A stretch of 64,000 nucleotides of DNA, taken from contig NZ_JAGIOE010000001.1 of NCBI RefSeq assembly GCF_017876575.1, positions 1,240,001-1,304,000 on the forward strand. The letters run 5' to 3'. The notes under the pieces are model-generated. The model had not been told where the DNA came from and did not search any database. It saw only the letters and a program-made list of their open reading frames with translations. The stretch is from Paeniglutamicibacter psychrophenolicus (GTDB lineage: Bacteria; Actinomycetota; Actinomycetes; Actinomycetales; Micrococcaceae). Positions 1 through 64,000 of the stretch are shown here, one piece after another. Position 1 is the first letter of the stretch, and each line of letters begins with the position of its first letter. The position numbers and the translations under genes are program-made.

Positions 1-139
1 TGACGGTTCCTCTTGCCGGGGATGGTTTGTGAAAAACTTTATGCGACGCGCCGGCCCCTGCCCCGGCAACACGGCCGGTGGAATGCGCCGAAACAGCGGT
101 GCGGGTGGAGCTCCGGCGCAAGCTGGCCCTAGGGTGGGG

Positions 140-2680
140 ATGGTGAACAGCATTGGCCAGAACACCGAGTACACCCCGGCACCAGGCACGCATGACGGAT
201 TCGTCCATGTGCGCGGAGCCAACGAAAACAACCTGCAGGACGTCGAGGTGCGCATCCCGCGCGATGCCATCGTCGCCTTCACCGGGGTCTCCGGTTCCGG
301 CAAATCCTCGCTGGCCTTCGGCACCATCTTTGCCGAGGCGCAGCGACGGTTCCTGGAATCCGTGGCACCCTATGCGCGCAGGCTCATCGCCCAGGGCCAC
401 ACCCCCAAGGTCGAGTTCATCTCCGGCCTGCCCCCGGCCGTTGCCCTGCAGCAGCGCCGCGGCACCGCCAGCTCCCGCTCGACCGTGGGCACGCTGACCA
501 CGCTGTCGAACTCGGTGCGGATGCTCTTCTCCCGCGCCGGGGACTATCCGGCCGGGGCGCCGCGCCTGGATTCGGATTCCTTCTCGCCGAACACCGCGGT
601 GGGCGCCTGCCCGCAATGCCACGGGCTGGGCATAGCGCACACCGTCACCGAGGATTCGTTGGTCCCCGACCCGTCGCTGAGCATCCGCGAGGGTGCGATT
701 GCCGCGTGGCCCGGCGCCTGGCAGGGCAAGAACCTGCGCGACATCACCACGCACCTGGGCCACGACGTGGATGTGCCCTTCCGCCAGCTGCCGAAGAAGG
801 TGCGCGACTGGTTGCTGTTCACCGACGAACAGCCCGTGGTGGAGGTGGCACCCGAGCGCGACAGGGTCGCAAAACCCTACAAGGGCCGCTTCTGGAGCGC
901 TCGGCGCTATGTCCTGCACACCGTGGCCGAGTCCAAGTCCGAATCGATGCGGGCCAAGGCGCTGCGCTTCATGCGCTCGGGGCCCTGCCCTCAATGCCGT
1001 GGCACCGGCTTCCGCCCCGAGGCGCTGGCCGTCACGGTGGCGTCCCTGGACATTGCCGGTTTCAACGCCACCGCGCTCGACGACCTTGCCGCGGTGCTGC
1101 GTCCGCTGGCCGATCCCCGGAACGCGGCGCCCGGGGACCTTGCCGGTGGGGTCGCCGCCTCGATCGCCGCCGACCTGCTGGGACGCATCGAGGTGCTGGC
1201 CAATCTGGGCCTGGGCTACCTGAGCCTTGACCGCGGAACCCCGACGCTCTCTCCCGGGGAGATGCAGCGCCTGCGCATCGCCACGGCGCTGCGCTCGGGT
1301 CTCTTCGGGGTCATCTATGTGCTCGACGAGCCCTCGGCCGGCCTGCATCCGGCCGATGCCAGGCCGTTGCTTGAGGTGCTTGAGGCGCTGAAGGCGTCCG
1401 GGAACTCGGTCTTCGTGGTGGAACACAACATGGAGGTGGTGGCCCGGGCGGACTGGCTGGTTGACGTGGGCCCCGGCGCGGGTGCCGGCGGCGGCCGGGT
1501 GCTCTACAGCGGCCCGGTGGCCGGGCTTGAAGACGTGTCGGAGTCCGTGACCCGGCGGTTCCTGGAGCCCCGCGAGGATGCCGCGGTGGTGCGGACGCCG
1601 CGGGTGGCCGAGCACTGGCTGGAGCTGGAGGGGATTTCCCTGCACAACCTGGCGGACCTGGATGCGCGCTTCCCGCTGGGCGTGCTCAGCGCCGTCACCG
1701 GGGTGTCCGGATCGGGCAAGTCCTCCCTGGTCAGCCGGGCGCTGGCCCACGGGCTGGCGGAGAAGTTGGGCGGCAGCCGGCGCAACGGATCCGCCGGGAC
1801 CTCCGGGCCCGACGACGTGGATCCAGACACCGATACGGCACTGGCCACGGTGCGCGAGGTGCGCGGGGCGCAGCGGATAGAGCGGATCGTGGCCATGGAC
1901 CAAAAGCCCATTGGCCGCACCCCGCGCTCGAACCTTGCCACCTACACCGGCCTGTTCGATGCGGTGCGCAAGGCCTATGCCGACACCGTGCTGGCCCGCG
2001 AACGCGGCTACGGGGCCGGGCGGTTCTCCTTCAACGTGGCCGGCGGGCGCTGCGAGACGTGCCTGGGCGAGGGCTACCTGGAGGTGGAGCTGCTCTTCCT
2101 GCCCGGAAGCTACGGCCCCTGCCCGGTGTGCCACGGCTCGCGCTACAACACCGAGACCCTCGAGGTCACCTACGAGGGCAAGAACATCGCCGAGGTCCTT
2201 GCCCTGGACGTGGATGCGGCCGCCGGCTTCCTGGCCGGGATCCCTGCCGCCGCCCGGTCCCTTCAGACACTGCGTGACGTGGGACTGGGCTACCTGGCCC
2301 TGGGGCAGCCTGCCCCCGAGCTCTCCGGCGGCGAGGCCCAGCGCATCAAGCTGGCCACCGAGCTGCAGCGGGCCCGGCGAGGGCACACGCTCTACCTGCT
2401 GGACGAGCCCACCACCGGCCTGCACCCGGCGGACGTGCAATTGCTGCTGGGCCAGCTGCACCGGCTGGTCGAGGAGAAGAACACCGTGGTCGTGGTCGAA
2501 CACCACATGGACGTGGTGGCAGCCGCGGACTGGGTCATCGACCTGGGCCCCGACGGGGGAGACAAAGGCGGGAAAATCGTTGCCACCGGAACGCCGCGGG
2601 AACTGGCGGTCCACCCGGAGTCCAGGACAGCTCCCTACCTGGCCAGGCGCCTGGGACTCGTGGGGGCGGACCCGCTGTGA
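140..2680 (+). CDS. UvrA-like ABC ATPase (class II, UvrA2 type)
   Basis: Tandem-ABC protein of the excinuclease UvrA family, cytoplasmic and expected to bind DNA. Both nucleotide-binding halves are visible: Walker A GVSGSGKSS at about residues 49-57 and again in the second half, signatures LSPGEMQRLRIA and LSGGEAQRIKLA, and Walker B LYLLDEPTTGLHP. Zinc modules are CPQCHG/CPQCRG and CETC/CPVC. Only about 100 residues separate the first Walker A from the first CxxC, against roughly 215 in E. coli UvrA, so the UvrB-binding domain is missing and the protein is 846 aa. That fits class II UvrA paralogues linked to damage or drug tolerance rather than core nucleotide excision repair. The frame is open from 29, but the first 37 residues are low-complexity, so the ATG at 140 was preferred. 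It is convergent with the next gene. Confidence 0.9.
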   Translation: MVNSIGQNTEYTPAPGTHDGFVHVRGANENNLQDVEVRIPRDAIVAFTGVSGSGKSSLAFGTIFAEAQRRFLESVAPYARRLIAQGHTPKVEFISGLPPAVALQQRRGTASSRSTVGTLTTLSNSVRMLFSRAGDYPAGAPRLDSDSFSPNTAVGACPQCHGLGIAHTVTEDSLVPDPSLSIREGAIAAWPGAWQGKNLRDITTHLGHDVDVPFRQLPKKVRDWLLFTDEQPVVEVAPERDRVAKPYKGRFWSARRYVLHTVAESKSESMRAKALRFMRSGPCPQCRGTGFRPEALAVTVASLDIAGFNATALDDLAAVLRPLADPRNAAPGDLAGGVAASIAADLLGRIEVLANLGLGYLSLDRGTPTLSPGEMQRLRIATALRSGLFGVIYVLDEPSAGLHPADARPLLEVLEALKASGNSVFVVEHNMEVVARADWLVDVGPGAGAGGGRVLYSGPVAGLEDVSESVTRRFLEPREDAAVVRTPRVAEHWLELEGISLHNLADLDARFPLGVLSAVTGVSGSGKSSLVSRALAHGLAEKLGGSRRNGSAGTSGPDDVDPDTDTALATVREVRGAQRIERIVAMDQKPIGRTPRSNLATYTGLFDAVRKAYADTVLARERGYGAGRFSFNVAGGRCETCLGEGYLEVELLFLPGSYGPCPVCHGSRYNTETLEVTYEGKNIAEVLALDVDAAAGFLAGIPAAARSLQTLRDVGLGYLALGQPAPELSGGEAQRIKLATELQRARRGHTLYLLDEPTTGLHPADVQLLLGQLHRLVEEKNTVVVVEHHMDVVAAADWVIDLGPDGGDKGGKIVATGTPRELAVHPESRTAPYLARRLGLVGADPL

Positions 2681-2688
2681 CCGGCGGA

Positions 2689-2722
2689 AACCGGCGGGCG
2701 CGGCACCTCGCGCTCGCCGGTT
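2689..2722. terminator. bidirectional hairpin between convergent genes
   Basis: Inverted repeat of 13-base arms at 2689-2701 and 2710-2722 with one mismatch and an 8-base loop. It lies between the stops of the UvrA-like gene (+) and the phosphatase (-). There is no clear U-tract. Confidence 0.5.
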
Positions 2723-2731
2723 GGCCCGGGC

Positions 2732-3334
2732 TCAGGCCGTAAAGCCCAGGTCCCGTCGGTGGGTCTGGCGCATCAGGTGGCGGATGCGCCCGACGGTGCT
2801 GGGCGTGAGCACCTCGTCGATGTGCCGTTGCAGCAAACGTGCCTGCTTCTCCCCGTTGGCCGGTGGCGCTCCCTTGCGCTGTTGCCGCGCGGCGTGGGCG
2901 GACAGGGCGTCCTGCGCATAGGCGATGAAGGCCTGCGGCCGCGCGGCGTGGATCATGTCGAAGGCCTCGATGGGGGAGTGGCCCCGATCCAGCAGGATCG
3001 CAAACCCCATGGACGGTCCGCGGTTGATCCCCATGTGGCAGTGGGCCAGCACCTTTCCGCCCTCGCGCACCGCGAGCCGGGCGAAGCGCACGCCCGCATC
3101 GAAGACCTCCGGCGGGACCACGTGCCCCTCGGCGTCGGTGGTGCCGACCCGCAGGTAGGCAATCTTGGCGGTCTCCCAGATCTCGGTGTCGTCGTCCTCG
3201 ATCCGCAGGTCCAGAACGTGGGTGATTCCGGAATCGATGATCTCGAACACCTGGGCGACCATGGCGGTGTCGTCGTAGGCCAGGTCCCCGCCGACGGCCA
3301 GGTCGGCGGTCACCCAGTTGAGGTTGGCGCGCAT
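2732..3334 (-). CDS. dual-specificity phosphatase-like protein
   Basis: A 200-aa cytoplasmic protein carrying the protein tyrosine / dual-specificity phosphatase P-loop HCHMGINRG at about residues 98-106, with nucleophile Cys99 and phosphate-binding Arg105. Asp67 in the VGTTDAEGH segment is a candidate general acid. The family dephosphorylates Tyr/Ser/Thr-phosphate or other phosphorylated substrates; the substrate here is unknown. Its ATG begins one base after the stop of the upstream VWA gene, so translation is probably coupled. The order HTH, VWA, phosphatase suggests a small regulatory operon. The C-terminal ~45 residues are basic and have no recognised match. Confidence 0.8.
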   Translation of the reverse strand: MRANLNWVTADLAVGGDLAYDDTAMVAQVFEIIDSGITHVLDLRIEDDDTEIWETAKIAYLRVGTTDAEGHVVPPEVFDAGVRFARLAVREGGKVLAHCHMGINRGPSMGFAILLDRGHSPIEAFDMIHAARPQAFIAYAQDALSAHAARQQRKGAPPANGEKQARLLQRHIDEVLTPSTVGRIRHLMRQTHRRDLGFTA

Positions 3335-3335
3335 C

Positions 3336-3989
3336 TCACTTGCCCGCGTCCTTGCGCTGGCGAGCGGTGAAGACCGACTCGGCGCGGATCTGCTCCCAGT
3401 CCGCGCCGATTCGGGTGGCGCCGCGGGCCTTGCTGGTCATCTGGCTGTAGGCGTCCATGGCTTCGGCTGCTGTTTCCCGGGTGTAGGTCAGTGAGCGCTC
3501 GGGGGCGATGCCCAGGCTGGCACCGACCTCGACGGCGTCCTGGTCGCAACCCATGTAGGAAATGATCCAGTGGTCGACTTCCTGCTGGGCTTGGACCATG
3601 TCCCGGATGGCCCGGCGGGAGTACCGGGTGGAGGCGTTCTCGTGTCCGTCGGTGGCGATGTTCAGGTGCACGATGCCCGGGCGCTTGTGGGCAGGCATGG
3701 CGGCAATGCGCTTGCGGGTGTTGGTGATGGTCGTGGCGATCGAGTCGAACAGGGCCGTGGAGCCGCGGGGTTCCAGGGTGAACACGGGCACGTCCTCCAG
3801 TGGCTTGTCCAGGTAAACGTCTTCGTACTCGTTGTCGAATTGGTGCAGGGAGGCGGTTGCGCTGCCTGCTTCCGCCTTCTGCTTCTCGACGTAGGCGTTC
3901 AGCCCGCCCTCGATGTCGTGCTTGATGTCGTGCATGGAGCCGGAACGGTCGAGCAGGAAGACGAGCATGGCGGTGTCTTTGTTGGACAT
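3336..3989 (-). CDS. VWA-domain protein with intact MIDAS
   Basis: A 217-aa protein made almost entirely of one von Willebrand factor A domain. The metal-ion-dependent adhesion site is complete: DRSGSM at residues 14-19, Thr78 in RGSTALFDS, and Asp114 in ATDGHE. There is no signal peptide or membrane segment, so it is probably intracellular. Small bacterial VWA proteins, such as TerY-type ones, often act as metal-dependent protein-binding partners beside kinases or phosphatases. Here the partner gene is a dual-specificity phosphatase one base downstream. The upstream HTH gene is 30 nt away and probably shares the promoter. The function is inferred from context only. Confidence 0.8.
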   Translation of the reverse strand: MSNKDTAMLVFLLDRSGSMHDIKHDIEGGLNAYVEKQKAEAGSATASLHQFDNEYEDVYLDKPLEDVPVFTLEPRGSTALFDSIATTITNTRKRIAAMPAHKRPGIVHLNIATDGHENASTRYSRRAIRDMVQAQQEVDHWIISYMGCDQDAVEVGASLGIAPERSLTYTRETAAEAMDAYSQMTSKARGATRIGADWEQIRAESVFTARQRKDAGK

Positions 3990-4019
3990 GGCGAGTGCCT
4001 TTCGGATGTGGCGCTTCGT

Positions 4020-4382
4020 TTAGTTGGGGCGCCGGGGTTTGAAGGTCATCGGTTCGGTGGGCGCGGGGCGCCCGGTTTCCGAGTCGTAGCGGGCTCGCTC
4101 GATGGAGGAGCTTGACACCTTGCCGCCGGCGTCCGTGTAGCTGGACAGCTGCGAGGTGCGGGCCAGCCGCGGGGGGACCGCGTTGGGCGAGAGCCCGGCG
4201 CGGACGGCCACCGACCGGATCGATGCGCCCTCGAGGGCGGCCTTGGCCATCTCCTCGTTCAATGCGGCATCAATCAGTTCGCGGACCTCGCCCAATCGCT
4301 CGACCGCTGCCAGCGGGTCGGACGGTACGTCCCCAAGCAGCTGGCGGGCTTCATCGATCGGGCTGCGCTTCTTCTTGTTCAT
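4020..4382 (-). CDS. small HTH-containing protein, first gene of VWA/phosphatase operon
   Basis: A 120-aa protein starting with a lysine-rich stretch. A central segment (about residues 55-75, ASIRSVAVRAGLSPNAV) reads as a helix-turn-helix. A polar Ser/Pro-rich tail follows. No named family was recognised. The frame is open for a further 52 codons upstream, but the ATG at 4382 was chosen because a good promoter ends six bases before it (see 4389-4417), which makes this a leaderless mRNA. It may be the regulator of its own operon with the VWA and phosphatase genes. It diverges from the membrane protein at 4437. Confidence 0.65.
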   Translation of the reverse strand: MNKKKRSPIDEARQLLGDVPSDPLAAVERLGEVRELIDAALNEEMAKAALEGASIRSVAVRAGLSPNAVPPRLARTSQLSSYTDAGGKVSSSSIERARYDSETGRPAPTEPMTFKPRRPN

Positions 4383-4388
4383 AAACTC

Positions 4389-4417
4389 ATCATGCGCAGT
4401 TTGTGAGCATGTGTCAA
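4389..4417 (-). promoter_or_regulatory. promoter of the HTH-VWA-phosphatase operon (leaderless)
   Basis: Read on the minus strand: -35 TTGACA (4417-4412), a 17-bp spacer, and -10 CATGAT (4394-4389). Six bases then precede the ATG at 4382, so transcription should start at or next to the start codon. Confidence 0.6.
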
Positions 4418-4436
4418 TAGTGAGAGGTGGGTTATT

Positions 4437-5651
4437 TTGCGCATGGTTTCGTCCGCTCGAGTCGAAAGGCCCATGGAAGGCCGCACAAAGAATGGCAGAA
4501 TCGAAAGTGTGGACAGTGAACCAGGACCGAGAACCCATGCCCCATCTGCCGAAATCCAGTTCCGGGTGGAGAGCTGGGCGCTATGGCTGGGACTGGGCTG
4601 CACCGTGGCGGGCATCGTGGCGGGACTCATCGGATTCGTCGGCTACCGCCCCGATTTGGCCGGCTTCCGCTCGGTGGGCGTCTACGCAGCGATTGCCGCT
4701 TCGCTCGCCGCCACCGCCGGCGCCATCCTGGGATACCAGCGCTTCTTGCTGCAGACCCAGGTTTGGCTGCTCGAATTTCCCCGCTACCGCAAGATCATCA
4801 ACGCCGCCGCCCTCGTGCTCATCCATGCCGCAATCTGCACCATGGCCGCGATCATCGTCTTTAGGGTGTTCCAGGACGCCTTCCTGGGACTGACCGTGGA
4901 CAGGTTCGCCGGAAGCCTGATGGTGGGCGTCTTTGCCGGGATCGCCGGGTACGCGGCGCTGGTCTCCGCGGCCAGGCTCAACGCCCAGAACCTCTCCGGG
5001 CTGCTGGCCATCTTCCTGGTGACGGGCGTTTTCATCAGCATGCTGGCGGCCGAGAACCCGTATTGGTGGAGGTCGATGTTTTCCTCGCTGGGAACCAGGT
5101 CCTCGGGACTCACCTCGTTCTGGACCTTCAACGCCACCCTGGTGATCTCCGGACTGGTGCTCAGCACCCTGACCGCGTTCATCGTGCGCAACGTCAGCCT
5201 GCTGGCCGTCATCCACGACGAGTTCGCCCGTGCCCAGGGCAGACCGCGGCCCAGGTTCATCCGGCCGCGGCCCGCGGTGGTGCGCACCTGCCTGCTGGGC
5301 CTGGGTGCCTGCGTCATCGGCATCGGGCTGGTTCCGGTCAACGTCGCGGCCCCGGTGCACTCGGTCATCGTGAGGATCGCGGCGGGATTCATCGTGGTGC
5401 TGCTCCTGGGTGCCGCGTTCTGGCTGCCGGGGTTCCCCTGGGTCTTCCACCTGCTGTCCTTTGCCTGCTTCCTGGGGCTGGTGGGCGCGGCTTTGCTCTG
5501 GCAGCCGTTGGCCTACTACAACCTCACGGCGTTCGAGCTGGCGGTGGTGGGCATCGTCTTTGGCTGGCTGGTGGTCTTCATCCGGACCACCGCCGCGGCG
5601 CTCGCCGTCAAGGAGAAGGCACTGGCCGACGTGGTGGCGGTCAGCGGCTGA
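4437..5651 (+). CDS. polytopic membrane protein (about 10 TM helices)
   Basis: A 404-aa integral membrane protein with a hydrophilic N-terminal ~45 residues and about ten hydrophobic helices, e.g. around residues 48-71, 80-101 and 120-143. Gly/Ala-rich helices and no catalytic motif are seen. It loosely recalls DUF998-type proteins but is longer, and I do not assign it. Start: TTG at 4437, with GAGAGGTGG at 4421-4429 as ribosome-binding site, or ATG two codons later. It diverges from the HTH gene across about 55 bases and runs convergently into the flavoprotein gene, with three bases between the stops. Confidence 0.7.
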   Translation: MRMVSSARVERPMEGRTKNGRIESVDSEPGPRTHAPSAEIQFRVESWALWLGLGCTVAGIVAGLIGFVGYRPDLAGFRSVGVYAAIAASLAATAGAILGYQRFLLQTQVWLLEFPRYRKIINAAALVLIHAAICTMAAIIVFRVFQDAFLGLTVDRFAGSLMVGVFAGIAGYAALVSAARLNAQNLSGLLAIFLVTGVFISMLAAENPYWWRSMFSSLGTRSSGLTSFWTFNATLVISGLVLSTLTAFIVRNVSLLAVIHDEFARAQGRPRPRFIRPRPAVVRTCLLGLGACVIGIGLVPVNVAAPVHSVIVRIAAGFIVVLLLGAAFWLPGFPWVFHLLSFACFLGLVGAALLWQPLAYYNLTAFELAVVGIVFGWLVVFIRTTAAALAVKEKALADVVAVSG

Positions 5652-5654
5652 GGC

Positions 5655-7199
5655 TCAGGCCGGGACCTGCTCGAAGTGCGCGACGAACATGTCGGGGCGC
5701 ACCAGCACCACCGAGCCGTTGGGCAGCAGGCGCTTGGGGGCGGCAGCGAATTCATGCAGTGGCACCCCGTACTCGGAAGCCAGTTCCTCCCCGCGGTCCC
5801 GGCCGGCGGGCCCGTAGATGTGCACCTGCCAGCAGGCGTCGTTGAGCACCTCGAAGTTGTCCGGTGCGGCTCCGGATCGGTTGGGCACCCAGGGCAGCCG
5901 GCGGCCCAGCACCTTGCCGCGGCGCCGGGTGCGGGCGAAACCTGTGGCCAGGGTGGCGCGGTCCTTGGACCGGTCGTCCATCCAGTAGTGGATGCGGATC
6001 TGCGAGAGGTAGCCGAAGAAGCGGCGCCCGACGGAGATCCTGCCCACCAGGCGCACCGCTGCCGGCCAGAAGATCGGCAGCGCACGGGTGCGCACCGTAC
6101 GGGCCAGCAACGAACCGGAGGTTGCTGCGCTGAAGAGCTTGTCGGTGGTGGAAACCAGGCGCAAGGCCACGGGACGGCGCTCGGCCTCGTAGCGCTGGAG
6201 GTAGGTCTCGGGCATGCGGCCGGAGAACACATCGGCCAGCTTGCACACCAGGTTGTGTGCGTCCTGCAGACCGGTGTTCATGCCCTGGGCCCCGACGGGG
6301 GAGTGGATGTGCGCGGAGTCCCCGACCAGGAATACCCGGTCCTGGCTGAAGTGCTCGGCGACGCGGTGGTGCACCCGGTAGGTGGCAAACCATGCGGCAT
6401 CCCGGTACAGGACCCCGAACTCCTGGCGCAGGCTGGCCCGCGCCCGCTCCTCGTCAACGTCGAGTTTCTCCTTGCCGGAATTCTTGGGCTCGTGCAAGAT
6501 GCCCAGCAGCCGGCGGCGCTCCCCGCCGTTCTGGTCGTTGCCCATGGGGAATCCCAGCATGAAGTTCTCGTCGGAGAAGCGCAGGTTGATGCCCGAGCCC
6601 ATGCCCGAGACCCCCTGCGCATCGAGCACGTAGAAGACCTCGTCGTCGGTCGTTCCTTCGAAGGCGATGCCGAAGGATTCTCGCAGGGGGGAAGATGCAC
6701 CGTCCGCGGCGATCACGTAGCGCGCGGAAAAGTGCACCGGTCCCTCCGGCCCGGTGCACTTGACGAGCATCCTGTCCCCGGTGTCCTCGAAGGATTCGTA
6801 GCCGTGCTCCCACATGACCTCGTGGCCGCCGTCCTTGAGGCACTCGGCGAGCAGTTCCTCGTTGGCGCTTTGTTCCAACATGGTCAGGCCCGCGTAGTGC
6901 GTCTGGGCGTAGCCGAGCCGGTTGAGCTTGATGCTCTTGAAGCTGCGGGCCCCGATGCCGGGGCGCATTTCACCGGTGGGGATGGCGCGGGCCTTGACCT
7001 GGTCGGCCAGGCCAAGCTGTCGGTAGATCTCCATGCTGCGCGCCTGCAACGCCAGCGCCCGGGATTCCTTGGTCGGGCCGGACTTCAGGTCAACGACCTT
7101 GGCGTCGATCCCGAATTTTTGCAGCCATGCCCCCGCCATCAGGCCAGTGGGCCCGGCGCCGACCACCAGAACGTCAGTGTGAAGCAGTGTCGTGTCCAT
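5655..7199 (-). CDS. FAD-dependent aromatic-ring hydroxylase-type monooxygenase
   Basis: A 514-aa group A flavoprotein monooxygenase (PheA/TfdB/MhpA-like). These enzymes use NAD(P)H and O2 to hydroxylate aromatic or polyketide-like substrates. Seen: Rossmann GAGPTGL near the N-terminus (residues 14-20), the DG motif in YVIAADGASSPLRE, the GD motif in VFLVGDSAHIHSPVGAQGMN, and a C-terminal thioredoxin-like extension. The open frame continues 20 codons upstream, but the ATG at 7199 places the FAD motif at the usual distance. It follows the photolyase after 60 bases on the same strand, so it may be the distal gene of the carotenoid operon. Carotenoid modification is possible but unproven. Confidence 0.85.
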   Translation of the reverse strand: MDTTLLHTDVLVVGAGPTGLMAGAWLQKFGIDAKVVDLKSGPTKESRALALQARSMEIYRQLGLADQVKARAIPTGEMRPGIGARSFKSIKLNRLGYAQTHYAGLTMLEQSANEELLAECLKDGGHEVMWEHGYESFEDTGDRMLVKCTGPEGPVHFSARYVIAADGASSPLRESFGIAFEGTTDDEVFYVLDAQGVSGMGSGINLRFSDENFMLGFPMGNDQNGGERRRLLGILHEPKNSGKEKLDVDEERARASLRQEFGVLYRDAAWFATYRVHHRVAEHFSQDRVFLVGDSAHIHSPVGAQGMNTGLQDAHNLVCKLADVFSGRMPETYLQRYEAERRPVALRLVSTTDKLFSAATSGSLLARTVRTRALPIFWPAAVRLVGRISVGRRFFGYLSQIRIHYWMDDRSKDRATLATGFARTRRRGKVLGRRLPWVPNRSGAAPDNFEVLNDACWQVHIYGPAGRDRGEELASEYGVPLHEFAAAPKRLLPNGSVVLVRPDMFVAHFEQVPA

Positions 7200-7259
7200 G
7201 GAACCCACGCTACGCCCCCACGCCGGGCAAAGCACTGAGGGAAGGCGTGTGGCGGGCAA

Positions 7260-8672
7260 TCACCGGGCTCCTTCCGGAGGGGCATTCCCCTTCATGCACG
7301 CGTAAGCCGCCAAGGCGTCGGCGCGGGAGGCCATGAGGTCCACGACCGGCTCTCCCGGGGCGAGCGGGGCGAATCGGGCGACGTAGGCGCCGCGGGGATC
7401 GAACTTCCGCGCCTGCAGCAGTGGGTTGAAGACCCGGAAGAACGGGGACGCGTCGGCTCCGGACCCGGCGACCCACTGCCAATTGGCCGGGTTGGAGGCG
7501 GCGTCCGCGTCCACGAGCGTGTCCCAGAACCATTCCTCGCCGACCCGCCAGTGGATGCCCAGGTTCTTGACCAGGAAGCTCGCGGTGACCATGCGGACCC
7601 GGTTGTGCATCCAACCGGTCTCCCAGAGCTGTTTCATGCCGGCGTCCACCAGGCCGAAGCCGGTCTGTCCGGTGTGCCAGGCCTCGAGGTGGCGTGCCAT
7701 CCCCGCCTCCTGTTCTCCGGCAGGTTCGCCGGCGGGCGGCCAGCCCCATGCAAACGCGTCGAACTCGGCGCGCAGGTTTCGCGTGGCCAGATCCGGGTGG
7801 TGGTAGAGCAGATTCCAGCAGAAGTCGCGCCACGCCAGTTGCCGCATCATGGCCCGCGACCCCGCTGCCCGGTCGGGATGCTCGGCCAGGACGGCTCCCA
7901 GGGCCTCCCACACCTCGACCGGACTGAGGTGCCCCCAGCGCAGGGCGGGCGAGAACCGGGAGGTGCCGTCGGTGTCGGGCCGGTCGCGGGTGTGGTCGTA
8001 GTCCCCGGCGATGTCCCGAAGCACCGTGTCCAGGCGGTCGCGCGCCGCCGCTTCGCCGGGAACCCAGGTGGTCGCCAGCCCCTGCGACCAGTCCGGATTC
8101 ACCGGCAGCAGGTCCCACGCGGCAAGCTCCTCCGCGGGCAGGGAGATCGCCGGGGCGTGTTGTGCGGCGGGCCGCGGCAGCGCCCGGCGAAGCGGCAGGG
8201 CCTGCAACGCGTTGAAGAAGGGCGTGAACACCTTGAAGTTCGAGCCGCCTTGCGTCGACACGGACCACGGCTCGTGCAGCAGGGTGCCGGCATGGCTGTG
8301 GACCTCGATTCCCGTCGCGGCCGCCAACGCCTTGGCCGCGGTGTCCACCGCGCGTTCGGGCCCGCCGTAGCGGCGGTTGAAGTGCAACGCGCTGAAGGAA
8401 CCGGTGGCCAGCAGCCCCGGGAGGATGTTGGTCGCGGCCCCGCGGTAGAGCAGCAGCGGCACGCCGAGCCCCGCCAGGGAATCGCGCAGTTCATTCAGGG
8501 CATGGTGCAGCCACCACTTGGCCGCGCCGCCCAGCGGCCGGATCCCGGGGGACTGCTCGTCGAGGATGAACAGGGCAACCCCCGGCCCCGCGGCCATGGC
8601 TGCGGACAGGGCCGGGTTGTCGGTGACGCGCAAGTCGTCGCGAAACCACATCAGGGAAGTGGGTGTGTTCAT
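7260..8672 (-). CDS. phrB: deoxyribodipyrimidine photolyase (class I)
   Basis: A 470-aa photolyase/cryptochrome-family protein that repairs UV-induced cyclobutane pyrimidine dimers using FADH- and light. The N-terminal antenna domain begins LMWFRDDLRVTDNPAL. The C-terminal FAD-binding region has RWGHLSPVEVW, RQLAWRDFCW and GWMHNRVRMVTASFL, with NPANWQWVAGSGADASPFFR near the end. The length matches class I CPD photolyases. It lies 42 bases after crtEb on the same strand, a common pairing that groups two sunlight defences, pigment and repair, in one transcript. The symbol is by family; (6-4) specificity is unlikely but not excluded. Confidence 0.93.
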   Translation of the reverse strand: MNTPTSLMWFRDDLRVTDNPALSAAMAAGPGVALFILDEQSPGIRPLGGAAKWWLHHALNELRDSLAGLGVPLLLYRGAATNILPGLLATGSFSALHFNRRYGGPERAVDTAAKALAAATGIEVHSHAGTLLHEPWSVSTQGGSNFKVFTPFFNALQALPLRRALPRPAAQHAPAISLPAEELAAWDLLPVNPDWSQGLATTWVPGEAAARDRLDTVLRDIAGDYDHTRDRPDTDGTSRFSPALRWGHLSPVEVWEALGAVLAEHPDRAAGSRAMMRQLAWRDFCWNLLYHHPDLATRNLRAEFDAFAWGWPPAGEPAGEQEAGMARHLEAWHTGQTGFGLVDAGMKQLWETGWMHNRVRMVTASFLVKNLGIHWRVGEEWFWDTLVDADAASNPANWQWVAGSGADASPFFRVFNPLLQARKFDPRGAYVARFAPLAPGEPVVDLMASRADALAAYACMKGNAPPEGAR

Positions 8673-8714
8673 GGTCCGGTCCTTCGGGCTCTGTGGGGCG
8701 GGTTCGGGGCGGGC

Positions 8715-9572
8715 CTAGCGGCCCAGGACATGCCAAATCAGCAGCATGGTGACGAAGAACCCGGTGGCGTAGTTCAGCCACAGGAAGCGCCGCCAGCCGG
8801 CGTTGGCCGTGGCGGAATCCTCGTTCCGCAGCCGCGTGTAGGGCAGCACGTTGGCCAGGTAGGGCAGCGCCAGCAACGCGGCCAGCGGACCGGGCCAGTC
8901 AGTGGTCAGCAGCAGCGCTCCGGCTCCGAGGTAGGTGGCCGCGGCGAAGCGGACGGTCCATCTGGCCCCCAGCACCGTGCCGATGGAGGCCAGGGACGCG
9001 GCGCGGTCGGGCACGATGTCCTGCACCGCGCCAAAGGCGTGCGAGGCCATGCCCCAGAGGAAGAAGGCCAGCAGGATCGCCACGAGGGCGAAGTCGAAGT
9101 GCGCCCCGGCCAACACCAGTCCGTAGAGCGCGGGGGAGACGAAGTGCGTGCTGGAGGTCAAGGAGTCCAGGAAGGGACGCTCCTTGAAGCGCAGGTGCGG
9201 GGCGCTGTAGGCGATGACCGCAGCCATCGAGAGCAGCAGCACCAGGTTCGCCGGCCAGGAACCTGCGACGCCCAGTACCGCCAGGAACGGCACGCAGGCC
9301 ACCGCGCAGGCCACCAGGATTCCGGTGTGCCGGCTACGGTCCACCACCGCACCTTCCGCGCCGCCCTTGCGCGGGTTCAGCAGGTCCGACTCGTGGTCGA
9401 AGACGTCGTTGATCCCGTACATGGCCAGGTTGTAGGGAATGAGGAAGAAGAGCGTTCCCACCACCGCGAGCCAGTCGATCCGCCCGGCTGTCAGCAGGTA
9501 GGCGGCGGCAAAGGGGTAGGCCGTGTTGACCCAGGAGACGGGCCGGGAGGTCGCCAGCAGTTCGCGCAGCAC
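8715..9572 (-). CDS. crtEb: lycopene elongase (UbiA-family prenyltransferase)
   Basis: A 285-aa membrane prenyltransferase that adds dimethylallyl (C5) units to both ends of lycopene, giving the C50 precursor flavuxanthin or nonaflavuxanthin. The first Asp-rich motif NDVFDHESD is at residues 55-63 and the second, QDIVPD, at about 184-189. Around seven to eight hydrophobic helices surround them. It starts with GTG two bases after the crtYf stop. Position directly after the two cyclase subunits is the corynebacterial order (crtI-crtYe-crtYf-crtEb). Without it the pathway would stop at C40 lycopene, so it marks a decaprenoxanthin- or sarcinaxanthin-type pigment. Confidence 0.92.
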   Translation of the reverse strand: MLRELLATSRPVSWVNTAYPFAAAYLLTAGRIDWLAVVGTLFFLIPYNLAMYGINDVFDHESDLLNPRKGGAEGAVVDRSRHTGILVACAVACVPFLAVLGVAGSWPANLVLLLSMAAVIAYSAPHLRFKERPFLDSLTSSTHFVSPALYGLVLAGAHFDFALVAILLAFFLWGMASHAFGAVQDIVPDRAASLASIGTVLGARWTVRFAAATYLGAGALLLTTDWPGPLAALLALPYLANVLPYTRLRNEDSATANAGWRRFLWLNYATGFFVTMLLIWHVLGR

Positions 9573-9574
9573 GC

Positions 9575-9931
9575 TCAGCCTTCCTTTCCGGAGTCGTGGG
9601 GGGAGGTCGGCTTCGGCGCGGCACCGGAGTCAGAGCCCCCGGCCAGCCACCACAGGGCGGGGACGACAAGCGCCGCGCAGAACGGGTAGCTGAAGTCCTC
9701 CAGCGGGGCCAGGCCCACGCGGATGCCCAGCAGGGTTTGGCTGTTGTAGTCAAAGAGGCCGGAGCCGATCATCACGTTGTCGAACACCGCGGTCAGCACC
9801 AGCAGCACCGCCAGGGTGAGCCCGGCCGCGGGGGCGATGTCGCGCAGCCCCAGGCGGCGCACGCGCAGCGCCACGGCGAAGAGCGCCAGGGAGCCAAGCA
9901 TGAAAAAGAGAGACAGGTGGGCGAAGCTCAT
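9575..9931 (-). CDS. crtYf: C50 carotenoid cyclase subunit (second)
   Basis: A 118-aa membrane protein with three hydrophobic helices and the lycopene-cyclase-domain motif PLEDFSYPF at about residues 75-83. Heterodimeric cyclases of this type close the epsilon or gamma rings of C50 carotenoids. Its ATG overlaps the crtYe stop (ATGA, 9928-9931), so the two subunits should be made in equal amounts. The Ser/Pro-rich tail of about 20 residues after the last helix looks flexible. The symbols crtYf and crtYg are used in different genera; which ring type forms cannot be read from sequence alone. Confidence 0.88.
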   Translation of the reverse strand: MSFAHLSLFFMLGSLALFAVALRVRRLGLRDIAPAAGLTLAVLLVLTAVFDNVMIGSGLFDYNSQTLLGIRVGLAPLEDFSYPFCAALVVPALWWLAGGSDSGAAPKPTSPHDSGKEG

Positions 9932-10287
9932 GATCGTTCCTCCGGGGCCGGAACGGTTGCGGCGGGACGGGTCGCCGCGGAGCGCCGTGCACCGAGGGCC
10001 AGGGCGCCGGTGAACAGGACCATCGTGTTGTAACAGAGGAAAAACAGGAAGAAGGCCTCCTCCAGCGGCAGCTGGTCAGCGAGCATCACCCCGGTCATCA
10101 GCCCCGACTCGCGGTGCAGGAAGATCCCCAGATCGATGGCGATCACGTCCCAGAGCAGGAACACCGCGGTGCCGCCGGCCAGGGCCAGTGCGGCGGGCAG
10201 TGGCCTGGCGAAGACGAACAGCCGGTACCTGGCATCCAGGGCGCCCATGCAGGCGATCAGTGCCAACAGGATCAACAGGTAGGTCAC
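9928..10287 (-). CDS. crtYe: C50 carotenoid cyclase subunit (first)
   Basis: A 119-aa membrane protein with three hydrophobic helices and the conserved LPLEEAFFLFF segment of lycopene cyclase domains; the acidic pair is thought to be catalytic. The frame is open 43 codons further upstream, but the GTG at 10287 overlaps the crtI stop (GTGA) and gives the normal short N-terminus, so it was chosen. It pairs with the next gene to form the heterodimeric cyclase acting after the elongase CrtEb. Confidence 0.88.
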   Translation of the reverse strand: MTYLLILLALIACMGALDARYRLFVFARPLPAALALAGGTAVFLLWDVIAIDLGIFLHRESGLMTGVMLADQLPLEEAFFLFFLCYNTMVLFTGALALGARRSAATRPAATVPAPEERS

Positions 10288-11912
10288 GGGCGTGCCTCCC
10301 GGGCGGATGCGGTGCGCGGGGCTGCGGCCGCCCATGCCGGGCGGCCGGGGTCGATGGGCCCCTTCCCCGTGATCCCGTTGATTTTCTTGGCAATGATTTC
10401 GGCACTGATCAGGCACATCGGGATGCCGATCCCCGGACGCACCGAGCTGCCGGCGTAGTGCAGCCCGTGGACCTTCGAGCTGTGGTTCGAGGGACGGAAG
10501 AAGGCCGACTGGCCCAGCGTGTGGGCCAGCCCCAGCGCCCCGCCCTGCCAGGCATTGACGTTCTGCGCGAAATCTCCGGGGCCAAAGCTCTGGCGCACCA
10601 CGATTCGCTCACGCAGGTCCTCGATCCCGACCCAGGCGGCCAGCTGGTCCAGGGCCGCATCGGCGACGGCCTCCACCTGCGCGGAGCCGGTGCCATCGGG
10701 GCCGCCGGTTCCCCACGCGGGCAGGGCCGGGGACGGAACCAGGATGAACAGGTTCTCGTGGTCCGCCGGTGCCACGGAGGGATCGGTCGCGCTGGGCATG
10801 CAGACGTACAGGCTGGTTTCCTCCGCGAGGTCCTCCCCGCGGTGGATGCGCCCGAAGTTGTCGTCCCAATCGGCGGTGAACAACAGGTTGTGGTGGCTGA
10901 GCCCCGGGAGCCTGCCGGCGATGCCCAGGCAGAGCAGTACGGCGCTGGGTCCCGGATCGCGCCGTTTCCAACTGGCTGCTGAGGATGAGCGATACTCCGG
11001 CGGGAGCAGTCCGGTCTCCAGGTGGTGCAGGTCCGCGGCTCCCACCACGGTCTGCGCCTCCAGATGCCGTTGGGTGCCTTCCTGGATCCAGCGCACGCCC
11101 CGGGCCCGGGCGTTCGCACCGGTGCCGGAGACCTCGATTCCGGTGGCCTCGGCCCCGGTGATGACCTGCACCCCGGCATCCTTGCAGAGCGAGGCCATGG
11201 CATCGACCAGCTGCGCGAAGCCGCCCATGGGGTACTTCACGCCCTGGGTCAGGTCCAGATGGCTCATCAGCTGGTAGAGCGCCGGGGTGCGTTTGGGGCT
11301 CGAACCCAGGAACACCGCGGGATAGCCCAGGATCTGGCGCAGCCGCGGATCGCTGAATCGCTTGGCCACGAAGGACTCCAGGGAGCCGGCCAGCAGCGGC
11401 GCGAGCCTGGGCAACAGCGGCAGCAGCCGGGGGTCGAGTACGGAAGCGGGGTCGGAAAGATCGGCATAGAGGAAATGTTCCAGGGCCAGGTGGTGGCTCT
11501 CGGCGGCCTTTTCCAGGTATTTCTCCAGCGCGGCGCCCGCACCTGGCTGCAGGGATTCAAAGGCTTCCCGGGCCCCGGCACCGGACGGCATGTCCAGCGG
11601 CGTGTAGTCGCTCTGGAACCAGGTGCGGTAACCGATGGGCAGGTCCACCAGATCCAGCTCGTTCTGGGTGGAGGTTCCCATGAGTTCGAACCAATGCTCG
11701 ATGACCGCCGGCATCAGGTACCACGAGGGCCCGGTGTCGAAGCTGAATCCTGCGCGCCGCAGTCGTCCGGCGCGGCCGCCGAGCTCTTCCTGCTTTTCCA
11801 GCAGGGTCACCCGGTGGCCGGAGACGGCCAGCAGGCCGGCGGTGGCCAGGCCGGAGAATCCTCCGCCGATGACCACCACCGTGCGTCCGGTGTCGGTTGG
11901 TGTGTTTTTCAT
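10284..11912 (-). CDS. crtI: phytoene desaturase
   Basis: A 542-aa FAD-dependent CrtI-type desaturase/isomerase converting phytoene to lycopene at the membrane. The N-terminal dinucleotide-binding motif VVVIGGGFSGLATAGLL lies at residues 12-28, followed by the typical GGRAGRLRRAGFSFDTGPS stretch. The C-terminal FAD-binding segment contains AGSSVRPGIGIPM. Length is normal for the family. It is coupled on both sides: ATGA overlap with crtB upstream and GTGA overlap with crtYe downstream. Confidence 0.95.
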   Translation of the reverse strand: MKNTPTDTGRTVVVIGGGFSGLATAGLLAVSGHRVTLLEKQEELGGRAGRLRRAGFSFDTGPSWYLMPAVIEHWFELMGTSTQNELDLVDLPIGYRTWFQSDYTPLDMPSGAGAREAFESLQPGAGAALEKYLEKAAESHHLALEHFLYADLSDPASVLDPRLLPLLPRLAPLLAGSLESFVAKRFSDPRLRQILGYPAVFLGSSPKRTPALYQLMSHLDLTQGVKYPMGGFAQLVDAMASLCKDAGVQVITGAEATGIEVSGTGANARARGVRWIQEGTQRHLEAQTVVGAADLHHLETGLLPPEYRSSSAASWKRRDPGPSAVLLCLGIAGRLPGLSHHNLLFTADWDDNFGRIHRGEDLAEETSLYVCMPSATDPSVAPADHENLFILVPSPALPAWGTGGPDGTGSAQVEAVADAALDQLAAWVGIEDLRERIVVRQSFGPGDFAQNVNAWQGGALGLAHTLGQSAFFRPSNHSSKVHGLHYAGSSVRPGIGIPMCLISAEIIAKKINGITGKGPIDPGRPAWAAAAPRTASAREARP

Positions 11913-12841
11913 GGTCGTCCTTTGGTCGCCGCGGTGGCGGTGGCGGTGGTGGGGCGTCGGCCCAGGGCAGTGCGCAGCGCGATCAGTGCCTTGCGTCCGG
12001 GCGGTACCGAGATCCGCCGGGTCATGAGCTCGGCGGCGGGGGTGCGTTCGAGCCGGTGGTTCAGCTCGCTGAACAGCCCGTGGGCCATTGCCACGGCGCG
12101 GGCGGCTCCAGGCGCCAGATGCTCGATTCCAAGGGCCGCGGCGTCAAGGTCCGCGCGGATCTCCCGCACCAGGGCGTTCTTGTGCCCGTCGGAGAAGGTG
12201 CGCGGATCCAGCCCCGGGAAGTAGCTGCGTCCCAGTTCGGAGGTGTCGGCGGCAAGGTCGCGCAGGAAATTGACCTTCTGGAAGGCCGCACCCAGGCGCC
12301 GGGCGGCGGCCTCGGTTTCCGCCTGGTGCCCGGCCGGGGCGCCGGGCATGGAGCCGAACACCCGCAGGCACATGAGACCCACGACTTCCGCCGATCCGTA
12401 GATGTAGCCCTTCAGGGTGTCCGCGTCGTGGCTGGCGACCTGCAGGTCGCTGCGCATCGAGGCGAAGAACGGGCGGGTCAGCTCGGTGTCGATGCCCTGG
12501 GACCGGGCGGTGCAGGCGAAAGCGTGCACGATCATGTTGGTGCTGTAGCCGCTGGCCAGCGCCGCCTCGGTTTCGGCCTCGAGTTGTTCGAGCGCCGCGG
12601 CGACCTCCCGGGCTTCGAGGCCCGCCTCGTGGGCGACCCCGTCGACGACCTCGTCGGCCAGGCGCACCAGGGCGTAGATGTTGGAGATGTGCTCGCGGGC
12701 GGGGCCGCCCAGCAGGCGGCAGGCCAGCGAGAAGGACGTGGAATAGCGGGTGATGACCACCCGGGCGCTGCTGCTGGCCGTGGCCGAATAGCGTTGCAGG
12801 GCGGTGGGCCCGCCGGTTCCCGCCATGGTGTGATGGTTCAT
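11909..12841 (-). CDS. crtB: phytoene synthase
   Basis: A 310-aa squalene/phytoene synthase-family enzyme that condenses two geranylgeranyl diphosphates head-to-head into phytoene. The two Asp-rich substrate/Mg2+ motifs are RLADEVVD (about residues 61-67) and NFLRDLAADTSELGR (about 191-205), and YSTSFSLACRLL near the N-terminus is the usual family opening. It starts three bases after the crtE stop. The C-terminal Ala/Thr-rich tail is not conserved in the family. Confidence 0.95.
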   Translation of the reverse strand: MNHHTMAGTGGPTALQRYSATASSSARVVITRYSTSFSLACRLLGGPAREHISNIYALVRLADEVVDGVAHEAGLEAREVAAALEQLEAETEAALASGYSTNMIVHAFACTARSQGIDTELTRPFFASMRSDLQVASHDADTLKGYIYGSAEVVGLMCLRVFGSMPGAPAGHQAETEAAARRLGAAFQKVNFLRDLAADTSELGRSYFPGLDPRTFSDGHKNALVREIRADLDAAALGIEHLAPGAARAVAMAHGLFSELNHRLERTPAAELMTRRISVPPGRKALIALRTALGRRPTTATATAATKGRP

Positions 12842-12844
12842 GTC

Positions 12845-13963
12845 CTAGGCGCCCCGGTTCAGGATCAGGTCGGCAAATTCCTCGAGCTCGGCACTGACGT
12901 TCACGGGCAGGTTGAGCGTGCGCGAGGCCGAAGTGGCTCCGGCGCACAGGTCATGCGCCAGTTGCCGGGCGAAGCGCTCCGCGCCCGCAGCTTCCAGTGC
13001 CGAGCGCATGGCCGGGACGTCCGCATCCGGATCACGGAAGAGCTGCAGATGGGTGCTGAATCCGGGAGTGGCCGCGGCCATGGCCGTGAGGATGGTGCTT
13101 TTGCCTTCGCGCAGGTCCGACTCGATGGACTTTCCCGTCTGCTCGGGATCGCCGAAGGTCCCCAGGATGTCGTCGATGAGCTGGTAGGCGACTCCCAGCT
13201 GGCTGCCGATGTTGGCCAGGGCCGCGGCCCCGGCGGCATCGGCACCGGCCAGCAGCGCCCCGGTATGCAGCGGCACCTGGAACGAGTACGCGGCGGTCTT
13301 CAGCTTCTCCATGCGCAGCACCTCGTGTACCTGTGCCGGAACGGGGCCCAGGGAGAAAAGCAGGTCCTCCAACTCGCCGGCGGCGGCGTGGTGGATGGCC
13401 TGGTGGAAGGAATTCTCGATGGCGTCGGCAGCGGGCAGCGAATCGGCGGCGCACCGGGCGAGCTTGATGGCGGCGGCCAGCAGCAGGTCCCCGGCGATGA
13501 TGGCGGCCGAGTGCCCCGCGTGTTCGGCGTCCTGCGCGGTCTTGCCCCGGGCCAGGGCATCGTCGCGGTACAACGCCGAAAGGGTGGGGCGCCCGCGGCG
13601 GGTGAAATCGCGATCTATCACGTCGTCGTGCATCAACAGCGAACCGTGGAGCAACTCAAAGGCGCAGCCGAGCTGGATGACACGTTGAAGACGCTCCGCG
13701 GACTCGGTTTCGCCGGCGGCGGGGGAAGCGAAGGCCTCGTGGCCCAGCAGCACCAACCGTGGCCGGGTGAGCTTGCCTCCTTCCAGGGCCTGCCCGATGC
13801 GGGTCCAGAGTGTTTCGGCGGCCTTCGAATACTCGCCGGCGGCCTCCCGATGCTCCTGGATGACGGCCGCCAGGTGGAGCCGGACAGGCTGCTGGAGCGC
13901 GTCCGATGCCGGGGCTGGTCGTGGTCTGCAAGTCTGCGCGGGACTTTGGCTGGGCAGGCTCAT
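12845..13963 (-). CDS. crtE: geranylgeranyl diphosphate synthase
   Basis: A 372-aa trans-isoprenyl diphosphate synthase supplying C20 GGPP for the pigment pathway. First Asp-rich motif DDVID at residues 113-117, inside LLMHDDVIDRD, then RRGRPT; second motif DDILGTFGD at about 264-272. The ATG overlaps the stop of the upstream MarR gene (ATGA), making the regulator the first cistron of the operon. In Corynebacterium glutamicum the related regulator CrtR senses GGPP, so product feedback is plausible here too (inference). Confidence 0.94.
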   Translation of the reverse strand: MSLPSQSPAQTCRPRPAPASDALQQPVRLHLAAVIQEHREAAGEYSKAAETLWTRIGQALEGGKLTRPRLVLLGHEAFASPAAGETESAERLQRVIQLGCAFELLHGSLLMHDDVIDRDFTRRGRPTLSALYRDDALARGKTAQDAEHAGHSAAIIAGDLLLAAAIKLARCAADSLPAADAIENSFHQAIHHAAAGELEDLLFSLGPVPAQVHEVLRMEKLKTAAYSFQVPLHTGALLAGADAAGAAALANIGSQLGVAYQLIDDILGTFGDPEQTGKSIESDLREGKSTILTAMAAATPGFSTHLQLFRDPDADVPAMRSALEAAGAERFARQLAHDLCAGATSASRTLNLPVNVSAELEEFADLILNRGA

Positions 13964-14460
13964 GATCGTTCGTTCCGTTTCTTGGTGGCGGGCGGAGGTG
14001 TGAGGGAATCGATCCGGGTTTGCATGACGGAGAGGATGTGTTCCAGGTAGCGCACCACTGCGCGTTGCCCCTCGGGGTTCAGCCCCTGGATGGCGAGTTC
14101 GGCGTCGTCGAAGAGCGGCCGCAGCGCGGCCATGGTCCGGGTCACGGCCAGGGGGCTGGGCCTGAGCAACAGGCTGCGCCGGTCGGTGGGGTGGGCCAAG
14201 CGCATCACGAACCCGCGTCCATTCATCCGGTCAATCAAAGCGGTGGTGGCGGCGCTGGAGATGTTCAGCTTCGCCGCCAGATCCCGGGGAGTCATGGGAT
14301 GGTCGAGCATCAGGTGCTGCAGGGCCTGGAAATCGGTCTCGTTGATGCCGAGGTGGCGGCATAGGGCATGCTCCAGCGCGGCGTTACGCCTGAGCACCGA
14401 ATGCAGCAGTGCGGACGCCGCGTGCGGGCCGGATGTCTCGCCGGTGGAAGCCTGGATCAC
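13960..14460 (-). CDS. MarR-family regulator of the carotenoid operon
   Basis: A 166-aa MarR-type DNA-binding protein: winged helix at about residues 45-105, with MTPRDLAAKLNISSAATTALIDRM as recognition region and HPTDRRS in the wing. GTG start at 14460 preceded by CGAGG. As first gene of the crt operon and divergent from a TspO-like gene, it very likely represses one or both promoters in the 14461-14582 spacer, where an inverted repeat is seen. It is analogous in position to CrtR of C. glutamicum; I did not give the symbol because orthology was not tested. Confidence 0.87.
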   Translation of the reverse strand: MIQASTGETSGPHAASALLHSVLRRNAALEHALCRHLGINETDFQALQHLMLDHPMTPRDLAAKLNISSAATTALIDRMNGRGFVMRLAHPTDRRSLLLRPSPLAVTRTMAALRPLFDDAELAIQGLNPEGQRAVVRYLEHILSVMQTRIDSLTPPPATKKRNERS

Positions 14461-14482
14461 AAATGCCTCGAATGGTTGATTA

Positions 14483-14495
14483 CTAGCTTGGCTAG
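14483..14495. promoter_or_regulatory. candidate MarR operator in crt/tspO divergent spacer
   Basis: Perfect inverted repeat CTAGC-TTG-GCTAG, 5-bp arms with a 3-base spacer, 23 bases upstream of the MarR start. On the minus strand TAGTAA (around 14485-14480) could serve as -10 for the crt operon, so bound repressor would cover it. Confidence 0.45.
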
Positions 14496-14582
14496 ATACA
14501 TCATCGGTTAACGAGATAGGGTTTGTCGAGTATGGCAGCTCGATTCAGTGCATTTTTCCCCGAGGCAAAGGAAACCGAATCC

Positions 14583-15395
14583 ATGCAATCGACACCACCG
14601 GCGTCCATCGCGAGCCGGATCATCTGCGCAGCGGCAGTGTTCGCCGCCATCGCCGGGGCTTTCATCGGAAGCGGCGCGCTGGGCGGCACGCCCATTGCCG
14701 AGGCCGCCGGCGGTCGGCTTGGATCCGACTCGACACTGCTGGCCCCGGGCACCGGAGCCTTCTCGATCTGGAGCGTGGTCTACCTCGGGCTCGTCGTCTA
14801 CGCGATCTGGCAACTGACGCCCGAGGCGGCCCGCAGTGCCACACAGCGTCGGATCCGCCCCCTGGCTGCCGGCTCGGCCGTCCTCAACGCGCTGTGGATC
14901 GGCGTGGTGCAACTGGGCTGGCTCGGCGCCAGTGTCGTGGTGATGCTGTTTCTGTTGGCCGTGTTGGCCGGCATCTTCGTGCTGATGCGGCCGCGGATCG
15001 AGGGGCGCGCCGAGCGCTGGATCATGGGTTTGACCTTCGGTCCGTACCTGGGCTGGGTCAGCGTCGCCACCGTGGCGAACATCGCCGCGTGGCTCTCCTC
15101 CCTCGGCGTGGGTGCCGGGGCGACCTGGACCGTGGCGCTGGCCTGCGTCCTGGTGGTGGTGGCCGCCCTCATCGGTGCCCTGACGGTCGCGTTCTCCGGG
15201 GGCCGCATCGCGGCCGCCGTGGCCATGGTGTGGGGCATTGCCTGGATCGGAGTGGGACGCAGCGACGGTGGACTGGAATCCGGCACCGTCGCGACCGCCG
15301 CCTATTGCGCTGCCGGGGCCCTGCTGCTCTTCGCACTCGTTTCGGCCGCAAGGCGCAGGATCCGCGGGAACGCAGCGACAGCGGTGGCGGCATGA
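14583..15395 (+). CDS. TspO/MBR-like tryptophan-rich membrane protein
   Basis: A 270-aa membrane protein with about seven to eight hydrophobic helices. Segments such as APGTGAFSIWSVVYLGL and FGPYLGWVSVATVANIAAWL resemble TspO/MBR-like proteins found beside actinobacterial carotenoid genes. TspO proteins bind tetrapyrroles or isoprenoid-related ligands and modulate pigment and stress responses; this member is longer than classical ~160-aa TspO. Start: ATG at 14583 with AAAGGAAA upstream; ATG 14532 is an in-frame alternative. It diverges from the MarR-crt operon, and its stop overlaps the next start (ATGA). Confidence 0.75.
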   Translation: MQSTPPASIASRIICAAAVFAAIAGAFIGSGALGGTPIAEAAGGRLGSDSTLLAPGTGAFSIWSVVYLGLVVYAIWQLTPEAARSATQRRIRPLAAGSAVLNALWIGVVQLGWLGASVVVMLFLLAVLAGIFVLMRPRIEGRAERWIMGLTFGPYLGWVSVATVANIAAWLSSLGVGAGATWTVALACVLVVVAALIGALTVAFSGGRIAAAVAMVWGIAWIGVGRSDGGLESGTVATAAYCAAGALLLFALVSAARRRIRGNAATAVAA

Positions 15396-16864
15396 GCATC
15401 ATCGCCGTCACCGGGGCCACCGGCTACATCGGCGGGCGACTGGTTCCGCTGCTGCTGGAACAGGGCCATAGCGTGCGGGTGCTCACCCGCCGCGGCAACG
15501 CCCTGCGCGACGTTCCCTGGGGAACGCGGGTGCAGATCGTGGAAGGGGACCTCACCGATCCGCAGGCCGCCGCCCAACTGTGTGAGGGAGCCGAGGTCCT
15601 CTACTACCTGGTCCACTCCATGGGCGGCACCAGCAATTTTGCCCCCGTCGAGGAACGCTGCGCCCACACCATCGTGGAAGCGGCCCAATCCGCAGGAATC
15701 GGGCGTCTGGTCTATCTCTCGGGACTGCATCCCGAGGGCGAGCTGAGTCGCCACCTCGCCTCACGGGTCGAGGTCGGGCGGATCCTGGAATCCAGCGGCA
15801 TTCCCACCATCACGCTGCAGGCCGGGCTGATCATCGGCTCCGGGTCCGCCAGCTTCGAGATGGTCCGCCACCTCACCGACGTGCTTCCGGTGATGCCGGC
15901 CCCGCGCTGGGTGCTGAACCGGGTCCAGCCCATAGCCGTGCGCGACGCCCTGCACTACCTGGGCGCATGCGCGGGCCTGCCGCCGGAAGTGTCCGGCACC
16001 TACGACATCGGCGGGCCGGAGGCACACAGCTACGGGGACATGATGCGCCTCTACGCCGATGCCGCGGGCATCCGCCGCCCGGTCATCCTGGCGCTGCCGG
16101 TGCTGACCCCGTGGCTGGCGGCCCAGTGGGTCAACCTGGTCACCCCGATCCCGCGCTCGCTGGCCATTCCGCTGGTCGAGTCCCTGCAGCACGACTGCGT
16201 GATGCGAAACCGCGACATCGATGCGGTCATCGACCGCCCCGCCGAGGGGCTGACCGGATACCGGCGCTCGGTCGAGCTGGCGCTGGCCAAGATGCGCGAC
16301 GACACCGTGGAAACCACATGGACGACCGCACACGCCCTGGAAGCTCCGGCCGAGCCGCTGCCCTCGGATCCGCAATGGGCCGGGCACACCGTCTTCACCG
16401 ATGTCCGGGAGCGGGAAACCAACGCGAGTCCCTCCGCGCTGTTCCGGGTCATCGCGTCACTCGGCGGGGAAACCGGCTACTACTCGCTGCCCGGAGCCTG
16501 GGCGCTGCGCGGGTTGCTGGACAAGCTCGCCGGGGGAGTGGGCCTGCGCCGCGGGCGGCGCAACCGCACCTCCCTGGCGCTGGGCGACGCGGTGGACTGG
16601 TGGCGCGTGGAGGAGCTGGTGCCCGATCGCCTGCTGCGCCTGCGTGCGGAAATGCGGGTCCCCGGACGGGCTTGGCTGGAGCTCTCGGTGGAACCGACCG
16701 AAACCGGAAGCCGCTACCGGCAACGTGCGGTGTTCTTCCCCGAGGGATTGGCGGGCCGGCTCTACTGGCTGGCGATCCTGCCCTTCCACGGGGTGATCTT
16801 CTCCTCCATGGCCCGCCGCATCACCACTGCCGCCGAGGGGCTCGAGGCCAAGGACGAAGCCTAG
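15392..16864 (+). CDS. NAD(P)-binding SDR-type protein with DUF2867 domain
   Basis: A 490-aa two-part protein. Residues 1 to about 300 form an atypical short-chain-dehydrogenase/NmrA-like Rossmann fold opening with VTGATGYIGGRLV and resembling YbjT. The C-terminal ~150 residues (TVFTDVRERET onward) match DUF2867, a START-like domain seen fused to such reductases. The substrate is unknown. It is coupled to the TspO-like gene by ATGA overlap and is divergent from the crt operon, so a role in pigment or quinone-type lipid metabolism is possible but only inferred. Its 3' end overlaps the convergent MarR gene by four bases. Confidence 0.8.
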   Translation: MSIIAVTGATGYIGGRLVPLLLEQGHSVRVLTRRGNALRDVPWGTRVQIVEGDLTDPQAAAQLCEGAEVLYYLVHSMGGTSNFAPVEERCAHTIVEAAQSAGIGRLVYLSGLHPEGELSRHLASRVEVGRILESSGIPTITLQAGLIIGSGSASFEMVRHLTDVLPVMPAPRWVLNRVQPIAVRDALHYLGACAGLPPEVSGTYDIGGPEAHSYGDMMRLYADAAGIRRPVILALPVLTPWLAAQWVNLVTPIPRSLAIPLVESLQHDCVMRNRDIDAVIDRPAEGLTGYRRSVELALAKMRDDTVETTWTTAHALEAPAEPLPSDPQWAGHTVFTDVRERETNASPSALFRVIASLGGETGYYSLPGAWALRGLLDKLAGGVGLRRGRRNRTSLALGDAVDWWRVEELVPDRLLRLRAEMRVPGRAWLELSVEPTETGSRYRQRAVFFPEGLAGRLYWLAILPFHGVIFSSMARRITTAAEGLEAKDEA

Positions 16865-17427
16865 TCTTCGGGGGGCTTGGTCTCGCCGACCGAGCCGATG
16901 CTGTCCTCGAGGTCCAGGGCCGTTTCGGCGAGGAACCGGATGACCACCTCGCGTTCGGCGGGGCTCAGCCGCGCGGCCGCGCCGAAGCGCGCGGCGTGGT
17001 GCCGACCGACCTGTTGGCGGGCGGCAAGGTGCGTCTCGGGGGTCACGGTGATGCACAGGGACCGGCGGTCGGTGGGGTGTGCCGCGCGTACCACATGCCC
17101 CGCCTTCTCCAGCCGGTCAACCATCTTCGTCACCGAGGCGGTGCTGATGCCCAGGTGCTTGGCCAACATGCCCGGGGTCACCGCGGAGTCGGTGTGCTTG
17201 GCCGAGATCAGGAACCTGATGGCCCGCATGTCGGTCTCGTTCAGCTTCATGTAGCTTTGCGACGCACGGGAGATTTTGCGCTCAACCGCCCGCAGCCTAC
17301 CCATCTCGGCCATGATCCGATCGATCTGCTGAAGCGTTTCCTCGCTGAGCTGCGACCTGTCGATCAACTCGCTGCGAGGGTCGCTCGAGGCAAGGTTGAA
17401 GATGGTGGGAAGTTCCTCGCGGTCCAC
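16861..17427 (-). CDS. MarR-family transcriptional regulator
   Basis: A 188-aa MarR protein with winged-helix region [21 protein letters not shown], followed by HPTDRRSL in the wing. The frame is open to 17517, but the GTG at 17427, preceded by GGGAGTGGAAAGAA, gives a natural N-terminus and leaves room for the divergent rlmN promoter. The long N-terminal extension (~40 residues before the family core) is polar. Its target is unknown; the convergent DUF2867 gene overlaps its last four bases. Confidence 0.8.
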
Positions 17428-17582
17428 TTCTTTCCACTCCCTTCCCCGGGCCTGCTGATACGTTTGACGTCCCCATGATACGACCCGGTCGTGCCCTGCT
17501 TGGACCGGGAAGCGCACCCGTGCGTCGGGTGGTGCCCAATCTCACCGCCCGGATCCTGGACATACATGGGAGAATGGAAACG

Positions 17583-18899
17583 ATGACTTCCCCCGAAATT
17601 ACCCCAGTGACCGAGCCTGCCGCTGCTGCGCCGACCGCAGATGACATAAAGGCACGCCGCGCTGCCCAGGCCGCGGCGCAGGGCGCCCAGCAAATGCGCA
17701 TCTCCGAATCCCGGGCCAAGGCCGAGGGTCGCGCCCAGGTGCGCCCCACCGCCGAGGGGTGGAAGCAGGCCATGGGCGAGGACGGCCGCCCGCAGCTCCA
17801 ATTCACCGCCAAGGCCCGCGTCAGCCAGCCGCCGGTGCACCTTGCCGACCTGACCCTGGCCGAGCGTGCGGAAAAGCTCAAGGAACTGGGCCTGCCAGGA
17901 TTCCGCGCCAAGCAGCTCTCGGTGCACTACTTCCAGCACTACACCACCGATCCCGAGCTGATGAGCGATCTTCCCAAGGACCGCCGCGCCGAGATCGCCG
18001 AGGTCATGTTCCCCAAGCTTTTGACCGAGGTCAAACGGCTGGCCACCGACGATGGGCGAACCATCAAGTTCCTCTGGCGCCTCTTTGACGGGTCGCTGGT
18101 CGAGTCGGTGCTGATGCGCTACAGCAACCGCATCACCCTGTGCATCTCCTCGCAGTGCGGCTGCGGCATGAACTGCCCGTTCTGCGCCACCGGCCAGGCA
18201 GGTCTGACCCGCAACATGTCCACTGCCGAAATCCTGGACCAGATCGTCCAGGCCAACCGCGTCATCGCCGAAGGCGGGCTGGGCGGCCAGAAGCACCCCG
18301 AAGAGCGCGTGGGCAACATCGTGTTCATGGGCATGGGCGAGCCGCTGGCCAACTACAAGCGCGTGATGAACGCCGTGCGCCGCATGGTCGCCGAGACCCC
18401 CGAGGGCCTGGGCATGTCCGCCCGCGGCATCACGGTCTCCACCGTGGGCCTGGTGCCCGCCATCAATAAGCTGGCCGAGGAAGGCATCCCTGTCACCTTC
18501 GCCCTGTCGCTGCATGCGCCGGATGACGAGCTGCGCGACGAGATGATCCCGGTGAACTCGCGCTGGAAGGTCGACGAGGCAATTGACGCCGCGTTCAACT
18601 ACTACGTGAAGACCGGTCGCCGCGTCTCCATCGAGTACGCGCTGATCAAGGACATGAACGACCACGGCTGGCGCGCGGACCTGCTGGCCCGCAAGCTCAA
18701 CGCCCGTGGCCGCGGCTGGGTGCACGTGAACCCGATCCCGCTGAACCCGACCCCGGGCTCGGTCTGGACCGCTTCCGAGGCCGACGTCACGGCGGAATTC
18801 ATCGACCGCCTCGAATCCGCCGGAGTGCCGACCACGCTGCGCGACACCCGCGGCAAGGAAATCGACGGGGCCTGCGGGCAGCTCGCCGCTGCTGAGTAG
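17583..18899 (+). CDS. rlmN: 23S rRNA / tRNA adenine-C2 methyltransferase RlmN
   Basis: A 438-aa radical-SAM enzyme that methylates C2 of A2503 in 23S rRNA and A37 in some tRNAs. The [4Fe-4S] motif CGMNCPFC is at about residues 194-201, [10 protein letters not shown] follows, and the second catalytic cysteine is in the C-terminal GACGQL. The N-terminal ~75 residues are Ala/Glu/Arg-rich and absent from E. coli RlmN, typical of actinobacterial members. Start: ATG 17583 with GGGAG ten bases upstream; ATG 17574 is three codons earlier. Confidence 0.95.
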
Positions 18900-18952
18900 G
18901 CTGTAACCACCACGTTGGGGCGCGATGCGCCATTGATGAGATGAGTTTGTAG

Positions 18953-19420
18953 ATGTCGTTGGCAGCACCGTTTTTCCTGGACAAGTCCGACACCGCGAGC
19001 TGGAAGGCCCTGAACGGGCTCTCGCTCAAGGTGAAGGAAGCCGCGGATGCCGCCGGGCTGGGCACCAGGCTCATTGAGTTGCTCAACGTGCGCATCTCGC
19101 AGATCAACGGCTGCTCGTTCTGCCTGGATATGCACTCTCGGATGGCGCTTGAGGCCGGCGAGACCACCCAGCGCCTTGCGGTGCTCTCCACCTGGCGCGA
19201 GACCTCACTCTTCGACGACCTGGAATCCGCGGCGCTCTCGGTCGCCGAGGCGACCACCACGTTGCCGGATTCCGAGACCCGGATTGCCGAGCTCGCCGCA
19301 TCCCGGTTGGTGTTGGACGACGCGCAGTTCTCCGCGATCCAGTGGGCAGCGATCGCCATGAACGCCTTCAACCGCGTCTCGATCCTGTCCCAGCACCCGG
19401 TGCGTCCGAGCAAGAAGTAG
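18953..19420 (+). CDS. AhpD-like carboxymuconolactone decarboxylase-family protein
   Basis: A 155-aa all-helical protein of the CMD/AhpD alkylhydroperoxidase superfamily. The redox-active CxxC with a following histidine is intact: CSFCLDMH at about residues 56-63. Members reduce peroxides or act as thiol-disulfide adaptors. Length is typical for single-domain family members. The next gene starts eight bases after its stop, so the two form an operon. A classical Shine-Dalgarno is weak. No peroxide-sensing regulator lies nearby, so the physiological role is open. Confidence 0.85.
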   Translation: MSLAAPFFLDKSDTASWKALNGLSLKVKEAADAAGLGTRLIELLNVRISQINGCSFCLDMHSRMALEAGETTQRLAVLSTWRETSLFDDLESAALSVAEATTTLPDSETRIAELAASRLVLDDAQFSAIQWAAIAMNAFNRVSILSQHPVRPSKK

Positions 19421-19427
19421 CGGCGCC

Positions 19428-20246
19428 ATGGCAGCGGGCACGGCAAAGTCGCAGGGCACCCAAACGCGCTCCGAGTCGGTGCTCTCTCGCTTTGCCCCCG
19501 AATGCGTCTACCTGCTCGGTGGCGGGCGGGCCATCCTCATGCAGCTGGCGCTGCCGGGGGTCGGCCACGGCGTGGCCAGGCACTCGAGCTTCGCTGCCAA
19601 CCCGCTTGGCCGCCTCAACGGCACGCTGACCTATATCTACGCGCTGAGTAACGGCACAGATGCGCACCGGGCCAAGGTGCGGGAGATCGTGCACGCCGCC
19701 CATGCACCGGTCAAGGCGCCGGCGGCGAAGGATGGATCGCATCCGGCGTATTCGGCACGGGACCCGAAGCTCCAGTTGTGGGTTGCCGCAACGCTCTACG
19801 ACTCCGCCATGCAGATCCAGCACGCGGTGTTCCCTCCGCTCGACGACGAGACGGCCGAGGCGCTGTACTGCGAGTACGCACAGTTGGGCACCGAGCTGGG
19901 CATGCCCGCACACCTGTGGCCTGCTACGCGGGCCGACTTCGCCGAGTACTGGGCCAGCACCCTGGACCAGCTGCAGGCCGATCCGCCCGTTCGCTCGGTG
20001 GCCCACGAGCTGCTTGCCGCCCGTCATGCGCCCTGGTGGATCCGTGCGGCGATGCCGTTGGTGCGCCTGATGACCATCGGACTGCTGCCCGACCGGGTGC
20101 GCTCCATGTACGGCTTCGAGTTCGGTCCACGGCAGCAACGCCGAATGGGCATGGTTCTGCGCTGCGCCAGGGTGTCAATGCGCATGCTGCCGCGCGTCAT
20201 CAGGCACTTTCCCATGCACTACTACCTGCGCCGCCTCGATGGGTGA
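19428..20246 (+). CDS. oxygenase MpaB-family (DUF2236) protein
   Basis: A 272-aa protein of the DUF2236 / MpaB oxygenase family, heme-binding relatives of the latex-clearing protein. Typical features are GGGRAILMQLALPGVGHGV near the N-terminus, HSSFAANPLGRL, and WVAATLYDSAM in the core. The family binds heme through a histidine; several His candidates are present and I cannot fix which one serves. It forms an operon with the AhpD-like gene. The hairpin at 20312-20343 probably ends the transcript. Substrate unknown. Confidence 0.82.
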   Translation: MAAGTAKSQGTQTRSESVLSRFAPECVYLLGGGRAILMQLALPGVGHGVARHSSFAANPLGRLNGTLTYIYALSNGTDAHRAKVREIVHAAHAPVKAPAAKDGSHPAYSARDPKLQLWVAATLYDSAMQIQHAVFPPLDDETAEALYCEYAQLGTELGMPAHLWPATRADFAEYWASTLDQLQADPPVRSVAHELLAARHAPWWIRAAMPLVRLMTIGLLPDRVRSMYGFEFGPRQQRRMGMVLRCARVSMRMLPRVIRHFPMHYYLRRLDG

Positions 20247-20311
20247 ACTCAGATCGGGCATGACAACCTTGACGTTCGAATGAAGGATTGGCCACCTCGG
20301 TAGTGCAGAAT

Positions 20312-20343
20312 GCGAATGGCCCGGCACCAGCCGGGCCATTCGC
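20312..20343. terminator. hairpin terminator between MpaB-like and small Cys-rich genes
   Basis: Perfect 14-bp stem (20312-20325 / 20330-20343) with an ACCA loop, between two convergent genes. No T-run on either side; strong GC stem. Confidence 0.7.
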
Positions 20344-20355
20344 GGTTAGCCTTCG

Positions 20356-20472
20356 TTACTTGCAGGTGCAGCGATCAGCCACAGCAACGTCACCGAGCGC
20401 GTCCTCGATGTGCTCGCCGCAACCTTCCCAGGTCGGCTTGGCGCAGGCTACGCAGGTGATCTTCTTGCACAT
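20356..20472 (-). CDS. 38-residue cysteine-rich small protein
   Basis: A 38-aa ORF beginning MCKKITCVACAKPTWEGCGE and ending RCTCK. Six cysteines at positions 2, 7, 10, 18, 35 and 37 suggest a zinc- or metal-binding knuckle. The ATG is preceded by an excellent AAGGAG eight bases upstream, and a hairpin follows the stop, so it reads as a complete gene. The pattern CxxC-x(2-4)-TW-x-GCG-x-H recalls small conserved hypothetical proteins of actinobacteria. No function is known to me. It is divergent from the thioredoxin gene. Confidence 0.75.
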   Translation of the reverse strand: MCKKITCVACAKPTWEGCGEHIEDALGDVAVADRCTCK

Positions 20473-20598
20473 GTGGTGGCTCCTTGGGAAATAAGTGTTT
20501 ACGAACTCATTGGAATATTACCCCTGTGGGTATCGTTGTGCCATTTGTGGATTCAATTCGGGGTCCGTGTGCACCACTCTCGAAGGGACAGGGTATCT

Positions 20599-20964
20599 AT
20601 GGCTTCCATGGAACTGACATCAAAAAACTTTGAAGCAGCAATCAGCGGGCAAGGCACCGTCCTGGTGGACTTCTGGGCCGCATGGTGCGGCCCGTGCCGC
20701 AACTTCGCCCCGGTCTTCGAAGCGGCCAGCGAGAAGTACCCCGACATCACCTTCGGCAAGATCGACACCGAAGCCGAGCAGCAGTTGGCGGCAGCCGCAA
20801 ACATCACCTCCATCCCCACGCTGATGGCGTTCCGCGACGGGATCCTCGTGTTCTCCCAGCCCGGCGCACTGCCCGCAGAGGCCCTTGAGGACCTCATCGG
20901 CCAGGTCCAGGGACTGGACATGGAAGCGGTCAAGAAGGACATCGCAGCCGGCGCAGAGGTGTAA
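20599..20964 (+). CDS. thioredoxin
   Basis: A 121-aa cytoplasmic thioredoxin-fold protein with the canonical active site WCGPC (Cys30, Cys33), the preceding VLVDFWAAW strand, and the cis-proline segment SIPTL. It reduces disulfides in target proteins with thioredoxin reductase. The frame continues 63 codons upstream, but the ATG at 20599 has AAGGGACAGGG before it and gives the standard length. The C-terminal helix is extended by about ten residues. A strong terminator follows at 20986. Confidence 0.92.
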   Translation: MASMELTSKNFEAAISGQGTVLVDFWAAWCGPCRNFAPVFEAASEKYPDITFGKIDTEAEQQLAAAANITSIPTLMAFRDGILVFSQPGALPAEALEDLIGQVQGLDMEAVKKDIAAGAEV

Positions 20965-20985
20965 ACACCGGCCCGCCCAAGACTC

Positions 20986-21022
20986 GAAGGCCCCACCCGC
21001 ATGCGTTGCGGGTGGGGCCTTC
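20986..21022 (+). terminator. strong intrinsic-type terminator after thioredoxin
   Basis: Perfect 16-bp stem (20986-21001 / 21007-21022) with a TGCGT loop, followed by GGTCTTTC, 21 bases after the thioredoxin stop. Confidence 0.8.
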
Positions 21023-21091
21023 GGTCTTTCCCGGTGCCGCTTGTGACACCCTTGGGGGAGTGCAAGAAGGCACAAGTTCACTGGAGGAAGA

Positions 21092-22297
21092 GTGCAGCGC
21101 AGTTTGAAGGTCGCGGACCGGGCCAAGGTTCCGGCGTTTGAGGTCATGAACATCCTGGACCGGGTGGCCCAGTTGCGGGCCGAAAGCCGAGACATCATTT
21201 CCCTGTGCGCCGGCGAGCCCGGGGACGGGGCCCCAACGGCTGTCTCCAAGCGCGCAGCCCAGATCCACGCCGCCGGTACCCCGATGACCTACACCCCGGC
21301 CCTGGGCATCAGGGACCTGCGTGAAGCCATCGCCAAGCACTACAAGCGTTGGTACAACATTGAGGTTTCGGCGGACAACGTCGCGGTCACCACCGGCAGT
21401 TCCGGCGCCTTCCTGCTGATGTTCCTGTCCGCCTTCAACGCCGGGGACAAGGTCGCGTTGGCCCGTCCCGGCTACCCCGCCTACGCCAATATCCTGCGCA
21501 CGCTGGGCATCGATGTCATCGAGCTCGATGCCGGGCAGGAATCCCGTTACCAGCCCACCGTGGACCTGCTTGAATCGGCCTGGCAGCAGCACGGGAAACT
21601 CGATGGCCTGATGCTGGCCTCTCCGGCGAACCCGACGGGCACCATGGTCTCCGGGGACGAGCTGGCTACCCTCACCGGTTGGTGCAAGGATCGCGGTGTC
21701 CGCTTGATCAGCGACGAGATCTACCACGGCATCGACTACCCGGAGCCAGGCACCGAGGCCCGCCGTTCGGTCAGTGCCTGGGAAATGGACACAGACACCG
21801 TCGTGATCTCGAGCTTCTCCAAGTACTGGGGGATGACCGGCTGGCGTCTGGGGTGGGCGCTGGTGCCCGACGACATGCTGCCCACCGTTGATGCGCTGGC
21901 CGGCAACGTGGCACTCTGCCCTCCGGCCCCGGCCCAATACGCCGCACTGGAGGCCTTCACCGAAGCTTCCTACACCGAGGCCGAAGCCCGGGTTGCCGAG
22001 TTCGCGCGGACCCGCGCTGCGGTCCTGGAATCGATCGGGCGCCTGGGATGGGGCGAATGTGCCCCGGCCGACGGTGCCTTCTACCTGTATGCGGATTTGG
22101 GCGACAAGCTTGGAGCCCACGTGAATGCTGCAGCGTATTGCGCAGCGTTGCTCGAAGCCGAGGGCGTTGCCATTGTTCCGGGCAACGACTTTGACCGCGT
22201 CAATGGTCACAGCCACGTGCGCCTGAGCTTCGCTGCCGGATACGAGGCGGTCACCGCGGCCATCGAGCGAATCGTGCGGTTCCAGGGCAAAGCCTGA
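21092..22297 (+). CDS. class I/II PLP-dependent aminotransferase
   Basis: A 401-aa fold-type I aminotransferase of the aspartate/alanine group. Core features: the TGSSGAF phosphate-binding turn, ASPANPTGT, SDEIYHGIDY with the cofactor Asp/Tyr, and Schiff-base Lys244 in SFSKYWGMTGWRLG. It transfers an amino group between an amino acid and a 2-oxo acid; the exact substrate cannot be read from sequence. GTG start at 21092 with GGAGGAAGA as ribosome-binding site. Stands alone between terminators. Confidence 0.9.
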   Translation: MQRSLKVADRAKVPAFEVMNILDRVAQLRAESRDIISLCAGEPGDGAPTAVSKRAAQIHAAGTPMTYTPALGIRDLREAIAKHYKRWYNIEVSADNVAVTTGSSGAFLLMFLSAFNAGDKVALARPGYPAYANILRTLGIDVIELDAGQESRYQPTVDLLESAWQQHGKLDGLMLASPANPTGTMVSGDELATLTGWCKDRGVRLISDEIYHGIDYPEPGTEARRSVSAWEMDTDTVVISSFSKYWGMTGWRLGWALVPDDMLPTVDALAGNVALCPPAPAQYAALEAFTEASYTEAEARVAEFARTRAAVLESIGRLGWGECAPADGAFYLYADLGDKLGAHVNAAAYCAALLEAEGVAIVPGNDFDRVNGHSHVRLSFAAGYEAVTAAIERIVRFQGKA

Positions 22298-22439
22298 TTC
22301 CGTGCGGCAAATCGCCGCTTCTCCGCACAGTCTTGCTCGGCCCCATGCGGTTCCGTTTGTGCACAGCCGGGGTGCACACCGGCCCGGCGGCAGCATCCAA
22401 TGACCATGCTGAAGACTCCACAGATCCAAGGAGTCCACC

Positions 22440-22850
22440 ATGGAGCAATACACGGTCGCGGAACTTGAGGACGCACTCAAGGTCGTCAAGAGGCTGCTGC
22501 CGCCGCGCTACGAATGCCTGGCCTGCTACGTCAATCGCATGCTCGACCACGGCTGCAACGGGTTGAAGTGGTGCACGACGTACCGGGACCTGCGTGCACC
22601 CCGGGCCACGGCAATGGAACGGAAGTTCCCGGAGCTCGGCGGCTACTGCGACTGCGAGGTCCTGGCCAACGTGTTCCGCATCAACGACGAACTCTGGCCG
22701 CACGCGGAGGACGGAAGCACCGACGACACCTACGTTCCGCAGTGCCACAAGGTCCGGCTCGGGACCATCAAGCCGTGCGAACTCTGGCTCATGCGCAGCG
22801 GGGTCCAGTGGGGCGGGGGAGCCTTCCGGCAGGCAAAGAAGGCGTCGTGA
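22440..22850 (+). CDS. DUF2695-type protein
   Basis: A 136-aa cytoplasmic protein resembling DUF2695. The core CLACYVNRMLDHGCNGLKW at residues 24-42 is Cys-rich, and the C-terminus ends in GVQWGGGAFRQAKKAS. ATG is preceded by AAGGAGTCCACC. Function unknown. Its last 129 bp are duplicated at 28575-28703, directly after a lower-GC cassette; the LysR stop lies two bases beyond this gene's stop. The intact 3' end here and the stray copy there suggest integration at the end of this gene. Confidence 0.75.
   Translation: MEQYTVAELEDALKVVKRLLPPRYECLACYVNRMLDHGCNGLKWCTTYRDLRAPRATAMERKFPELGGYCDCEVLANVFRINDELWPHAEDGSTDDTYVPQCHKVRLGTIKPCELWLMRSGVQWGGGAFRQAKKAS
22720..22848 (+). repeat. 129-bp direct repeat, left copy (3' end of DUF2695 gene)
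   Basis: Matches 28575-28703 base for base except at 22829 (G versus A) and 22837 (A versus C), i.e. 127 of 129. Same orientation, 5855 bases apart. Divergence begins at the stop codon, TGA here and TAG in the other copy. Confidence 0.95.
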
Positions 22851-22851
22851 A

Positions 22852-23772
22852 TCAGCTACTAATGGAATCCATGACCACTTCGTAGGCATCCCGCAGGCTC
22901 TGGATGAATGCATCCATTGCCTCACTAGGGCAATTTTCGGTGCTGACAATAAAGATGTTTCGTGACAAGGCGAGTTCGGGAACATTCACCAAGCCAAGTC
23001 CCTCCGGGGCGTCTACCAACGCCAGGTCGGGGACAAGCGCTGCACCGTAACCAGCAGCAACGAGACGCAGTGTCGTATTGAAATCGTCGCTGTGGGCTGC
23101 GATACGGGGGTGAATTCCTGCGCGCATGAACAGTTCGTCCGTAATCGAGGCGTCGCTGGAACCCTTGTGGTGGAGAATCCACGGTTTCAAACCAAGTTCA
23201 GTGATTCCCAACCGTTCGTTCCGGTCGTTAAGCCACCCAATCGGAACTACGACTCGAAACTTGTCCTCGGCAAAAAACGTGCGGTTGACTCCTTGCGGCA
23301 AGGTCAGGGGCGAATCTGCTACTTGATAGGTGACGCCAACGTCAAGGAGCCCGCCGGCCAACAGCTCTCGGGCAACGCCACTGGGCTCGGCAACCGAGAT
23401 CCGTAGTTCGTAACTCATGGATTGCCAAGACGGGGACTTGACCAGCAACGGAAGCGCAACCGTGGCCAGTGAAGGAAAAATGCCGATGCGTAGTTCCTTA
23501 ACGGCCAGACGGCTTGCCGATGCGCCTGCGGCAAGCATAGATTCGACGTCGCGGAGGATCTGTTCCGCGTATCTGGCCATGGTGTGTGCAGCTTCCGTTG
23601 GCTGGATGCTCTGGGCGCGCCGAAGGAAAAGTATTAGGCCGGCGTCTCGCTCCAGGGCCTGCATTTGCTGCGATACCGCAGAAGCCGTGTAACCAAGCCG
23701 GTTGCCTGCGGCCGTGAAGCTTTTCAATTGCACGACTGCAACCAATGTCCGTAGGTGAGTCAGGTTTAGCAT
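22852..23772 (-). CDS. LysR-family transcriptional regulator
   Basis: A 306-aa LysR-type regulator: N-terminal winged HTH (residues 1-60, RTLVAVVQLKSFTAAGNRLG then ASAVSQQMQALERD) and a C-terminal periplasmic-binding-like effector domain. ATG at 23772 with AAGGA seven bases upstream; TTG 23778 is an alternative. Divergent from the amidohydrolase-ABC operon, which it probably activates in response to the imported compound. Its A/T-richer codon usage matches the cassette rather than the flanks. Confidence 0.88.
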   Translation of the reverse strand: MLNLTHLRTLVAVVQLKSFTAAGNRLGYTASAVSQQMQALERDAGLILFLRRAQSIQPTEAAHTMARYAEQILRDVESMLAAGASASRLAVKELRIGIFPSLATVALPLLVKSPSWQSMSYELRISVAEPSGVARELLAGGLLDVGVTYQVADSPLTLPQGVNRTFFAEDKFRVVVPIGWLNDRNERLGITELGLKPWILHHKGSSDASITDELFMRAGIHPRIAAHSDDFNTTLRLVAAGYGAALVPDLALVDAPEGLGLVNVPELALSRNIFIVSTENCPSEAMDAFIQSLRDAYEVVMDSISS

Positions 23773-23800
23773 TAGCAATCCTTGAAGTAAGTTGACCGTA

Positions 23801-23847
23801 ACGTCGACGTGACGTAAGTCATTTTCGCGGTAATACTGACCTATAGT
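23801..23847 (+). promoter_or_regulatory. LysR/amidohydrolase divergent control region
   Basis: A perfect palindrome ACGTCGACGT (23801-23810) lies about 30 bases upstream of TATAGT (23842-23847), a good -10 for the amidohydrolase operon. The -35 position (TCATTT) is poor, as expected for an activator-dependent promoter. The palindrome is a candidate LysR site. Confidence 0.4.
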
Positions 23848-23898
23848 GTAGCTTGCCAGCGAATTGGGCTACCAGCCATCACTATCGGAGGATTAGCA

Positions 23899-25515
23899 AT
23901 GCTTCAACAGCGGTTATTCGTCAACGCAACCGTTCACACGCTTTGGGCTGACAAGCCGGTTGCCGCCACTATTCTGACGCGCGGAGAAAGAATTGTTGCG
24001 GTTGGAACAACCGATGAGTTGCGGTCGTACTTGACAGGTGCCGAGGAAGTCGTGGATCTCGAAGGAAACGTCGTGGTGCCCGGGCTTACCGATTCGCATA
24101 TCCATCTCGCCAACTATGCGCGAGAGATATCAGCCGTCAATCTCCGCGGTGTCAAAAGCCTGCAGGAGGCACTTCAAACGATTCGGGAGTATTGCAAGGA
24201 CTTGCCAAAGGACGCCTGGGTGCTTGGGGGTCGATGGGACTTCAATGCATGGGCCGTTCCCAAGCTGCCCACTCGACAAGAGCTGGACTCGGTAACCGAT
24301 GGTCGTCCTGCTGCCCTTGCCAGCGTCGATGGCCACACCACGTGGGTGAATACGCAAGCACTTCGAATCGCTGGAATATCGGCAAACGATCATGACCCCG
24401 TCGGGGGCGAAATCGTTCGGGATGACGCCGGCGAACCAACGGGAATTCTTCGTGAGACTGCCCGCGACCGGATCAAGCACTTGATGGATGCCGGAGCCGG
24501 AAACCTCAAGCAGCAAATGGAAACGGCACAGAAGCGTCTCCTGGCGGTCGGACTGACAGGTGCCCATGATTTTGACGGCGAAGATTGTCTGGATGCACTG
24601 AGCGAACTTCACCAAGACGGAATCCTGTCCATGCGGGTGCACAAGGGCATTTCCATGGCAGGGCTTGATGCCGCCATCGGAGAGGGCCGAGCCACCGGCA
24701 ACGGAGATCTTTGGCTGAACACCGGACCCGTCAAACTCTTTTCGGACGGAGCTTTGGGATCACATACCTGTCACATGTCGCAGGCATTTGCCGGTGACGA
24801 CTCAAATTTCGGCATGGAAGTGCTTCCTTACGACACGATGCTGCACTTGGTCCGAAAGGCTGCAGCTGCAGGAATCGCCGTTGCGACACACGCGATTGGC
24901 GACCAAGCCAATCACTTGGTCCTGGATGCCTACGAGGACCTCCTGAACAACCCGCAATCCATTCCAAGCGACGGTGGGCCACTGCGTTCTCCACTGCGTC
25001 ATCGGATCGAGCACACCCAGCATCTGCAGCCCGCTGATGTTCAACGAATCATTGAACTAGGCGTTGTCCCATCAATGCAACCTACCCACTGCACGACGGA
25101 CATCCCTTTGGCCTCGACAATGTTGGTCGGCCGTGACCTCGCCTCGTATGCATGGAATTCGTTGATCAAAGCCGGCGGACGCCCGGCGTTTGGTTCCGAT
25201 GCGCCGGTAGAACTTCCAAACCCAATGCACGGAATCCACGCGGCAGTCACGCGTCAAAATGCAATGTCCCAACCCGACGGTGGATGGCAACCCGACGAGC
25301 GCATTTCGGTTTCACAGGCCTTGCATGGATTCACCACTGGAGCGGCTTACGCCTCGGCCGAGGAACACCTCAAGGGAATGATTCGCCCCGGGATGTTGGC
25401 CGACTTCACGGTGCTGGCGCAGGATCCGTTCCAGGTTGCGCCCGTCGACCTGCGCGACATTCCTGTCCATTCAACAATCGTTGGCGGCCAAGTCAGATTC
25501 TGGTCCACCAACTAA
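23899..25515 (+). CDS. YtcJ-like metal-dependent amidohydrolase
   Basis: A 538-aa amidohydrolase-3 family enzyme, a metal-dependent TIM-barrel hydrolase of C-N bonds. Metal-ligand and catalytic segments are visible: DSHIHL (about residues 65-70), VKLFSDGALGS, THAIGDQA, HRIEHTQ and GSDAPVELPNP. No signal peptide, so the substrate must be imported, consistent with the downstream ABC importer. Related proteins cleave N-acyl amino acids, hydantoin-like or exoenzyme-regulatory substrates; this one's substrate is unknown. ATG with GGAGGATTAGCA upstream. Confidence 0.87.
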   Translation: MLQQRLFVNATVHTLWADKPVAATILTRGERIVAVGTTDELRSYLTGAEEVVDLEGNVVVPGLTDSHIHLANYAREISAVNLRGVKSLQEALQTIREYCKDLPKDAWVLGGRWDFNAWAVPKLPTRQELDSVTDGRPAALASVDGHTTWVNTQALRIAGISANDHDPVGGEIVRDDAGEPTGILRETARDRIKHLMDAGAGNLKQQMETAQKRLLAVGLTGAHDFDGEDCLDALSELHQDGILSMRVHKGISMAGLDAAIGEGRATGNGDLWLNTGPVKLFSDGALGSHTCHMSQAFAGDDSNFGMEVLPYDTMLHLVRKAAAAGIAVATHAIGDQANHLVLDAYEDLLNNPQSIPSDGGPLRSPLRHRIEHTQHLQPADVQRIIELGVVPSMQPTHCTTDIPLASTMLVGRDLASYAWNSLIKAGGRPAFGSDAPVELPNPMHGIHAAVTRQNAMSQPDGGWQPDERISVSQALHGFTTGAAYASAEEHLKGMIRPGMLADFTVLAQDPFQVAPVDLRDIPVHSTIVGGQVRFWSTN

Positions 25516-25567
25516 CAATCCACTTTGGCCATTCCGGCCGCAAAAAACCACACCAAGGAGGAACCCC

Positions 25568-26548
25568 ATGAAGCGTTCAACGAAGAATATTGCCCTGAAG
25601 AGTGTCCTTTCTTCACTCGCAGCAGCGGCGCTGCTGGCGACCACGGCCTGCGGCGGGCAAAGTCTCGCCGGTGGAGACCCGACGCCTTCGGCGAGCGGAG
25701 CCGCTGCTGCCTTCACAGCTGTTCCTGCGCCCGACGAGGACCTTGCCAAATCCGCAATTGATGAGATCAAGGCAAATCCTGAACTGACCGCGATTCTGCC
25801 AGAAGCCATCCAGAAGGAAGGCCTTAAGATGACAACTTCGGAGGGATACCCGCCGATGGAGCTGTATGCGAAGGACGGCAAGACCCTCGTGGGAGTTGAC
25901 CCCTCGGTGGGTCGGGCACTGGCCAACAAGCTCGGTGTCAATCTGACCATCAAAGATGAGGACTTCAACGCCCAGATCCCGGGTATCACCACCGGTCGCT
26001 ACGACATGATCATGTCCTCGATGACCGACAACGAGGAACGCCGCAAGACGGTCACCTTTGTCGATTACGTGCAGGCAGGCAACGGATGGGTCGTGAAAGA
26101 AGGAAACCCGGCAGGCTTGGGAAATCCGGAAAGTGCCTGTGGCAAGACCGTTGCTGTGGTCGACAATGGGTCCTCACTCGATCTTGTCACCGGTTTCAGC
26201 AAGGAATGCGAAGACGCCGGAAAGTCCAAGATCAACATCTTGAAGTTCAGTGGGGATCAGGAAGCAATCCTCCAGGTGCGCAATGGCCGAGCAGACGCCG
26301 GGGTAAACGACTACCCCGTCGCTGCATATCGGGCCCAGATCTCTGAAGGCGCTCTTGAAGCCGTCGCAATTGACGGGCCAACGAGCCCATGGGGAATTGC
26401 AATGAAGCCGGAGAACGAGCAGCTCATCGAGGCCATGCAAAAAGCGCTTCAGGAACTCATTGACGACGGCACCTACAAGCAGGTCCTGGAGGCGTGGAAC
26501 GTCGGGCAAATGGCCGTGGATTCCGCCAAGATCAACGACGGCAAGTAG
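25568..26548 (+). CDS. ABC importer solute-binding lipoprotein (polar amino acid type)
   Basis: A 326-aa family-3 solute-binding protein. A lipobox LATTAC puts the lipidated Cys at residue 28, followed by a Ser/Ala linker, anchoring it outside the membrane. The binding-domain hallmarks include EGYPPMELYAKDGKTLVGVDPSVG and ITTGRYDMIMSSMTDNEERRK. Family members bind amino acids, opines or related polar compounds. CAAGGAGG precedes the ATG. It lies 52 bases after the amidohydrolase, making the hydrolase and its importer one operon. Confidence 0.9.
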   Translation: MKRSTKNIALKSVLSSLAAAALLATTACGGQSLAGGDPTPSASGAAAAFTAVPAPDEDLAKSAIDEIKANPELTAILPEAIQKEGLKMTTSEGYPPMELYAKDGKTLVGVDPSVGRALANKLGVNLTIKDEDFNAQIPGITTGRYDMIMSSMTDNEERRKTVTFVDYVQAGNGWVVKEGNPAGLGNPESACGKTVAVVDNGSSLDLVTGFSKECEDAGKSKINILKFSGDQEAILQVRNGRADAGVNDYPVAAYRAQISEGALEAVAIDGPTSPWGIAMKPENEQLIEAMQKALQELIDDGTYKQVLEAWNVGQMAVDSAKINDGK

Positions 26549-26563
26549 AAGACCAGGTACAAC

Positions 26564-27571
26564 ATGAGACATTCACGAAGCCCCAAGGTCCTCACGGGCC
26601 CCGAGGGGGAGCCGATACCTGTAGTGAGGCTCAAGCATCTGGGCCGCTGGGTGCTCGGTGCGTTGGCCGTGGCGGTGTTTGTGTGGTTCATGAACGCACT
26701 GATCGCTAACCCGAACATCAACTGGGGCAAGGTCGCCGAGTATTTGTTCTTCCCGAAGATCATTGACGGGATCTGGGTGACGCTAATGATTTCGGTACTC
26801 GCCACAGCCCTCGGCCTGATTCTCGGAGTGATGCTGGCCGTCATGCGTCTGGCACATAACCCGGTGCTGAATTGGTTTTCCACGCTCTACATCTGGTTCT
26901 TCCGTGGAACACCAGTGCTTGTCCAGCTCATTTTTTGGTACAACTTGGCTTTCTTGTTTCCGAATCTGGTTCTGAAGATCCCTTTCACGAACATCGGAAT
27001 GATGTGGGACACCAACACCGTGATGACCGGTTTCAACGCGGCGATGCTGGGCCTTGGTCTCAACATGGCCGCGTACTTCGCGGAAACAGTCCGTGCGGGA
27101 ATCCAAGCCGTTGACGAGGGGCAGTCCGAGGCTGCATACGCCCTGGGCATGACGCCAGGGAAACGAATGCGCAAGATCGTGCTTCCCCAAGCGTTGCGGA
27201 TCATCATTCCACCCACAGGCAATGAATTCATTTCCATGCTCAAGACGACGTCACTGGTATACGTTGTTGCCGGCAACGATCTCATGACCAATGCGAGCCA
27301 GATCTACAAGCAAAACAACCTGATCATGGAGCTGCTTATTGTGGCCTCACTTTGGTACATGCTGATGACCGCCATCGCAACGTTCTTCCAAGCCAAACTT
27401 GAAGCCAAGTTCGGTAGGGATGCTGTCCGGCTGGTTCGCCCGGCAGGACTGGCGCAACGTGCGTTGGACCAGAAAATGGCCAAGCTTGCGGACCCGACGG
27501 ATGGGGCTGAGGCATCGGCCCTTGAACCTGCATCCGGCGATGTTGCAACTGCTGGAAAGGAACTCTCGTGA
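26564..27571 (+). CDS. ABC importer permease (HisM/GlnP type)
   Basis: A 335-aa inner-membrane permease of the polar amino-acid importer family. About five helices; the cytoplasmic EAA coupling loop [20 protein letters not shown] followed by [14 protein letters not shown] is complete. The first ~40 residues and last ~50 residues are polar extensions. It starts 15 bases after the binding protein, and its stop overlaps the ATPase start (GTGA). It probably works as a homodimer, as no second permease gene is present. Confidence 0.92.
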
Positions 27572-28338
27572 ACGAAGAACTCCATGTTGACGCACGGGGC
27601 ATCACAAAGTATTACGGCGATCATCAAGTCCTGTGCGGGGTGGACCTTACAGTGCGATCCGGTGAAGTCAGCTGCATCGTAGGTCCCTCGGGATCTGGAA
27701 AATCGACATTCCTGCGTTGCCTGAATTCCTTGGAAGCGTATGACGACGGCTCGCTCCGAGTGAATGGACAACACGTTGGATACGACCTGCGCGATGGGAA
27801 GTACCACGAGTGGAGAAGCAAGGACTTTGCTTCTTTCCGGTCACGTATCGGCATGGTTTTCCAACGGTTCAACCTGTTCGGACACCTGAATGCCGAAGAA
27901 AATGTTGCCTGCGCCTTGGTTGAAGTTCGAGGCATGAACAAAAGCGCGGCCAAGAGTCGTGCCATCAAGGAACTAACAAAAATGGGGCTTGCCGAACATG
28001 CGCACAAACGGCCACATCAGTTGTCTGGAGGGCAGCAGCAGCGCGTGGCCATTGCACGTGCGCTGGCGATGGACCCGGAGATCATGCTCTTTGACGAACC
28101 GACGTCGGCGTTGGACCCAGAACTGGTTGACGAAGTATTGGAAGCAATGAAAAGTCTGGCCCGCGAAGGTATGACCATGGTCGTTGTGACACATGAAATG
28201 GGCTTTGCCAGGGAGGTAGCAGACACCGTACATTTCTTTGATGCGGGTGTCGTTGTTGAATCGGGTAGGCCAGACGAGGTTCTGGGCAATCCGCAGATGG
28301 ATCGAACCAAAGCCTTCCTGGCCAAGGTTCTGTCCTAG
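27568..28338 (+). CDS. ABC importer ATPase (GlnQ/HisP type)
   Basis: A 256-aa ATP-binding subunit: Walker [10 protein letters not shown] (about residues 37-45), Q-loop [12 protein letters not shown], signature [15 protein letters not shown], Walker [16 protein letters not shown] and switch His in [13 protein letters not shown] start overlaps the permease stop and has GGAAAGGA before it. Closest in form to polar amino-acid importers. The terminator at 28365 closes the operon. Confidence 0.94.
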
Positions 28339-28364
28339 GCCCAAACCGACCACTTCATTGGCGA

Positions 28365-28408
28365 AAAGGATGGCGGCAACCAAATTGAAGGGGTTGCCAC
28401 CATCCTTT
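28365..28408 (+). terminator. terminator of the amidohydrolase-ABC operon
   Basis: A 17-base-arm hairpin (28365-28381 / 28392-28408, one mismatch) followed by CCTTTATTTCC, 26 bases after the ATPase stop. Confidence 0.85.
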
Positions 28409-28574
28409 CCTTTATTTCCTCCCGGCTGCATGGTGCCTGCAGGCTCCGATACCGTAGGCGAGGGGCCGTAAATCGGTCGACGTCGGCTTCCGGCCCGAAT
28501 GATCTCTCGCTAATTGGGCCTGTTCCTGCATAAATGCCCCTCGCCATTGGGTCGAGATTCCCCCGTCGCTGTCG

Positions 28575-28703
28575 CCGACGACACCTACGTTCCGCAGTGC
28601 CACAAGGTCCGGCTCGGGACCATCAAGCCGTGCGAACTCTGGCTCATGCGCAGCGGGGTCCAGTGGGGCGGGGGAGCCTTCCGACAGGCAACGAAGGCGT
28701 CGT
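28575..28703 (+). repeat. 129-bp direct repeat, right copy
   Basis: Partner of 22720-22848 (127 of 129 identical, same strand). The two copies bracket the LysR-amidohydrolase-ABC cassette. The sequence immediately upstream (28409-28574) shows no resemblance to the DUF2695 gene. Confidence 0.95.
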
Positions 28704-28705
28704 AG
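28575..28705 (+). pseudogene. truncated copy of the DUF2695 gene 3' end
   Basis: Encodes the last 42 residues of the DUF2695 protein, from DDTYVPQCHKVRLG to the stop, differing by one residue (AKKAS becomes ATKAS) and ending in TAG rather than TGA. There is no homologous upstream part and no proper start, so it is a remnant or integration scar. It is the right-hand copy of the direct repeat. Confidence 0.85.
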
Positions 28706-28711
28706 CCGGGG

Positions 28712-29197
28712 CTATTGGTTGGCGCCGGCCAAGGAGCCCGTGATCTTGGGGCTCTCGGGATCGGTGACCAGGCAATGCACGAGCCTGTCGCCGTCGGCCC
28801 AACTGCTCTTGGTGGGCTGCATCGAGGTGTAGTCCAGGCTGGATTCCTCGTACGAGCGCCCCACAAATGTCCTGAATGCGGGGTCGCACTGGTCAAACGT
28901 CAGCTCGTCCATGGCTTCCTGCGTCTCGGGGAAGTCTGCTGTTTGGATACTGAATTCGTGGAAGACCTCAAGCTCGTGCGGTTCCGAACAGGGAACAACC
29001 GGAACGCGGTCGACGTCGCCTTCGCCGGGATCGTTGATGCAGTCGCCGACCCGGATGGAAAAGGCATCGGCATTGGCCTTCTTGTCGATGGCCCCGCTCT
29101 CGTCGCGCGGGGCTTCGCTGGCACCAATCAGTGCACAGCCACTGAGCGCGAGCGCGCCGGCAACGAACAAGATGGCCGTCTTCGTCGATCGAATCAT
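28712..29197 (-). CDS. septum-formation-family lipoprotein
   Basis: A 161-aa exported lipoprotein: lipobox LALSGC with Cys21, then an acidic linker and a domain with AFSIRVGDCIND and VPVVPCSEPHELEVF, the pattern of the actinobacterial septum-formation family (PF13845-like). The paired cysteines probably form a disulfide outside the cell. ATG 29197 was chosen because AGGGGGA lies eight bases upstream and it puts the lipobox correctly; the open frame continues further. The stop is just beyond the right repeat of the island. Confidence 0.8.
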   Translation of the reverse strand: MIRSTKTAILFVAGALALSGCALIGASEAPRDESGAIDKKANADAFSIRVGDCINDPGEGDVDRVPVVPCSEPHELEVFHEFSIQTADFPETQEAMDELTFDQCDPAFRTFVGRSYEESSLDYTSMQPTKSSWADGDRLVHCLVTDPESPKITGSLAGANQ

Positions 29198-29341
29198 TGC
29201 TGCGTCCCCCTGCATGCGAGTGATGTTTGGAATCATCGTAACCGTCGCCTGCAAGTGGGCTGACAATGAGCCGTGCGTGTCGCGAATGCCCCCGGCCTAA
29301 AGTCTCTGTTTGTTGAGGGAATACGGTGATGGACTGGGCAC

Positions 29342-29986
29342 ATGGCACAGGATTCGCGGGCCGAGAGCGTTGGAGCCGCGTTGCAAAGCAGGCTCACCGT
29401 TGGTTCGTTGGTTGTCCTCGTCCTGGCCGGTGGATTTCACCTTGGCCGCGGCGCGCCCATCGACGGGGTCACGTACCTGGCGCTCGCCGGCATCATCTTC
29501 TTTTCCGAGCGTCGTGGGAGCAAGGAACCCGACCGGGCCGGGCTTCGGCGGCGGCGGCCGGCGTTGACGGCGAAAGGCCCATGGCTCTGGGCGGCGGTGG
29601 TGTTACTGGGCACGGCCTTGGCCATGGTGCCGATGGGCAATGGGCTGGCAGCAGCGCTGCTGGCACTGGGTGCGGTGATGGTGTTGCTTGGGTGGCGGCA
29701 ACCGGCGCTCCGGTCGGAGCAGGACCACGCCCACCGAAAGGCGGTGCGGCGGACCTCCCTGGCCTGGTCGCTGGTCATCCTGTACCTGTGCGCCTGGGAG
29801 CTGGGAATGTTCTTCAGCGACCACTACCATCCGCAGGGGGCCAGCACGTATCCGCCGCTGACCGACCTGGTGGAGCCGGCCTTCCAGCAGCCGTTCACCC
29901 GCTGGCTGGCGACGGTGATCTGGCTGGGGGCCTCTGCGCTGGTGCTGCGTGCGCGCCGCGGCAGGGAAACGGAGGGCAAGCCATGA
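29342..29986 (+). CDS. membrane protein of unknown function
   Basis: A 214-aa protein with about five hydrophobic helices (roughly residues 20-35, 42-55, 82-97, 101-115 and 140-157, plus one near the C-terminus) and basic loops rich in Arg. No family was recognised. Its stop overlaps the start of the DUF6186-like gene (ATGA), so the two are co-translated and probably form one membrane unit. The Shine-Dalgarno is poor. Confidence 0.6.
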   Translation: MAQDSRAESVGAALQSRLTVGSLVVLVLAGGFHLGRGAPIDGVTYLALAGIIFFSERRGSKEPDRAGLRRRRPALTAKGPWLWAAVVLLGTALAMVPMGNGLAAALLALGAVMVLLGWRQPALRSEQDHAHRKAVRRTSLAWSLVILYLCAWELGMFFSDHYHPQGASTYPPLTDLVEPAFQQPFTRWLATVIWLGASALVLRARRGRETEGKP

Positions 29987-30183
29987 CCCGAGACATCGCA
30001 ATCACCGGGTACCTGCTCGTTCCGGTGCTGGGCCTGGTGCTCTTCCTACTGCCGCGGCGGTGGCCCGATTTGTGGGTTCCGCTCTCGGAAATCACGGGGA
30101 TGCTGTGGGAGAACCGGGCCGCCCGGCTGACGCTGGTGCTGTTCTGCTGGTGGTTCGGCTGGCACTTCCTGATGGACGGATAG
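29983..30183 (+). CDS. small two-helix membrane protein (DUF6186-like)
   Basis: A 66-aa protein with two hydrophobic helices (about residues 6-23 and 46-63), separated by RRWPDLWVPLSEITG and a short amphipathic stretch. Translation is coupled to the upstream membrane protein by ATGA. It resembles actinobacterial DUF6186 proteins. Function unknown. Confidence 0.65.
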   Translation: MTRDIAITGYLLVPVLGLVLFLLPRRWPDLWVPLSEITGMLWENRAARLTLVLFCWWFGWHFLMDG

Positions 30184-30209
30184 GCCCCCTCGGCGGGGGC
30201 CGGCACCGG

Positions 30210-30647
30210 TTAGCCCTCGTCGGGCTGCTTGATCTTCAGGTGCTCGCCCGGGATGCGGTCGCGGTCGTAGGTGATCTCCGAGTAGCCGTGCGGGGCGGGT
30301 GTTCCGTCCGGGCCCATGTTCACGAACACGATCTTCTCGATGGTCAGGATGGACTGGCGGGTGATCATGTTGCGGACCTCGGCGCGCATGGTCAGCGAGG
30401 TGCGTCCGAAGTGGGTGGCGGTCAGGCCCATCTCGATGAGGTCGCCCTGTTGGGCCGAGGAGACGAAGTTGATTTCCGACATGTACTTGGTGACGGCAAA
30501 GCCGTTGCCCAGCTGGACGATCGCGTAGATCGCCGCTTCCTCGTCGATCCAGCGCAGCAGGCTGCCTCCGAAGAGTGTGCCGTTGGCGTTGAGGTCTTCG
30601 GGACGGACCCATTTGCGGGTGTGGAATGTAATGTCGCCTTCGTTCAT
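30210..30647 (-). CDS. acyl-CoA thioesterase (hotdog fold)
   Basis: A 145-aa hotdog-fold protein of the YciA/acyl-CoA hydrolase type. LNANGTLFGGSLLRWIDEEAA at residues 19-39 carries the conserved Asn, Gly-Gly and catalytic Asp; INFVSSAQQGDLIEM follows. These enzymes release CoA from acyl-CoA and set free fatty acid or CoA levels. ATG at 30647. Stands alone. It is downstream of, and on the same strand as, the MarR gene but 87 bases away. Confidence 0.87.
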   Translation of the reverse strand: MNEGDITFHTRKWVRPEDLNANGTLFGGSLLRWIDEEAAIYAIVQLGNGFAVTKYMSEINFVSSAQQGDLIEMGLTATHFGRTSLTMRAEVRNMITRQSILTIEKIVFVNMGPDGTPAPHGYSEITYDRDRIPGEHLKIKQPDEG

Positions 30648-30734
30648 GGAACGAGTCTATGGCGTGGGTGCCTCGCGGAACGTCCACGGTGACCGGCACC
30701 ATGCCTACTGTGTCCGCAATCTCCCAGGGGAAGA

Positions 30735-31250
30735 CTACCCGAGGTGGTCCATGGCCTCGCAGGGATTCGCGCCCGGCTGCGCGCGATGGATGGCCATGGA
30801 CAGCTTGGAGACCAGACCGGCAAGCTGGGCGCTCTCCGTGGCTTCGAGTCCGGCAAGCAGGGTCTGCTCCGCGGCGGCGACGCGCGTCTCGAGCCGGGAC
30901 AGCAGCTCGGTCCCCTGCTGGGTGGCAACGATCTTCCGGGCCCGGCGATCCGTGGGGGCGGGCACGCGTTCGACCAGCCCGGCCTCGACCAGATCGTCGA
31001 TGAGGTAGGTCAGCACCGTGCGGTCGATGCCCAGATGCGCGCCCAGGGCCTGCTGGTTGGCCGGATCGTGGTGGACGACGGTGGAGAGCATCTGGTAGCC
31101 GCGCACCGAGCAGGGCATTTCCTCGACGGCCTGCGCGAAGTGGGTCTGGTGGCCGCGCAGGATCATGCCGAGGTGCCAAGCGAGATCGCCCGGGATGAAT
31201 CCCGGCAGCGGCTTGTCCAGCGAAAGGGGTGCGTGCTCAGTGGTGGCCAT
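30735..31250 (-). CDS. MarR-family regulator of the reductase/LLM operon
   Basis: A 171-aa MarR regulator: recognition region NQQALGAHLGIDRTVLTYLID and wing APTDRRARKIV. ATG 31250 chosen; 31259 is an in-frame alternative. Divergent from the NAD(P)-binding reductase / flavin oxidoreductase operon at 31343. The 31251-31342 spacer holds a strong promoter with a 13-bp palindrome, the likely binding site. An oxidative or electrophile signal is plausible for this gene set, but the ligand is unknown. Confidence 0.85.
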   Translation of the reverse strand: MATTEHAPLSLDKPLPGFIPGDLAWHLGMILRGHQTHFAQAVEEMPCSVRGYQMLSTVVHHDPANQQALGAHLGIDRTVLTYLIDDLVEAGLVERVPAPTDRRARKIVATQQGTELLSRLETRVAAAEQTLLAGLEATESAQLAGLVSKLSMAIHRAQPGANPCEAMDHLG

Positions 31251-31278
31251 GGCATCCATCATACCCGACGATATGGAG

Positions 31279-31307
31279 TTGCACAGATGATCTGTTGGTA
31301 ATATAGT
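31279..31307 (+). promoter_or_regulatory. promoter of the reductase/LLM operon
   Basis: -35 TTGCAC (31279-31284), 17-bp spacer, -10 TATAGT (31302-31307); AGAGAAGGG ribosome-binding site ahead of the ATG at 31343. Confidence 0.65.
31283..31295. promoter_or_regulatory. candidate MarR operator inside the promoter
   Basis: Perfect palindrome ACAGAT-G-ATCTGT lying within the -35/-10 spacer and overlapping the -35, a position where bound repressor would block RNA polymerase. A looser inverted repeat (GTTG...CAAC) surrounds it. Confidence 0.6.
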
Positions 31308-31342
31308 CTGTGTAACAACATATATTTTGGAGAGAAGGGCAG

Positions 31343-32014
31343 ATGGACATCGGCGCACAAGAGCACACCGCTTCCCGCGGCACCATTGGCATCCTGGGTG
31401 CGGGCCGCGTGGGCACGGCCATTGCCCGCCTGGCGGTTGCCGCCGGGTACCGCGTGAAGATCGCCACCTCCAAGCCGGCGGCCGAGAACGCCTTGATCAT
31501 CGAGATCGTGACCCCCGGGGCCGAGGCCGTCGATGCGGCCGAGGCTGCCGGCTCCGACCTAGTGGTCGTGGCAGTTCCGCTGCACAAGTACAAGTCCGTC
31601 AACGCCGATGCGCTCGCCGGCGCGGTCGTGGTTGACGCCATGAACTACTGGTCCGTCACCGACGGGGACATTGCCGACTTCGAGGTCGATGACCGTTCCT
31701 CCTCCGAGGTCGTCGCGGCCCATCTGTCGGCCTCGCGGGTCGTGAAGTCCTTCAACCACATCGGCTACCACGAGATGGAACCGGACTCCGCGGCGCCCGG
31801 CACCGCCGACCGCCGTGCCTTGGCCATTGCCTCCAACGACGCGGCAGCCAAGGAACAAGTTGCCGCATTCATCGATGCGCTGGGCTTCGACGTCGTGGAC
31901 GCCGGGGAACTGGCGTCGGGCAAGGCCTACGAGCCCGGGACCGACGTCTTCAACGGCCGCTTCAATGCCAATGAACTTTCGATGAAGCTGCGCCCCAGCC
32001 TCGTCACCGCCTAA
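31343..32014 (+). CDS. NADPH-dependent F420 reductase-like NAD(P)-binding protein
   Basis: A 223-aa Rossmann-fold protein with ILGAGRVGTAIARLAVAAGY (GxGxxG at about residues 18-23), resembling NADP oxidoreductase / F420:NADPH reductases and related prephenate-dehydrogenase-like folds. VVKSFNHIGYHEM is typical of the F420-reductase group. It may supply reduced cofactor to the neighbouring luciferase-like monooxygenase 39 bases downstream. Whether it uses F420 is not shown by the sequence. Confidence 0.8.
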   Translation: MDIGAQEHTASRGTIGILGAGRVGTAIARLAVAAGYRVKIATSKPAAENALIIEIVTPGAEAVDAAEAAGSDLVVVAVPLHKYKSVNADALAGAVVVDAMNYWSVTDGDIADFEVDDRSSSEVVAAHLSASRVVKSFNHIGYHEMEPDSAAPGTADRRALAIASNDAAAKEQVAAFIDALGFDVVDAGELASGKAYEPGTDVFNGRFNANELSMKLRPSLVTA

Positions 32015-32053
32015 CACGCTCCCCGCAACCTTCAACGAAAGAGACGAACCCAC

Positions 32054-33097
32054 ATGGAAATCGGCGCCTACAGCTTTGGCGATACCCAGCGCAACACCGA
32101 CGGAACCCTGCGTTCCACGACCGAGGCCATTGCGAACCTCTTCGAAGCGATCAAGCACGCCGATGCGCAGGGCCTGGACTACTTCGGGGTCGGCGAGCAC
32201 CACACCGCCACGATGCCCGCGTCCTCGCCCGGTGCCATGATCGCAGCCGCGGCGGCAGCCACCGGGCAGATCACCCTGGGCAGCGCCGCGAGCATCATCG
32301 GCACCGACGACCCGGTGCGCATCTTCCAGCAATTCGCCATCGCCGATGCGATTTCCGGCGGCGGGCGCGTGGAAATCACCGCCGGGCGCGGCTCCTCCGT
32401 GGAGACCTTCCCGCTCTTCGGACACAGCCTGGAGGAATATGACGAGCTCTACGCCGAAAAGCTCGACCTGCTCATGACCATCAACAACGCGACCACCGAG
32501 AACGTCACCTGGTCCGGCACCGTGCGCCCGGCGCTCGACAACCTGGCCGTGGTGCCGCGCCCGGCCTCCGGCAAGCTGCCGATCTGGCTGGCCACCGGCG
32601 GCAACGCCAGCTCCTCGGCCCGTGCCGGGCAGCTTGGCCTGCCGGTCTCCTACGGCATCATCGGCGGGGCCCCGCACCGCTTTGCCCCGCTGGCCGAGCT
32701 TTACCGCCGCTCCGGCGCGGCCGCGGGCCACGCACCCGAGACCCTGAAGGTCTCCGTCGGCGCGCTGGGCTTCGTGGCGCCGACCAAGAAGGAGGCGCTG
32801 GAGCGCTTCTACCCCGGCTGGCACAACCTCAACGTGGAAATGGGGCAGCTGCGCGGCTGGCCGGCGCCGGACAAGCGGGCCTATCTGGCGCAGGCCGACG
32901 CCCCGGGTGCCTACTACGTCGGTGCCCCGGACGAGGTCGCCGAGCGCATCGCCCACCTGCACGGGCACCTGGGCCACATGCGCCACTTCCTGCAGATGGA
33001 CCTGGGCGGCATCCCGCAGGAACACCTGCTCGAATCGATCACGCTGCTGGCCACCGAGGTCAAGCCGCGCGTGGCGCGATTGCTCGCCCAGAAGTAG
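32054..33097 (+). CDS. LLM-class flavin-dependent oxidoreductase
   Basis: A 347-aa bacterial-luciferase-like TIM-barrel protein. GVGEHHTATMPASSPG (about residues 45-60), ITLGSAASIIGTDDPVRIFQQFA and VEITAGRGSS are family landmarks. Members use FMNH2 or F420H2 to oxidise or reduce small molecules. Paired with a Rossmann reductase in one MarR-controlled operon. GAAAGAGACG precedes the ATG. A perfect hairpin follows at 33108. Confidence 0.88.
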   Translation: MEIGAYSFGDTQRNTDGTLRSTTEAIANLFEAIKHADAQGLDYFGVGEHHTATMPASSPGAMIAAAAAATGQITLGSAASIIGTDDPVRIFQQFAIADAISGGGRVEITAGRGSSVETFPLFGHSLEEYDELYAEKLDLLMTINNATTENVTWSGTVRPALDNLAVVPRPASGKLPIWLATGGNASSSARAGQLGLPVSYGIIGGAPHRFAPLAELYRRSGAAAGHAPETLKVSVGALGFVAPTKKEALERFYPGWHNLNVEMGQLRGWPAPDKRAYLAQADAPGAYYVGAPDEVAERIAHLHGHLGHMRHFLQMDLGGIPQEHLLESITLLATEVKPRVARLLAQK

Positions 33098-33107
33098 CAG
33101 CAACTCC

Positions 33108-33138
33108 ACGTGCGGGACCGGGCTCCGGTCCCGCACGT
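33108..33138 (+). terminator. terminator of the reductase/LLM operon
   Basis: Perfect 14-bp stem (33108-33121 / 33125-33138) with a GCT loop, 10 bases after the LLM stop. Confidence 0.8.
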
Positions 33139-33604
33139 CGTGGTGCCCGGGGCCTTGGTCCGGGTTTCTCCCGGTTCGGCCCCGTGGCACCCGGCTGGGT
33201 GGACCCGGCCGGGTTGGCCCAGTTGAGGGTAGAACCGGGTGCCGGTCTTTGCTTGGATGGATACGTGGTCACACACCAGCAGGCAAACGCATCTCGCGGA
33301 CGCCTGGGCAGATCTTGGGGGATAGCCTGCCCGCTCGCGGAGACGCGGTCTTGCCCTTCGTATCGAGGCAGGCGCTTGCCCGTTGGGAAAAAGACCACCT
33401 GCGCATGGGCGTAGGCGCCAGGGCGCATCGAAACCCCGGCCCCGGGTGACTGGTGCCGGGGAAGGCCCGGGCTCATCCCCGGGTGGACATCGATGCGGCC
33501 TGTTGCCGATGACGACCAACGCCGCGGCCGGCGCGGGGTGCCGGGCTACTTGGGGGTAGCGGGCACCCCGCGTTCCGGAAACTGCATGCGACGCCGACCG
33601 GAGA
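33139..33604. other. non-coding gap, nothing assigned
   Basis: About 465 bases between the LLM terminator and the stop of the next minus-strand gene. Short frames exist on both strands, but none shows a convincing start, ribosome-binding site or protein-like composition. Several GC-rich inverted stretches could fold, e.g. CCCGGGCTCATCCCCGGG near 33466. No known riboswitch or RNA was recognised. Confidence 0.4.
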
Positions 33605-34501
33605 CTAGGTTCTGCGCCGCAGGTGCACGGCCGCCTCGGCGGTCTGCTCCAGGGTGAGCCCGTCTCCCGGATCGACCATCGCCAGGAAGAGCGACAGCGC
33701 GGCGGTCCCCAGCAGTGACGTCCGTTGTTCGTGGTTGAGCAACGGCTCATCCACGCCCGAGATCAGGCGCAGACCCAGGCCCTCCGCCATGGCCTGCAGC
33801 AGGATCGAGAATTCCTCCATGCCCACCCCGGGCCGGAACTCGAACCCGTAGTGCTCGAAGACGCCGGTATACAGCGACATCCACACCTTTGAGAGGTTCT
33901 TGTACATGCGCGCCAGCGCCTGCGCTGAGGCCGAATCGGCCTGTGCCGTGGCCACGGCCAGCAACTGGAACCGGTAGGCGGGCAACTCGAGCACGAGTTT
34001 GAGATCCTCGTAGGCGATGCGGTGGACGGCCGCGGCGAAATCCTCGCCCGCCGTCAACAGCTCCCTCCCATGCCGCGACAGTGCGATCTGCAGGCTCCAG
34101 TGCTTGTCGGCCAGGGCGTAGGACACGAAGTCAGCCAAGAAATCGCCGTGGGTGCTCCAGCGGTGGCGCATCATGTTCTCGCTGAGGGGGAAATCGTCGC
34201 CGCAATTGCTCCGGGCCTTGGCCAGGACCTTCCGGCGGGAGAGATATGACATCACCGGACGCGCGTCTTCCTCATCGTTGTCCAGAAGCTGCTCGGAGAA
34301 CGCCGGGGTGAACAACTCAGTGGTCAGGCCCAGGGCTGCGTCAAGAAAGGCGCGGGTCTCGCGGCCGTTGGCCAGGCGCCTGCGAGTCTGTGCGCTGCGT
34401 CCGGAGATGTTCGTGACGATCTTGGCGTCGTAAAGATCCAGGCCTGCTCCCAAGTGGACCTCGGCGGGCAGGTTCAGCGGTTCTTGTTGCTGTGGACTCA
34501 T
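33605..34501 (-). CDS. protein of unknown function, possibly TetR-like
   Basis: A 298-aa, mostly helical, soluble protein. No definite family was recognised. Helix-rich segments (LLAVATAQADSASAQALARMYK; SILLQAMAEGLGLRLISG) resemble the ligand-binding half of TetR-like regulators. A possible DNA-binding region is MSYLSRRKVLAKARSN to about residue 120, though it lacks a clear HTH signature. The ATG at 34501 lies five bases after GGGGGAGG; another ATG is one codon earlier. Confidence 0.6.
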   Translation of the reverse strand: MSPQQQEPLNLPAEVHLGAGLDLYDAKIVTNISGRSAQTRRRLANGRETRAFLDAALGLTTELFTPAFSEQLLDNDEEDARPVMSYLSRRKVLAKARSNCGDDFPLSENMMRHRWSTHGDFLADFVSYALADKHWSLQIALSRHGRELLTAGEDFAAAVHRIAYEDLKLVLELPAYRFQLLAVATAQADSASAQALARMYKNLSKVWMSLYTGVFEHYGFEFRPGVGMEEFSILLQAMAEGLGLRLISGVDEPLLNHEQRTSLLGTAALSLFLAMVDPGDGLTLEQTAEAAVHLRRRT

Positions 34502-34865
34502 CATCGCCTCCCCCGTAAGGCTCTAAAAGTTCAGGACATGCCTGCCCCCAACGTACCCCACCGATGCCCGCCCGGTGCAGGTGCGGTTCCATAACGATAT
34601 GGGCCCTGAGCGATTCCGCGGGGCCGGCGGTCAGTTTGCCGGGCGCGGAATGCAGGGCCGGATGCGGCAAAAGCTCTCCGGGCCGGCGGGGGAGTGGGCC
34701 GGCGCTTTTTGGCCGACGGGCTTCCCCGCGCCGAACTGGAGCTGGCCAAATCGCTGGGAACGGCGACCGGAGTCATCATCGCGGTGTAGCGGCCGGCATG
34801 CCAGGAATTCGAGGAAACCGCAGAACCCGGGGGCAGCGCGTTTCTTGTGGGGTAGAGGTTAAATG
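34502..34865. other. non-coding gap with possible coding remnant
   Basis: About 360 bases upstream of the 34501 gene. One plus-strand frame ending in TAG at 34788 reads ...RRFLADGLPRAELELAKSLG..., which has protein-like composition but no start in the right place; it may be a decayed gene end. Nothing else is supported. Confidence 0.3.
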
Positions 34866-34903
34866 CGGGTGGTGCCGCCCAGGAATACGGACGGCACCAC
34901 CCG
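34866..34903 (-). terminator. terminator of the YceI gene
   Basis: 12-bp perfect stem (34866-34877 / 34892-34903) immediately downstream of the YceI stop on the minus strand. Confidence 0.7.
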
Positions 34904-34917
34904 AGGGCAGAAGATTG

Positions 34918-35463
34918 TTAGCTCTGCGAAGCGAGCACGAAGGCGGAATCGATGTTGATGGTGACCTTGTCGCCAACCAGCACGCCGCCGGCCTCGAGGG
35001 CGGCGTTCCAGGTGATGCCGAATTCCTTGCGGGAGATCTGCGTGGTGGCGGAGAATCCGGCGCGGGTGGCACCGAACGGGTCAACGGCCACGCCGCCGAA
35101 ATCGACCTTGAAGGTCACAGGCTTGGTGGTTTCCTTGATGGTCAGTTCGCCCTTGAGTTCGAACTCTTCCGGGGAGCCTGCAACGCCGGTGGACACGAAG
35201 GTCATTTCCGGAAACTGCTCAACGTTGAAGAAGTCTGCGCCCTTGACGTGGGCGTCGCGGTTGTTGTCGTTCGAGTCGAAGGACTCGGTCTTGACGATTG
35301 CTTCGACCTTTGAGGATGCGATCGAATCGCCCACGGTCAGGGTGCCGGTGACGTCGGTGAATGCGCCGCGGACCTTGGAGATGCCTGCGTGGCGAACGGT
35401 GAAGCCAACTTCGCTGTGCGAGGTGTCGAGGTTCCAGGTGCCGGGGATGATTTCAATGCTCAT
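34918..35463 (-). CDS. YceI-family lipid-binding protein
   Basis: A 181-aa YceI-like protein, a lipocalin-type barrel that binds polyisoprenoids or amides. IPGTWNLDTSHSEVGFTVRH at residues 6-25 is the family opening, and KGADFFNVEQFPEMTFVST is the other conserved block. No signal peptide, so this is the cytoplasmic actinobacterial form. The frame runs further upstream, but ATG 35463 gives the standard start. The promoter at 35525-35553 carries a palindromic operator, so it is probably repressed. Confidence 0.9.
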   Translation of the reverse strand: MSIEIIPGTWNLDTSHSEVGFTVRHAGISKVRGAFTDVTGTLTVGDSIASSKVEAIVKTESFDSNDNNRDAHVKGADFFNVEQFPEMTFVSTGVAGSPEEFELKGELTIKETTKPVTFKVDFGGVAVDPFGATRAGFSATTQISRKEFGITWNAALEAGGVLVGDKVTINIDSAFVLASQS

Positions 35464-35524
35464 GGGGGAGACTCTTTCTGTCGGAAGCCGGTGCAACTGA
35501 CCGGATTGCATGTGTATGCATATA

Positions 35525-35553
35525 AATATGCCACACGATGGTTGACGTGTCAA
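35525..35553 (-). promoter_or_regulatory. promoter of the YceI gene
   Basis: On the minus strand: -35 TTGACA (35553-35548), 17-bp spacer, -10 CATATT (35530-35525), followed by an A/T-rich stretch and a leader of about 60 bases to the ATG. Confidence 0.6.
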
Positions 35554-35557
35554 CCAT
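35538..35557. promoter_or_regulatory. operator-like inverted repeat over the YceI -35
   Basis: Perfect inverted repeat ATGGTTGAC-GT-GTCAACCAT, 9-bp arms, covering the -35. TTGAC...GTCAA boxes are typical of MarR-type operators, but no MarR gene is adjacent, so the repressor would act in trans. Confidence 0.6.
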
Positions 35558-35817
35558 TTCTTTCGGACGGTGAAACATTTCTTAATCTGCCGGATGACAG
35601 TTGCGGCCCGGGCAACCCTGGGTTGATGGGCGGTGAACATCCTGCGCACATGTCAGAGGTTGGTGAGGCGAGGGGTGTTCCCTGCCGCTTGGGCGATCGG
35701 GGACCGGGGGTATTTGGTTTCATTGGCCCGAGGCTTCACATGCGCCCGGGCTGGGGGCCTTCCGGCATAAGCTGGCTTCGAGATATCCAGCGATTGCAGT
35801 GAGAAGAGAGAGACCAA

Positions 35818-36915
35818 ATGACACAGATTGTTCCAGTTCGCCATCTTTTCGGGCCGGGCCCGTGCAACCCCTACCCGGAAGCCACCGCCGCACTCGGCCT
35901 GCCGCTGCTGGGCCACCTTGACCCGGCATTCATTGCCCGCATGGATCGCACCTGCGATGGCCTGCGCACCCTGTGGGGAACCGAGAATTCCCGTACCCTG
36001 CCACTCAGTGCCACCGGTTCGGCCGGCATGGAAGCCGCGTTCGTGAACACCGTCAAGGCGGGCGACGTTGCTGTCATTGCCGTCAACGGGCTCTTTGGTG
36101 AGCGCATGTGCGAGGTCGCCTCGCGTGCCGGCGCCGAAGTGGTCCGCGTGGACCACGAGTACGGCACCCCGGTCGACGCCCAGCGTGTCGCCGATGCGCA
36201 CCCGAATCCGACGGTCATTGCCGCAGTGCACGCCGAGACCAGCACCGGTGTCATCTCCGACATGGCAGCGCTTGGCGCCATCAAGGGCGATGCGCTGTTG
36301 ATCATGGATGCCGTTACCTCGATCGGAGGGATGCCGGTGAAGGTCGATGAGTGGGGCGTGGACGTCGCCTATGCCGGAACACAGAAGTGCATCGGGGTGG
36401 CCCCGGGCCTGGCCCCGTTCACCATTTCCGAGCGCGCGTTCGAGCGCCGCGTGCAGAAACCGCAGTCCTGGTACCTGGATCTTGGATTGCTCGGCGGATA
36501 CACCACCGGAGGTGCCGGCGGCGGGCGCACCTACCACCACACCGCGCCGGTGGGAATGGTGGCCTCACTGGAAGCCGGCATCGACCGGATCCTGGCCGAA
36601 GGCATTGAAGCGGTCACCGCCCGCCACCAGGCCGCCGGCCAGGCATTGCAGGACGGGCTTGAAGAGATGGGCCTGACGCTCTTCGCCGCCGAGGGCCACC
36701 GTCTTCCACAGCTGACAACCGTGTATGTCCCGGAGGGAGTGGACTCGGCCAAGGTCCGTAGCTACCTGCTGGAGCGATTCAACATCGAGATCGGCGGCGG
36801 CGTGGGCAAGTACGCCAGCACCGTGTGGCGCATCGGGCTCATGGGCCCGAACGCCAACCCAACCTCTGTCGCGCTGATCCTTGCCGCGCTGAAGGAAGCC
36901 ATCGCCAAGGCGTAG
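35818..36915 (+). CDS. class V aminotransferase (alanine/serine-glyoxylate type)
   Basis: A 365-aa fold-type I PLP enzyme resembling alanine-glyoxylate / serine-glyoxylate aminotransferases. The N-terminal FGPGPCNPYP loop, HAETSTGV, Asp164 in LLIMDAVTSIGG, and Schiff-base Lys190 in AGTQKCIGVAPGLAP are all present; WRIGLMG near the C-terminus holds the substrate-carboxylate Arg. The reaction is amino transfer to glyoxylate or pyruvate. GAAGAGAGAGACC precedes the ATG. It stands alone, with a hairpin after it. Confidence 0.88.
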   Translation: MTQIVPVRHLFGPGPCNPYPEATAALGLPLLGHLDPAFIARMDRTCDGLRTLWGTENSRTLPLSATGSAGMEAAFVNTVKAGDVAVIAVNGLFGERMCEVASRAGAEVVRVDHEYGTPVDAQRVADAHPNPTVIAAVHAETSTGVISDMAALGAIKGDALLIMDAVTSIGGMPVKVDEWGVDVAYAGTQKCIGVAPGLAPFTISERAFERRVQKPQSWYLDLGLLGGYTTGGAGGGRTYHHTAPVGMVASLEAGIDRILAEGIEAVTARHQAAGQALQDGLEEMGLTLFAAEGHRLPQLTTVYVPEGVDSAKVRSYLLERFNIEIGGGVGKYASTVWRIGLMGPNANPTSVALILAALKEAIAKA

Positions 36916-36936
36916 CGCTGATCAACAATTGCTTGC

Positions 36937-36970
36937 CCGCTGCCCGTTCCGATTCCGGGGCGGGCAGCGG
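36937..36970 (+). terminator. terminator after the class V aminotransferase
   Basis: Perfect 10-bp stem (36937-36946 / 36961-36970), 14-base loop, followed by ACTTTGC. Confidence 0.6.
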
Positions 36971-36978
36971 ACTTTGCG

Positions 36979-37227
36979 CTAGTACTGCCGGTGGCGCACT
37001 CGCTGGCAATGCCCAATGACCTTGTGGGCGTCGCAGGATCTAATGGAGTCCAGCGATTGGCACGGGCGCCGGAGGATCTGGCTGACGTTGCTGAGTACAT
37101 CATCCTGGTCGTTGCTGCCCAGAATCCGCAACTCGCGCAACATCAAGTCCTTCTCCGCCCGGCTTGCCGTGTGCGTCGGCCTGTCCAGCAGCATGGTTTC
37201 TTCAAGGATCTCGTATTGGTCAGGCAT
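36979..37227 (-). CDS. small hypothetical protein
   Basis: An 82-aa ORF starting MPDQYEILEETMLLDRPTHT with a charged, helix-like first half. The minus-strand ATG follows AGAGGGGAA, a plausible though tight ribosome-binding site. No homologue was recognised, and codon bias is less clear than in neighbours. It may be a real small gene or a chance frame. Confidence 0.35.
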   Translation of the reverse strand: MPDQYEILEETMLLDRPTHTASRAEKDLMLRELRILGSNDQDDVLSNVSQILRRPCQSLDSIRSCDAHKVIGHCQRVRHRQY

Positions 37228-37547
37228 TTCCCCTCTGCCTTTCCCGCCCCCAAGGCGGTAGTGCTCCGGCCCTATGGCCGTACTCTCAGTAGAGCACGGG
37301 GCTAGGACATTTTGGCGTACAGGAGCGCCGGAAATTCAGGCAATTTTCCTCCGGAAACGTTCCTCGCCGACTCCACGCGCCGTTTCCACGCGCCGCTTGC
37401 CGAAGCAGCCAGCCGGGGAGGCTGGAAAGGTTCGGAGACGCAACGCCCTGGCCTTGGGAGCACCGCAAGCTGACTTGGTATTTTATGCGATGCTGCGGCA
37501 CGGATAGGGATATTCGGCGGAATCTCGAAAACATGCGTCCCGATCCA
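37228..37547. other. non-coding gap, nothing assigned
   Basis: About 320 bases with A/T-richer patches. A short direct repeat CCACGCGCCG occurs twice, three bases apart, near 37372-37395. No gene or RNA is supported. Confidence 0.35.
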
Positions 37548-37593
37548 TTGCGTCGGAACTCCGGGCGGAGTAATCTACAACCAAATGGTTGTA
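37548..37593 (+). promoter_or_regulatory. leaderless promoter with ArsR operator over the start codon
   Basis: -35 TTGCGT (37548-37553), 17-bp spacer, -10 TAATCT (37571-37576), then eight bases to the ATG at 37585. An 18-bp perfect palindrome TACAACCA-AA-TGGTTGTA (37576-37593) spans the transcription start and the start codon. There is no Shine-Dalgarno, so the message is probably leaderless and autorepressed. Confidence 0.65.
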
Positions 37594-37935
37594 TATGAAC
37601 TGAGCGAATCCGAGATCGACCGCATCTTCCAGGCCATGGCGGATGCAACCCGGCGCGACATCATCAAGCAAGCAATGCTCCGGGAACAATCGGTCTCCGA
37701 ACTGGCGAGGCGCTATGCGATGAGCTTCGCTGCCGTGCAAAAGCATGTGGCCGTGCTCGAGCGGGCCTCGCTGGTTATCAAGCAACGACGCGGGCGGGAG
37801 CAAATCGTGCAAGCCAATCCCGAATCTCTGCGCCGTGCAGCGCGGCTGCTGGAAGCCTACGAAGACATCTGGCGCGAGCGGGCAAACCTCATTGGGGAGA
37901 TACTCTCCAACCAACCCGAAGGAACGGAACCATGA
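37585..37935 (+). CDS. ArsR-family regulator (SRPBCC partner, first pair)
   Basis: A 116-aa winged-helix ArsR-type repressor: DATRRDIIKQAMLREQSVSE leads into the HTH, with MSFAAVQKHVAVLERASLV as recognition helix region. No Cys pair for metal sensing, so it belongs to the metal-independent group that controls a neighbouring AHSA1/SRPBCC gene. The stop overlaps that gene's start (ATGA). The operator sits across its own start codon. A second, similar pair lies at 54791-55803. Confidence 0.87.
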   Translation: MVVYELSESEIDRIFQAMADATRRDIIKQAMLREQSVSELARRYAMSFAAVQKHVAVLERASLVIKQRRGREQIVQANPESLRRAARLLEAYEDIWRERANLIGEILSNQPEGTEP

Positions 37936-38417
37936 GTGTCATCAGCACCCACAAGGACACGGAAAACCTCACCCTGACATTCGTCGCGGAATTTCCCGCC
38001 GACATCGATCGGGTCTGGCAAATCTGGGAAGACCCGCGCCAACTCGAACGCTGGTGGGGCCCTCCCACCTGGCCGGCAACGTTCGTGCGCCACGAAATGG
38101 TCCCCGGCGGGGAGTCCCGGTACTACATGACCGGACCCGACGGGGACAAAGCCCGTGGCTGGTGGAAGATCATCGCGCTGGATGGCCCCAGGAGCTTTGA
38201 ATTCGAGGACGGATTCGCCGGGGACGACGGGGAACCCAGCGGATTCCTCGGCAGCACCCGCTGCGTGGTGACCCTGGAGCAAAACGGCGGGACCACCCGG
38301 ATGACAACGGTTTCCTCGTTCGAGAGCGCCGAGCAGCTCGAAGAAATGGTCAAGATGGGCATGGAGGAAGGCGTGGGCCTGGCCATGGGACAGATCGACG
38401 CGTTGCTCGCCGCATAG
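37932..38417 (+). CDS. SRPBCC (AHSA1-like) domain protein, first pair
   Basis: A 161-aa START/AHSA1-type protein with a hydrophobic cavity. The opening FVAEFPADIDRVWQIWEDP, then LERWWGPPTWPATF and GGESRYYMTGPDG, are hallmarks. Members bind small hydrophobic ligands or act in stress responses; the true substrate is unknown. Its translation is coupled to the ArsR regulator. The length is normal and no residues are obviously missing. Confidence 0.88.
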   Translation: MSVISTHKDTENLTLTFVAEFPADIDRVWQIWEDPRQLERWWGPPTWPATFVRHEMVPGGESRYYMTGPDGDKARGWWKIIALDGPRSFEFEDGFAGDDGEPSGFLGSTRCVVTLEQNGGTTRMTTVSSFESAEQLEEMVKMGMEEGVGLAMGQIDALLAA

Positions 38418-38577
38418 GCAAGTTCGCGGGCGGGCGGGTCCGGCAACGAAATGATCCGCCCGCCTCCGGGCAAGGACACAGCGTGTTGGCATGTCGTGGC
38501 AGGCCATGGGCCATCGCCAAGCCCCCGGCTCCGGCGTACCGTGGAGATACCACGCCGCCTGAATCGGATCGAAAATC

Positions 38578-39810
38578 ATGAAACCCGCTGTGCTCAAGAA
38601 ATGGATACCTGCCGTGCTGGCGCCCGCGGTCATTGCGGCCTTCGCCATCGGAGCCTCGATCTCTGCCGACGCGCAGGTGCAGCTCGAGCCCAAGACGCCG
38701 CAACAGGTCCTGCAGATGATCGCCGGCTCCAAGGTCACCGACTTCTCCGGAAGCACGAGCACAACCCTGGACCTCGGGATTCCCCAGCTGCCGGATCTGG
38801 GAAGCAACGGCACGATGGCGACCCCGGGCCCCGGGGCTTCCGCCTCGCCCGATTCGACCACGGCTCCTGACGAAGCCAACCTGATGGACATGCTCGCGGC
38901 ACTCTCCGGCACACATGAGGCCCAGGTCTACGTCGACGGACCCAACAAGGCACGGATCCAGGTGCTCGACGGCATGGATGAACAGAATTTCATCCGCAAC
39001 GGTTCCTCGCTGTGGCATTACGACTCCTCAAACAACACCGCCGACCACATGGTGGTTCCCGGGTTCCCCCACATGATTGCGCCGAAGCATTCGACAATGC
39101 CGCCGACACCCGGAGCCGTGGCAGATACGCTCCTGGCAGCCATGGGGCCAAGCACCGACATGAGCGTGGCCGACGGGACCAGGATTGCCAACCGCGATGT
39201 CTACACCCTCGAATTGGTCCCGCGCAGCGTAGACTCCCTGGTTGCGAAGGTGAGCATCGGGGTCGATGCGGCCACCGGGGCGCCGCTGCAGGTCGTGGTG
39301 GACGCCGTGGGCCAAACGAACCCCGCGGTATCCGTGGGATTCACGACCTTCACCCCGGGCACTCCGGCGGCCAACATCTTTGAGTTCAACCCTCCGGCGG
39401 GGGCCAAGGTGAACGAACACAAGGTCCCGCCGCAGGCGCTTAAGCACAATCCCGGCCACAAGCCCGACGCCGCCAATCCAGGCAACAAGTTGGGCCACAA
39501 ACCCGGCAAGGCCAAGCCGGGCAAGCAACCGGGCCACCGACTCGATGCAGCCAAGCCCGGCCACAAGAACGCGATGCAGGTCCCGGATTCCATCAAGGGC
39601 ACCGGGTGGGACACCGTGGTCGTGGTCCCGGCCAAGGAAGTCCCCAAGGAGTTGTCCGGCAACGCCATGCTGAACCAGCTGGCAACCCCGGTTCAGGGCG
39701 GAAAGTTGTTGCACACCTCGCTGCTCAACGTCCTGCTCACCCAGGACGGACGCATGGTCCTCGGCCCGGTCTCGCTGGCTCGGCTGCAGGCCGTGGCCAA
39801 CGGCCAGTGA
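38578..39810 (+). CDS. exported LolA/RseB-like protein with Pro-Gly-His-Lys repeats
   Basis: A 410-aa exported protein. An N-terminal hydrophobic segment (residues 9-33) acts as signal peptide or anchor. The body resembles LolA-like / RseB-like lipoprotein-carrier folds (QQVLQMIAGSKVTDFSG; FNPPAGAKVNEH). After about residue 285 there is an inserted 45-residue basic low-complexity stretch with recurring PGHK, PGNK and PGKAKPGK. The last ~70 residues are again folded. The stop overlaps the ABC ATPase start (GTGA), so it probably works with that exporter at the cell surface. Confidence 0.7.
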   Translation: MKPAVLKKWIPAVLAPAVIAAFAIGASISADAQVQLEPKTPQQVLQMIAGSKVTDFSGSTSTTLDLGIPQLPDLGSNGTMATPGPGASASPDSTTAPDEANLMDMLAALSGTHEAQVYVDGPNKARIQVLDGMDEQNFIRNGSSLWHYDSSNNTADHMVVPGFPHMIAPKHSTMPPTPGAVADTLLAAMGPSTDMSVADGTRIANRDVYTLELVPRSVDSLVAKVSIGVDAATGAPLQVVVDAVGQTNPAVSVGFTTFTPGTPAANIFEFNPPAGAKVNEHKVPPQALKHNPGHKPDAANPGNKLGHKPGKAKPGKQPGHRLDAAKPGHKNAMQVPDSIKGTGWDTVVVVPAKEVPKELSGNAMLNQLATPVQGGKLLHTSLLNVLLTQDGRMVLGPVSLARLQAVANGQ

Positions 39811-40778
39811 CCGGGGTGCCGGACACCGGCGACCTCGCCATCCACACCACGGGCCTGGGCAAGAGCTTCGGAAAACGCCGCGCGGTCAACAACCTGGATT
39901 TGGCCGTGCCGCGTGGTTCGGTCTTCGGGTTCCTGGGACCCAACGGCTCCGGGAAGACCACCACCATCCGCATGCTGCTGGGCCTGTCAACCCCCAGCAG
40001 CGGAACCATGTCCCTGCTCTCCCAACCCATGCCCGCGGCCGCCGGCCAGGTGCTGCCGAAGGTGGGTGCCCTGGTCGAGGGCCCGGCCTTCCACCTTTTC
40101 CTCAGCGGACGGGCCAACCTCACCCGCCTCGATTCGGCCGATTCCACCGCCGACCGCTCCACCCGGACCCGCCGCGTGGATGCGGCACTGGAGAAGGTCG
40201 GGCTGGGCAAGGCCGCGAAGCTTCCGGTGCATGCCTACTCGCTGGGGATGAAGCAGCGCCTGGGGATCGCCAATGCGCTGTTGCGTGAACGCGAGCTGTT
40301 GGTGCTCGATGAGCCGACCAACGGACTGGACCCGCAGGGGACCCGCGAGGTCAGGCACCTGATCAGTGCCCTGGCCACGGAGGGGACCACGGTTTTCGTC
40401 TCCAGCCACCTGCTCTCCGAGATCGAGCAGATGTGCAGCCATGTGGCGGTGATGAGCGTGGGGAACCTGGTGGCCCAGGGAACCCTGGAGCAGTTGCGGG
40501 CACAGGGCAGGCGCGGGGTGAAGGTGGCGACGCCGGACACGTCCGTGGCCATGGCGGTGTTGGCCCGGCTGGGCCTGGACCCGCACGTCGAGCCGGTGCC
40601 CGGCGGGGAGGACGGGATGGTGGGAGCGGTCCTGGGCCCGGAGGCCACGGAGCCCGAGCATCTGGTCGAGGGGCTCGTGGCGGCCGGGGTGCGCGTGCGC
40701 GGATTCACGGTCCAGCCCGCGAGCCTGGAGGAACGCTTCGTGGCGCTGACCGGGGAGGGATTCGACCTTGTCCAATAG
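39807..40778 (+). CDS. ABC exporter ATPase (CcmA/YhaQ type)
   Basis: A 323-aa ATP-binding protein: Walker A GPNGSGKTT (about residues 45-53), signature YSLGMKQRLGIANALL, Walker B LLVLDEPTNGLDPQ and switch His in VSSHLLSEI. The C-terminal ~80 residues are the usual accessory domain of ABC-2 exporters. GTG 39807 overlaps the LolA-like stop; GTG 39816 is an alternative. It pairs with the permease, whose start overlaps its end by 11 bases. Confidence 0.92.
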   Translation: MTGVPDTGDLAIHTTGLGKSFGKRRAVNNLDLAVPRGSVFGFLGPNGSGKTTTIRMLLGLSTPSSGTMSLLSQPMPAAAGQVLPKVGALVEGPAFHLFLSGRANLTRLDSADSTADRSTRTRRVDAALEKVGLGKAAKLPVHAYSLGMKQRLGIANALLRERELLVLDEPTNGLDPQGTREVRHLISALATEGTTVFVSSHLLSEIEQMCSHVAVMSVGNLVAQGTLEQLRAQGRRGVKVATPDTSVAMAVLARLGLDPHVEPVPGGEDGMVGAVLGPEATEPEHLVEGLVAAGVRVRGFTVQPASLEERFVALTGEGFDLVQ

Positions 40779-41583
40779 GGGATTGCTGGCCAACGAAGTC
40801 ATCCTGCTGTACCGGCGCCGCCGCACCTGGGCGATGCTGCTGGCTCTGGGCGCGGTGCCGGTGCTCATCGCCGTCGCGGTTCGCCTGACCTCGGGACCGC
40901 CCACCGGGCGCGGGCCTGCATTCCTGGACCGGGTGGCCGGGAACGGGTTGTTCGTCGCGATCACCGGGCTGCTGGTGTGCATCCCGCTCTTCCTGCCGCT
41001 GACCGTGGCCGTGGTTGCCGGGGACACCATCGCCGGGGAAGCCGGGAGCGGCACGCTGCGCTACCTGCTCACCGCCCCGGTCTCGCGACCGCGCCTGCTG
41101 CTGGTCAAGTTCACCGTCGCGGCGCTCTTCTGCCTCTCGGCCACCGTCATGGTCGCCCTGTGCGGGCTGGGCATCGGATCCTTGCTCTTTCCCGTGGGGC
41201 CGGTGACGCTGCTCTCCGGAACCACCATCTCCGCGCCTGCGGCCCTGCTGCGCGTGGGGTTGATCGCGCTGTATGTGGCGGTGTCGTTGATCGGCCTTGC
41301 AGCCGTGGGCCTGTTCATCTCCACGCTGACCGACGTGCCGGTCGGCGCCATGGCAGCCATCGCGGTGCTCGCCGTGGCCGCGCAGATCCTGGGCCAGCTG
41401 CCGCAGCTTGACTGGCTGCATCCATGGTTGTTCACCCACCATTGGCTCGGCTTCGCCGACCTGTTGCGCGATCCGATCCGCTGGACCGAATTCGGGCAGA
41501 ACGCACTGCTGCAGGGCGGATACCTGCTGGTCTTCGGGGCCCTGGCCTACGGCAGGTTCGCCAGCAAGGACGTGCTCTCCTGA
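40768..41583 (+). CDS. ABC-2 type permease
   Basis: A 271-aa membrane protein with six hydrophobic helices. AGDTIAGEAGSGTLRYLLTAPVSR is the typical cytoplasmic coupling segment of ABC-2 / NosY-like permeases. TTG start at 40768 inside the ATPase gene. With the ATPase it forms a complete exporter; the partner LolA-like protein suggests lipid or lipoprotein traffic, which is inference. Confidence 0.88.
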   Translation: MSNRGLLANEVILLYRRRRTWAMLLALGAVPVLIAVAVRLTSGPPTGRGPAFLDRVAGNGLFVAITGLLVCIPLFLPLTVAVVAGDTIAGEAGSGTLRYLLTAPVSRPRLLLVKFTVAALFCLSATVMVALCGLGIGSLLFPVGPVTLLSGTTISAPAALLRVGLIALYVAVSLIGLAAVGLFISTLTDVPVGAMAAIAVLAVAAQILGQLPQLDWLHPWLFTHHWLGFADLLRDPIRWTEFGQNALLQGGYLLVFGALAYGRFASKDVLS

Positions 41584-41621
41584 CACTGGTGCCCGCGCCA
41601 CCGGCACGCAAGAATGGGGGA

Positions 41622-42569
41622 ATGGACATCGCGACCTGGCTGCTCGACTCCGATCCCTCGCTCCGCTGGCAGGTCATGCGCGACCTGTTGGACAGGCCCG
41701 AGCCGGAAGTGGCCCGGGAACGGGCCCGCGTCGCGCTCGAGGGGCACGGCGCACAGTTGCTGGCACTGCAGGATGCACGCGGCTACTGGAACAACGACGA
41801 ATACGGCGAGGACCAGGACCGCCGCTCCGTGTTTTGGTCGCTCGCGCTGCTGCGCCGCCTCGGTGCCGACCCCGCAGACCCCGGCGTGCGCACCGCGGTG
41901 GAGAGGGTGCATGAATCGGTCATCTGGAAGTACTGGGACAACCTGCCCTTCTTCCACGGCGAGGAAGAACCCTGCATCAACGGCGGCGTGCTCTCCCAGG
42001 GAGCCTACTTCGGGAAAACCGGCGAGGGCTCCGAGCGCATCACCGCCCGGCTGCTCGCCGAACAGCTCCCCGACGGCGGGTGGAACTGCGAGGCACCGGA
42101 CAAATCGAAAGTGTCGTCATTCGACACCACGCTGTGCGTGCTGGAAGGACTGCTCGAACACGAACGCGCGGTGGGCGAGGTTCCGGCCGCGCTCGCCGAG
42201 GCCAGGACCCGCGGCGAGGAGTACCTGCTGAAGCGCTCGGGTTTCAAGCGGCTGAGCACCGGGGAGGTGGCCAACGGGCGCTACTTGAACTTCTCCTTCC
42301 CGCCGTACTGGTTCTACGACGTGCTGCGCGCCCTGGACTATTTCCGGGATGCGGGCGGAACCTTCGACGCGCGGCTTGAACCCGCCATTGAGTCGCTGGC
42401 CTCCCGGCGCGGTGCGGACGGGCGTTGGGCGGCCGGGGTCACCTGGCCCGGGGATGTCTACCTGGATGTCGATGCGCCCGAAAGCGAACCGAGCCGCTGG
42501 AACACCCTGCGCGCGTTGCGGGTGCTGCGCTGGTCCGGGGTGGAAACGCAATCCCAGGACGTGGGCTGA
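41622..42569 (+). CDS. squalene-cyclase-like alpha/alpha-toroid protein
   Basis: A 315-aa soluble protein with helical prenyltransferase / squalene-oxidase-type repeats, e.g. QLPDGGWNCEAPDKSKVSSF followed by DTTLCVLEGLLEHERAV, and NFSFPPYWFYDVLRALDYF. No DxDD cyclase acid was found, so cyclisation is not supported; such folds also occur in enzymes of unknown role. The frame is open upstream, but ATG 41622 was chosen. It follows the ABC permease by 38 bases and is probably co-transcribed. Confidence 0.75.
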   Translation: MDIATWLLDSDPSLRWQVMRDLLDRPEPEVARERARVALEGHGAQLLALQDARGYWNNDEYGEDQDRRSVFWSLALLRRLGADPADPGVRTAVERVHESVIWKYWDNLPFFHGEEEPCINGGVLSQGAYFGKTGEGSERITARLLAEQLPDGGWNCEAPDKSKVSSFDTTLCVLEGLLEHERAVGEVPAALAEARTRGEEYLLKRSGFKRLSTGEVANGRYLNFSFPPYWFYDVLRALDYFRDAGGTFDARLEPAIESLASRRGADGRWAAGVTWPGDVYLDVDAPESEPSRWNTLRALRVLRWSGVETQSQDVG

Positions 42570-42714
42570 ACCAGTTCGGGACGGACGCTTGAAGTTTGCC
42601 ACCGGTTAACGTCACGCTGGGGAAGCGTTGGGTCTGGTGCGACAACGTGGAGACCACGTGGGTGTTGGGGCGCCCTGGCCACGCCTGCTCAACGAACCGA
42701 AGGACATCCACGAC

Positions 42715-43914
42715 ATGCCTAAAAAGCCCATGCCCACCACCGCCGCACTCTGCCTTGCCCTTGGCCTGCTCGCCGGGCTCGTTGTCCCGAGCACGGCACA
42801 GGCCACCGGCACCCCCGATCGACAAGGACCGCCCGTGCACGCGGCACCGGAAAAAGCCATCGACCGGTACCCGACGACCATCGATTCCGGCTCCTGGGAC
42901 GCCGGGCACATCCAGGGCATCGCCATCGATGAAAAGGGCGGCTTCGTCTACCACTCGTTCACCAACATGCTTGTGAAGACCGATCTGGATGGCAACATCG
43001 TGGGAACCGTCGAGGGCTTCACCGGCCACCTGGGCGACCTGGACTTCAACACCCAGGACGGCCGCGTCTACGGTTCGCTCGAGTACAAGGCCGCCGAGTC
43101 CTTCTACATGGCAATCTTCGACGTCGAGAAGATCACCGAGATCGGCATGGATGCGGAGGATTCGGGCATCGTCACGGCCGTCTATCTGGAGGAAGTCGTC
43201 GAGGACTTCACGGCGGACCTGGACGGCAACGGGATCTTTGATGGAGACACCGCCAACACCGCCGACCACCGCTACGGATCCAGCGGCATCGACGGGGTTT
43301 CCTTCGGGCCGGCCTTCGGTGCCGCCAACGGCAAGCAGCAATTGATGGTCGCCTACGGGATCTACCGGAACAACCAGCGCGAGGACAACAACCACCAGGT
43401 CATTCTGCAGTACGACGTTTCCCGCTGGGGCAAGTTCGAACGACCGCTGACCCAGCAGGATCCGCACTCCTCGGGACCGGCCGAGGTGGATGGAAAGTTT
43501 TTCGTGCACACCGGAAACACCAACTTCGGTGTCCAGAACCTCGCCTACGACGAGGCCAGCAAGAACTGGTATCTCGGTGTCTACCGCGGTTCCAAGCCCG
43601 GCTACCCAAACCGCACCCTGTACGTCGTGGACGGCACCGCAACCCCGACCGAGGGGGCGCTCAACGGGCAGCCGGGGAATGAAAGCGGGCTTCTGCTGTC
43701 GTTGGTCCAGACCGGGATTCCCGATGAGTCCACCGGCATCTTTGGCTGGGAGTTCAAGTCGGATGTCGGCATCGAGCCGGTCGGCCACGGCTACTTCTAC
43801 GTCGCGCGGGACTTCGACGACTATTCCAGCGGGCACAAGCAGGAAGCTGCAACCCTGGAGCTGTATCGGTGGACCGGTGCCGGCAGTGCCGGATTCGAGC
43901 GCGTGGTCCGCTGA
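42715..43914 (+). CDS. large secreted protein of unknown function
   Basis: A 399-aa protein with a Sec signal peptide (hydrophobic residues 8-28, likely cleaved after STAQA). The mature part has beta-propeller-like repeats (GIAIDEKGGFVYHSFTNMLV; GDLDFNTQDGRVYGSLEYKA) with many Asp/Gly turns. No catalytic motif was recognised. AAGGA stands upstream of ATG 42715. A hairpin at 43935 closes the gene, so it is a single-gene unit. Confidence 0.72.
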   Translation: MPKKPMPTTAALCLALGLLAGLVVPSTAQATGTPDRQGPPVHAAPEKAIDRYPTTIDSGSWDAGHIQGIAIDEKGGFVYHSFTNMLVKTDLDGNIVGTVEGFTGHLGDLDFNTQDGRVYGSLEYKAAESFYMAIFDVEKITEIGMDAEDSGIVTAVYLEEVVEDFTADLDGNGIFDGDTANTADHRYGSSGIDGVSFGPAFGAANGKQQLMVAYGIYRNNQREDNNHQVILQYDVSRWGKFERPLTQQDPHSSGPAEVDGKFFVHTGNTNFGVQNLAYDEASKNWYLGVYRGSKPGYPNRTLYVVDGTATPTEGALNGQPGNESGLLLSLVQTGIPDESTGIFGWEFKSDVGIEPVGHGYFYVARDFDDYSSGHKQEAATLELYRWTGAGSAGFERVVR

Positions 43915-43934
43915 CGACGCCGGGCAACTCAACA

Positions 43935-43971
43935 GAAGGCCGGGGAGCGCATCTTGCGCGTTCCGGCCTTC
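43935..43971 (+). terminator. terminator after the secreted protein
   Basis: 9-bp GC stem (43935-43943 / 43963-43971) with an inner 4-bp GCGC/GCGC stem, 20 bases past the stop. Confidence 0.7.
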
Positions 43972-44139
43972 GCGTATCACCGCAAGGGGTCACAATCGGT
44001 GCGCGCCTATCGCATTCATTGCTGTCACCCGATGTTTCGGTGAATCGGAGGCCAGCAACCCGAAGTAAGAAGTGACCACCCGCGCAATAGTGGCTATGGT
44101 TTGGCTATTGGTTGGAATAGTTGAAGCTTTGGGGAAATC

Positions 44140-45096
44140 GTGAGCTGGAGTAATGAATCGGTGCCGTTGAAACGGCGGAAGAACGTGCGTTGGATTTGGT
44201 TGGGGATTGCCGTTGCAGTCCTGATCCTGTTTGGCATCGCCGGGGCGCTACCGGGGTTGATGATGTTTGCCGGAATCATTGCCCTGATCCTTGGCATTGT
44301 GGCATTGCTGGCCAACGGCATCAAATGGGCAAGGATCCCGAATCGAAAGTTCGGGGCCGGGGTCGCCGGTGCGGCGCTGGTCCTCACGATTGCAGGCGGT
44401 GCATTGAGCGGCACCGAGGGGACTGCCGGCCCGGAGGAATTACTCGAGGAATCTGCGGTAGCCGAGACACTCCAGGCGGACCTCGCGAGCTTCATCGGCA
44501 AGTCCTGCGAATTCGACTACCAGGTCATGACCCAGGGCGATGACAACAATTATTGCGACGAGGATTCAATCGGCGCCCTTATCTGGGTCGACCAAGAGAC
44601 CCATGATCGTGCCGAAGCCGACCTGGCGGTAGCCCGCGAAGCCGAAACCAAGAAGAAATTGGAGGAGGCAGCGGCGGCCAAGGCGAAGGAAGCCGAGCAG
44701 GCCAAGACAGCGGAAGCTGCGGAAACGGCCAAGGCCAAGGAGGCAGCCGACGCCGAGAAGGCGAAAACGGCGGCAGCGGCCAAGGCCAAGGAAGCCGCCG
44801 AGACTAGGAAGGCGAAAGCGGCGGCAGCGACGAAGACCAAGGAAGCCGCCGACGCTAAGAAGGCGAAAGCGGCGGCAGCCGCAAAGGCCCAGAATGCGGC
44901 CGACGCCAAGGCCGCCCTGGCCGCAGAAAAGGCCCGTAAGAAGAATGCCGAAGCTGAGGTTCGGAAGAGTCCCTCCAACACCTATTACAAGAACTGCACC
45001 GCGGTGAGGAACGCCGGAGCTGCCCCGATCTTTAGGGGTGAACCGGGATACAGCCGCAAACTGGATCGCGACGGCGACGGCGTCGCGTGTGAGTAA
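44140..45096 (+). CDS. membrane-anchored Ala/Lys coiled-coil protein with Excalibur domain
   Basis: A 318-aa protein. Residues 18-58 form two membrane helices and residues 70-88 a third; residues 165-275 are a highly charged Ala/Lys/Glu coiled coil like TolA. The C-terminus is an Excalibur calcium-binding domain ending YSRKLDRDGDGVACE, with the DxDxDGxxCE signature. Excalibur domains occur on extracellular, often nuclease-linked proteins, and the next gene is an HNH-type nuclease whose start overlaps this stop. GTG start with GGGGAAATC before it. Confidence 0.85.
   Translation: MSWSNESVPLKRRKNVRWIWLGIAVAVLILFGIAGALPGLMMFAGIIALILGIVALLANGIKWARIPNRKFGAGVAGAALVLTIAGGALSGTEGTAGPEELLEESAVAETLQADLASFIGKSCEFDYQVMTQGDDNNYCDEDSIGALIWVDQETHDRAEADLAVAREAETKKKLEEAAAAKAKEAEQAKTAEAAETAKAKEAADAEKAKTAAAAKAKEAAETRKAKAAAATKTKEAADAKKAKAAAAAKAQNAADAKAALAAEKARKKNAEAEVRKSPSNTYYKNCTAVRNAGAAPIFRGEPGYSRKLDRDGDGVACE
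44758..44910 (+). repeat. three 51-bp tandem repeats in the coiled-coil region
   Basis: Units at 44758-44808, 44809-44859 and 44860-44910 encode 17-residue blocks of the form KAK(T/A)AAAxKxKEAA(D/E)xx. The period keeps the coiled coil in frame; copy number could vary between strains. Confidence 0.8.
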
Positions 45097-46048
45097 CAAC
45101 GAAGCTTTGACACCGGATGGTTCCACGACGAGGAGGAACCCGAAACCCAGCATCAGGACCGGATCTGCCGTCCTTCTTTCGGGGATGGCTCTGGCTCTCG
45201 GCTTGGTGTTGGTATCTTGCACGGGAACTGGCATCGATGCCACAGCTGTTGCTGCGCCGGTCATCTGGTCGGAGGCTCCAACTGCGGAACCCTTGGTTGT
45301 TTGGTCGGAGGCACCGGTACCGGAGGCAACAACAAGCGTTGCCGTGCCCGAGCCCGAACCGTCAGCCGAAGAGACCCAGGTACCGGCCGAGCCGTCGCAG
45401 GAATCTGCACCAACTTCTGCGGCGCCGCGCTCATCTCCCGACAACGAAAACTCCAGCCAAGCCAAGGCCGGCACGACGCTGCACCAACTTGCGGGCATCC
45501 AGGTCAAGGGTCGGGCACCGAAGACCGGTTACGAGCGAAGCTTGTTCGGCAGCGGTTGGAAGGATCCTGACCGCAACGGTTGCGATGCACGCAACGACAT
45601 GCTGCGTCGTGACCTGACAAGGATCGAGGCGAAGCCGGGAACCAACGGTTGCGTCATCACCAGCGGAGTGCTCGCAGACCCGTTCACCGGAAAGCGCATC
45701 GATTTCGTGCGCGGCCAGGGGACCAGCACCGAGGTCCAAATCGACCACGTCGTGGCGCTGTCCGATGCCTGGCAAAAGGGTGCGCAAAAGATGACCGAAG
45801 AGCAGCGGGTGGCCTTTGCCAACGATCCGCTGAACCTCTTGGCGGTTGATGGTCCGTCAAATGCCTCCAAGGGCGATTCGGATGCGGCCACGTGGTTGCC
45901 GCCGAACAAGTCGTTCCGTTGTCCCTACGTGGCACGTCAGACGGCGGTCAAGGCCAAACACGGATTATGGATGACCAAGTCCGAGCAGGAAGGGATCAAG
46001 CGGATCCTCACCTCGCAATGCCCAAACCAGGCGATCCCCGCGGGTTAG
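45089..46048 (+). CDS. HNH/DUF1524-type nuclease lipoprotein
   Basis: A 319-aa exported protein: lipobox VLVSC with Cys44 after a long basic n-region, then a Pro/Glu-rich linker (to about residue 130) and a C-terminal domain with QIDHVVALSDAWQKGA, DPLNLLAVDGPSNASKGD and WLPPN. This is the Asp-His / Asn / His metal-nuclease pattern of HNH (GmrSD-C / DUF1524-like) secreted nucleases. The GTG at 45089 overlaps the Excalibur gene by eight bases, and an ATG at 45185 is possible. Likely degrades extracellular DNA, though activity is inferred. Confidence 0.82.
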   Translation: MSNNEALTPDGSTTRRNPKPSIRTGSAVLLSGMALALGLVLVSCTGTGIDATAVAAPVIWSEAPTAEPLVVWSEAPVPEATTSVAVPEPEPSAEETQVPAEPSQESAPTSAAPRSSPDNENSSQAKAGTTLHQLAGIQVKGRAPKTGYERSLFGSGWKDPDRNGCDARNDMLRRDLTRIEAKPGTNGCVITSGVLADPFTGKRIDFVRGQGTSTEVQIDHVVALSDAWQKGAQKMTEEQRVAFANDPLNLLAVDGPSNASKGDSDAATWLPPNKSFRCPYVARQTAVKAKHGLWMTKSEQEGIKRILTSQCPNQAIPAG

Positions 46049-46126
46049 CGGGCCCTCCAGCAAGAGCTCGGATCCGGCTTGTCACAAATGATGTCGTGCA
46101 AGGCTATGCGAGACGATGGAAGGACC

Positions 46127-46158
46127 ATTTCCCCTGTCCGGGTGTTGACAGGGGAAAT
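46127..46158 (+). terminator. hairpin after the HNH gene
   Basis: Perfect 12-bp arms (46127-46138 / 46147-46158), 8-base loop, in the spacer before the lipoprotein gene. It may attenuate or terminate; no U-run follows. Confidence 0.55.
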
Positions 46159-46185
46159 CACGTCCGTCAACCACCTGGAGTACTG

Positions 46186-46773
46186 ATGAAACCGGTCCAT
46201 TCACTGTTTGCCGCGGGCCTCCTGGCCATCTCCCTGTTGACGGGATGCAGCTCACCGACGGATGGGCAGACCCCGTCGGCCCCTGCCACGGACGGAACCG
46301 CCACGTCGGCTGCCGGCACCCAGGCTCCCGCCGACGCGTCACCGGCACGCGTGGTCCAGGTGGACACCGGGACCGTCATTGCCACCCAGGAATACACGGT
46401 TCCCGGGACCAAGGACAAGGTCACCGTTGGCCTGCAGTCCCTGGTCGTGGACGAAAAAACCATGGTCCTTCAATTGGTGCTGACACCTGATTTCACCTCG
46501 GTCAGCGACTCCTCCGACATCTCGGTCTTCAAGATGTTTGGGGAGACCTCGCCCCGGCCCAAGCTGGTCGACCGGGACAACCTCAAGGAATACTCGCTGA
46601 TTTCCGCCCCCGGCCTGAACTGGTCGGCGGATTCGGTGTATACCAAGACCACCAACCACGAGCCCGTTATCTGGTGGGGCGTCTATGCGGCTCCCCAGGA
46701 CAACAACGAGACCTTTGACGTGCGTGTGGCAGATGCGTTGGCTGAGTTCACCGATGTCCCGGTGACCCGATGA
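46186..46773 (+). CDS. exported lipoprotein, unknown function
   Basis: A 195-aa lipoprotein with lipobox SLLTGC (Cys21) and a Thr/Ser/Ala/Pro-rich linker to about residue 55. A beta-rich domain follows (EYTVPGTKDKVTVGLQSLVV; VFKMFGETSPRPKLV). No family was recognised. CCTGGAG precedes the ATG. The stop overlaps the OmpA-domain gene (ATGA), so the two products probably function together on the outer face of the cell. Confidence 0.75.
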   Translation: MKPVHSLFAAGLLAISLLTGCSSPTDGQTPSAPATDGTATSAAGTQAPADASPARVVQVDTGTVIATQEYTVPGTKDKVTVGLQSLVVDEKTMVLQLVLTPDFTSVSDSSDISVFKMFGETSPRPKLVDRDNLKEYSLISAPGLNWSADSVYTKTTNHEPVIWWGVYAAPQDNNETFDVRVADALAEFTDVPVTR

Positions 46774-47339
46774 CCGCCACCCCTCGACGTATCGCGGCGG
46801 TCGCGCTGCTTGCCGCGGTGCTCGGGCTGCAGCTGGTGCCTGCCCAGGCCGCAGGCACAGGCCCGCAAGACCTGCCCGAGCCCACGGGCGAGATGCTGGA
46901 CAAGTCCGTCAGGGCATGGGATCCAGCCGGCAGCGTCCGGATCTGGGACCTGTCCGGCTCCGTGAAGGACGTCGACGAGGTGAAGACCAAGGGCAAGGAG
47001 ACGACCATCAGCTTGTCCACCGACATCCTGTTCACCCCGGACAGCTCCACGCTGCCGGACAGCGTTTCGGCCAAGGTGGAAGCGCTGGTGGCCAAGGTGC
47101 CCCGGGGCGCAAGCGTGAAGGTCAACGGGCACACCGACTCGGTCAAGGGCACCATCGACAACAAGGTCCTGTCCACCGACCGGGCCAAGGCGGTTGCCGC
47201 CGTCCTGAAGAAGGTGCGCCCGGACCTGGAGCTGAAGGTCAAGGGGCTGGCCGCCACCGAACCCGCTGTGCGCGAGGACGCCGACGACCCTTCGAGCTTC
47301 GCTGCCAACCGCCGCGTGGAAATCATCTTCGCAAACTGA
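46770..47339 (+). CDS. secreted OmpA-domain protein
   Basis: A 189-aa protein with a signal peptide (cleavage near PAQAAG) and a C-terminal OmpA/MotB peptidoglycan-binding domain: ISLSTDILFTPDSSTL, VNGHTDSVKG, STDRAKAVAAVLKK and AANRRVEIIF. It is translated together with the upstream lipoprotein. In a Gram-positive wall this domain would tether the pair to peptidoglycan. The function of the complex is unknown. Confidence 0.85.
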   Translation: MTATPRRIAAVALLAAVLGLQLVPAQAAGTGPQDLPEPTGEMLDKSVRAWDPAGSVRIWDLSGSVKDVDEVKTKGKETTISLSTDILFTPDSSTLPDSVSAKVEALVAKVPRGASVKVNGHTDSVKGTIDNKVLSTDRAKAVAAVLKKVRPDLELKVKGLAATEPAVREDADDPSSFAANRRVEIIFAN

Positions 47340-47426
47340 TCCCGGGACCCTGCCCGAAAGCTGTTGCCAACGACGCGGACCGGTGCCACGGTGGAGATAT
47401 CCGAACCGTGTCACCGGAGGCGCACC

Positions 47427-47594
47427 ATGGGCAACAACCATCATGAGGATGAACGCTACAAGAAGTTCTATGACCGCCCGCCGCACGGCGAAGTGCCCAA
47501 GGACCAGCGCGTCAAGGAAGCGAAGGAAGGCGGGAACGAGCCGGTGGAGGACGGTTCGGACGCGAGTGCGACCCCGGACCCGTCCCGGCCCTAG
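47427..47594 (+). CDS. small hydrophilic hypothetical protein
   Basis: A 55-aa very hydrophilic, probably disordered protein (MGNNHHEDERYKKFYDRPPH at the N-terminus, Pro/Ser/Asp-rich tail). A clear GGAGG stands eight bases before the ATG, which supports translation. No family was recognised. Confidence 0.6.
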   Translation: MGNNHHEDERYKKFYDRPPHGEVPKDQRVKEAKEGGNEPVEDGSDASATPDPSRP

Positions 47595-47656
47595 AAAGCG
47601 CTCGAATTCCCGGTCCGTCCGGTGACTTTGCGAGGGGCCGGAAGTACAATTTGCCC

Positions 47657-48037
47657 ATGAACGCCGCGGCCCTGATCCTGGCAATCCTGGAGGGAATCCT
47701 CCTGCTGGGCATCGGCACGCTCGAGGCGTTTTTCTTCCGCAAGCCCCAGCTGTACCCGATCTTCCTGATCCGGCCCGAGGACCACCGTGCCGTGCGGTTG
47801 TGGACGGTGAATGTCGGCTGGTACAACATCTGCAGCGGGCTGGCGATCGCGGTGGGACTGGTCCTGGCCGCCACTGCTTCGGCCGACAGCGGCCTTGCCG
47901 TGGTGCTGACCATCTGCGCAATGCAGGTGGTGCTCGGGGTGGTGCTGGTGATGACCGAGGCCAAGCTGTGGCGCGGGGCCGTGGGCCAGGCGCTCTTGCC
48001 GCTGGCCGTGATTCTCGCCGCGGTACTGCTCAACTGA
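47657..48037 (+). CDS. DUF1304-type membrane protein
   Basis: A 126-aa membrane protein with four hydrophobic helices. LEAFFFRKPQLYPIFLI and RLWTVNVGWYNICSGLA are typical of DUF1304 proteins. Function unknown. ATG 47657 (a TTG lies two codons earlier). Single gene. Confidence 0.8.
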   Translation: MNAAALILAILEGILLLGIGTLEAFFFRKPQLYPIFLIRPEDHRAVRLWTVNVGWYNICSGLAIAVGLVLAATASADSGLAVVLTICAMQVVLGVVLVMTEAKLWRGAVGQALLPLAVILAAVLLN

Positions 48038-48181
48038 TCAGTCCGGCCAAGCACAATTGGTCCGCGGCCCTACTTGAAGTGGGGGTGAGCTTGCTTTGCC
48101 TTGGCGATGACTCTTCGTGATGCAGGTTGCGCCACGGCCGTGGCGTCGGGGCCAGACTCGAATGATTCCCCAGATCAGTCC

Positions 48182-49447
48182 TCAGGCGCGTAAGCGTTTC
48201 CCGGCCCTCGCCGCGAATCCGTCCAAGGCAGCGATCATTTCGGGGGCTACCCATACCTTGTGGCCCTTGATGTGGCGGCTCGGACGAAGTGCTCCGATCG
48301 ATTCCAGCACCTCTAAATTGCGGTAGGCGGAGCTGGGCGACTGGCCCGTAAGTTCGGACAACATGCGGGCGGTGAGGGCCGGCTCGCGAACCATGAGATC
48401 TATGGTCCGTTGCAAGCTTTCGCTGGGATTGTGCGGCAAGGCGGCGTAGATTCCGGCCCGGGCGTCTTGGATGTCTTCGGCAAGCTTGCGCCCGTTGTCG
48501 GTGGCAGCGAACGTCGATTCGGCGAACATCTCCGTGATTGGACCGGGATCGCCATTCCGGTAGGACCCCAATGCATCAAAATAGGACGTGGTGTTGGCCA
48601 GCAAGCCGGATGACACCGGGATGGTCACCTTTTCGGTTACGCCTTTGTTTCGGAGCAGCGCACCAACCAATGCGCGGCCCGTTCTTCCGTTTCCGTCAGG
48701 GAACGGGTGGATCGTCTCGAACTGGGCGTGGGCAATGGAAGCCTGCAGCAGTGCGGGGATATTGTCCCGGTGCATGAAAGCGACCAGATCGTCCATGGCC
48801 TTTTCAACTGCTTCGTGGCGGGGAGGAACAAAGAGTGCGGAGTGCGGAGAGCTTCCACCAATCCACACCGCGTCGGCTCGCAACTTCCCGGCAATGCTCG
48901 GATGGGACGCTTGTAAAAGCGTTTGGTGCATGGCCAGGATGTTGGGGAGATTGATTTCATCGGACAGGTCGATGGCTGCTCTCATCGCGGCGACGTTGGA
49001 TGCGATCAGCGAAGCGATGGCGCTGGAGCAGTCACCCAGTTGCGCCAGGGCAATACGCTTGGCTCCGGCCGTGAGGTTCTCGATCTCCGAGCTGGCCGCC
49101 GACTCGCTGCGGAGCAAGAGTGCGGCAAAGGGGGCTGCGTCGTCGCCCAGGTCGCGATCGAAGCGAACCATGTCGATCGTAGCTACTTCGGCCAGTGCGG
49201 ATACGTGGCCTTCCACCAGCGGAATTGCATCCGCGATCGGCGGAACAACGGCGGCCAGATAGGGGCCGCGCGCGCGGAGCCTTTGCCGACGAGATTGGCT
49301 GACATCTGGCTCGGCCGTCCAGGCGACCTCCTCGTAGCCAATGCTTGGCCATGCGCCGCCAGGTACGGAAGCTCCCGGCTCCGGTCGGAGGCCACGGGGG
49401 AATTTTCCACCGATGGCCGGCCCTTCGGCTTTGCGTGGCTGATCCAT
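48182..49447 (-). CDS. Fic-family protein (probable AMP transferase)
   Basis: A 421-aa Fic-domain protein. The catalytic loop HPFPDGNGRTGR is intact at residues 247-258, so transfer of AMP (or another nucleotide) to a target hydroxyl is expected. The N-terminal inhibitory motif SSEIEN at 119-124, the (S/T)xxxE(G/N) class II form, is on the same chain, so activity should be self-restrained. The C-terminal ~70 residues form a winged helix (ALTARMLSELTGQSPSSAYR). ATG 49447 has AAGGAGG before it; the open frame to 50008 is not coding-like. Confidence 0.9.
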   Translation of the reverse strand: MDQPRKAEGPAIGGKFPRGLRPEPGASVPGGAWPSIGYEEVAWTAEPDVSQSRRQRLRARGPYLAAVVPPIADAIPLVEGHVSALAEVATIDMVRFDRDLGDDAAPFAALLLRSESAASSEIENLTAGAKRIALAQLGDCSSAIASLIASNVAAMRAAIDLSDEINLPNILAMHQTLLQASHPSIAGKLRADAVWIGGSSPHSALFVPPRHEAVEKAMDDLVAFMHRDNIPALLQASIAHAQFETIHPFPDGNGRTGRALVGALLRNKGVTEKVTIPVSSGLLANTTSYFDALGSYRNGDPGPITEMFAESTFAATDNGRKLAEDIQDARAGIYAALPHNPSESLQRTIDLMVREPALTARMLSELTGQSPSSAYRNLEVLESIGALRPSRHIKGHKVWVAPEMIAALDGFAARAGKRLRA

Positions 49448-49791
49448 CAAGCCTCCTTGGGAATGAATTTCTCCTGTATCACCAAGATAAGCAGTGTCTG
49501 GTGATACAGCTTCGTTGAAATCCCATGATTGTCCATTTCTGAGAAAATGGCTGTAACCCACCCCCACGGTACTTCCCGGGTCTGAAGTCGAATCTTCATG
49601 GTCTTCGCCCCTCGTCGAGTCGCCCCTAGACTCGATCAGCCCGGTGCCCTTGGTGCCGAGGTCGGACGAGACGGTGGCGCGCACCAGGCACCCGTCGGCG
49701 ACAGGCATGGACGGTCCGCTTCGAACCCGTATGGGCGTCGGCGGCCGCGGCCCGCTGGTGGCCGACCCAAGGCATTGCCGCCGCAGGAAGG
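49448..49791. other. non-coding gap, nothing assigned
   Basis: About 340 bases between the Fic start and the TAXI gene stop, both genes reading leftward. Several frames are open, including one in frame with Fic, but none has coding character. It must contain the Fic promoter. Confidence 0.35.
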
Positions 49792-50805
49792 CTACCCGTG
49801 CAGTGCCCTGTACGCCTCCGCGGCCGCCGGGTGCAGCGGGATGTCCGCGGTGTTGATCAGCGAATCGGCGCTGAGGAACTGCACCCCGACGCTGGAGCGC
49901 GGGATCAGCTCGTCGGCATGGCCCACCAGCAGGTTGACAGTGGCCTTGGCGGTGTCGGCATCCAGGTCCGCGCGGCACAGCAGCAGGTTGGCGACCCCGA
50001 CGGTCCACACCGCCTCCATGCCCGCGTAGCTTCCGGCCGGGACCAGCACCTTGTCGTAGAAGGCTCCGTACCTTTGGCGAAGCCCCGGCAGCAGCGCGGA
50101 GAGATCCAGCAGCGCGAAGCCGGTTTCGGCGTGCGCCTTCGCGATGGCCGCGGTGGGCACCCCGCCGGACCAGAACAGCGCATCGACCGTGCCGGCGGAC
50201 AGCGCGGCGATTCCGTCGTTGAGTCCCAGGCTGCGCACCGTGGTGGCGTCGGAGGGCTTGGTGCTTGAGGCCGGGGCCGAGACGAGCCCGGCGACCTCGA
50301 AGAGCCGCGGGGTGATCAGCGAGGTGCCCGAGCCCGGCCGGCCCACGGCCACGGTGCGCCCGGCCAGGTCGGCCAGGGAGGAGATGCCGCTGTCCTTGCG
50401 CACCACCGCGTGGACGTAGTTCTCATACACCTTGCCCAGCGCGGCGATGCGCCCCGGGGTCTGGCTTTGCGGCCCGCCCTCCAACGACGCGGCATCGGCG
50501 AGGGCCACCGCGAGGGTCGCCTCGCCGCGCAGCAGCGTGCGCACGTTGTCGAGGCTGCCGCCGGTGGACAGCACGGTGGCGGACTCGGAGACCCGGTGCC
50601 GTTGCAGGGAGTCGGCCAGCAGCGTGGCGAATTCCAGGTAGAAGCCGCCGGGTTCCCCGCCGGCCACCACGATGGGGCCCGCGTGCGAACCGGTGGTGCA
50701 GGAGGCCAGCGCCGGGGCCAGGACGCCTGCGGCCGCGGTGGCCAACACGGCGCGCAGCAGCGTGCGCCGCGACAGCGGGGCGTGGAAGCGCGGATTGGTG
50801 CTCAT
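49792..50805 (-). CDS. TAXI-family TRAP solute-binding protein, orphan
   Basis: A 337-aa exported binding protein. It has a twin-arginine-type leader (SRRTLLRA, residues 12-19) and lipobox ALASC (Cys36), then the TAXI core PIVVAGGEPGGFYLEFATLL and VAVGRPGSGTSLI. TAXI proteins normally feed a TRAP DctQM transporter, but no TRAP membrane gene is near. Instead it is the last cistron after a response regulator and histidine kinase, joined by an ATGA overlap. It may therefore present a ligand, perhaps a dicarboxylate, to the kinase. Confidence 0.87.
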   Translation of the reverse strand: MSTNPRFHAPLSRRTLLRAVLATAAAGVLAPALASCTTGSHAGPIVVAGGEPGGFYLEFATLLADSLQRHRVSESATVLSTGGSLDNVRTLLRGEATLAVALADAASLEGGPQSQTPGRIAALGKVYENYVHAVVRKDSGISSLADLAGRTVAVGRPGSGTSLITPRLFEVAGLVSAPASSTKPSDATTVRSLGLNDGIAALSAGTVDALFWSGGVPTAAIAKAHAETGFALLDLSALLPGLRQRYGAFYDKVLVPAGSYAGMEAVWTVGVANLLLCRADLDADTAKATVNLLVGHADELIPRSSVGVQFLSADSLINTADIPLHPAAAEAYRALHG

Positions 50806-52235
50806 CGGCTGTCCTCCCGTTCCGGGCCGGGGACAACGGCATCGAACACGATCCGGGCGCGCAGCCCGTGCGGCTTGTTGCTGCCCAGGACCAGGTGGCC
50901 GCCGTTGGCTGTCGCGAGCTTGTCCACGATGGTCATGCCCATCCCGGTGCCGCGGATAGAGGCGTGCTCCGGGGCGCGCCAGAAGCGGGTGGTGGCCGCG
51001 GCCAGCTGCGCCGGGGCCAGCCCCGGTCCGGCGTCGGCGATCTCGAGGATGATCCGCGAGCCCACCTGGAGCACCTCGGCGGTGATCTCGGTGCCCGGGG
51101 CGTACTTGATGGCGTTGTTCAGCAGTTCGCCGAGCATCTGGGCCAGCTCGATGCGGTTGCAGTCGATCTCGATGCCCGGGTCCTGTTCCGGGGCCAGGGT
51201 GATGGTGTTGCCGGCCTTGCCTGCGGCGGGGCGGGCGCGGTCGACCTCCTCGGCCAGGACCACGAGGGCGTTGACCCCGGAGGGGACCAGGGTCTCCAGT
51301 TCGCCGGGCGCCGTGCCGGCCGAATCCTCGATCACGCGGTGCTCGGCCACCGCGAGGCGCAGCACCGAGTCCAGGATCTCCTCGACGCGTTCGAGCTCGG
51401 CCAGCACCCCGGCCCCGGCTTCCCGCTCGTCCTTGTTCTTGAGCTTGAGCAGCAACAAGTCCACGCGCAGGCGCAGCGCCCCGACGGGGTTGCGCAGGTG
51501 GTGGGAGGTGTCGGCGATGAGCTGGCGCTGGGACTCGATGACCTCCCCGAGCGTTGCGGCCATTGCGGTGAAGGAACGGGAAAGCTCGCGAAGTTCCGGC
51601 GGCCCGGCCTCCGGGAGCCGGGAGGTCCGCCCGGTGTCCTTGAGCTCGCGAACCGCCGCGCCCAGGCGCTGCACCGGGCGCAGCACCCAGCCGGTGACCC
51701 GTCCGGCGAGCAGCAACAGCAACGTGGCCAGTGCGATGGCGGCAACGCCGGTGGCCAGCCAGCGGGCGCGCAGCTTGGCCCGCGCCGCGTCGAGGTTCAC
51801 CTCCATCACCGCCTCGCCCAGCACCTGGCTGGCGGACCCGAAGGACCGGGAGATCACCTCGGTGCCGGAGCCAAAGGGAGTGACGGGGTCCAGCGCGGTG
51901 TCGGAGAGGTTCAGCGAGGCCCGGCCCAGCGCGTCGCGCACATCGGGCCGTTCGGGGTCCAGTCCGCCGGAGACCAGCGTGCCCGATTGCAGGCGCACCA
52001 CCAGTCCCTCGTCGTAGAGCCCGGAGTAGGTGTCCATGTCCCGCTGCAGCACCGTGGTGTCGGAATCGGTCGCCGCATCGAAGGCGACCTGGGCGATCCG
52101 GTTCAGCGAGGCGGCACGGTTGATCTGCAACGCGGAGGTCAGTTCGCGGCCCGCGGAGGAGAGGATCACGTTGGAGACGATCAGCACCAGCAGCAGCGCC
52201 AGCACGCTGAGCACGCCCAGGACACGAAGCTTCAC
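50802..52235 (-). CDS. sensor histidine kinase
   Basis: A 477-aa HK. N-terminal TM1 (residues 2-26), an extracytoplasmic sensor of about 140 residues, TM2, HAMP, then the HisKA box DTSHHLRNPVGAL with the phosphorylated His. The ATPase has N-box LLNNAIKYA, DAGPGLAP (G1) and GTGMGMTIVDKL (G2). GTG 52235 overlaps the regulator stop (GTGA). The genes on both sides are coupled to it, so the sensor, response regulator and TAXI protein are one unit. Resembles TctE/citrate-type sensor arrangements. Confidence 0.92.
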   Translation of the reverse strand: MKLRVLGVLSVLALLLVLIVSNVILSSAGRELTSALQINRAASLNRIAQVAFDAATDSDTTVLQRDMDTYSGLYDEGLVVRLQSGTLVSGGLDPERPDVRDALGRASLNLSDTALDPVTPFGSGTEVISRSFGSASQVLGEAVMEVNLDAARAKLRARWLATGVAAIALATLLLLLAGRVTGWVLRPVQRLGAAVRELKDTGRTSRLPEAGPPELRELSRSFTAMAATLGEVIESQRQLIADTSHHLRNPVGALRLRVDLLLLKLKNKDEREAGAGVLAELERVEEILDSVLRLAVAEHRVIEDSAGTAPGELETLVPSGVNALVVLAEEVDRARPAAGKAGNTITLAPEQDPGIEIDCNRIELAQMLGELLNNAIKYAPGTEITAEVLQVGSRIILEIADAGPGLAPAQLAAATTRFWRAPEHASIRGTGMGMTIVDKLATANGGHLVLGSNKPHGLRARIVFDAVVPGPEREDSR

Positions 52236-52900
52236 CGCGGGTCGGCTTCGATCCGGTACCCGACGCCGCGGACGTTGACGATGAAGCCGGGCAGCGCCAG
52301 CTTGGAGCGCAGCCCGGTCAGGTGCACATCCAGCGAGCGCGAGGAGGCCAGGAACGCGTCTCCCCACAGCGTGTCCAGGATCTGTTCGCGGGTCACCACA
52401 GACCCGGCGTTCTTCGCCAGCAGGGCCAGCAGGTCGAACTCGGTAGGCGTCAGGGCGAGTTCCGCGCCATTGACCTGGACCACGCGCCGGTCCGTATCCA
52501 GTGCCAGTTCCCCGAGGCGGATCAGGGAGTCCCTTCGCCCGGAAGCGGGCATCGCGCGCCGGGTGACGGCCTCGATGCGGGCGAGCAGTTCCACGAGCTT
52601 GACCGGCTTGATCAGGTAGTCGTCGGCGCCCGAGCGCAGCCCGAGGACCACGGAGCGTTCATCGTCGCGGGCGGTGAGGATCAGGATGGGGACGTCGGTG
52701 ACCTGGCGCAGCTTGCGCAGCACCTCGAGCCCGTCCATGTCCGGCAGCCCCAGATCCAGCAGGATCACGTCGAAGTCCCGGTGCCGCAGCAACGCGTCGG
52801 TTCCGCGGGCCACGCGCACGGCACCGTGCCCGGTGGAGGACACCGCCGCGGTGAGTGCCGCGGCCATGGAGTCGTCATCCTCAACGATGAGTACGTCCAT
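52232..52900 (-). CDS. OmpR/PhoB-type response regulator
   Basis: A 222-aa two-domain regulator. The receiver has acidic residues VEDDDS at 7-12, phosphoacceptor Asp49 in VILLDLGLPD, Thr76 and Lys98 in YLIKP. The C-terminal winged helix has TPTEFDLLALLAKNAGSVV and SSRSLDVHLTGLRSKL. AAGGAACCTGTCC precedes ATG 52900. It is the first gene of the HK-TAXI operon and diverges from the symporter gene at 53182, its probable target. Confidence 0.93.
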   Translation of the reverse strand: MDVLIVEDDDSMAAALTAAVSSTGHGAVRVARGTDALLRHRDFDVILLDLGLPDMDGLEVLRKLRQVTDVPILILTARDDERSVVLGLRSGADDYLIKPVKLVELLARIEAVTRRAMPASGRRDSLIRLGELALDTDRRVVQVNGAELALTPTEFDLLALLAKNAGSVVTREQILDTLWGDAFLASSRSLDVHLTGLRSKLALPGFIVNVRGVGYRIEADPR

Positions 52901-53181
52901 GGACAGGTTCCTTAGCTTTGTGGATTGTGTCGTAAAAAAGTTGTTGTCCACTGCCGTCTTGTGCGTGGCGTGTCCGTCTTGGAGATTACCATTTCCTCGC
53001 GGTTCACGCCGTGCACTCATCGGCTTCCCGGCCGCCGCCGGCCGTCCCGGGACCCGCGGGGGAGTCCTAAGGAAGCGTTAGGAATTGGCTGTCGCGTTGG
53101 CTGCCGCCGGTGGCGGGACTACCTTGGTTGAGGCCCTCGAAGCATTGTGTGGGGGCCGCCAACGCAAGAGGAGGAACACCC

Positions 53182-54642
53182 ATGGGCCAAGCCGCCCTGG
53201 ACAACATGAAGAAGGCGCCGCGCCGCGGCGCCCGCGTCAAGGACCCGATCGAGGCAGCCGCGACCCGCAAGGCCGTGAGCAACATCCTCAAGGGATCCGC
53301 CGGAAACCTCGTGGAGTGGTTCGACCTCTACGTCTACACGGTATTCGCCGCGTACTTCCAGTCGCACTTCTTCAACTCGACCAACGAGCTGCAGGCAGGA
53401 CTGGAGGCGATGGCCGTCTTCGCCACCTCGTTCCTGATGCGCCCGGTGGGTGCCTGGTTCTTCGGCCGCTACGCCGACCGCCACGGCCGCAAGGCCGCGC
53501 TGACCCTGTCGGTGACCATGATGAGCGCCGGCTCGTTCGCCATCGCGATCCTGCCGACCCAGGAAGCCATCGGCATGTGGGCCATGGTCCTGCTGGTCTT
53601 CGTGCGCCTCTTGCAGGGCTTCTCGGTGGGCGGGGAGTACGGCACCAGCGCCACCTACATGTCAGAGGCCGCGACCTCCAAGCGCCGCGGGTTCTTCTCC
53701 TCCTTCCAGTACGTGACCCTGATCGGCGGCCAAATGCTGGCCCTGCTGGTGCTGGTCATCCTGCAAAACACCATGAACCACGAGACGCTCACCGCGTGGG
53801 GCTGGCGCATCCCGTTCGCCATCGGCGGCGTGGCCGCCCTGGTGGTGTTGTGGCTGCGACGCACCATGGAGGAAACCGTGTCCGCGGAGCAGGTTGCCGC
53901 GGCCAACAAGCCCCTCGCCGCGGGCGAGGCACGCCCGGGCACCATGAAGCTGCTGTTCACCCAGTACTGGAAGCCGCTGCTGGTCTGCATCGGCATCACC
54001 CTGGGCGGCACCGTCGCGTTCTACACGTACACCAACTTCATCCTGAAGTTCATGAATGACACCTCCGGCATCCCCAAGACGCAGACCTCGCTGATCAACT
54101 TCTGGGCGCTGTTCATCTTCATGCTGCTGCAGCCCGTTTACGGCATGATCTCGGACAAGATCGGCCGCAAGCCGCTGCTGCTCTGGTTCGGCATCACCGG
54201 TGTGCTCTTCACCTGGCCGCTGCTGTCGATGCTGGCCGGAACCCAGAACCCGGTCTACGCCTTCCTGCTGATGATGGGCGGGCTGGTCATCGTCGGTGGC
54301 TACACCTCGATCAACGCCCTGGTGAAGGCCGAACTGTTCCCGGCCTCCATCCGCGCCCTCGGCGTGGGCCTGGGCTATGCGATCGCGAACTCGCTCTTCG
54401 GCGGCACCGTTCCGCTGATCGGCGCCGCGCTGCAGAAGGCCGACCGCGTGGATTTGTTCTTCACCTATGTCACCGTGGCGATCGCCATCTCGTTGCTGGT
54501 CTACGTCTTCGCGCTGAAGAACAAGAAGACCACGCACCTGGATGACGAACAGGGCCACGCCTGGACCGGGAAGAACCCGGACGCCGAGGCGCCGGCTGCC
54601 AAGGACTCGGACGACGACAAGAAGGAGCTCGTCGACGCATAG
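53182..54642 (+). CDS. metabolite:H+ symporter (MHS family MFS)
   Basis: A 486-aa, 12-helix MFS transporter of the metabolite:H+ symporter family (KgtP/ProP relatives). NLVEWFDLYVY near helix 1, FGRYADRHGRKAAL in loop 2-3 and GEYGTSATYMSEA are typical. Substrates of relatives are 2-oxoglutarate, citrate and similar acids. AGAGGAGGAACACCC precedes ATG 53182. Divergent from the response-regulator operon, suggesting ligand-induced uptake. A long acidic C-terminal tail follows helix 12. Confidence 0.93.
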   Translation: MGQAALDNMKKAPRRGARVKDPIEAAATRKAVSNILKGSAGNLVEWFDLYVYTVFAAYFQSHFFNSTNELQAGLEAMAVFATSFLMRPVGAWFFGRYADRHGRKAALTLSVTMMSAGSFAIAILPTQEAIGMWAMVLLVFVRLLQGFSVGGEYGTSATYMSEAATSKRRGFFSSFQYVTLIGGQMLALLVLVILQNTMNHETLTAWGWRIPFAIGGVAALVVLWLRRTMEETVSAEQVAAANKPLAAGEARPGTMKLLFTQYWKPLLVCIGITLGGTVAFYTYTNFILKFMNDTSGIPKTQTSLINFWALFIFMLLQPVYGMISDKIGRKPLLLWFGITGVLFTWPLLSMLAGTQNPVYAFLLMMGGLVIVGGYTSINALVKAELFPASIRALGVGLGYAIANSLFGGTVPLIGAALQKADRVDLFFTYVTVAIAISLLVYVFALKNKKTTHLDDEQGHAWTGKNPDAEAPAAKDSDDDKKELVDA

Positions 54643-54670
54643 TCCCGCGGAGCGCCATCCGCACCAAAAA

Positions 54671-54712
54671 CCACCCGCCTGCGCGCGTCCCAACGTGCAG
54701 GCGGGTGGCTTT
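54671..54712 (+). terminator. terminator after the MHS symporter
   Basis: Perfect 12-bp stem (54671-54682 / 54697-54708) followed by CTTTTCC. Its loop and right arm nearly match the terminator at 55828. Confidence 0.85.
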
Positions 54713-54756
54713 TCCGTGCCCGGCAAGGCGGGTTTCCGAAAACCTTGATTAAGCTC

Positions 54757-54784
54757 TTGCTTATATAAGTGGGAGTTGTAGTAT
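54757..54784 (+). promoter_or_regulatory. leaderless promoter of the second ArsR-SRPBCC pair
   Basis: -35 TTGCTT (54757-54762), 16-bp spacer, -10 TAGTAT (54779-54784), then six bases to the GTG at 54791. A perfect palindrome CTTATATAAG (54760-54769) lies in the spacer, a possible operator. Confidence 0.6.
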
Positions 54785-54790
54785 GGGAAC

Positions 54791-55168
54791 GTGCATGCAT
54801 TTGAAGTCCTGGGCGACCCGACCCGTCGCCGTATCCTCCAGCTGCTGGCCAACGGAGAGCAAAGCTCCGGGGCCATTGCCGGACGCATCCGGGACGAATT
54901 CGGGATCACCCAACCCGCGGTCTCGCAGCACCTGAAGGTGTTGCGGGAAAGTGGATTCGCCTCGGTCAGGGCCGCGGGAACCCGCAGGCTCTACGCCGTT
55001 GCCTCCGAACCGCTGCGCGAGATCGACACCTGGCTCGAGGACTTCAGGCACTTCTGGGACCAGCCGCTGGATGCGCTGGAAACAGAGATCGCCCGCGGAA
55101 AACGAGAACGGCGGCTGGCCGCTTCGGCCACCGAAGACCCACAGAACCCACCCGAGGAGCAACAATGA
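54791..55168 (+). CDS. ArsR-family regulator (SRPBCC partner, second pair)
   Basis: A 125-aa winged-helix regulator: FEVLGDPTRRRILQLLANG, then GITQPAVSQHLKVLRESGF as recognition helix region. No metal-binding Cys pair. GTG start without Shine-Dalgarno, six bases after a -10, so leaderless. The stop overlaps the SRPBCC gene (ATGA). It is a paralogue in layout of 37585-37935, though sequence similarity is limited to the fold. Confidence 0.87.
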   Translation: MHAFEVLGDPTRRRILQLLANGEQSSGAIAGRIRDEFGITQPAVSQHLKVLRESGFASVRAAGTRRLYAVASEPLREIDTWLEDFRHFWDQPLDALETEIARGKRERRLAASATEDPQNPPEEQQ

Positions 55169-55803
55169 TCGACATTGCAACCCAGATCGGTGCCATCGAC
55201 CGGACGGTCTCCCGGCGGACCGAAGTAGACGGAAGTGAAATCGTCTCGGTCCTGGCGCGCCGAACCTACAAATCCGATCCCGCCGACCTCTGGGACGCGT
55301 TGACCAACCCGGAGCGGATCCCGCGCTGGTTCCTTCCGGTCAGCGGTCAGTTCCATGAAGGTGGCACCTTCCAGCTGGAGGGAAATGCCGGGGGCCGGAT
55401 CCTGGAATGCGCACCGCCCGCTCGCCTGAGGGTCACCTTCGGTGGCGACGACAGCCTCGTCGAGCTGCGCCTTGCCGCGGGCGAGGCCGGCACCACGACC
55501 CTGGAGCTGGAGCACACCGTCCCGCTGGCCATGGCCCAAAGCGGTGCCGGGGCACTGTGGGTGGGTCCGGGCTGGGACGGAATGTTCCTGGCCCTGGGAC
55601 TGTTCGTGGATGGAATCGTGGCCGAGGACCCCGCCGCGGCCGCGCTTTCGCCCGAGGCACTGGCATTCTCCGAGCGTTCGGTTCGGGCCTGGGGCGAGAC
55701 GGTGCGCGAATCGGGCACTGCCACCCCCGAACAACTCGAGCAGGCGCTGGCCATTTCCCTGGCCCAGTTCGCACCCGGCGCTGAAGACCCGGCTTCCACC
55801 TAG
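55165..55803 (+). CDS. SRPBCC (AHSA1-like) domain protein, second pair
   Basis: A 212-aa START/AHSA1-like protein with VLARRTYKSDPADLWDALTN, RIPRWFLPVSGQFHEGG and FQLEGNAGGRILEC as family marks. The C-terminal ~60 residues form extra helices beyond the family core. It is regulated by the overlapping ArsR gene. The ligand is unknown. Confidence 0.87.
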   Translation: MIDIATQIGAIDRTVSRRTEVDGSEIVSVLARRTYKSDPADLWDALTNPERIPRWFLPVSGQFHEGGTFQLEGNAGGRILECAPPARLRVTFGGDDSLVELRLAAGEAGTTTLELEHTVPLAMAQSGAGALWVGPGWDGMFLALGLFVDGIVAEDPAAAALSPEALAFSERSVRAWGETVRESGTATPEQLEQALAISLAQFAPGAEDPAST

Positions 55804-55827
55804 GTCCGCGGGGCCACGGCCACAAGC

Positions 55828-55876
55828 AAAAGCCACCCGCCCGACGCGTGTCCCAACGTGCCGGCGGGTGGCTTTT
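55828..55876. terminator. bidirectional terminator between SRPBCC and DinB genes
   Basis: 14-bp perfect stem (55828-55841 / 55863-55876) starting with AAAA and ending with TTTT, so it has tracts on both strands, suited to two convergent genes. Confidence 0.88.
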
Positions 55877-55891
55877 TCGTGCGCAAAGGCC

Positions 55892-56434
55892 TCAGGAAGA
55901 TCCGGGGTCCGGCCCGCGGGGCAGGTCCAGCTGCCCGGCGTGGAAGTCGAAGTGATCGGTGGGGTAGGCGTAGAGCTGCGCCAGGGTCATGCCCCGGGTG
56001 AAGAACGGGTCCCAGCGGGTCGGGAAGGGCATGGCGCGGGCCAGTGAGGCAGGGGACTCGGCCGCGAGCTTCCTGCCCAGCACCGCCAGGACCCGATGGA
56101 GCTTTGCGGCCATCCGGTGCCGGTTGTAGAAGCGGGCCGCGGCCTTCGAACCCCAGAAATTGACGGCATCGAAGGGGACGGTTGCGGCATCCAGGACGGC
56201 GGCGAATCCGGCGGACACTGGCGCCGGCAATCGGGAGCACACCCGGTGAAGCGGCAACAGGGCGCGTGCCACCATGTAGCCAAAGACCATGTGGAAGAGG
56301 AGTTCCTCGTTGTTCCAACGGGTCCCGTTGCTGGAGCGGCCGAGGTCGGACGGGGACGCATGTGCCAACCAGTCGCGCAATTGGTGCTCGGCGCGGGCGT
56401 ACTGGGCGAGGATGCGTTCCCGGTCCTGGTCCAT
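55892..56434 (-). CDS. DinB-like protein
   Basis: A 180-aa four-helix-bundle protein of the DinB/YfiT type: QYARAEHQLRDWLAHASPSD and SNGTRWNNEELLFHMVFGYM near the N-terminus, with a late HFDFHAGQLDLP. The family binds a metal through three histidines and includes mycothiol-dependent enzymes. The His at HMVFG and HFDFH are candidate ligands. It follows the thioredoxin-fold gene by 13 bases, so both could be thiol-related, an inference. Confidence 0.78.
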   Translation of the reverse strand: MDQDRERILAQYARAEHQLRDWLAHASPSDLGRSSNGTRWNNEELLFHMVFGYMVARALLPLHRVCSRLPAPVSAGFAAVLDAATVPFDAVNFWGSKAAARFYNRHRMAAKLHRVLAVLGRKLAAESPASLARAMPFPTRWDPFFTRGMTLAQLYAYPTDHFDFHAGQLDLPRGPDPGSS

Positions 56435-56447
56435 GACTGCCTTTTGG

Positions 56448-56777
56448 CTAGGCGCGGGCGTTGGGTGCAGGTGCCGGGAGGACCGCCCGGATGGCCCGGC
56501 GCAGGTCGTCAATCCCCGGCTGGCCGGCGAGTCCCGAGGCCGTGGGGTAGACCCGGCAGGCCACGGCCGGTGCGGCAGCGGAGGCAAAGAGGTCGGTGCC
56601 GTCGAGGCTGAAGCTGGGAGAGCCGTGGAAGTCGTATCGTTCGGCCTGGTCCTGGGTGGTGATTTCACGAACCTCGACCGCATTCGTGATGCCCTCGAGC
56701 CCGAGGGCACTGTCGAAGAGTTCCTTGGCGGTGCCTGAATTCGGGCATCCGGGGATCACAAGCAAAACTAGTTCCAT
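56448..56777 (-). CDS. small thioredoxin-fold protein (GCPNS motif)
   Basis: A 109-aa thioredoxin-fold protein starting MELVLLVIPGCPNSGTAKEL. The active-site position reads CPNS, so one cysteine is retained and the second is serine; in the related DF-family (seleno)proteins this region may carry selenocysteine. YDFHGSPSFSLDGTDLF supplies the cis-Pro loop. ATG 56777. Forms an operon with the DinB gene. Confidence 0.7.
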   Translation of the reverse strand: MELVLLVIPGCPNSGTAKELFDSALGLEGITNAVEVREITTQDQAERYDFHGSPSFSLDGTDLFASAAAPAVACRVYPTASGLAGQPGIDDLRRAIRAVLPAPAPNARA

Positions 56778-56904
56778 GTCTTCAGTATCGCGCGTTTCGC
56801 ATCCAGCGGCAGCGCAACGTGGCACGGAACACCGGCACCCCGGGCCCGCACAGAAGACGGACCCGGAGCGCAGTGGTCCGGGAAGCGGTGGAAGGTGAGT
56901 GGAA

Positions 56905-57744
56905 CTAGCCGTTGAAGGTGCCCGGGAACGGGCCGGTGCGCCCGTCGCGCTCCAGCGCATCGAGGGCGGCGACCTGGGCGGTGTCCAGGTCGAAGCCGAA
57001 CAGCTCCAGGTTCGAGGCCATGCGCGAGGCCGTGACCGACTTCGGGATCACCACGTTGCCCTGCTGCAGGTGCCAGCGCAGGATGACCTGGGCCGCGCCC
57101 ACCCCGTGGGCAGCGGCGGCTGCCAGTACCGCCGGGTCATCCAGCACGGCGCCCTGGGCCAGCGGGCTCCAGGCCTCGGTCGCGATGCCGTGGGCGCGGT
57201 TCACCGCGGCGGTTTCGCGGTTCTGCAGGAACGGGTGCAGCTCCACCTGGTTGACAGCCGGCACCGTGCCGTCGAGCCCGATGACGCGCTCGAGCTGTTC
57301 GGGCAGGAAGTTGGAGACCCCGATGGACCGCGTCAGCCCCTCGGCGCGCAGTTCCTCCAGCACCTGCCAGGATTCGAGGTACGCCTCGGTGTCGGTGCCC
57401 GGCCAGTGGATCAGGTACAGGTCCACGTGATCCAGGCCCAGCTTGTCCAAGCTTGCGGCCAGCCCGCCACGGGTCGTTTCCCTGCCCAGGTCGGCCAGCC
57501 AGAGCTTGGTGGTGACAAAGAGTTCCCCGCGCGGCAGTCCCGATGCGGCCAGCGCCCTGCCGACCCCGGACTCGTTGCCGTAGATGGCGGCGGTGTCGAT
57601 GCTGCGGTACCCGGTTTCCAGCGCCGTGGACACCGCTGTGGTGGTCTGTTCGTCGGGAACCTGGAAGACCCCGTAGCCCAGCTGCGGCATGCTGGTTCCG
57701 TCGTTGAGGGTGATGGTGGGGATGGTGTTTGTTGCGGTGTTCAT
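56905..57744 (-). CDS. aldo/keto reductase
   Basis: A 279-aa TIM-barrel NADPH reductase of the 2,5-diketo-D-gluconate reductase group. The tetrad Asp-Tyr-Lys-His is visible in DTAAIYGNE, TTKLW and LIHWPG. NADPH binding is by IPKSVTASRM near the C-terminus. It reduces aldehydes or ketones; the natural substrate is unknown. ATG 57744. It starts 46 bases after the MFS stop, so the MarR-controlled exporter and the reductase may share a detoxification role. Confidence 0.91.
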   Translation of the reverse strand: MNTATNTIPTITLNDGTSMPQLGYGVFQVPDEQTTTAVSTALETGYRSIDTAAIYGNESGVGRALAASGLPRGELFVTTKLWLADLGRETTRGGLAASLDKLGLDHVDLYLIHWPGTDTEAYLESWQVLEELRAEGLTRSIGVSNFLPEQLERVIGLDGTVPAVNQVELHPFLQNRETAAVNRAHGIATEAWSPLAQGAVLDDPAVLAAAAAHGVGAAQVILRWHLQQGNVVIPKSVTASRMASNLELFGFDLDTAQVAALDALERDGRTGPFPGTFNG

Positions 57745-57790
57745 GGTGGTGGCCCTTGGGTTGTGTGGTGAAAGACGATTGGAGTGGGTA

Positions 57791-58990
57791 TTAGCCGACG
57801 CTTGCGGAAGCGCGTTCGGAAACCCTTGGCTTGGCCTTGGCATGTTCGCCGCCGGGCATGCGGGTGGCGATGAGCATGACCGCCAATCCGGCAGCGGTGA
57901 TCCCCGCTCCGGCCCACAGCGGGGAGGTGTAGCCCAGGCCCGCGGCGATGGCCAGGCCGCCGACCCAGGCGCCGAGCGCGTTGCCCACGTTGAACGCGGC
58001 GATGTTCGCGCCCGAGGCGAGGGTGGGTGCGTGGGCCGCGTGGTTCATGATGCGCATCTGCAAGCCCGGTACCGTGGCGAAGCCGATGCCGCCCATGAGC
58101 AGCAGGGCGACGATGGTGGCGATCTGGTTGCCGGCCGTCAGCGCGAAGGCGACCAGGACGACGGTGAGGATTGAGAGCACCGTGATCAGTGTGGCGGCCA
58201 GGTTGCGGTCCGCGGCGCGGCCCCCGAGGATGTTGCCCACGAACAGGCCGACGCCGAAGAGCACCAGCAGCCAGGGAACGGATGAGGCGGCAAATCCGCT
58301 GACCCCGGTGAGCGTGAAGGCGATGTAGGTGAAGGCGCCGAACATGCCGCCGTAGCCCAGGATGGTCACGAGCATCGACAGCCAGACCTGCGGGCTGCGG
58401 AAGATGCCGAATTCGGCGAAGATTCCGGTGCGTGGGGAGCGTGCCAGGTTGCCCGGGACCAGGGCAATGAGGCCGATGAAGGCAATGATGCCGATGGCGG
58501 TGATGGCCCAGAAGGTTGAGCGCCAGCCGGTGGCCTGGCCCAGCAGCGTGCCGAAGGGGACGCCGAGCACGTTGGCGATGGTCAATCCGGCAAACATGAA
58601 GGCGATGGCCCCGGCGCGCTTGTTGGGTGCCACCAGGTCGGCGGCGAGAACCGAACCGATGCCGAAGAAGGCGCCGTGGCACAGTGCCGCGATGACGCGG
58701 CCGACCATGACCAGCTCGTAGCTCGGGCCGGTGGCACTGAGCAGGTTTCCGATGATGAACAGCAGCATCAAGAACAGCAGGGATTTCTTGCGGTCCAGCC
58801 GGTTGAGCAGCGCGGTGAGGATGATGGCGCCGATGGCCACGGCGAGGGCGTAGCCGGAGATGAGGTAGCCGGCGACGGTTTCGGTGACCCCGAAATCCGC
58901 GGCAACCTCGGGCAACAGGCCCATGATGACGAATTCGGTCAGGCCGATTCCAAAACCGCCCAGGGCAAGGGCGTAGAGAGCTATGGGCAT
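57791..58990 (-). CDS. MFS exporter (AraJ/sugar-efflux type)
   Basis: A 399-aa, 12-helix MFS transporter beginning MPIALYALALGGFGIGLTEF, with LNRLDRKKSLL in loop 2-3 and GRVIAALCHGAFFGIGSVLA in helix 4, typical of the AraJ / YdhP / CmlR drug-efflux cluster. ATG 58990 with AAGG before it. It diverges from a MarR gene over two TTGC/GCAA inverted repeats, the usual layout for a repressed efflux pump. Confidence 0.92.
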   Translation of the reverse strand: MPIALYALALGGFGIGLTEFVIMGLLPEVAADFGVTETVAGYLISGYALAVAIGAIILTALLNRLDRKKSLLFLMLLFIIGNLLSATGPSYELVMVGRVIAALCHGAFFGIGSVLAADLVAPNKRAGAIAFMFAGLTIANVLGVPFGTLLGQATGWRSTFWAITAIGIIAFIGLIALVPGNLARSPRTGIFAEFGIFRSPQVWLSMLVTILGYGGMFGAFTYIAFTLTGVSGFAASSVPWLLVLFGVGLFVGNILGGRAADRNLAATLITVLSILTVVLVAFALTAGNQIATIVALLLMGGIGFATVPGLQMRIMNHAAHAPTLASGANIAAFNVGNALGAWVGGLAIAAGLGYTSPLWAGAGITAAGLAVMLIATRMPGGEHAKAKPRVSERASASVG

Positions 58991-59050
58991 GGTGAACCTT
59001 CGGTGTCTGAGGGTTGAAAGAAGGTGCGGAGGGTTTCCCCGCATCATTCG

Positions 59051-59078
59051 TTGCGTCTGCAACTACTTGCTAACGCAA
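59051..59078. promoter_or_regulatory. paired MarR operators between MFS and MarR genes
   Basis: Two similar inverted repeats: TTGCGTCTGCAA (59051-59062, extended to GTTGC..GCAAC at 59050-59063) and TTGCTAACGCAA (59067-59078), their centres 16 bases apart. This is a likely dimer-dimer site for the adjacent MarR protein. Confidence 0.6.
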
Positions 59079-59149
59079 TGATTGCACACGCGTTATATCA
59101 GCGCAAGGTGCTACGCTTGAAGGGTCGGAAAACAAGAGGAGCATCACCC

Positions 59150-59596
59150 ATGGGGATCAAGGACGACGCAGTGCAGGTCCGTGCACAGGGCTGGCGCACG
59201 CTCGCCGCGCTCCACAACCTCATCGAAGGTGAGCTTGAGCGTGCCCTGCAGGCCAAGCATGGCCTGTCAGTCGTTGAGTTCACGGTGCTCGATGCCCTGA
59301 GTCGGCAGGACGGGTGGCACATGCGCATGGCCCAGCTCGCCCGCGCCGCCGCACTGTCTTCCAGTGCCACTACCCGCTTGGTGACCCGGCTCGAGGACCG
59401 TGCCCTGTTGACCCGCATCCTGTGCCAGGATGACCGCCGCGGAATCTATACCGAGCTCACGCCCGCGGGGGAGCAGCTGTGGGCCGAGGCCCACCCGACC
59501 CACGATGCGGTGCTCAGGGAAGCGCTCGAAAACGCCGCCCGGGTTCCGGAGCTGCAGGACCTGGTCACCGCGGTCGCGCCCGACCCCAACGCCTAG
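59150..59596 (+). CDS. MarR-family regulator of the MFS/aldo-keto reductase operon
   Basis: A 148-aa MarR protein with MAQLARAAALSSSATTRLVTR as recognition region and CQDDRRGIYTEL in the wing. ATG 59150 has AAGAGGAGC before it; the open frame starts further upstream. It should repress the divergent efflux gene. Its TAG stop (59594-59596) is where the IS630 element sits: TA is the target dinucleotide and G the element's first base, and the uninterrupted sequence would also read TAG. Confidence 0.88.
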   Translation: MGIKDDAVQVRAQGWRTLAALHNLIEGELERALQAKHGLSVVEFTVLDALSRQDGWHMRMAQLARAAALSSSATTRLVTRLEDRALLTRILCQDDRRGIYTELTPAGEQLWAEAHPTHDAVLREALENAARVPELQDLVTAVAPDPNA

Positions 59597-59624
59597 TGGT
59601 CATTAACCCAAGTTCGTCGGGGGT
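59596..59624 (+). repeat. IS630 left terminal inverted repeat
   Basis: 29 bp beginning GTGGTCATTAACCC, exactly complementary to 61199-61227. Flanked outside by TA. Confidence 0.95.
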
Positions 59625-59966
59625 TCAGGTCCAGGCGGTCGGGTCATTGAAGTAGAGGCCGCAGGCGGTGTCGAGGGCTTCCTCGGCGCTGCCCAGCGGA
59701 AGTCCGCTGGGCAGCACCGAATCGTCGTAGTCGTCGTGGCTGGCGCGGTAGATCGCGAATCCCCAGACATGCGCCGATCCGCCGTAACGCAGCCGGCACA
59801 GCTTCTGCATCGTCGGCTCCGCGTCCCCGGCGGTCCGGGCATCGACATAGGCGAAACGGCCCCTGAACCGCAGCTCGATGTCGCGGATCTGCGGCCACCG
59901 CTCCCTCGCCCGGATCAGCAGGCGCTGCTCGAGGGAGGTCTTCGTGGAGTCGGGGATCACGGCCAT
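59625..59966 (-). CDS. IS630 passenger protein, unknown function
   Basis: A 113-aa hypothetical protein inside the element, opening MAVIPDSTKTSLEQRLL and containing RFRGRFAYVDAR, LRYGGSAHVWGFAIY and LPSGLPLGSAEEALDTACG. The Gly/Tyr/Trp-rich core looks well folded and conserved; I have the impression that relatives occur alone in other actinobacteria. Start ATG 59966 leaves 90 bases to the divergent transposase; the stop begins at the inner edge of the left repeat. Role unknown: transposition helper or harmless cargo. Confidence 0.7.
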   Translation of the reverse strand: MAVIPDSTKTSLEQRLLIRARERWPQIRDIELRFRGRFAYVDARTAGDAEPTMQKLCRLRYGGSAHVWGFAIYRASHDDYDDSVLPSGLPLGSAEEALDTACGLYFNDPTAWT

Positions 59967-60056
59967 GGTTCGTATTCTTCCCCATTTTCCTCCGTTTGCA
60001 CCCGCCTCCCGGCGGCCTGGTTGACGACGGGGCGGTGCGGGGTGGATAACGGAAAC

Positions 60057-61199
60057 ATGGCCATGAAATCCCCGTTTCCGATCCATCTGGATCCCGCCGA
60101 GCAGCGGGTGCTGGAATACCGCGCCCGCGGCTCCAAAAGGCCCCACCGGGAGGTGGAGCGCGCCCGGATCATCCTGGCCGCGGCCCGCGGGGAACCCCTG
60201 GCCCGGATCGCCACGGCCCTGGGCATCCACGTGGACACCGTCCGCAAGTGGTGCAAGCGCTTCGCCGCCGAGGGGATGCGCGGGCTGAAAGACCGGCACC
60301 GCTCCGGGCGCCCACGGGTCTTCACCCCGGTGCAGGTCGCCGGGATCAAGGCGCTGGCCTGCACCCCTCCGACCGAGAAGGACCTGCCGTTGTCCAGGAT
60401 GACCACCGGTGAGATCAGGGACCTGGCGGTGGCCGAGCACCTGGTCGACGGCATCAGCCTCACCACCATCTGGCGCTGGCTGGATCAGGACGCCATCAAG
60501 CCGTGGCAGCACCGCTCCTGGATCTTCCCCCGGGACCCCGACTTCGCGGCCAAGGCCGGACGCGTCCTTGACCTCTACGCACGCACCTGGAACGGGCAAC
60601 CGCTGGGCCCGGAGGACTATGTGGTCAGCGCGGATGAGAAATCCCAAATCCAGGCCCTGCACCGCCGGCACCCGTCCCTGGCCCCGGGCCCGGGACGGGC
60701 GACGCGCATCGAGTTCGAATACTCCCGTGGCGGGACCCTGGCCTACCTCGCCGCCTACGACGTGCACCGGGGACTGGTCGCGGGTTCCATCGCCCCGAGC
60801 ACCGGCATCGCGCCGTTCATGGCGCTGGCCGGCCAGGTGATGGCCGCCGAACCGTATGCCTCGGCCCACCGGGTGTTCTGGGTCGTGGACAACGGGTCCT
60901 CGCACAACCGGGCCCCCTCCATCGCCCGGATGTCCGCGGCATGGCCGAACGCGACCCTGGTGCACCTGCCGGTGCACGCCTCCTGGCTGAACCAGGTGGA
61001 AATCTACTTCTCCATCCTGCAGCGCAGGGCCATCGCCGGCGCCGACTTCCCGGACCTGGACGCCCTGGCCGAGCGGATCATGGCCTTCCAGGAACGCTAC
61101 AACGCGACGGCGGACCCCTTCGACTGGAGGTACACGCGGCACGACCTCAACGACTACCTCCACCGGCTGGCCGCGCACGAACCCGGGCTTGCCGCCTGA
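60057..61199 (+). CDS. IS630-family DDE transposase
   Basis: A 380-aa transposase. The N-terminal HTH part includes LARIATALGIHVDTVRKWCK. The DDE triad is Asp193 (SADEKSQ), Asp278 (WVVDNGSSH) and Glu315 (NQVEIYFS), with 36 residues between the last two, inside the family's DD34-37E range. The stop TGA overlaps the first base of the right inverted repeat. The ATG at 60057 was chosen; a second Met is two codons on. Confidence 0.92.
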   Translation: MAMKSPFPIHLDPAEQRVLEYRARGSKRPHREVERARIILAAARGEPLARIATALGIHVDTVRKWCKRFAAEGMRGLKDRHRSGRPRVFTPVQVAGIKALACTPPTEKDLPLSRMTTGEIRDLAVAEHLVDGISLTTIWRWLDQDAIKPWQHRSWIFPRDPDFAAKAGRVLDLYARTWNGQPLGPEDYVVSADEKSQIQALHRRHPSLAPGPGRATRIEFEYSRGGTLAYLAAYDVHRGLVAGSIAPSTGIAPFMALAGQVMAAEPYASAHRVFWVVDNGSSHNRAPSIARMSAAWPNATLVHLPVHASWLNQVEIYFSILQRRAIAGADFPDLDALAERIMAFQERYNATADPFDWRYTRHDLNDYLHRLAAHEPGLAA

Positions 61200-61227
61200 C
61201 CCCCGACGAACTTGGGTTAATGACCAC
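61199..61227 (-). repeat. IS630 right terminal inverted repeat
   Basis: 29 bp, the exact reverse complement of 59596-59624, flanked outside by TA (61228-61229). Confidence 0.95.
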
Positions 61228-61486
61228 TAGCCAGCCTTCCGATTCACGCCAAACCCCGCCGCATCATCGGCGAGCTCGGGCAAGATCCGTGACGTTCCGT
61301 GTGCCCGCATGTCCGCTCGATGACGCCCGGTGACTTCCCGCGGCATACGAGGCGGCGTTCCGGCGGTGGCGGTGACGCTTCATGACAACGTGCTTCGGTC
61401 GGTGACGGGCCGGATGCGCAACCCCCTTCCCGGTTCCTAGAGTCAAGTCATTGATTCGACGCGAACCTTCGAAGGAGCCCACCCGC

Positions 61487-62722
61487 ATGAGCACCACCGC
61501 CCTTGACACCGACGCTCTTCCCCGCACCCCATGGAACGGGAACGCCGGCGAGAACGAACTTGAACACTGGTCATCCATCGCCCGCACGGTTGCCGATGCC
61601 CTCGCCGTTGATGCGCTGGCCCGCGACGCCGCGAACCAGGACCCGTTCAGCGAGGTTGGCCTGCTGCGGGATTCGGGGCTGCTGAACCTGCTGGTCCCGG
61701 CCGAATTCGGTGGGGCCGGCGGACACTGGGAGTCGGCCTTCGCGGCGGTGCGCATCATTGCGGCGGCCGACGGGTCGATCGCCCAGCTGCTGGCCTACCA
61801 CTACGCCAACCAGTCCAGCATCGCGTTCTATGCCGATCCTGCGACCCAGGGGGAATGGTTCGCCCGCAGTGCCGCCGAAGGCTGGCTCTGGGGCGACTCG
61901 GTGAACCCCGTTGACCCGGACCTTTCCCTCACCGCGGTTGACGGGGGCTACCGGCTCAACGGGCTCAAGCGCTTCTCCACCGGTTCTTCCGTGGGGGACG
62001 TGATCGTCATCAATGCCGCGGTGTCGGGCGGGGAAAAGGACGGCAAGATTATCGCCTTCGTGCTCGAACGAACCCGCGAGGGACTGGAACTGCTCGGGGA
62101 CTGGGACCACCTGGGCCAGCGGCTTTCGGCCTCCGGCTCGGTGAAGTACCACGACGTGCTGGTGGCGCCCGAGGACGTGCTGGGCGAAATCACGCCCGAT
62201 CCCATCGTCACGCTGCTGACCCCGGGGCTGCAGCTGGCCTTCGGGAACTTCTACCTCGGCATCGCCGAGGGCGCACTGGCGGCCGGACGCAGGATCCTGC
62301 TGGAGCGCAAGAACACCTGGTTCCTTTCCGCGGCCGGCAGCTACGCCCAGGACCCGGTCTTCCAGCGCACCATCGGGGAGCTGAAGGCACGCACCGCCGC
62401 CGTGGGAGCCCTGGCCGAGAAGCTCAACCGCCGCTTCGACACCGAGGTGGGCCGCGCCGGCGCACTCGATGCGTCGCAGCGCGGGGCTGTTGCTGTGGCC
62501 ATCGCCGAGCTCAAGGTCGTCGCCACCGAGGTGGCCCTGGAGGTGGCCAACCGTGTCTTTGAGGTCACCGGAGCCAGCTCCACCAAGAACGACGTGGGAC
62601 TGGATTTGTTCTGGCGCAATGTGCGCACGCACTCGCTGCATGACCCGGTGGACTACAAGAAGATCGAGGTCGGGGAATACTTCCTGCACGGAACCAACGC
62701 CCCGCTCTCGCTCTACACCTAA
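61487..62722 (+). CDS. acyl-CoA dehydrogenase-fold flavoprotein (SfnC/DszC-like)
   Basis: A 411-aa acyl-CoA-dehydrogenase-superfamily protein. LLNLLVPAEFGGAGG is the N-terminal helical block, LNGLKRFSTGSSVGDVIVIN the beta-domain, and VDYKKIEVGEYFLHG near the C-terminus recalls DszC/SfnC-type flavin monooxygenases of sulfur-source metabolism rather than true acyl-CoA dehydrogenases. No catalytic Glu for acyl-CoA was identified. GAAGGAGCC precedes ATG 61487. It lies 41 bases before a second member of the family. Confidence 0.85.
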   Translation: MSTTALDTDALPRTPWNGNAGENELEHWSSIARTVADALAVDALARDAANQDPFSEVGLLRDSGLLNLLVPAEFGGAGGHWESAFAAVRIIAAADGSIAQLLAYHYANQSSIAFYADPATQGEWFARSAAEGWLWGDSVNPVDPDLSLTAVDGGYRLNGLKRFSTGSSVGDVIVINAAVSGGEKDGKIIAFVLERTREGLELLGDWDHLGQRLSASGSVKYHDVLVAPEDVLGEITPDPIVTLLTPGLQLAFGNFYLGIAEGALAAGRRILLERKNTWFLSAAGSYAQDPVFQRTIGELKARTAAVGALAEKLNRRFDTEVGRAGALDASQRGAVAVAIAELKVVATEVALEVANRVFEVTGASSTKNDVGLDLFWRNVRTHSLHDPVDYKKIEVGEYFLHGTNAPLSLYT

Positions 62723-62763
62723 ACCGCGCACCCGCACCCGAACCACGAAGAGGAGCACCCGAC

Positions 62764-64000
62764 ATGGGAACCACGACCCTGAACCCTCCGCGACTGCAGC
62801 GACTGCGCGAACGCTTCGCACCGCTGTTTGCCAACATCGCCGCCGGCGCCTCGGAACGGGACGCCACCCGCACCCTGGCCCGCGAACAGATCAAGGACCT
62901 GGCCGCCTTGGGCTTCGGTGCGCTGCGCGTACCCGTTTCCCACGGCGGGGCAGGTGCCACGCTGCCCGAGCTCTTCGCGCTGCTGACCGACCTGGCCGCA
63001 TCCGATCCCAACATCGCCCAGGCGCTGCGCGGGCATTTCGCCTTCGTCGAGGACCGGCTTGTCGCACCCGTTGGCCCGGGCCGCGATGCCTGGCTGGAGC
63101 GCTTCGTCGCCGGCGAGCTGGTCGGCAACTCCTGGACCGAGATCGGCACCGTGGCCCTGGGCGAGGTCAACACCAAGGTGGTGCCCGACGGAAACGGCGG
63201 CTTCACCGTGACCGGGCAGAAGTACTACTCCACCGGCAGCATCTTCGCGGACTGGATCGACACCTACGCCGAACGCACCGACACCGGCCAACGAGTCATC
63301 GCCGTGGTCAAGGCCCACCAGGACGGCGTGGAACTGGCCGATGACTGGGACGGCTTCGGGCAGCGCACCACCGGCACGGGCACCGCGACGTTCACCGGCG
63401 CGGTGGTGGAAGCCGGGCACGTGATCGACTTCGACAGCCGTTTCAAGTACCAGACAGCGTTCTACCAGGGCGTGCTGCTGGCGGTGCTGGCAGGCAGCGC
63501 CGCTGCGGCCGAACGCGATTTCGCCGCCGAACTGGCAGCCCGCTCGCGGACCTTCAGCCACGGGGCCGCCGCGTCGGCCAACGAGGACCCGCAGCTGTTG
63601 CAGGTCATCGGCGAGGTCTCGGCCGTCGCGTTTGCCGCGGCAGCCACGGTCGACTTCGCTGCCCGATCCCTGCAGGGCGCCTACGAGGCGGCCCTGGCTT
63701 TGCGCGCCGGGGACATCGACCTGGCGGCCGAGGAAGCCGCCAATGACGCGGCGGAGCTGGCCACCGCGCAGGCCCAGGTGGTGCTGACCCCACTGGTGGT
63801 CAACGCGATCTCGCACGCCTTCGATGCGCTGGCGGCCTCGGCGACCAGCGTTTCCAGGAACCTGGATCGGCACTGGCGCAACGCCCGCACCGCCGGGAAC
63901 CACAACCCTTGGGTGTTCAAGGCGCGGGTCATCGGCGCGCACTCGGTGCACGGCCGGGCGCTGCCGCGCATCTGGGCCATCGGTGCCTCGGGCGGGTCAA
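62764..64000 (+). CDS. second acyl-CoA dehydrogenase-fold protein, cut by window end
   Basis: Open from ATG 62764 (AGAGGAGC upstream) to the window end with no stop, 412 codons seen. It reads as the same superfamily as the previous gene: ALGFGALRVPVSHGGAGATLPE, TVTGQKYYSTGSIFADWIDT and the late NHNPWVFKARVIGAHSVHG, the last typical of DszC/SfnC monooxygenases. Few residues are likely missing. The tandem pair suggests related steps in one oxidative sulfur- or amine-scavenging route; this is inferred. Confidence 0.85.
   Translation, partial: MGTTTLNPPRLQRLRERFAPLFANIAAGASERDATRTLAREQIKDLAALGFGALRVPVSHGGAGATLPELFALLTDLAASDPNIAQALRGHFAFVEDRLVAPVGPGRDAWLERFVAGELVGNSWTEIGTVALGEVNTKVVPDGNGGFTVTGQKYYSTGSIFADWIDTYAERTDTGQRVIAVVKAHQDGVELADDWDGFGQRTTGTGTATFTGAVVEAGHVIDFDSRFKYQTAFYQGVLLAVLAGSAAAAERDFAAELAARSRTFSHGAAASANEDPQLLQVIGEVSAVAFAAAATVDFAARSLQGAYEAALALRAGDIDLAAEEAANDAAELATAQAQVVLTPLVVNAISHAFDALAASATSVSRNLDRHWRNARTAGNHNPWVFKARVIGAHSVHGRALPRIWAIGASGGS

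Follow-up and report, generated by a model that had tools for sequence, protein, structure and literature searches.

An IS630-family insertion sequence with a conserved second gene in Paeniglutamicibacter psychrophenolicus

Does the second gene inside an IS630-family insertion sequence of Paeniglutamicibacter psychrophenolicus belong to the element, and if so, what might its product do? The element lies in a 64,000-nucleotide stretch of the genome (hereafter the window), for which a preliminary description had placed an IS630 element at 59596–61227, with a transposase gene and an oppositely oriented gene of 113 codons (the passenger) whose stops both sit at the inner edges of the terminal repeats. 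These statements stand: repeats and TA duplication give the same bounds, both open reading frames were confirmed, the passenger stop codon (59625–59627) lies directly next to the left repeat, and the final base of the transposase stop (61197–61199) is shared with the right repeat. The features are as follows.

59594–59595, no strand: left TA target duplication, inside CTAG 59593–59596 (empty CTAG in genomes G050, G111 and G168)
59596–59624, plus strand: left terminal inverted repeat, a perfect match to the right arm
59625–59966, minus strand: accessory (passenger) gene, 113 aa, with homologues and a confident predicted structure
59967–60056, no strand: divergent intergenic region between the passenger and transposase genes
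60057–61199, plus strand: IS630-family DDE transposase (Pfam, NCBIfam), 380 aa from the first start; start at 60057 or 60063
61199–61227, minus strand: right terminal inverted repeat, a perfect match to the left arm
61228–61229, no strand: right TA target duplication, inside CTAG 61227–61230 (from the empty-site comparison)

The element is complete: its terminal repeats match perfectly, TA is duplicated within a CTAG target, and both the transposase and the opposite 113-codon gene are there. Counting the CTAG, which is the preferred target of IS630 elements, the inverted repeats are 32 bp long (59593–59624 and 61199–61230) and 100% complementary; the TA duplication (59594–59595 and 61228–61229) falls within the outer CTAG, leaving 59596–61227 as the element proper. 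The gene upstream of the insertion was matched in 13 of 15 genomes of the genus (own genome included) and nine loci were aligned. The site is empty in G050, G111 and G168, because the joined flanks align there as one block through a single CTAG; the other six loci aligned poorly or on the left side only and are uninformative on this point. The transposase scores 172 bits with the NCBIfam model transpos_IS630 (NF033545; cut-off 100) and 52 bits with the Pfam domain DDE_3 (cut-off 28.6), and it also carries HTH domains. An IS630-type transposase, enclosing terminal repeats and insertion at TA with its duplication are thus all present, and the usual description of the family as having one transposase gene, which is no strict criterion, does not fit a locus with a second conserved gene at 59625–59966. 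We classify the locus as an IS630-family insertion sequence with two genes.

The passenger had been described as folded and under selection, and both properties are borne out, the first by a confident prediction and the second by dN/dS and a frame control. Median dN/dS is 0.27 for the passenger (178 pairs) and 0.25 for the transposase (41 pairs). Across 39 pairs of homologues of equal length, the annotated frame has a median pN/pS of 0.33 and zero stops, and the other frames have values of 0.42–1.97 and contain stops; the annotated frame is the lowest of the six in 38 of the 39 pairs. Purifying selection acts on passenger and transposase with similar strength. Its AF2 model (pLDDT 91.5, pTM 0.85) consists of a helix, five strands and a helix. 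In an alignment of 16 bacterial and archaeal members (A1), residues P5, A20, R33, Y40, R58, L59, G63, W68, A71, S76, Y80, G88, E95 and Y105 are invariant, and R15 and R35 are conserved. The isoelectric points of the family span 4.5 to 9.8; the proteins are not uniformly basic, and the passenger is therefore no simple basic DNA binder.

We did not find a known protein family for it. The window protein has no Pfam or NCBIfam match at E values up to 1, no PHROGs match and a best PADLOC value of 0.06, and the 16 A1 members yielded nothing above noise against Pfam, NCBIfam, PHROG and PADLOC (best, bPH_6, E 3e-4, in 3 members). Comparison with PDB sequences gave nothing convincing (best E 0.63), and Foldseek with the predicted model returned no match with E < 0.001 in the PDB or among viral models. 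Two fold leads were followed and set aside as too weak to use. XisI-like structures appeared in Foldseek with weak scores (2nwv, E 0.88, TM 0.37; 3d7q, E 0.70, TM 0.31) and were absent among the best 50 rows of VIA, in which all Z scores were below 8 and the best was 1ylx (Z 6.5, rmsd 3.6, 88 aligned); for nucleic-acid binders of the HPF/RaiA or dsRBD-like type VIA gave 4hei (Z 5.5, rmsd 3.3, 80 aligned) and 8rd8 (Z 5.2, rmsd 4.0, 84 aligned). An origin as a phage gene was likewise rejected, there being no match in the phage collection and no relative among the 9 pattern matches in viral contigs.

The genome itself holds a second full copy (G000:C1:3575495-3577129) with 89% nucleotide identity, in which the passenger frame is intact (82% amino-acid identity) and the transposase is frameshifted into two pieces. 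Between these two copies dN/dS is 0.28 for the passenger and 0.27 and 0.31 for the transposase pieces. Divergence along them is uneven, with 81–97% identity per 136-bp bin, and recombination between copies may account for this. A third site (1235432–1235577), about 4.4 kb before the window, is a remnant with one end and the last 40 residues of the passenger at 75% nucleotide identity. Elsewhere, the single-contig genome G949 carries four copies of one element at four sites, one with a damaged passenger (L195), and genome G1240 has 14 copies, many at contig ends, all with both genes. Because the copies occupy different sites, both genes move together: transposase, passenger and repeats form one unit, and relatives of the element have multiplied with both genes. 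The distance matrices of the two proteins are correlated (r 0.50, 0 of 10000 permutations, n=28; within the window's clade 0.51, n=17), a moderate correlation that shows linked descent, not contact, and for which inheritance of the element as a whole would be explanation enough.

How regularly the two genes occur together was counted for 52 distinct, near-full-length actinobacterial passengers (alignment A3), from the window and the genome searches, on the 5' side within 1.5 kb. This is the co-occurrence check that the preliminary description had suggested, and it came out in favour of pairing: transposase sequence was found for 41 of the 52 (39 divergent, 2 co-directional), and 11 had none on that side within that distance. 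In 33 of the 52 the transposase covers at least 300 of 374 positions, and enclosing repeats are detectable in 24 of these 33. The passenger is also not a random fragment of this single copy, the finding named beforehand as fatal to the idea, since there are two full copies in its own genome and many actinobacterial and haloarchaeal homologues in IS630 elements. In a later class-level sample, from which two partial loci were left out, a divergent transposase adjoins 10 of 15 near-full-length passengers; three of the others are truncated at or near a contig end and two are without. On plasmids, 8 of 12 loci, two haloarchaeal elements among them, are paired (6 divergent, 2 co-directional), three cyanobacterial passengers stand alone and one pair is split. 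The last, on a Dietzia plasmid (L025, 1013–7366), has its transposase and passenger separated by two tyrosine recombinase genes and a DUF6262 gene, an arrangement that looks like a cassette insertion in the intergenic region.

Gene order is not fixed. In haloarchaea the passenger lies downstream of the transposase, co-directional, after a 28-bp gap and inside repeats of 27–33 bp, and the pair is also co-directional in family f9. The passenger thus belongs to an old element-borne family that occurs in IS630 elements of both actinobacteria and haloarchaea, with two gene orders. Three unpaired passengers (L055, L056 and L089) are remnants that retain a terminal repeat on the 3' side, and L065, tallied as paired on account of a transposase scrap, has lost internal sequence but keeps both ends and an intact passenger.

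The converse search, with transposase query P0001 in 30 genomes picked for carrying the passenger, gave 63 matches. All 44 near-full-length transposases among them (339 or more residues aligned, at least 37% identity) adjoin a passenger in these passenger-selected genomes, including three G1240 copies that the passenger search had not listed and in which the passenger was present on reading. Passenger-less relatives do exist. A group of transposases with 35% identity has seven copies in genome G1451, and both of the two that were read lack a passenger; in one of these (L181) repeats lie close around the lone transposase. Partial matches were also read as passenger-free (L183, L184 and L185); L184 (G425, 43% identity, frameshifted) is a transposase alone between short CTAGTGC ends. 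Ten plasmid loci with a related transposase and seemingly no adjacent full passenger were read as well. One has the passenger after all (L112), in another an IS4 interrupts the passenger, of which the first half is present (L115), six show one recognisable end at most (L107, L109, L110, L111, L113 and L114), and one, at 33% identity, is an ordinary one-gene element (L116). In the tenth (L108, 542–2681) two ends enclose a C-terminal scrap of the passenger and a methyltransferase frame, apparently a captured gene. Pairing is therefore not strictly universal, given these passenger-less relatives and the lone cyanobacterial homologues.

Passenger matches were counted in several genome samples. In the organism's own family 11 of 395 genomes have one (protein query, weak fragments included), in the phylum sample 5 of 396, in the G416 family 48 of 394, in the G443 family 18 of 401, and in the class sample 16 of 335 at E up to 1e-15. 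The samples share genomes, and for most genomes scoring covered only part of the first-look candidates. Homologues were present in 36 plasmid records (Streptomyces 16, Rhodococcus 11, also Nostoc, Halococcus, Halobellus, Acaryochloris and others), mostly labelled 'hypothetical protein' or unannotated, with one 'ATP-binding protein' and one bearing a DUF4937 label. The three cyanobacterial plasmid homologues (L033, L034 and L035, each at about 3459–3875) are extended at the N-terminus and lack an IS630 gene in the vicinity; neither a transposase nor the searched-for repeats occurred in 7.4 kb. At another locus (L069, 1501–2346, in G873) the passenger continues into a C-terminal region that weakly resembles HEAT repeats, and no transposase lies nearby; this may be a case of domestication.

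Some passengers of Streptomycetaceae continue into a P-loop kinase domain (AAA_33, PF13671, 77 bits against a cut-off of 27) that is Pnkp-like and falls short of the full bacterial Pnkp equivalog (54 vs 750 bits). Two 2.1-kb IS630 elements (L030, 1822–3929; L053, 328–2435) contain a transposase and such a fusion inside perfect 32-bp repeats, genome G921 has two copies of the fusion element, and four fusion genes (L119, L120, L124 and L126) have no transposase or repeats nearby. The same kinase is found free-standing on Streptomyces plasmids, at 86–87% identity and beside unrelated genes, and because of this the fused kinase looks like a recent capture, which weakens the fusion as functional evidence for the passenger.

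What, then, does the passenger do? It is almost certainly an integral, selected part of the element. The notion that it arose by chance, as a captured fragment or as one of the many long spurious frames of GC-rich DNA, has next to no probability against its homologues, the selection on it, the frame control and the confident predicted fold; random capture in particular is ruled out by the homologues, the frame control and the pairing with the transposase. Since it follows one transposase group through changes of gene order and across domains of life, the passenger most likely serves the element, and it probably works in transposition or its control, cofactor and regulator taken together, as opposed to having a role in the host. 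Among the roles put forward in the preliminary description (assisting transposition, target choice or host fitness), assistance to or regulation of transposition appears to fit best. The protein would act for the element itself as a transposition accessory or regulator, touching the transposase and/or nucleic acid, and would be made from the opposite side of the shared intergenic region in actinobacteria and from downstream of the transposase in haloarchaea.

It could be objected that the gene is a true passenger without any part in transposition, one that benefits the host or plasmid, for instance by dampening defence or stress. Stand-alone homologues on cyanobacterial plasmids would suit this view, as would the PNK-like kinase and the methyltransferase captured at the same place and the insertion sequences with host-type passenger genes described in parts of PMC6305408. 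The passengers in those parts of PMC6305408 vary by element, however, whereas here bacteria and archaea share one family that accompanies one transposase group, and searches of PADLOC, Pfam, NCBIfam and PHROG gave nothing above noise; we regard this alternative as unlikely. Within the preferred reading, of a protein acting for the element, the passenger might be a negative regulator, repressing the divergent transposase gene or limiting copy number, as opposed to a helper in the reaction. The divergent layout, with gaps mostly of 71–131 bp, speaks for such a regulator, as do the arginines at 33, 58, 15 and 35, but an alignment of 28 intergenic regions revealed no conserved operator, the regions not aligning with one another, the haloarchaeal gene is co-directional and downstream, and the helix–five strands–helix model has no helix-turn-helix. 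This sub-case is accordingly a rather improbable one. A consensus promoter scan reported none; by eye, the window has TTGACG–18 bp–GATAAC (60021–60056), some 7 bp ahead of the transposase ATG, which could be the promoter of a leaderless transposase message; the scan did not report it.

We infer that the element belongs to an IS630 subgroup, so far little described, whose members carry a conserved accessory protein that most likely serves as transposition cofactor or regulator. A bolder form of this proposal, which we hold tentatively, is that this branch of IS630/Tc1-mariner is a two-component system, in which a dedicated alpha-beta accessory, kept across Actinobacteria and Haloarchaea, would be required for efficient or properly targeted transposition, and the kinase-fused copies would be natural extensions acting on nucleic-acid ends. 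A conserved partner throughout an IS630 subgroup in two domains would, if true, open to experiment the question why a helper or regulator was gained by some members; plasmid proteins that are mostly 'hypothetical' or unannotated would acquire a family, and element boundaries would become easier to draw.

Helper genes are known in other insertion sequences, namely IS21 (IstB, an AAA+ ATPase) and IS66 (TnpA/TnpB). The present element resembles these in joining a transposase to a conserved element-encoded second protein and differs from IS21 in that this protein is a predicted alpha-beta protein of 113 aa with no family match. With IS630 itself and with ISY100/ISTcSa of the Tc1/mariner superfamily it shares an HTH and DDE_3 transposase, terminal inverted repeats, TA duplication and a CTAG target; unlike the described IS630 members, which have a single transposase gene, it keeps a second, unrelated gene conserved inside the repeats. 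An IS630 accessory or passenger gene of this family was not found described in the open-licence PMC literature searched, in the parts covered of PMC7325037 and PMC2770080 among others; ISfinder lay outside this scope, and absence from print is not thereby established. ISAm1 of Acaryochloris was considered as the same element and dismissed, being a one-gene, unclassified element in the relevant part of PMC8763236. For ISY100, an IS630 member, sections of PMC2170065 report that the transposase alone suffices in vitro; the mechanism of the family therefore needs no partner in general, and the earlier view of typical members as transposase-only agrees with that text. ISHsp2 likewise has two ORFs in one IS630 element, but each of these encodes one half of a transposase that frameshifting makes whole (PMC3606827, in part), whereas the second ORF here is unrelated to the transposase and usually on the other strand. 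A comparable layout is that of the insertion sequences with passenger genes treated in portions of PMC6305408, which also hold an extra gene inside the terminal repeats; theirs have host-type functions or none named and vary between elements, whereas the family described here is constant across its transposase group and across domains of life.
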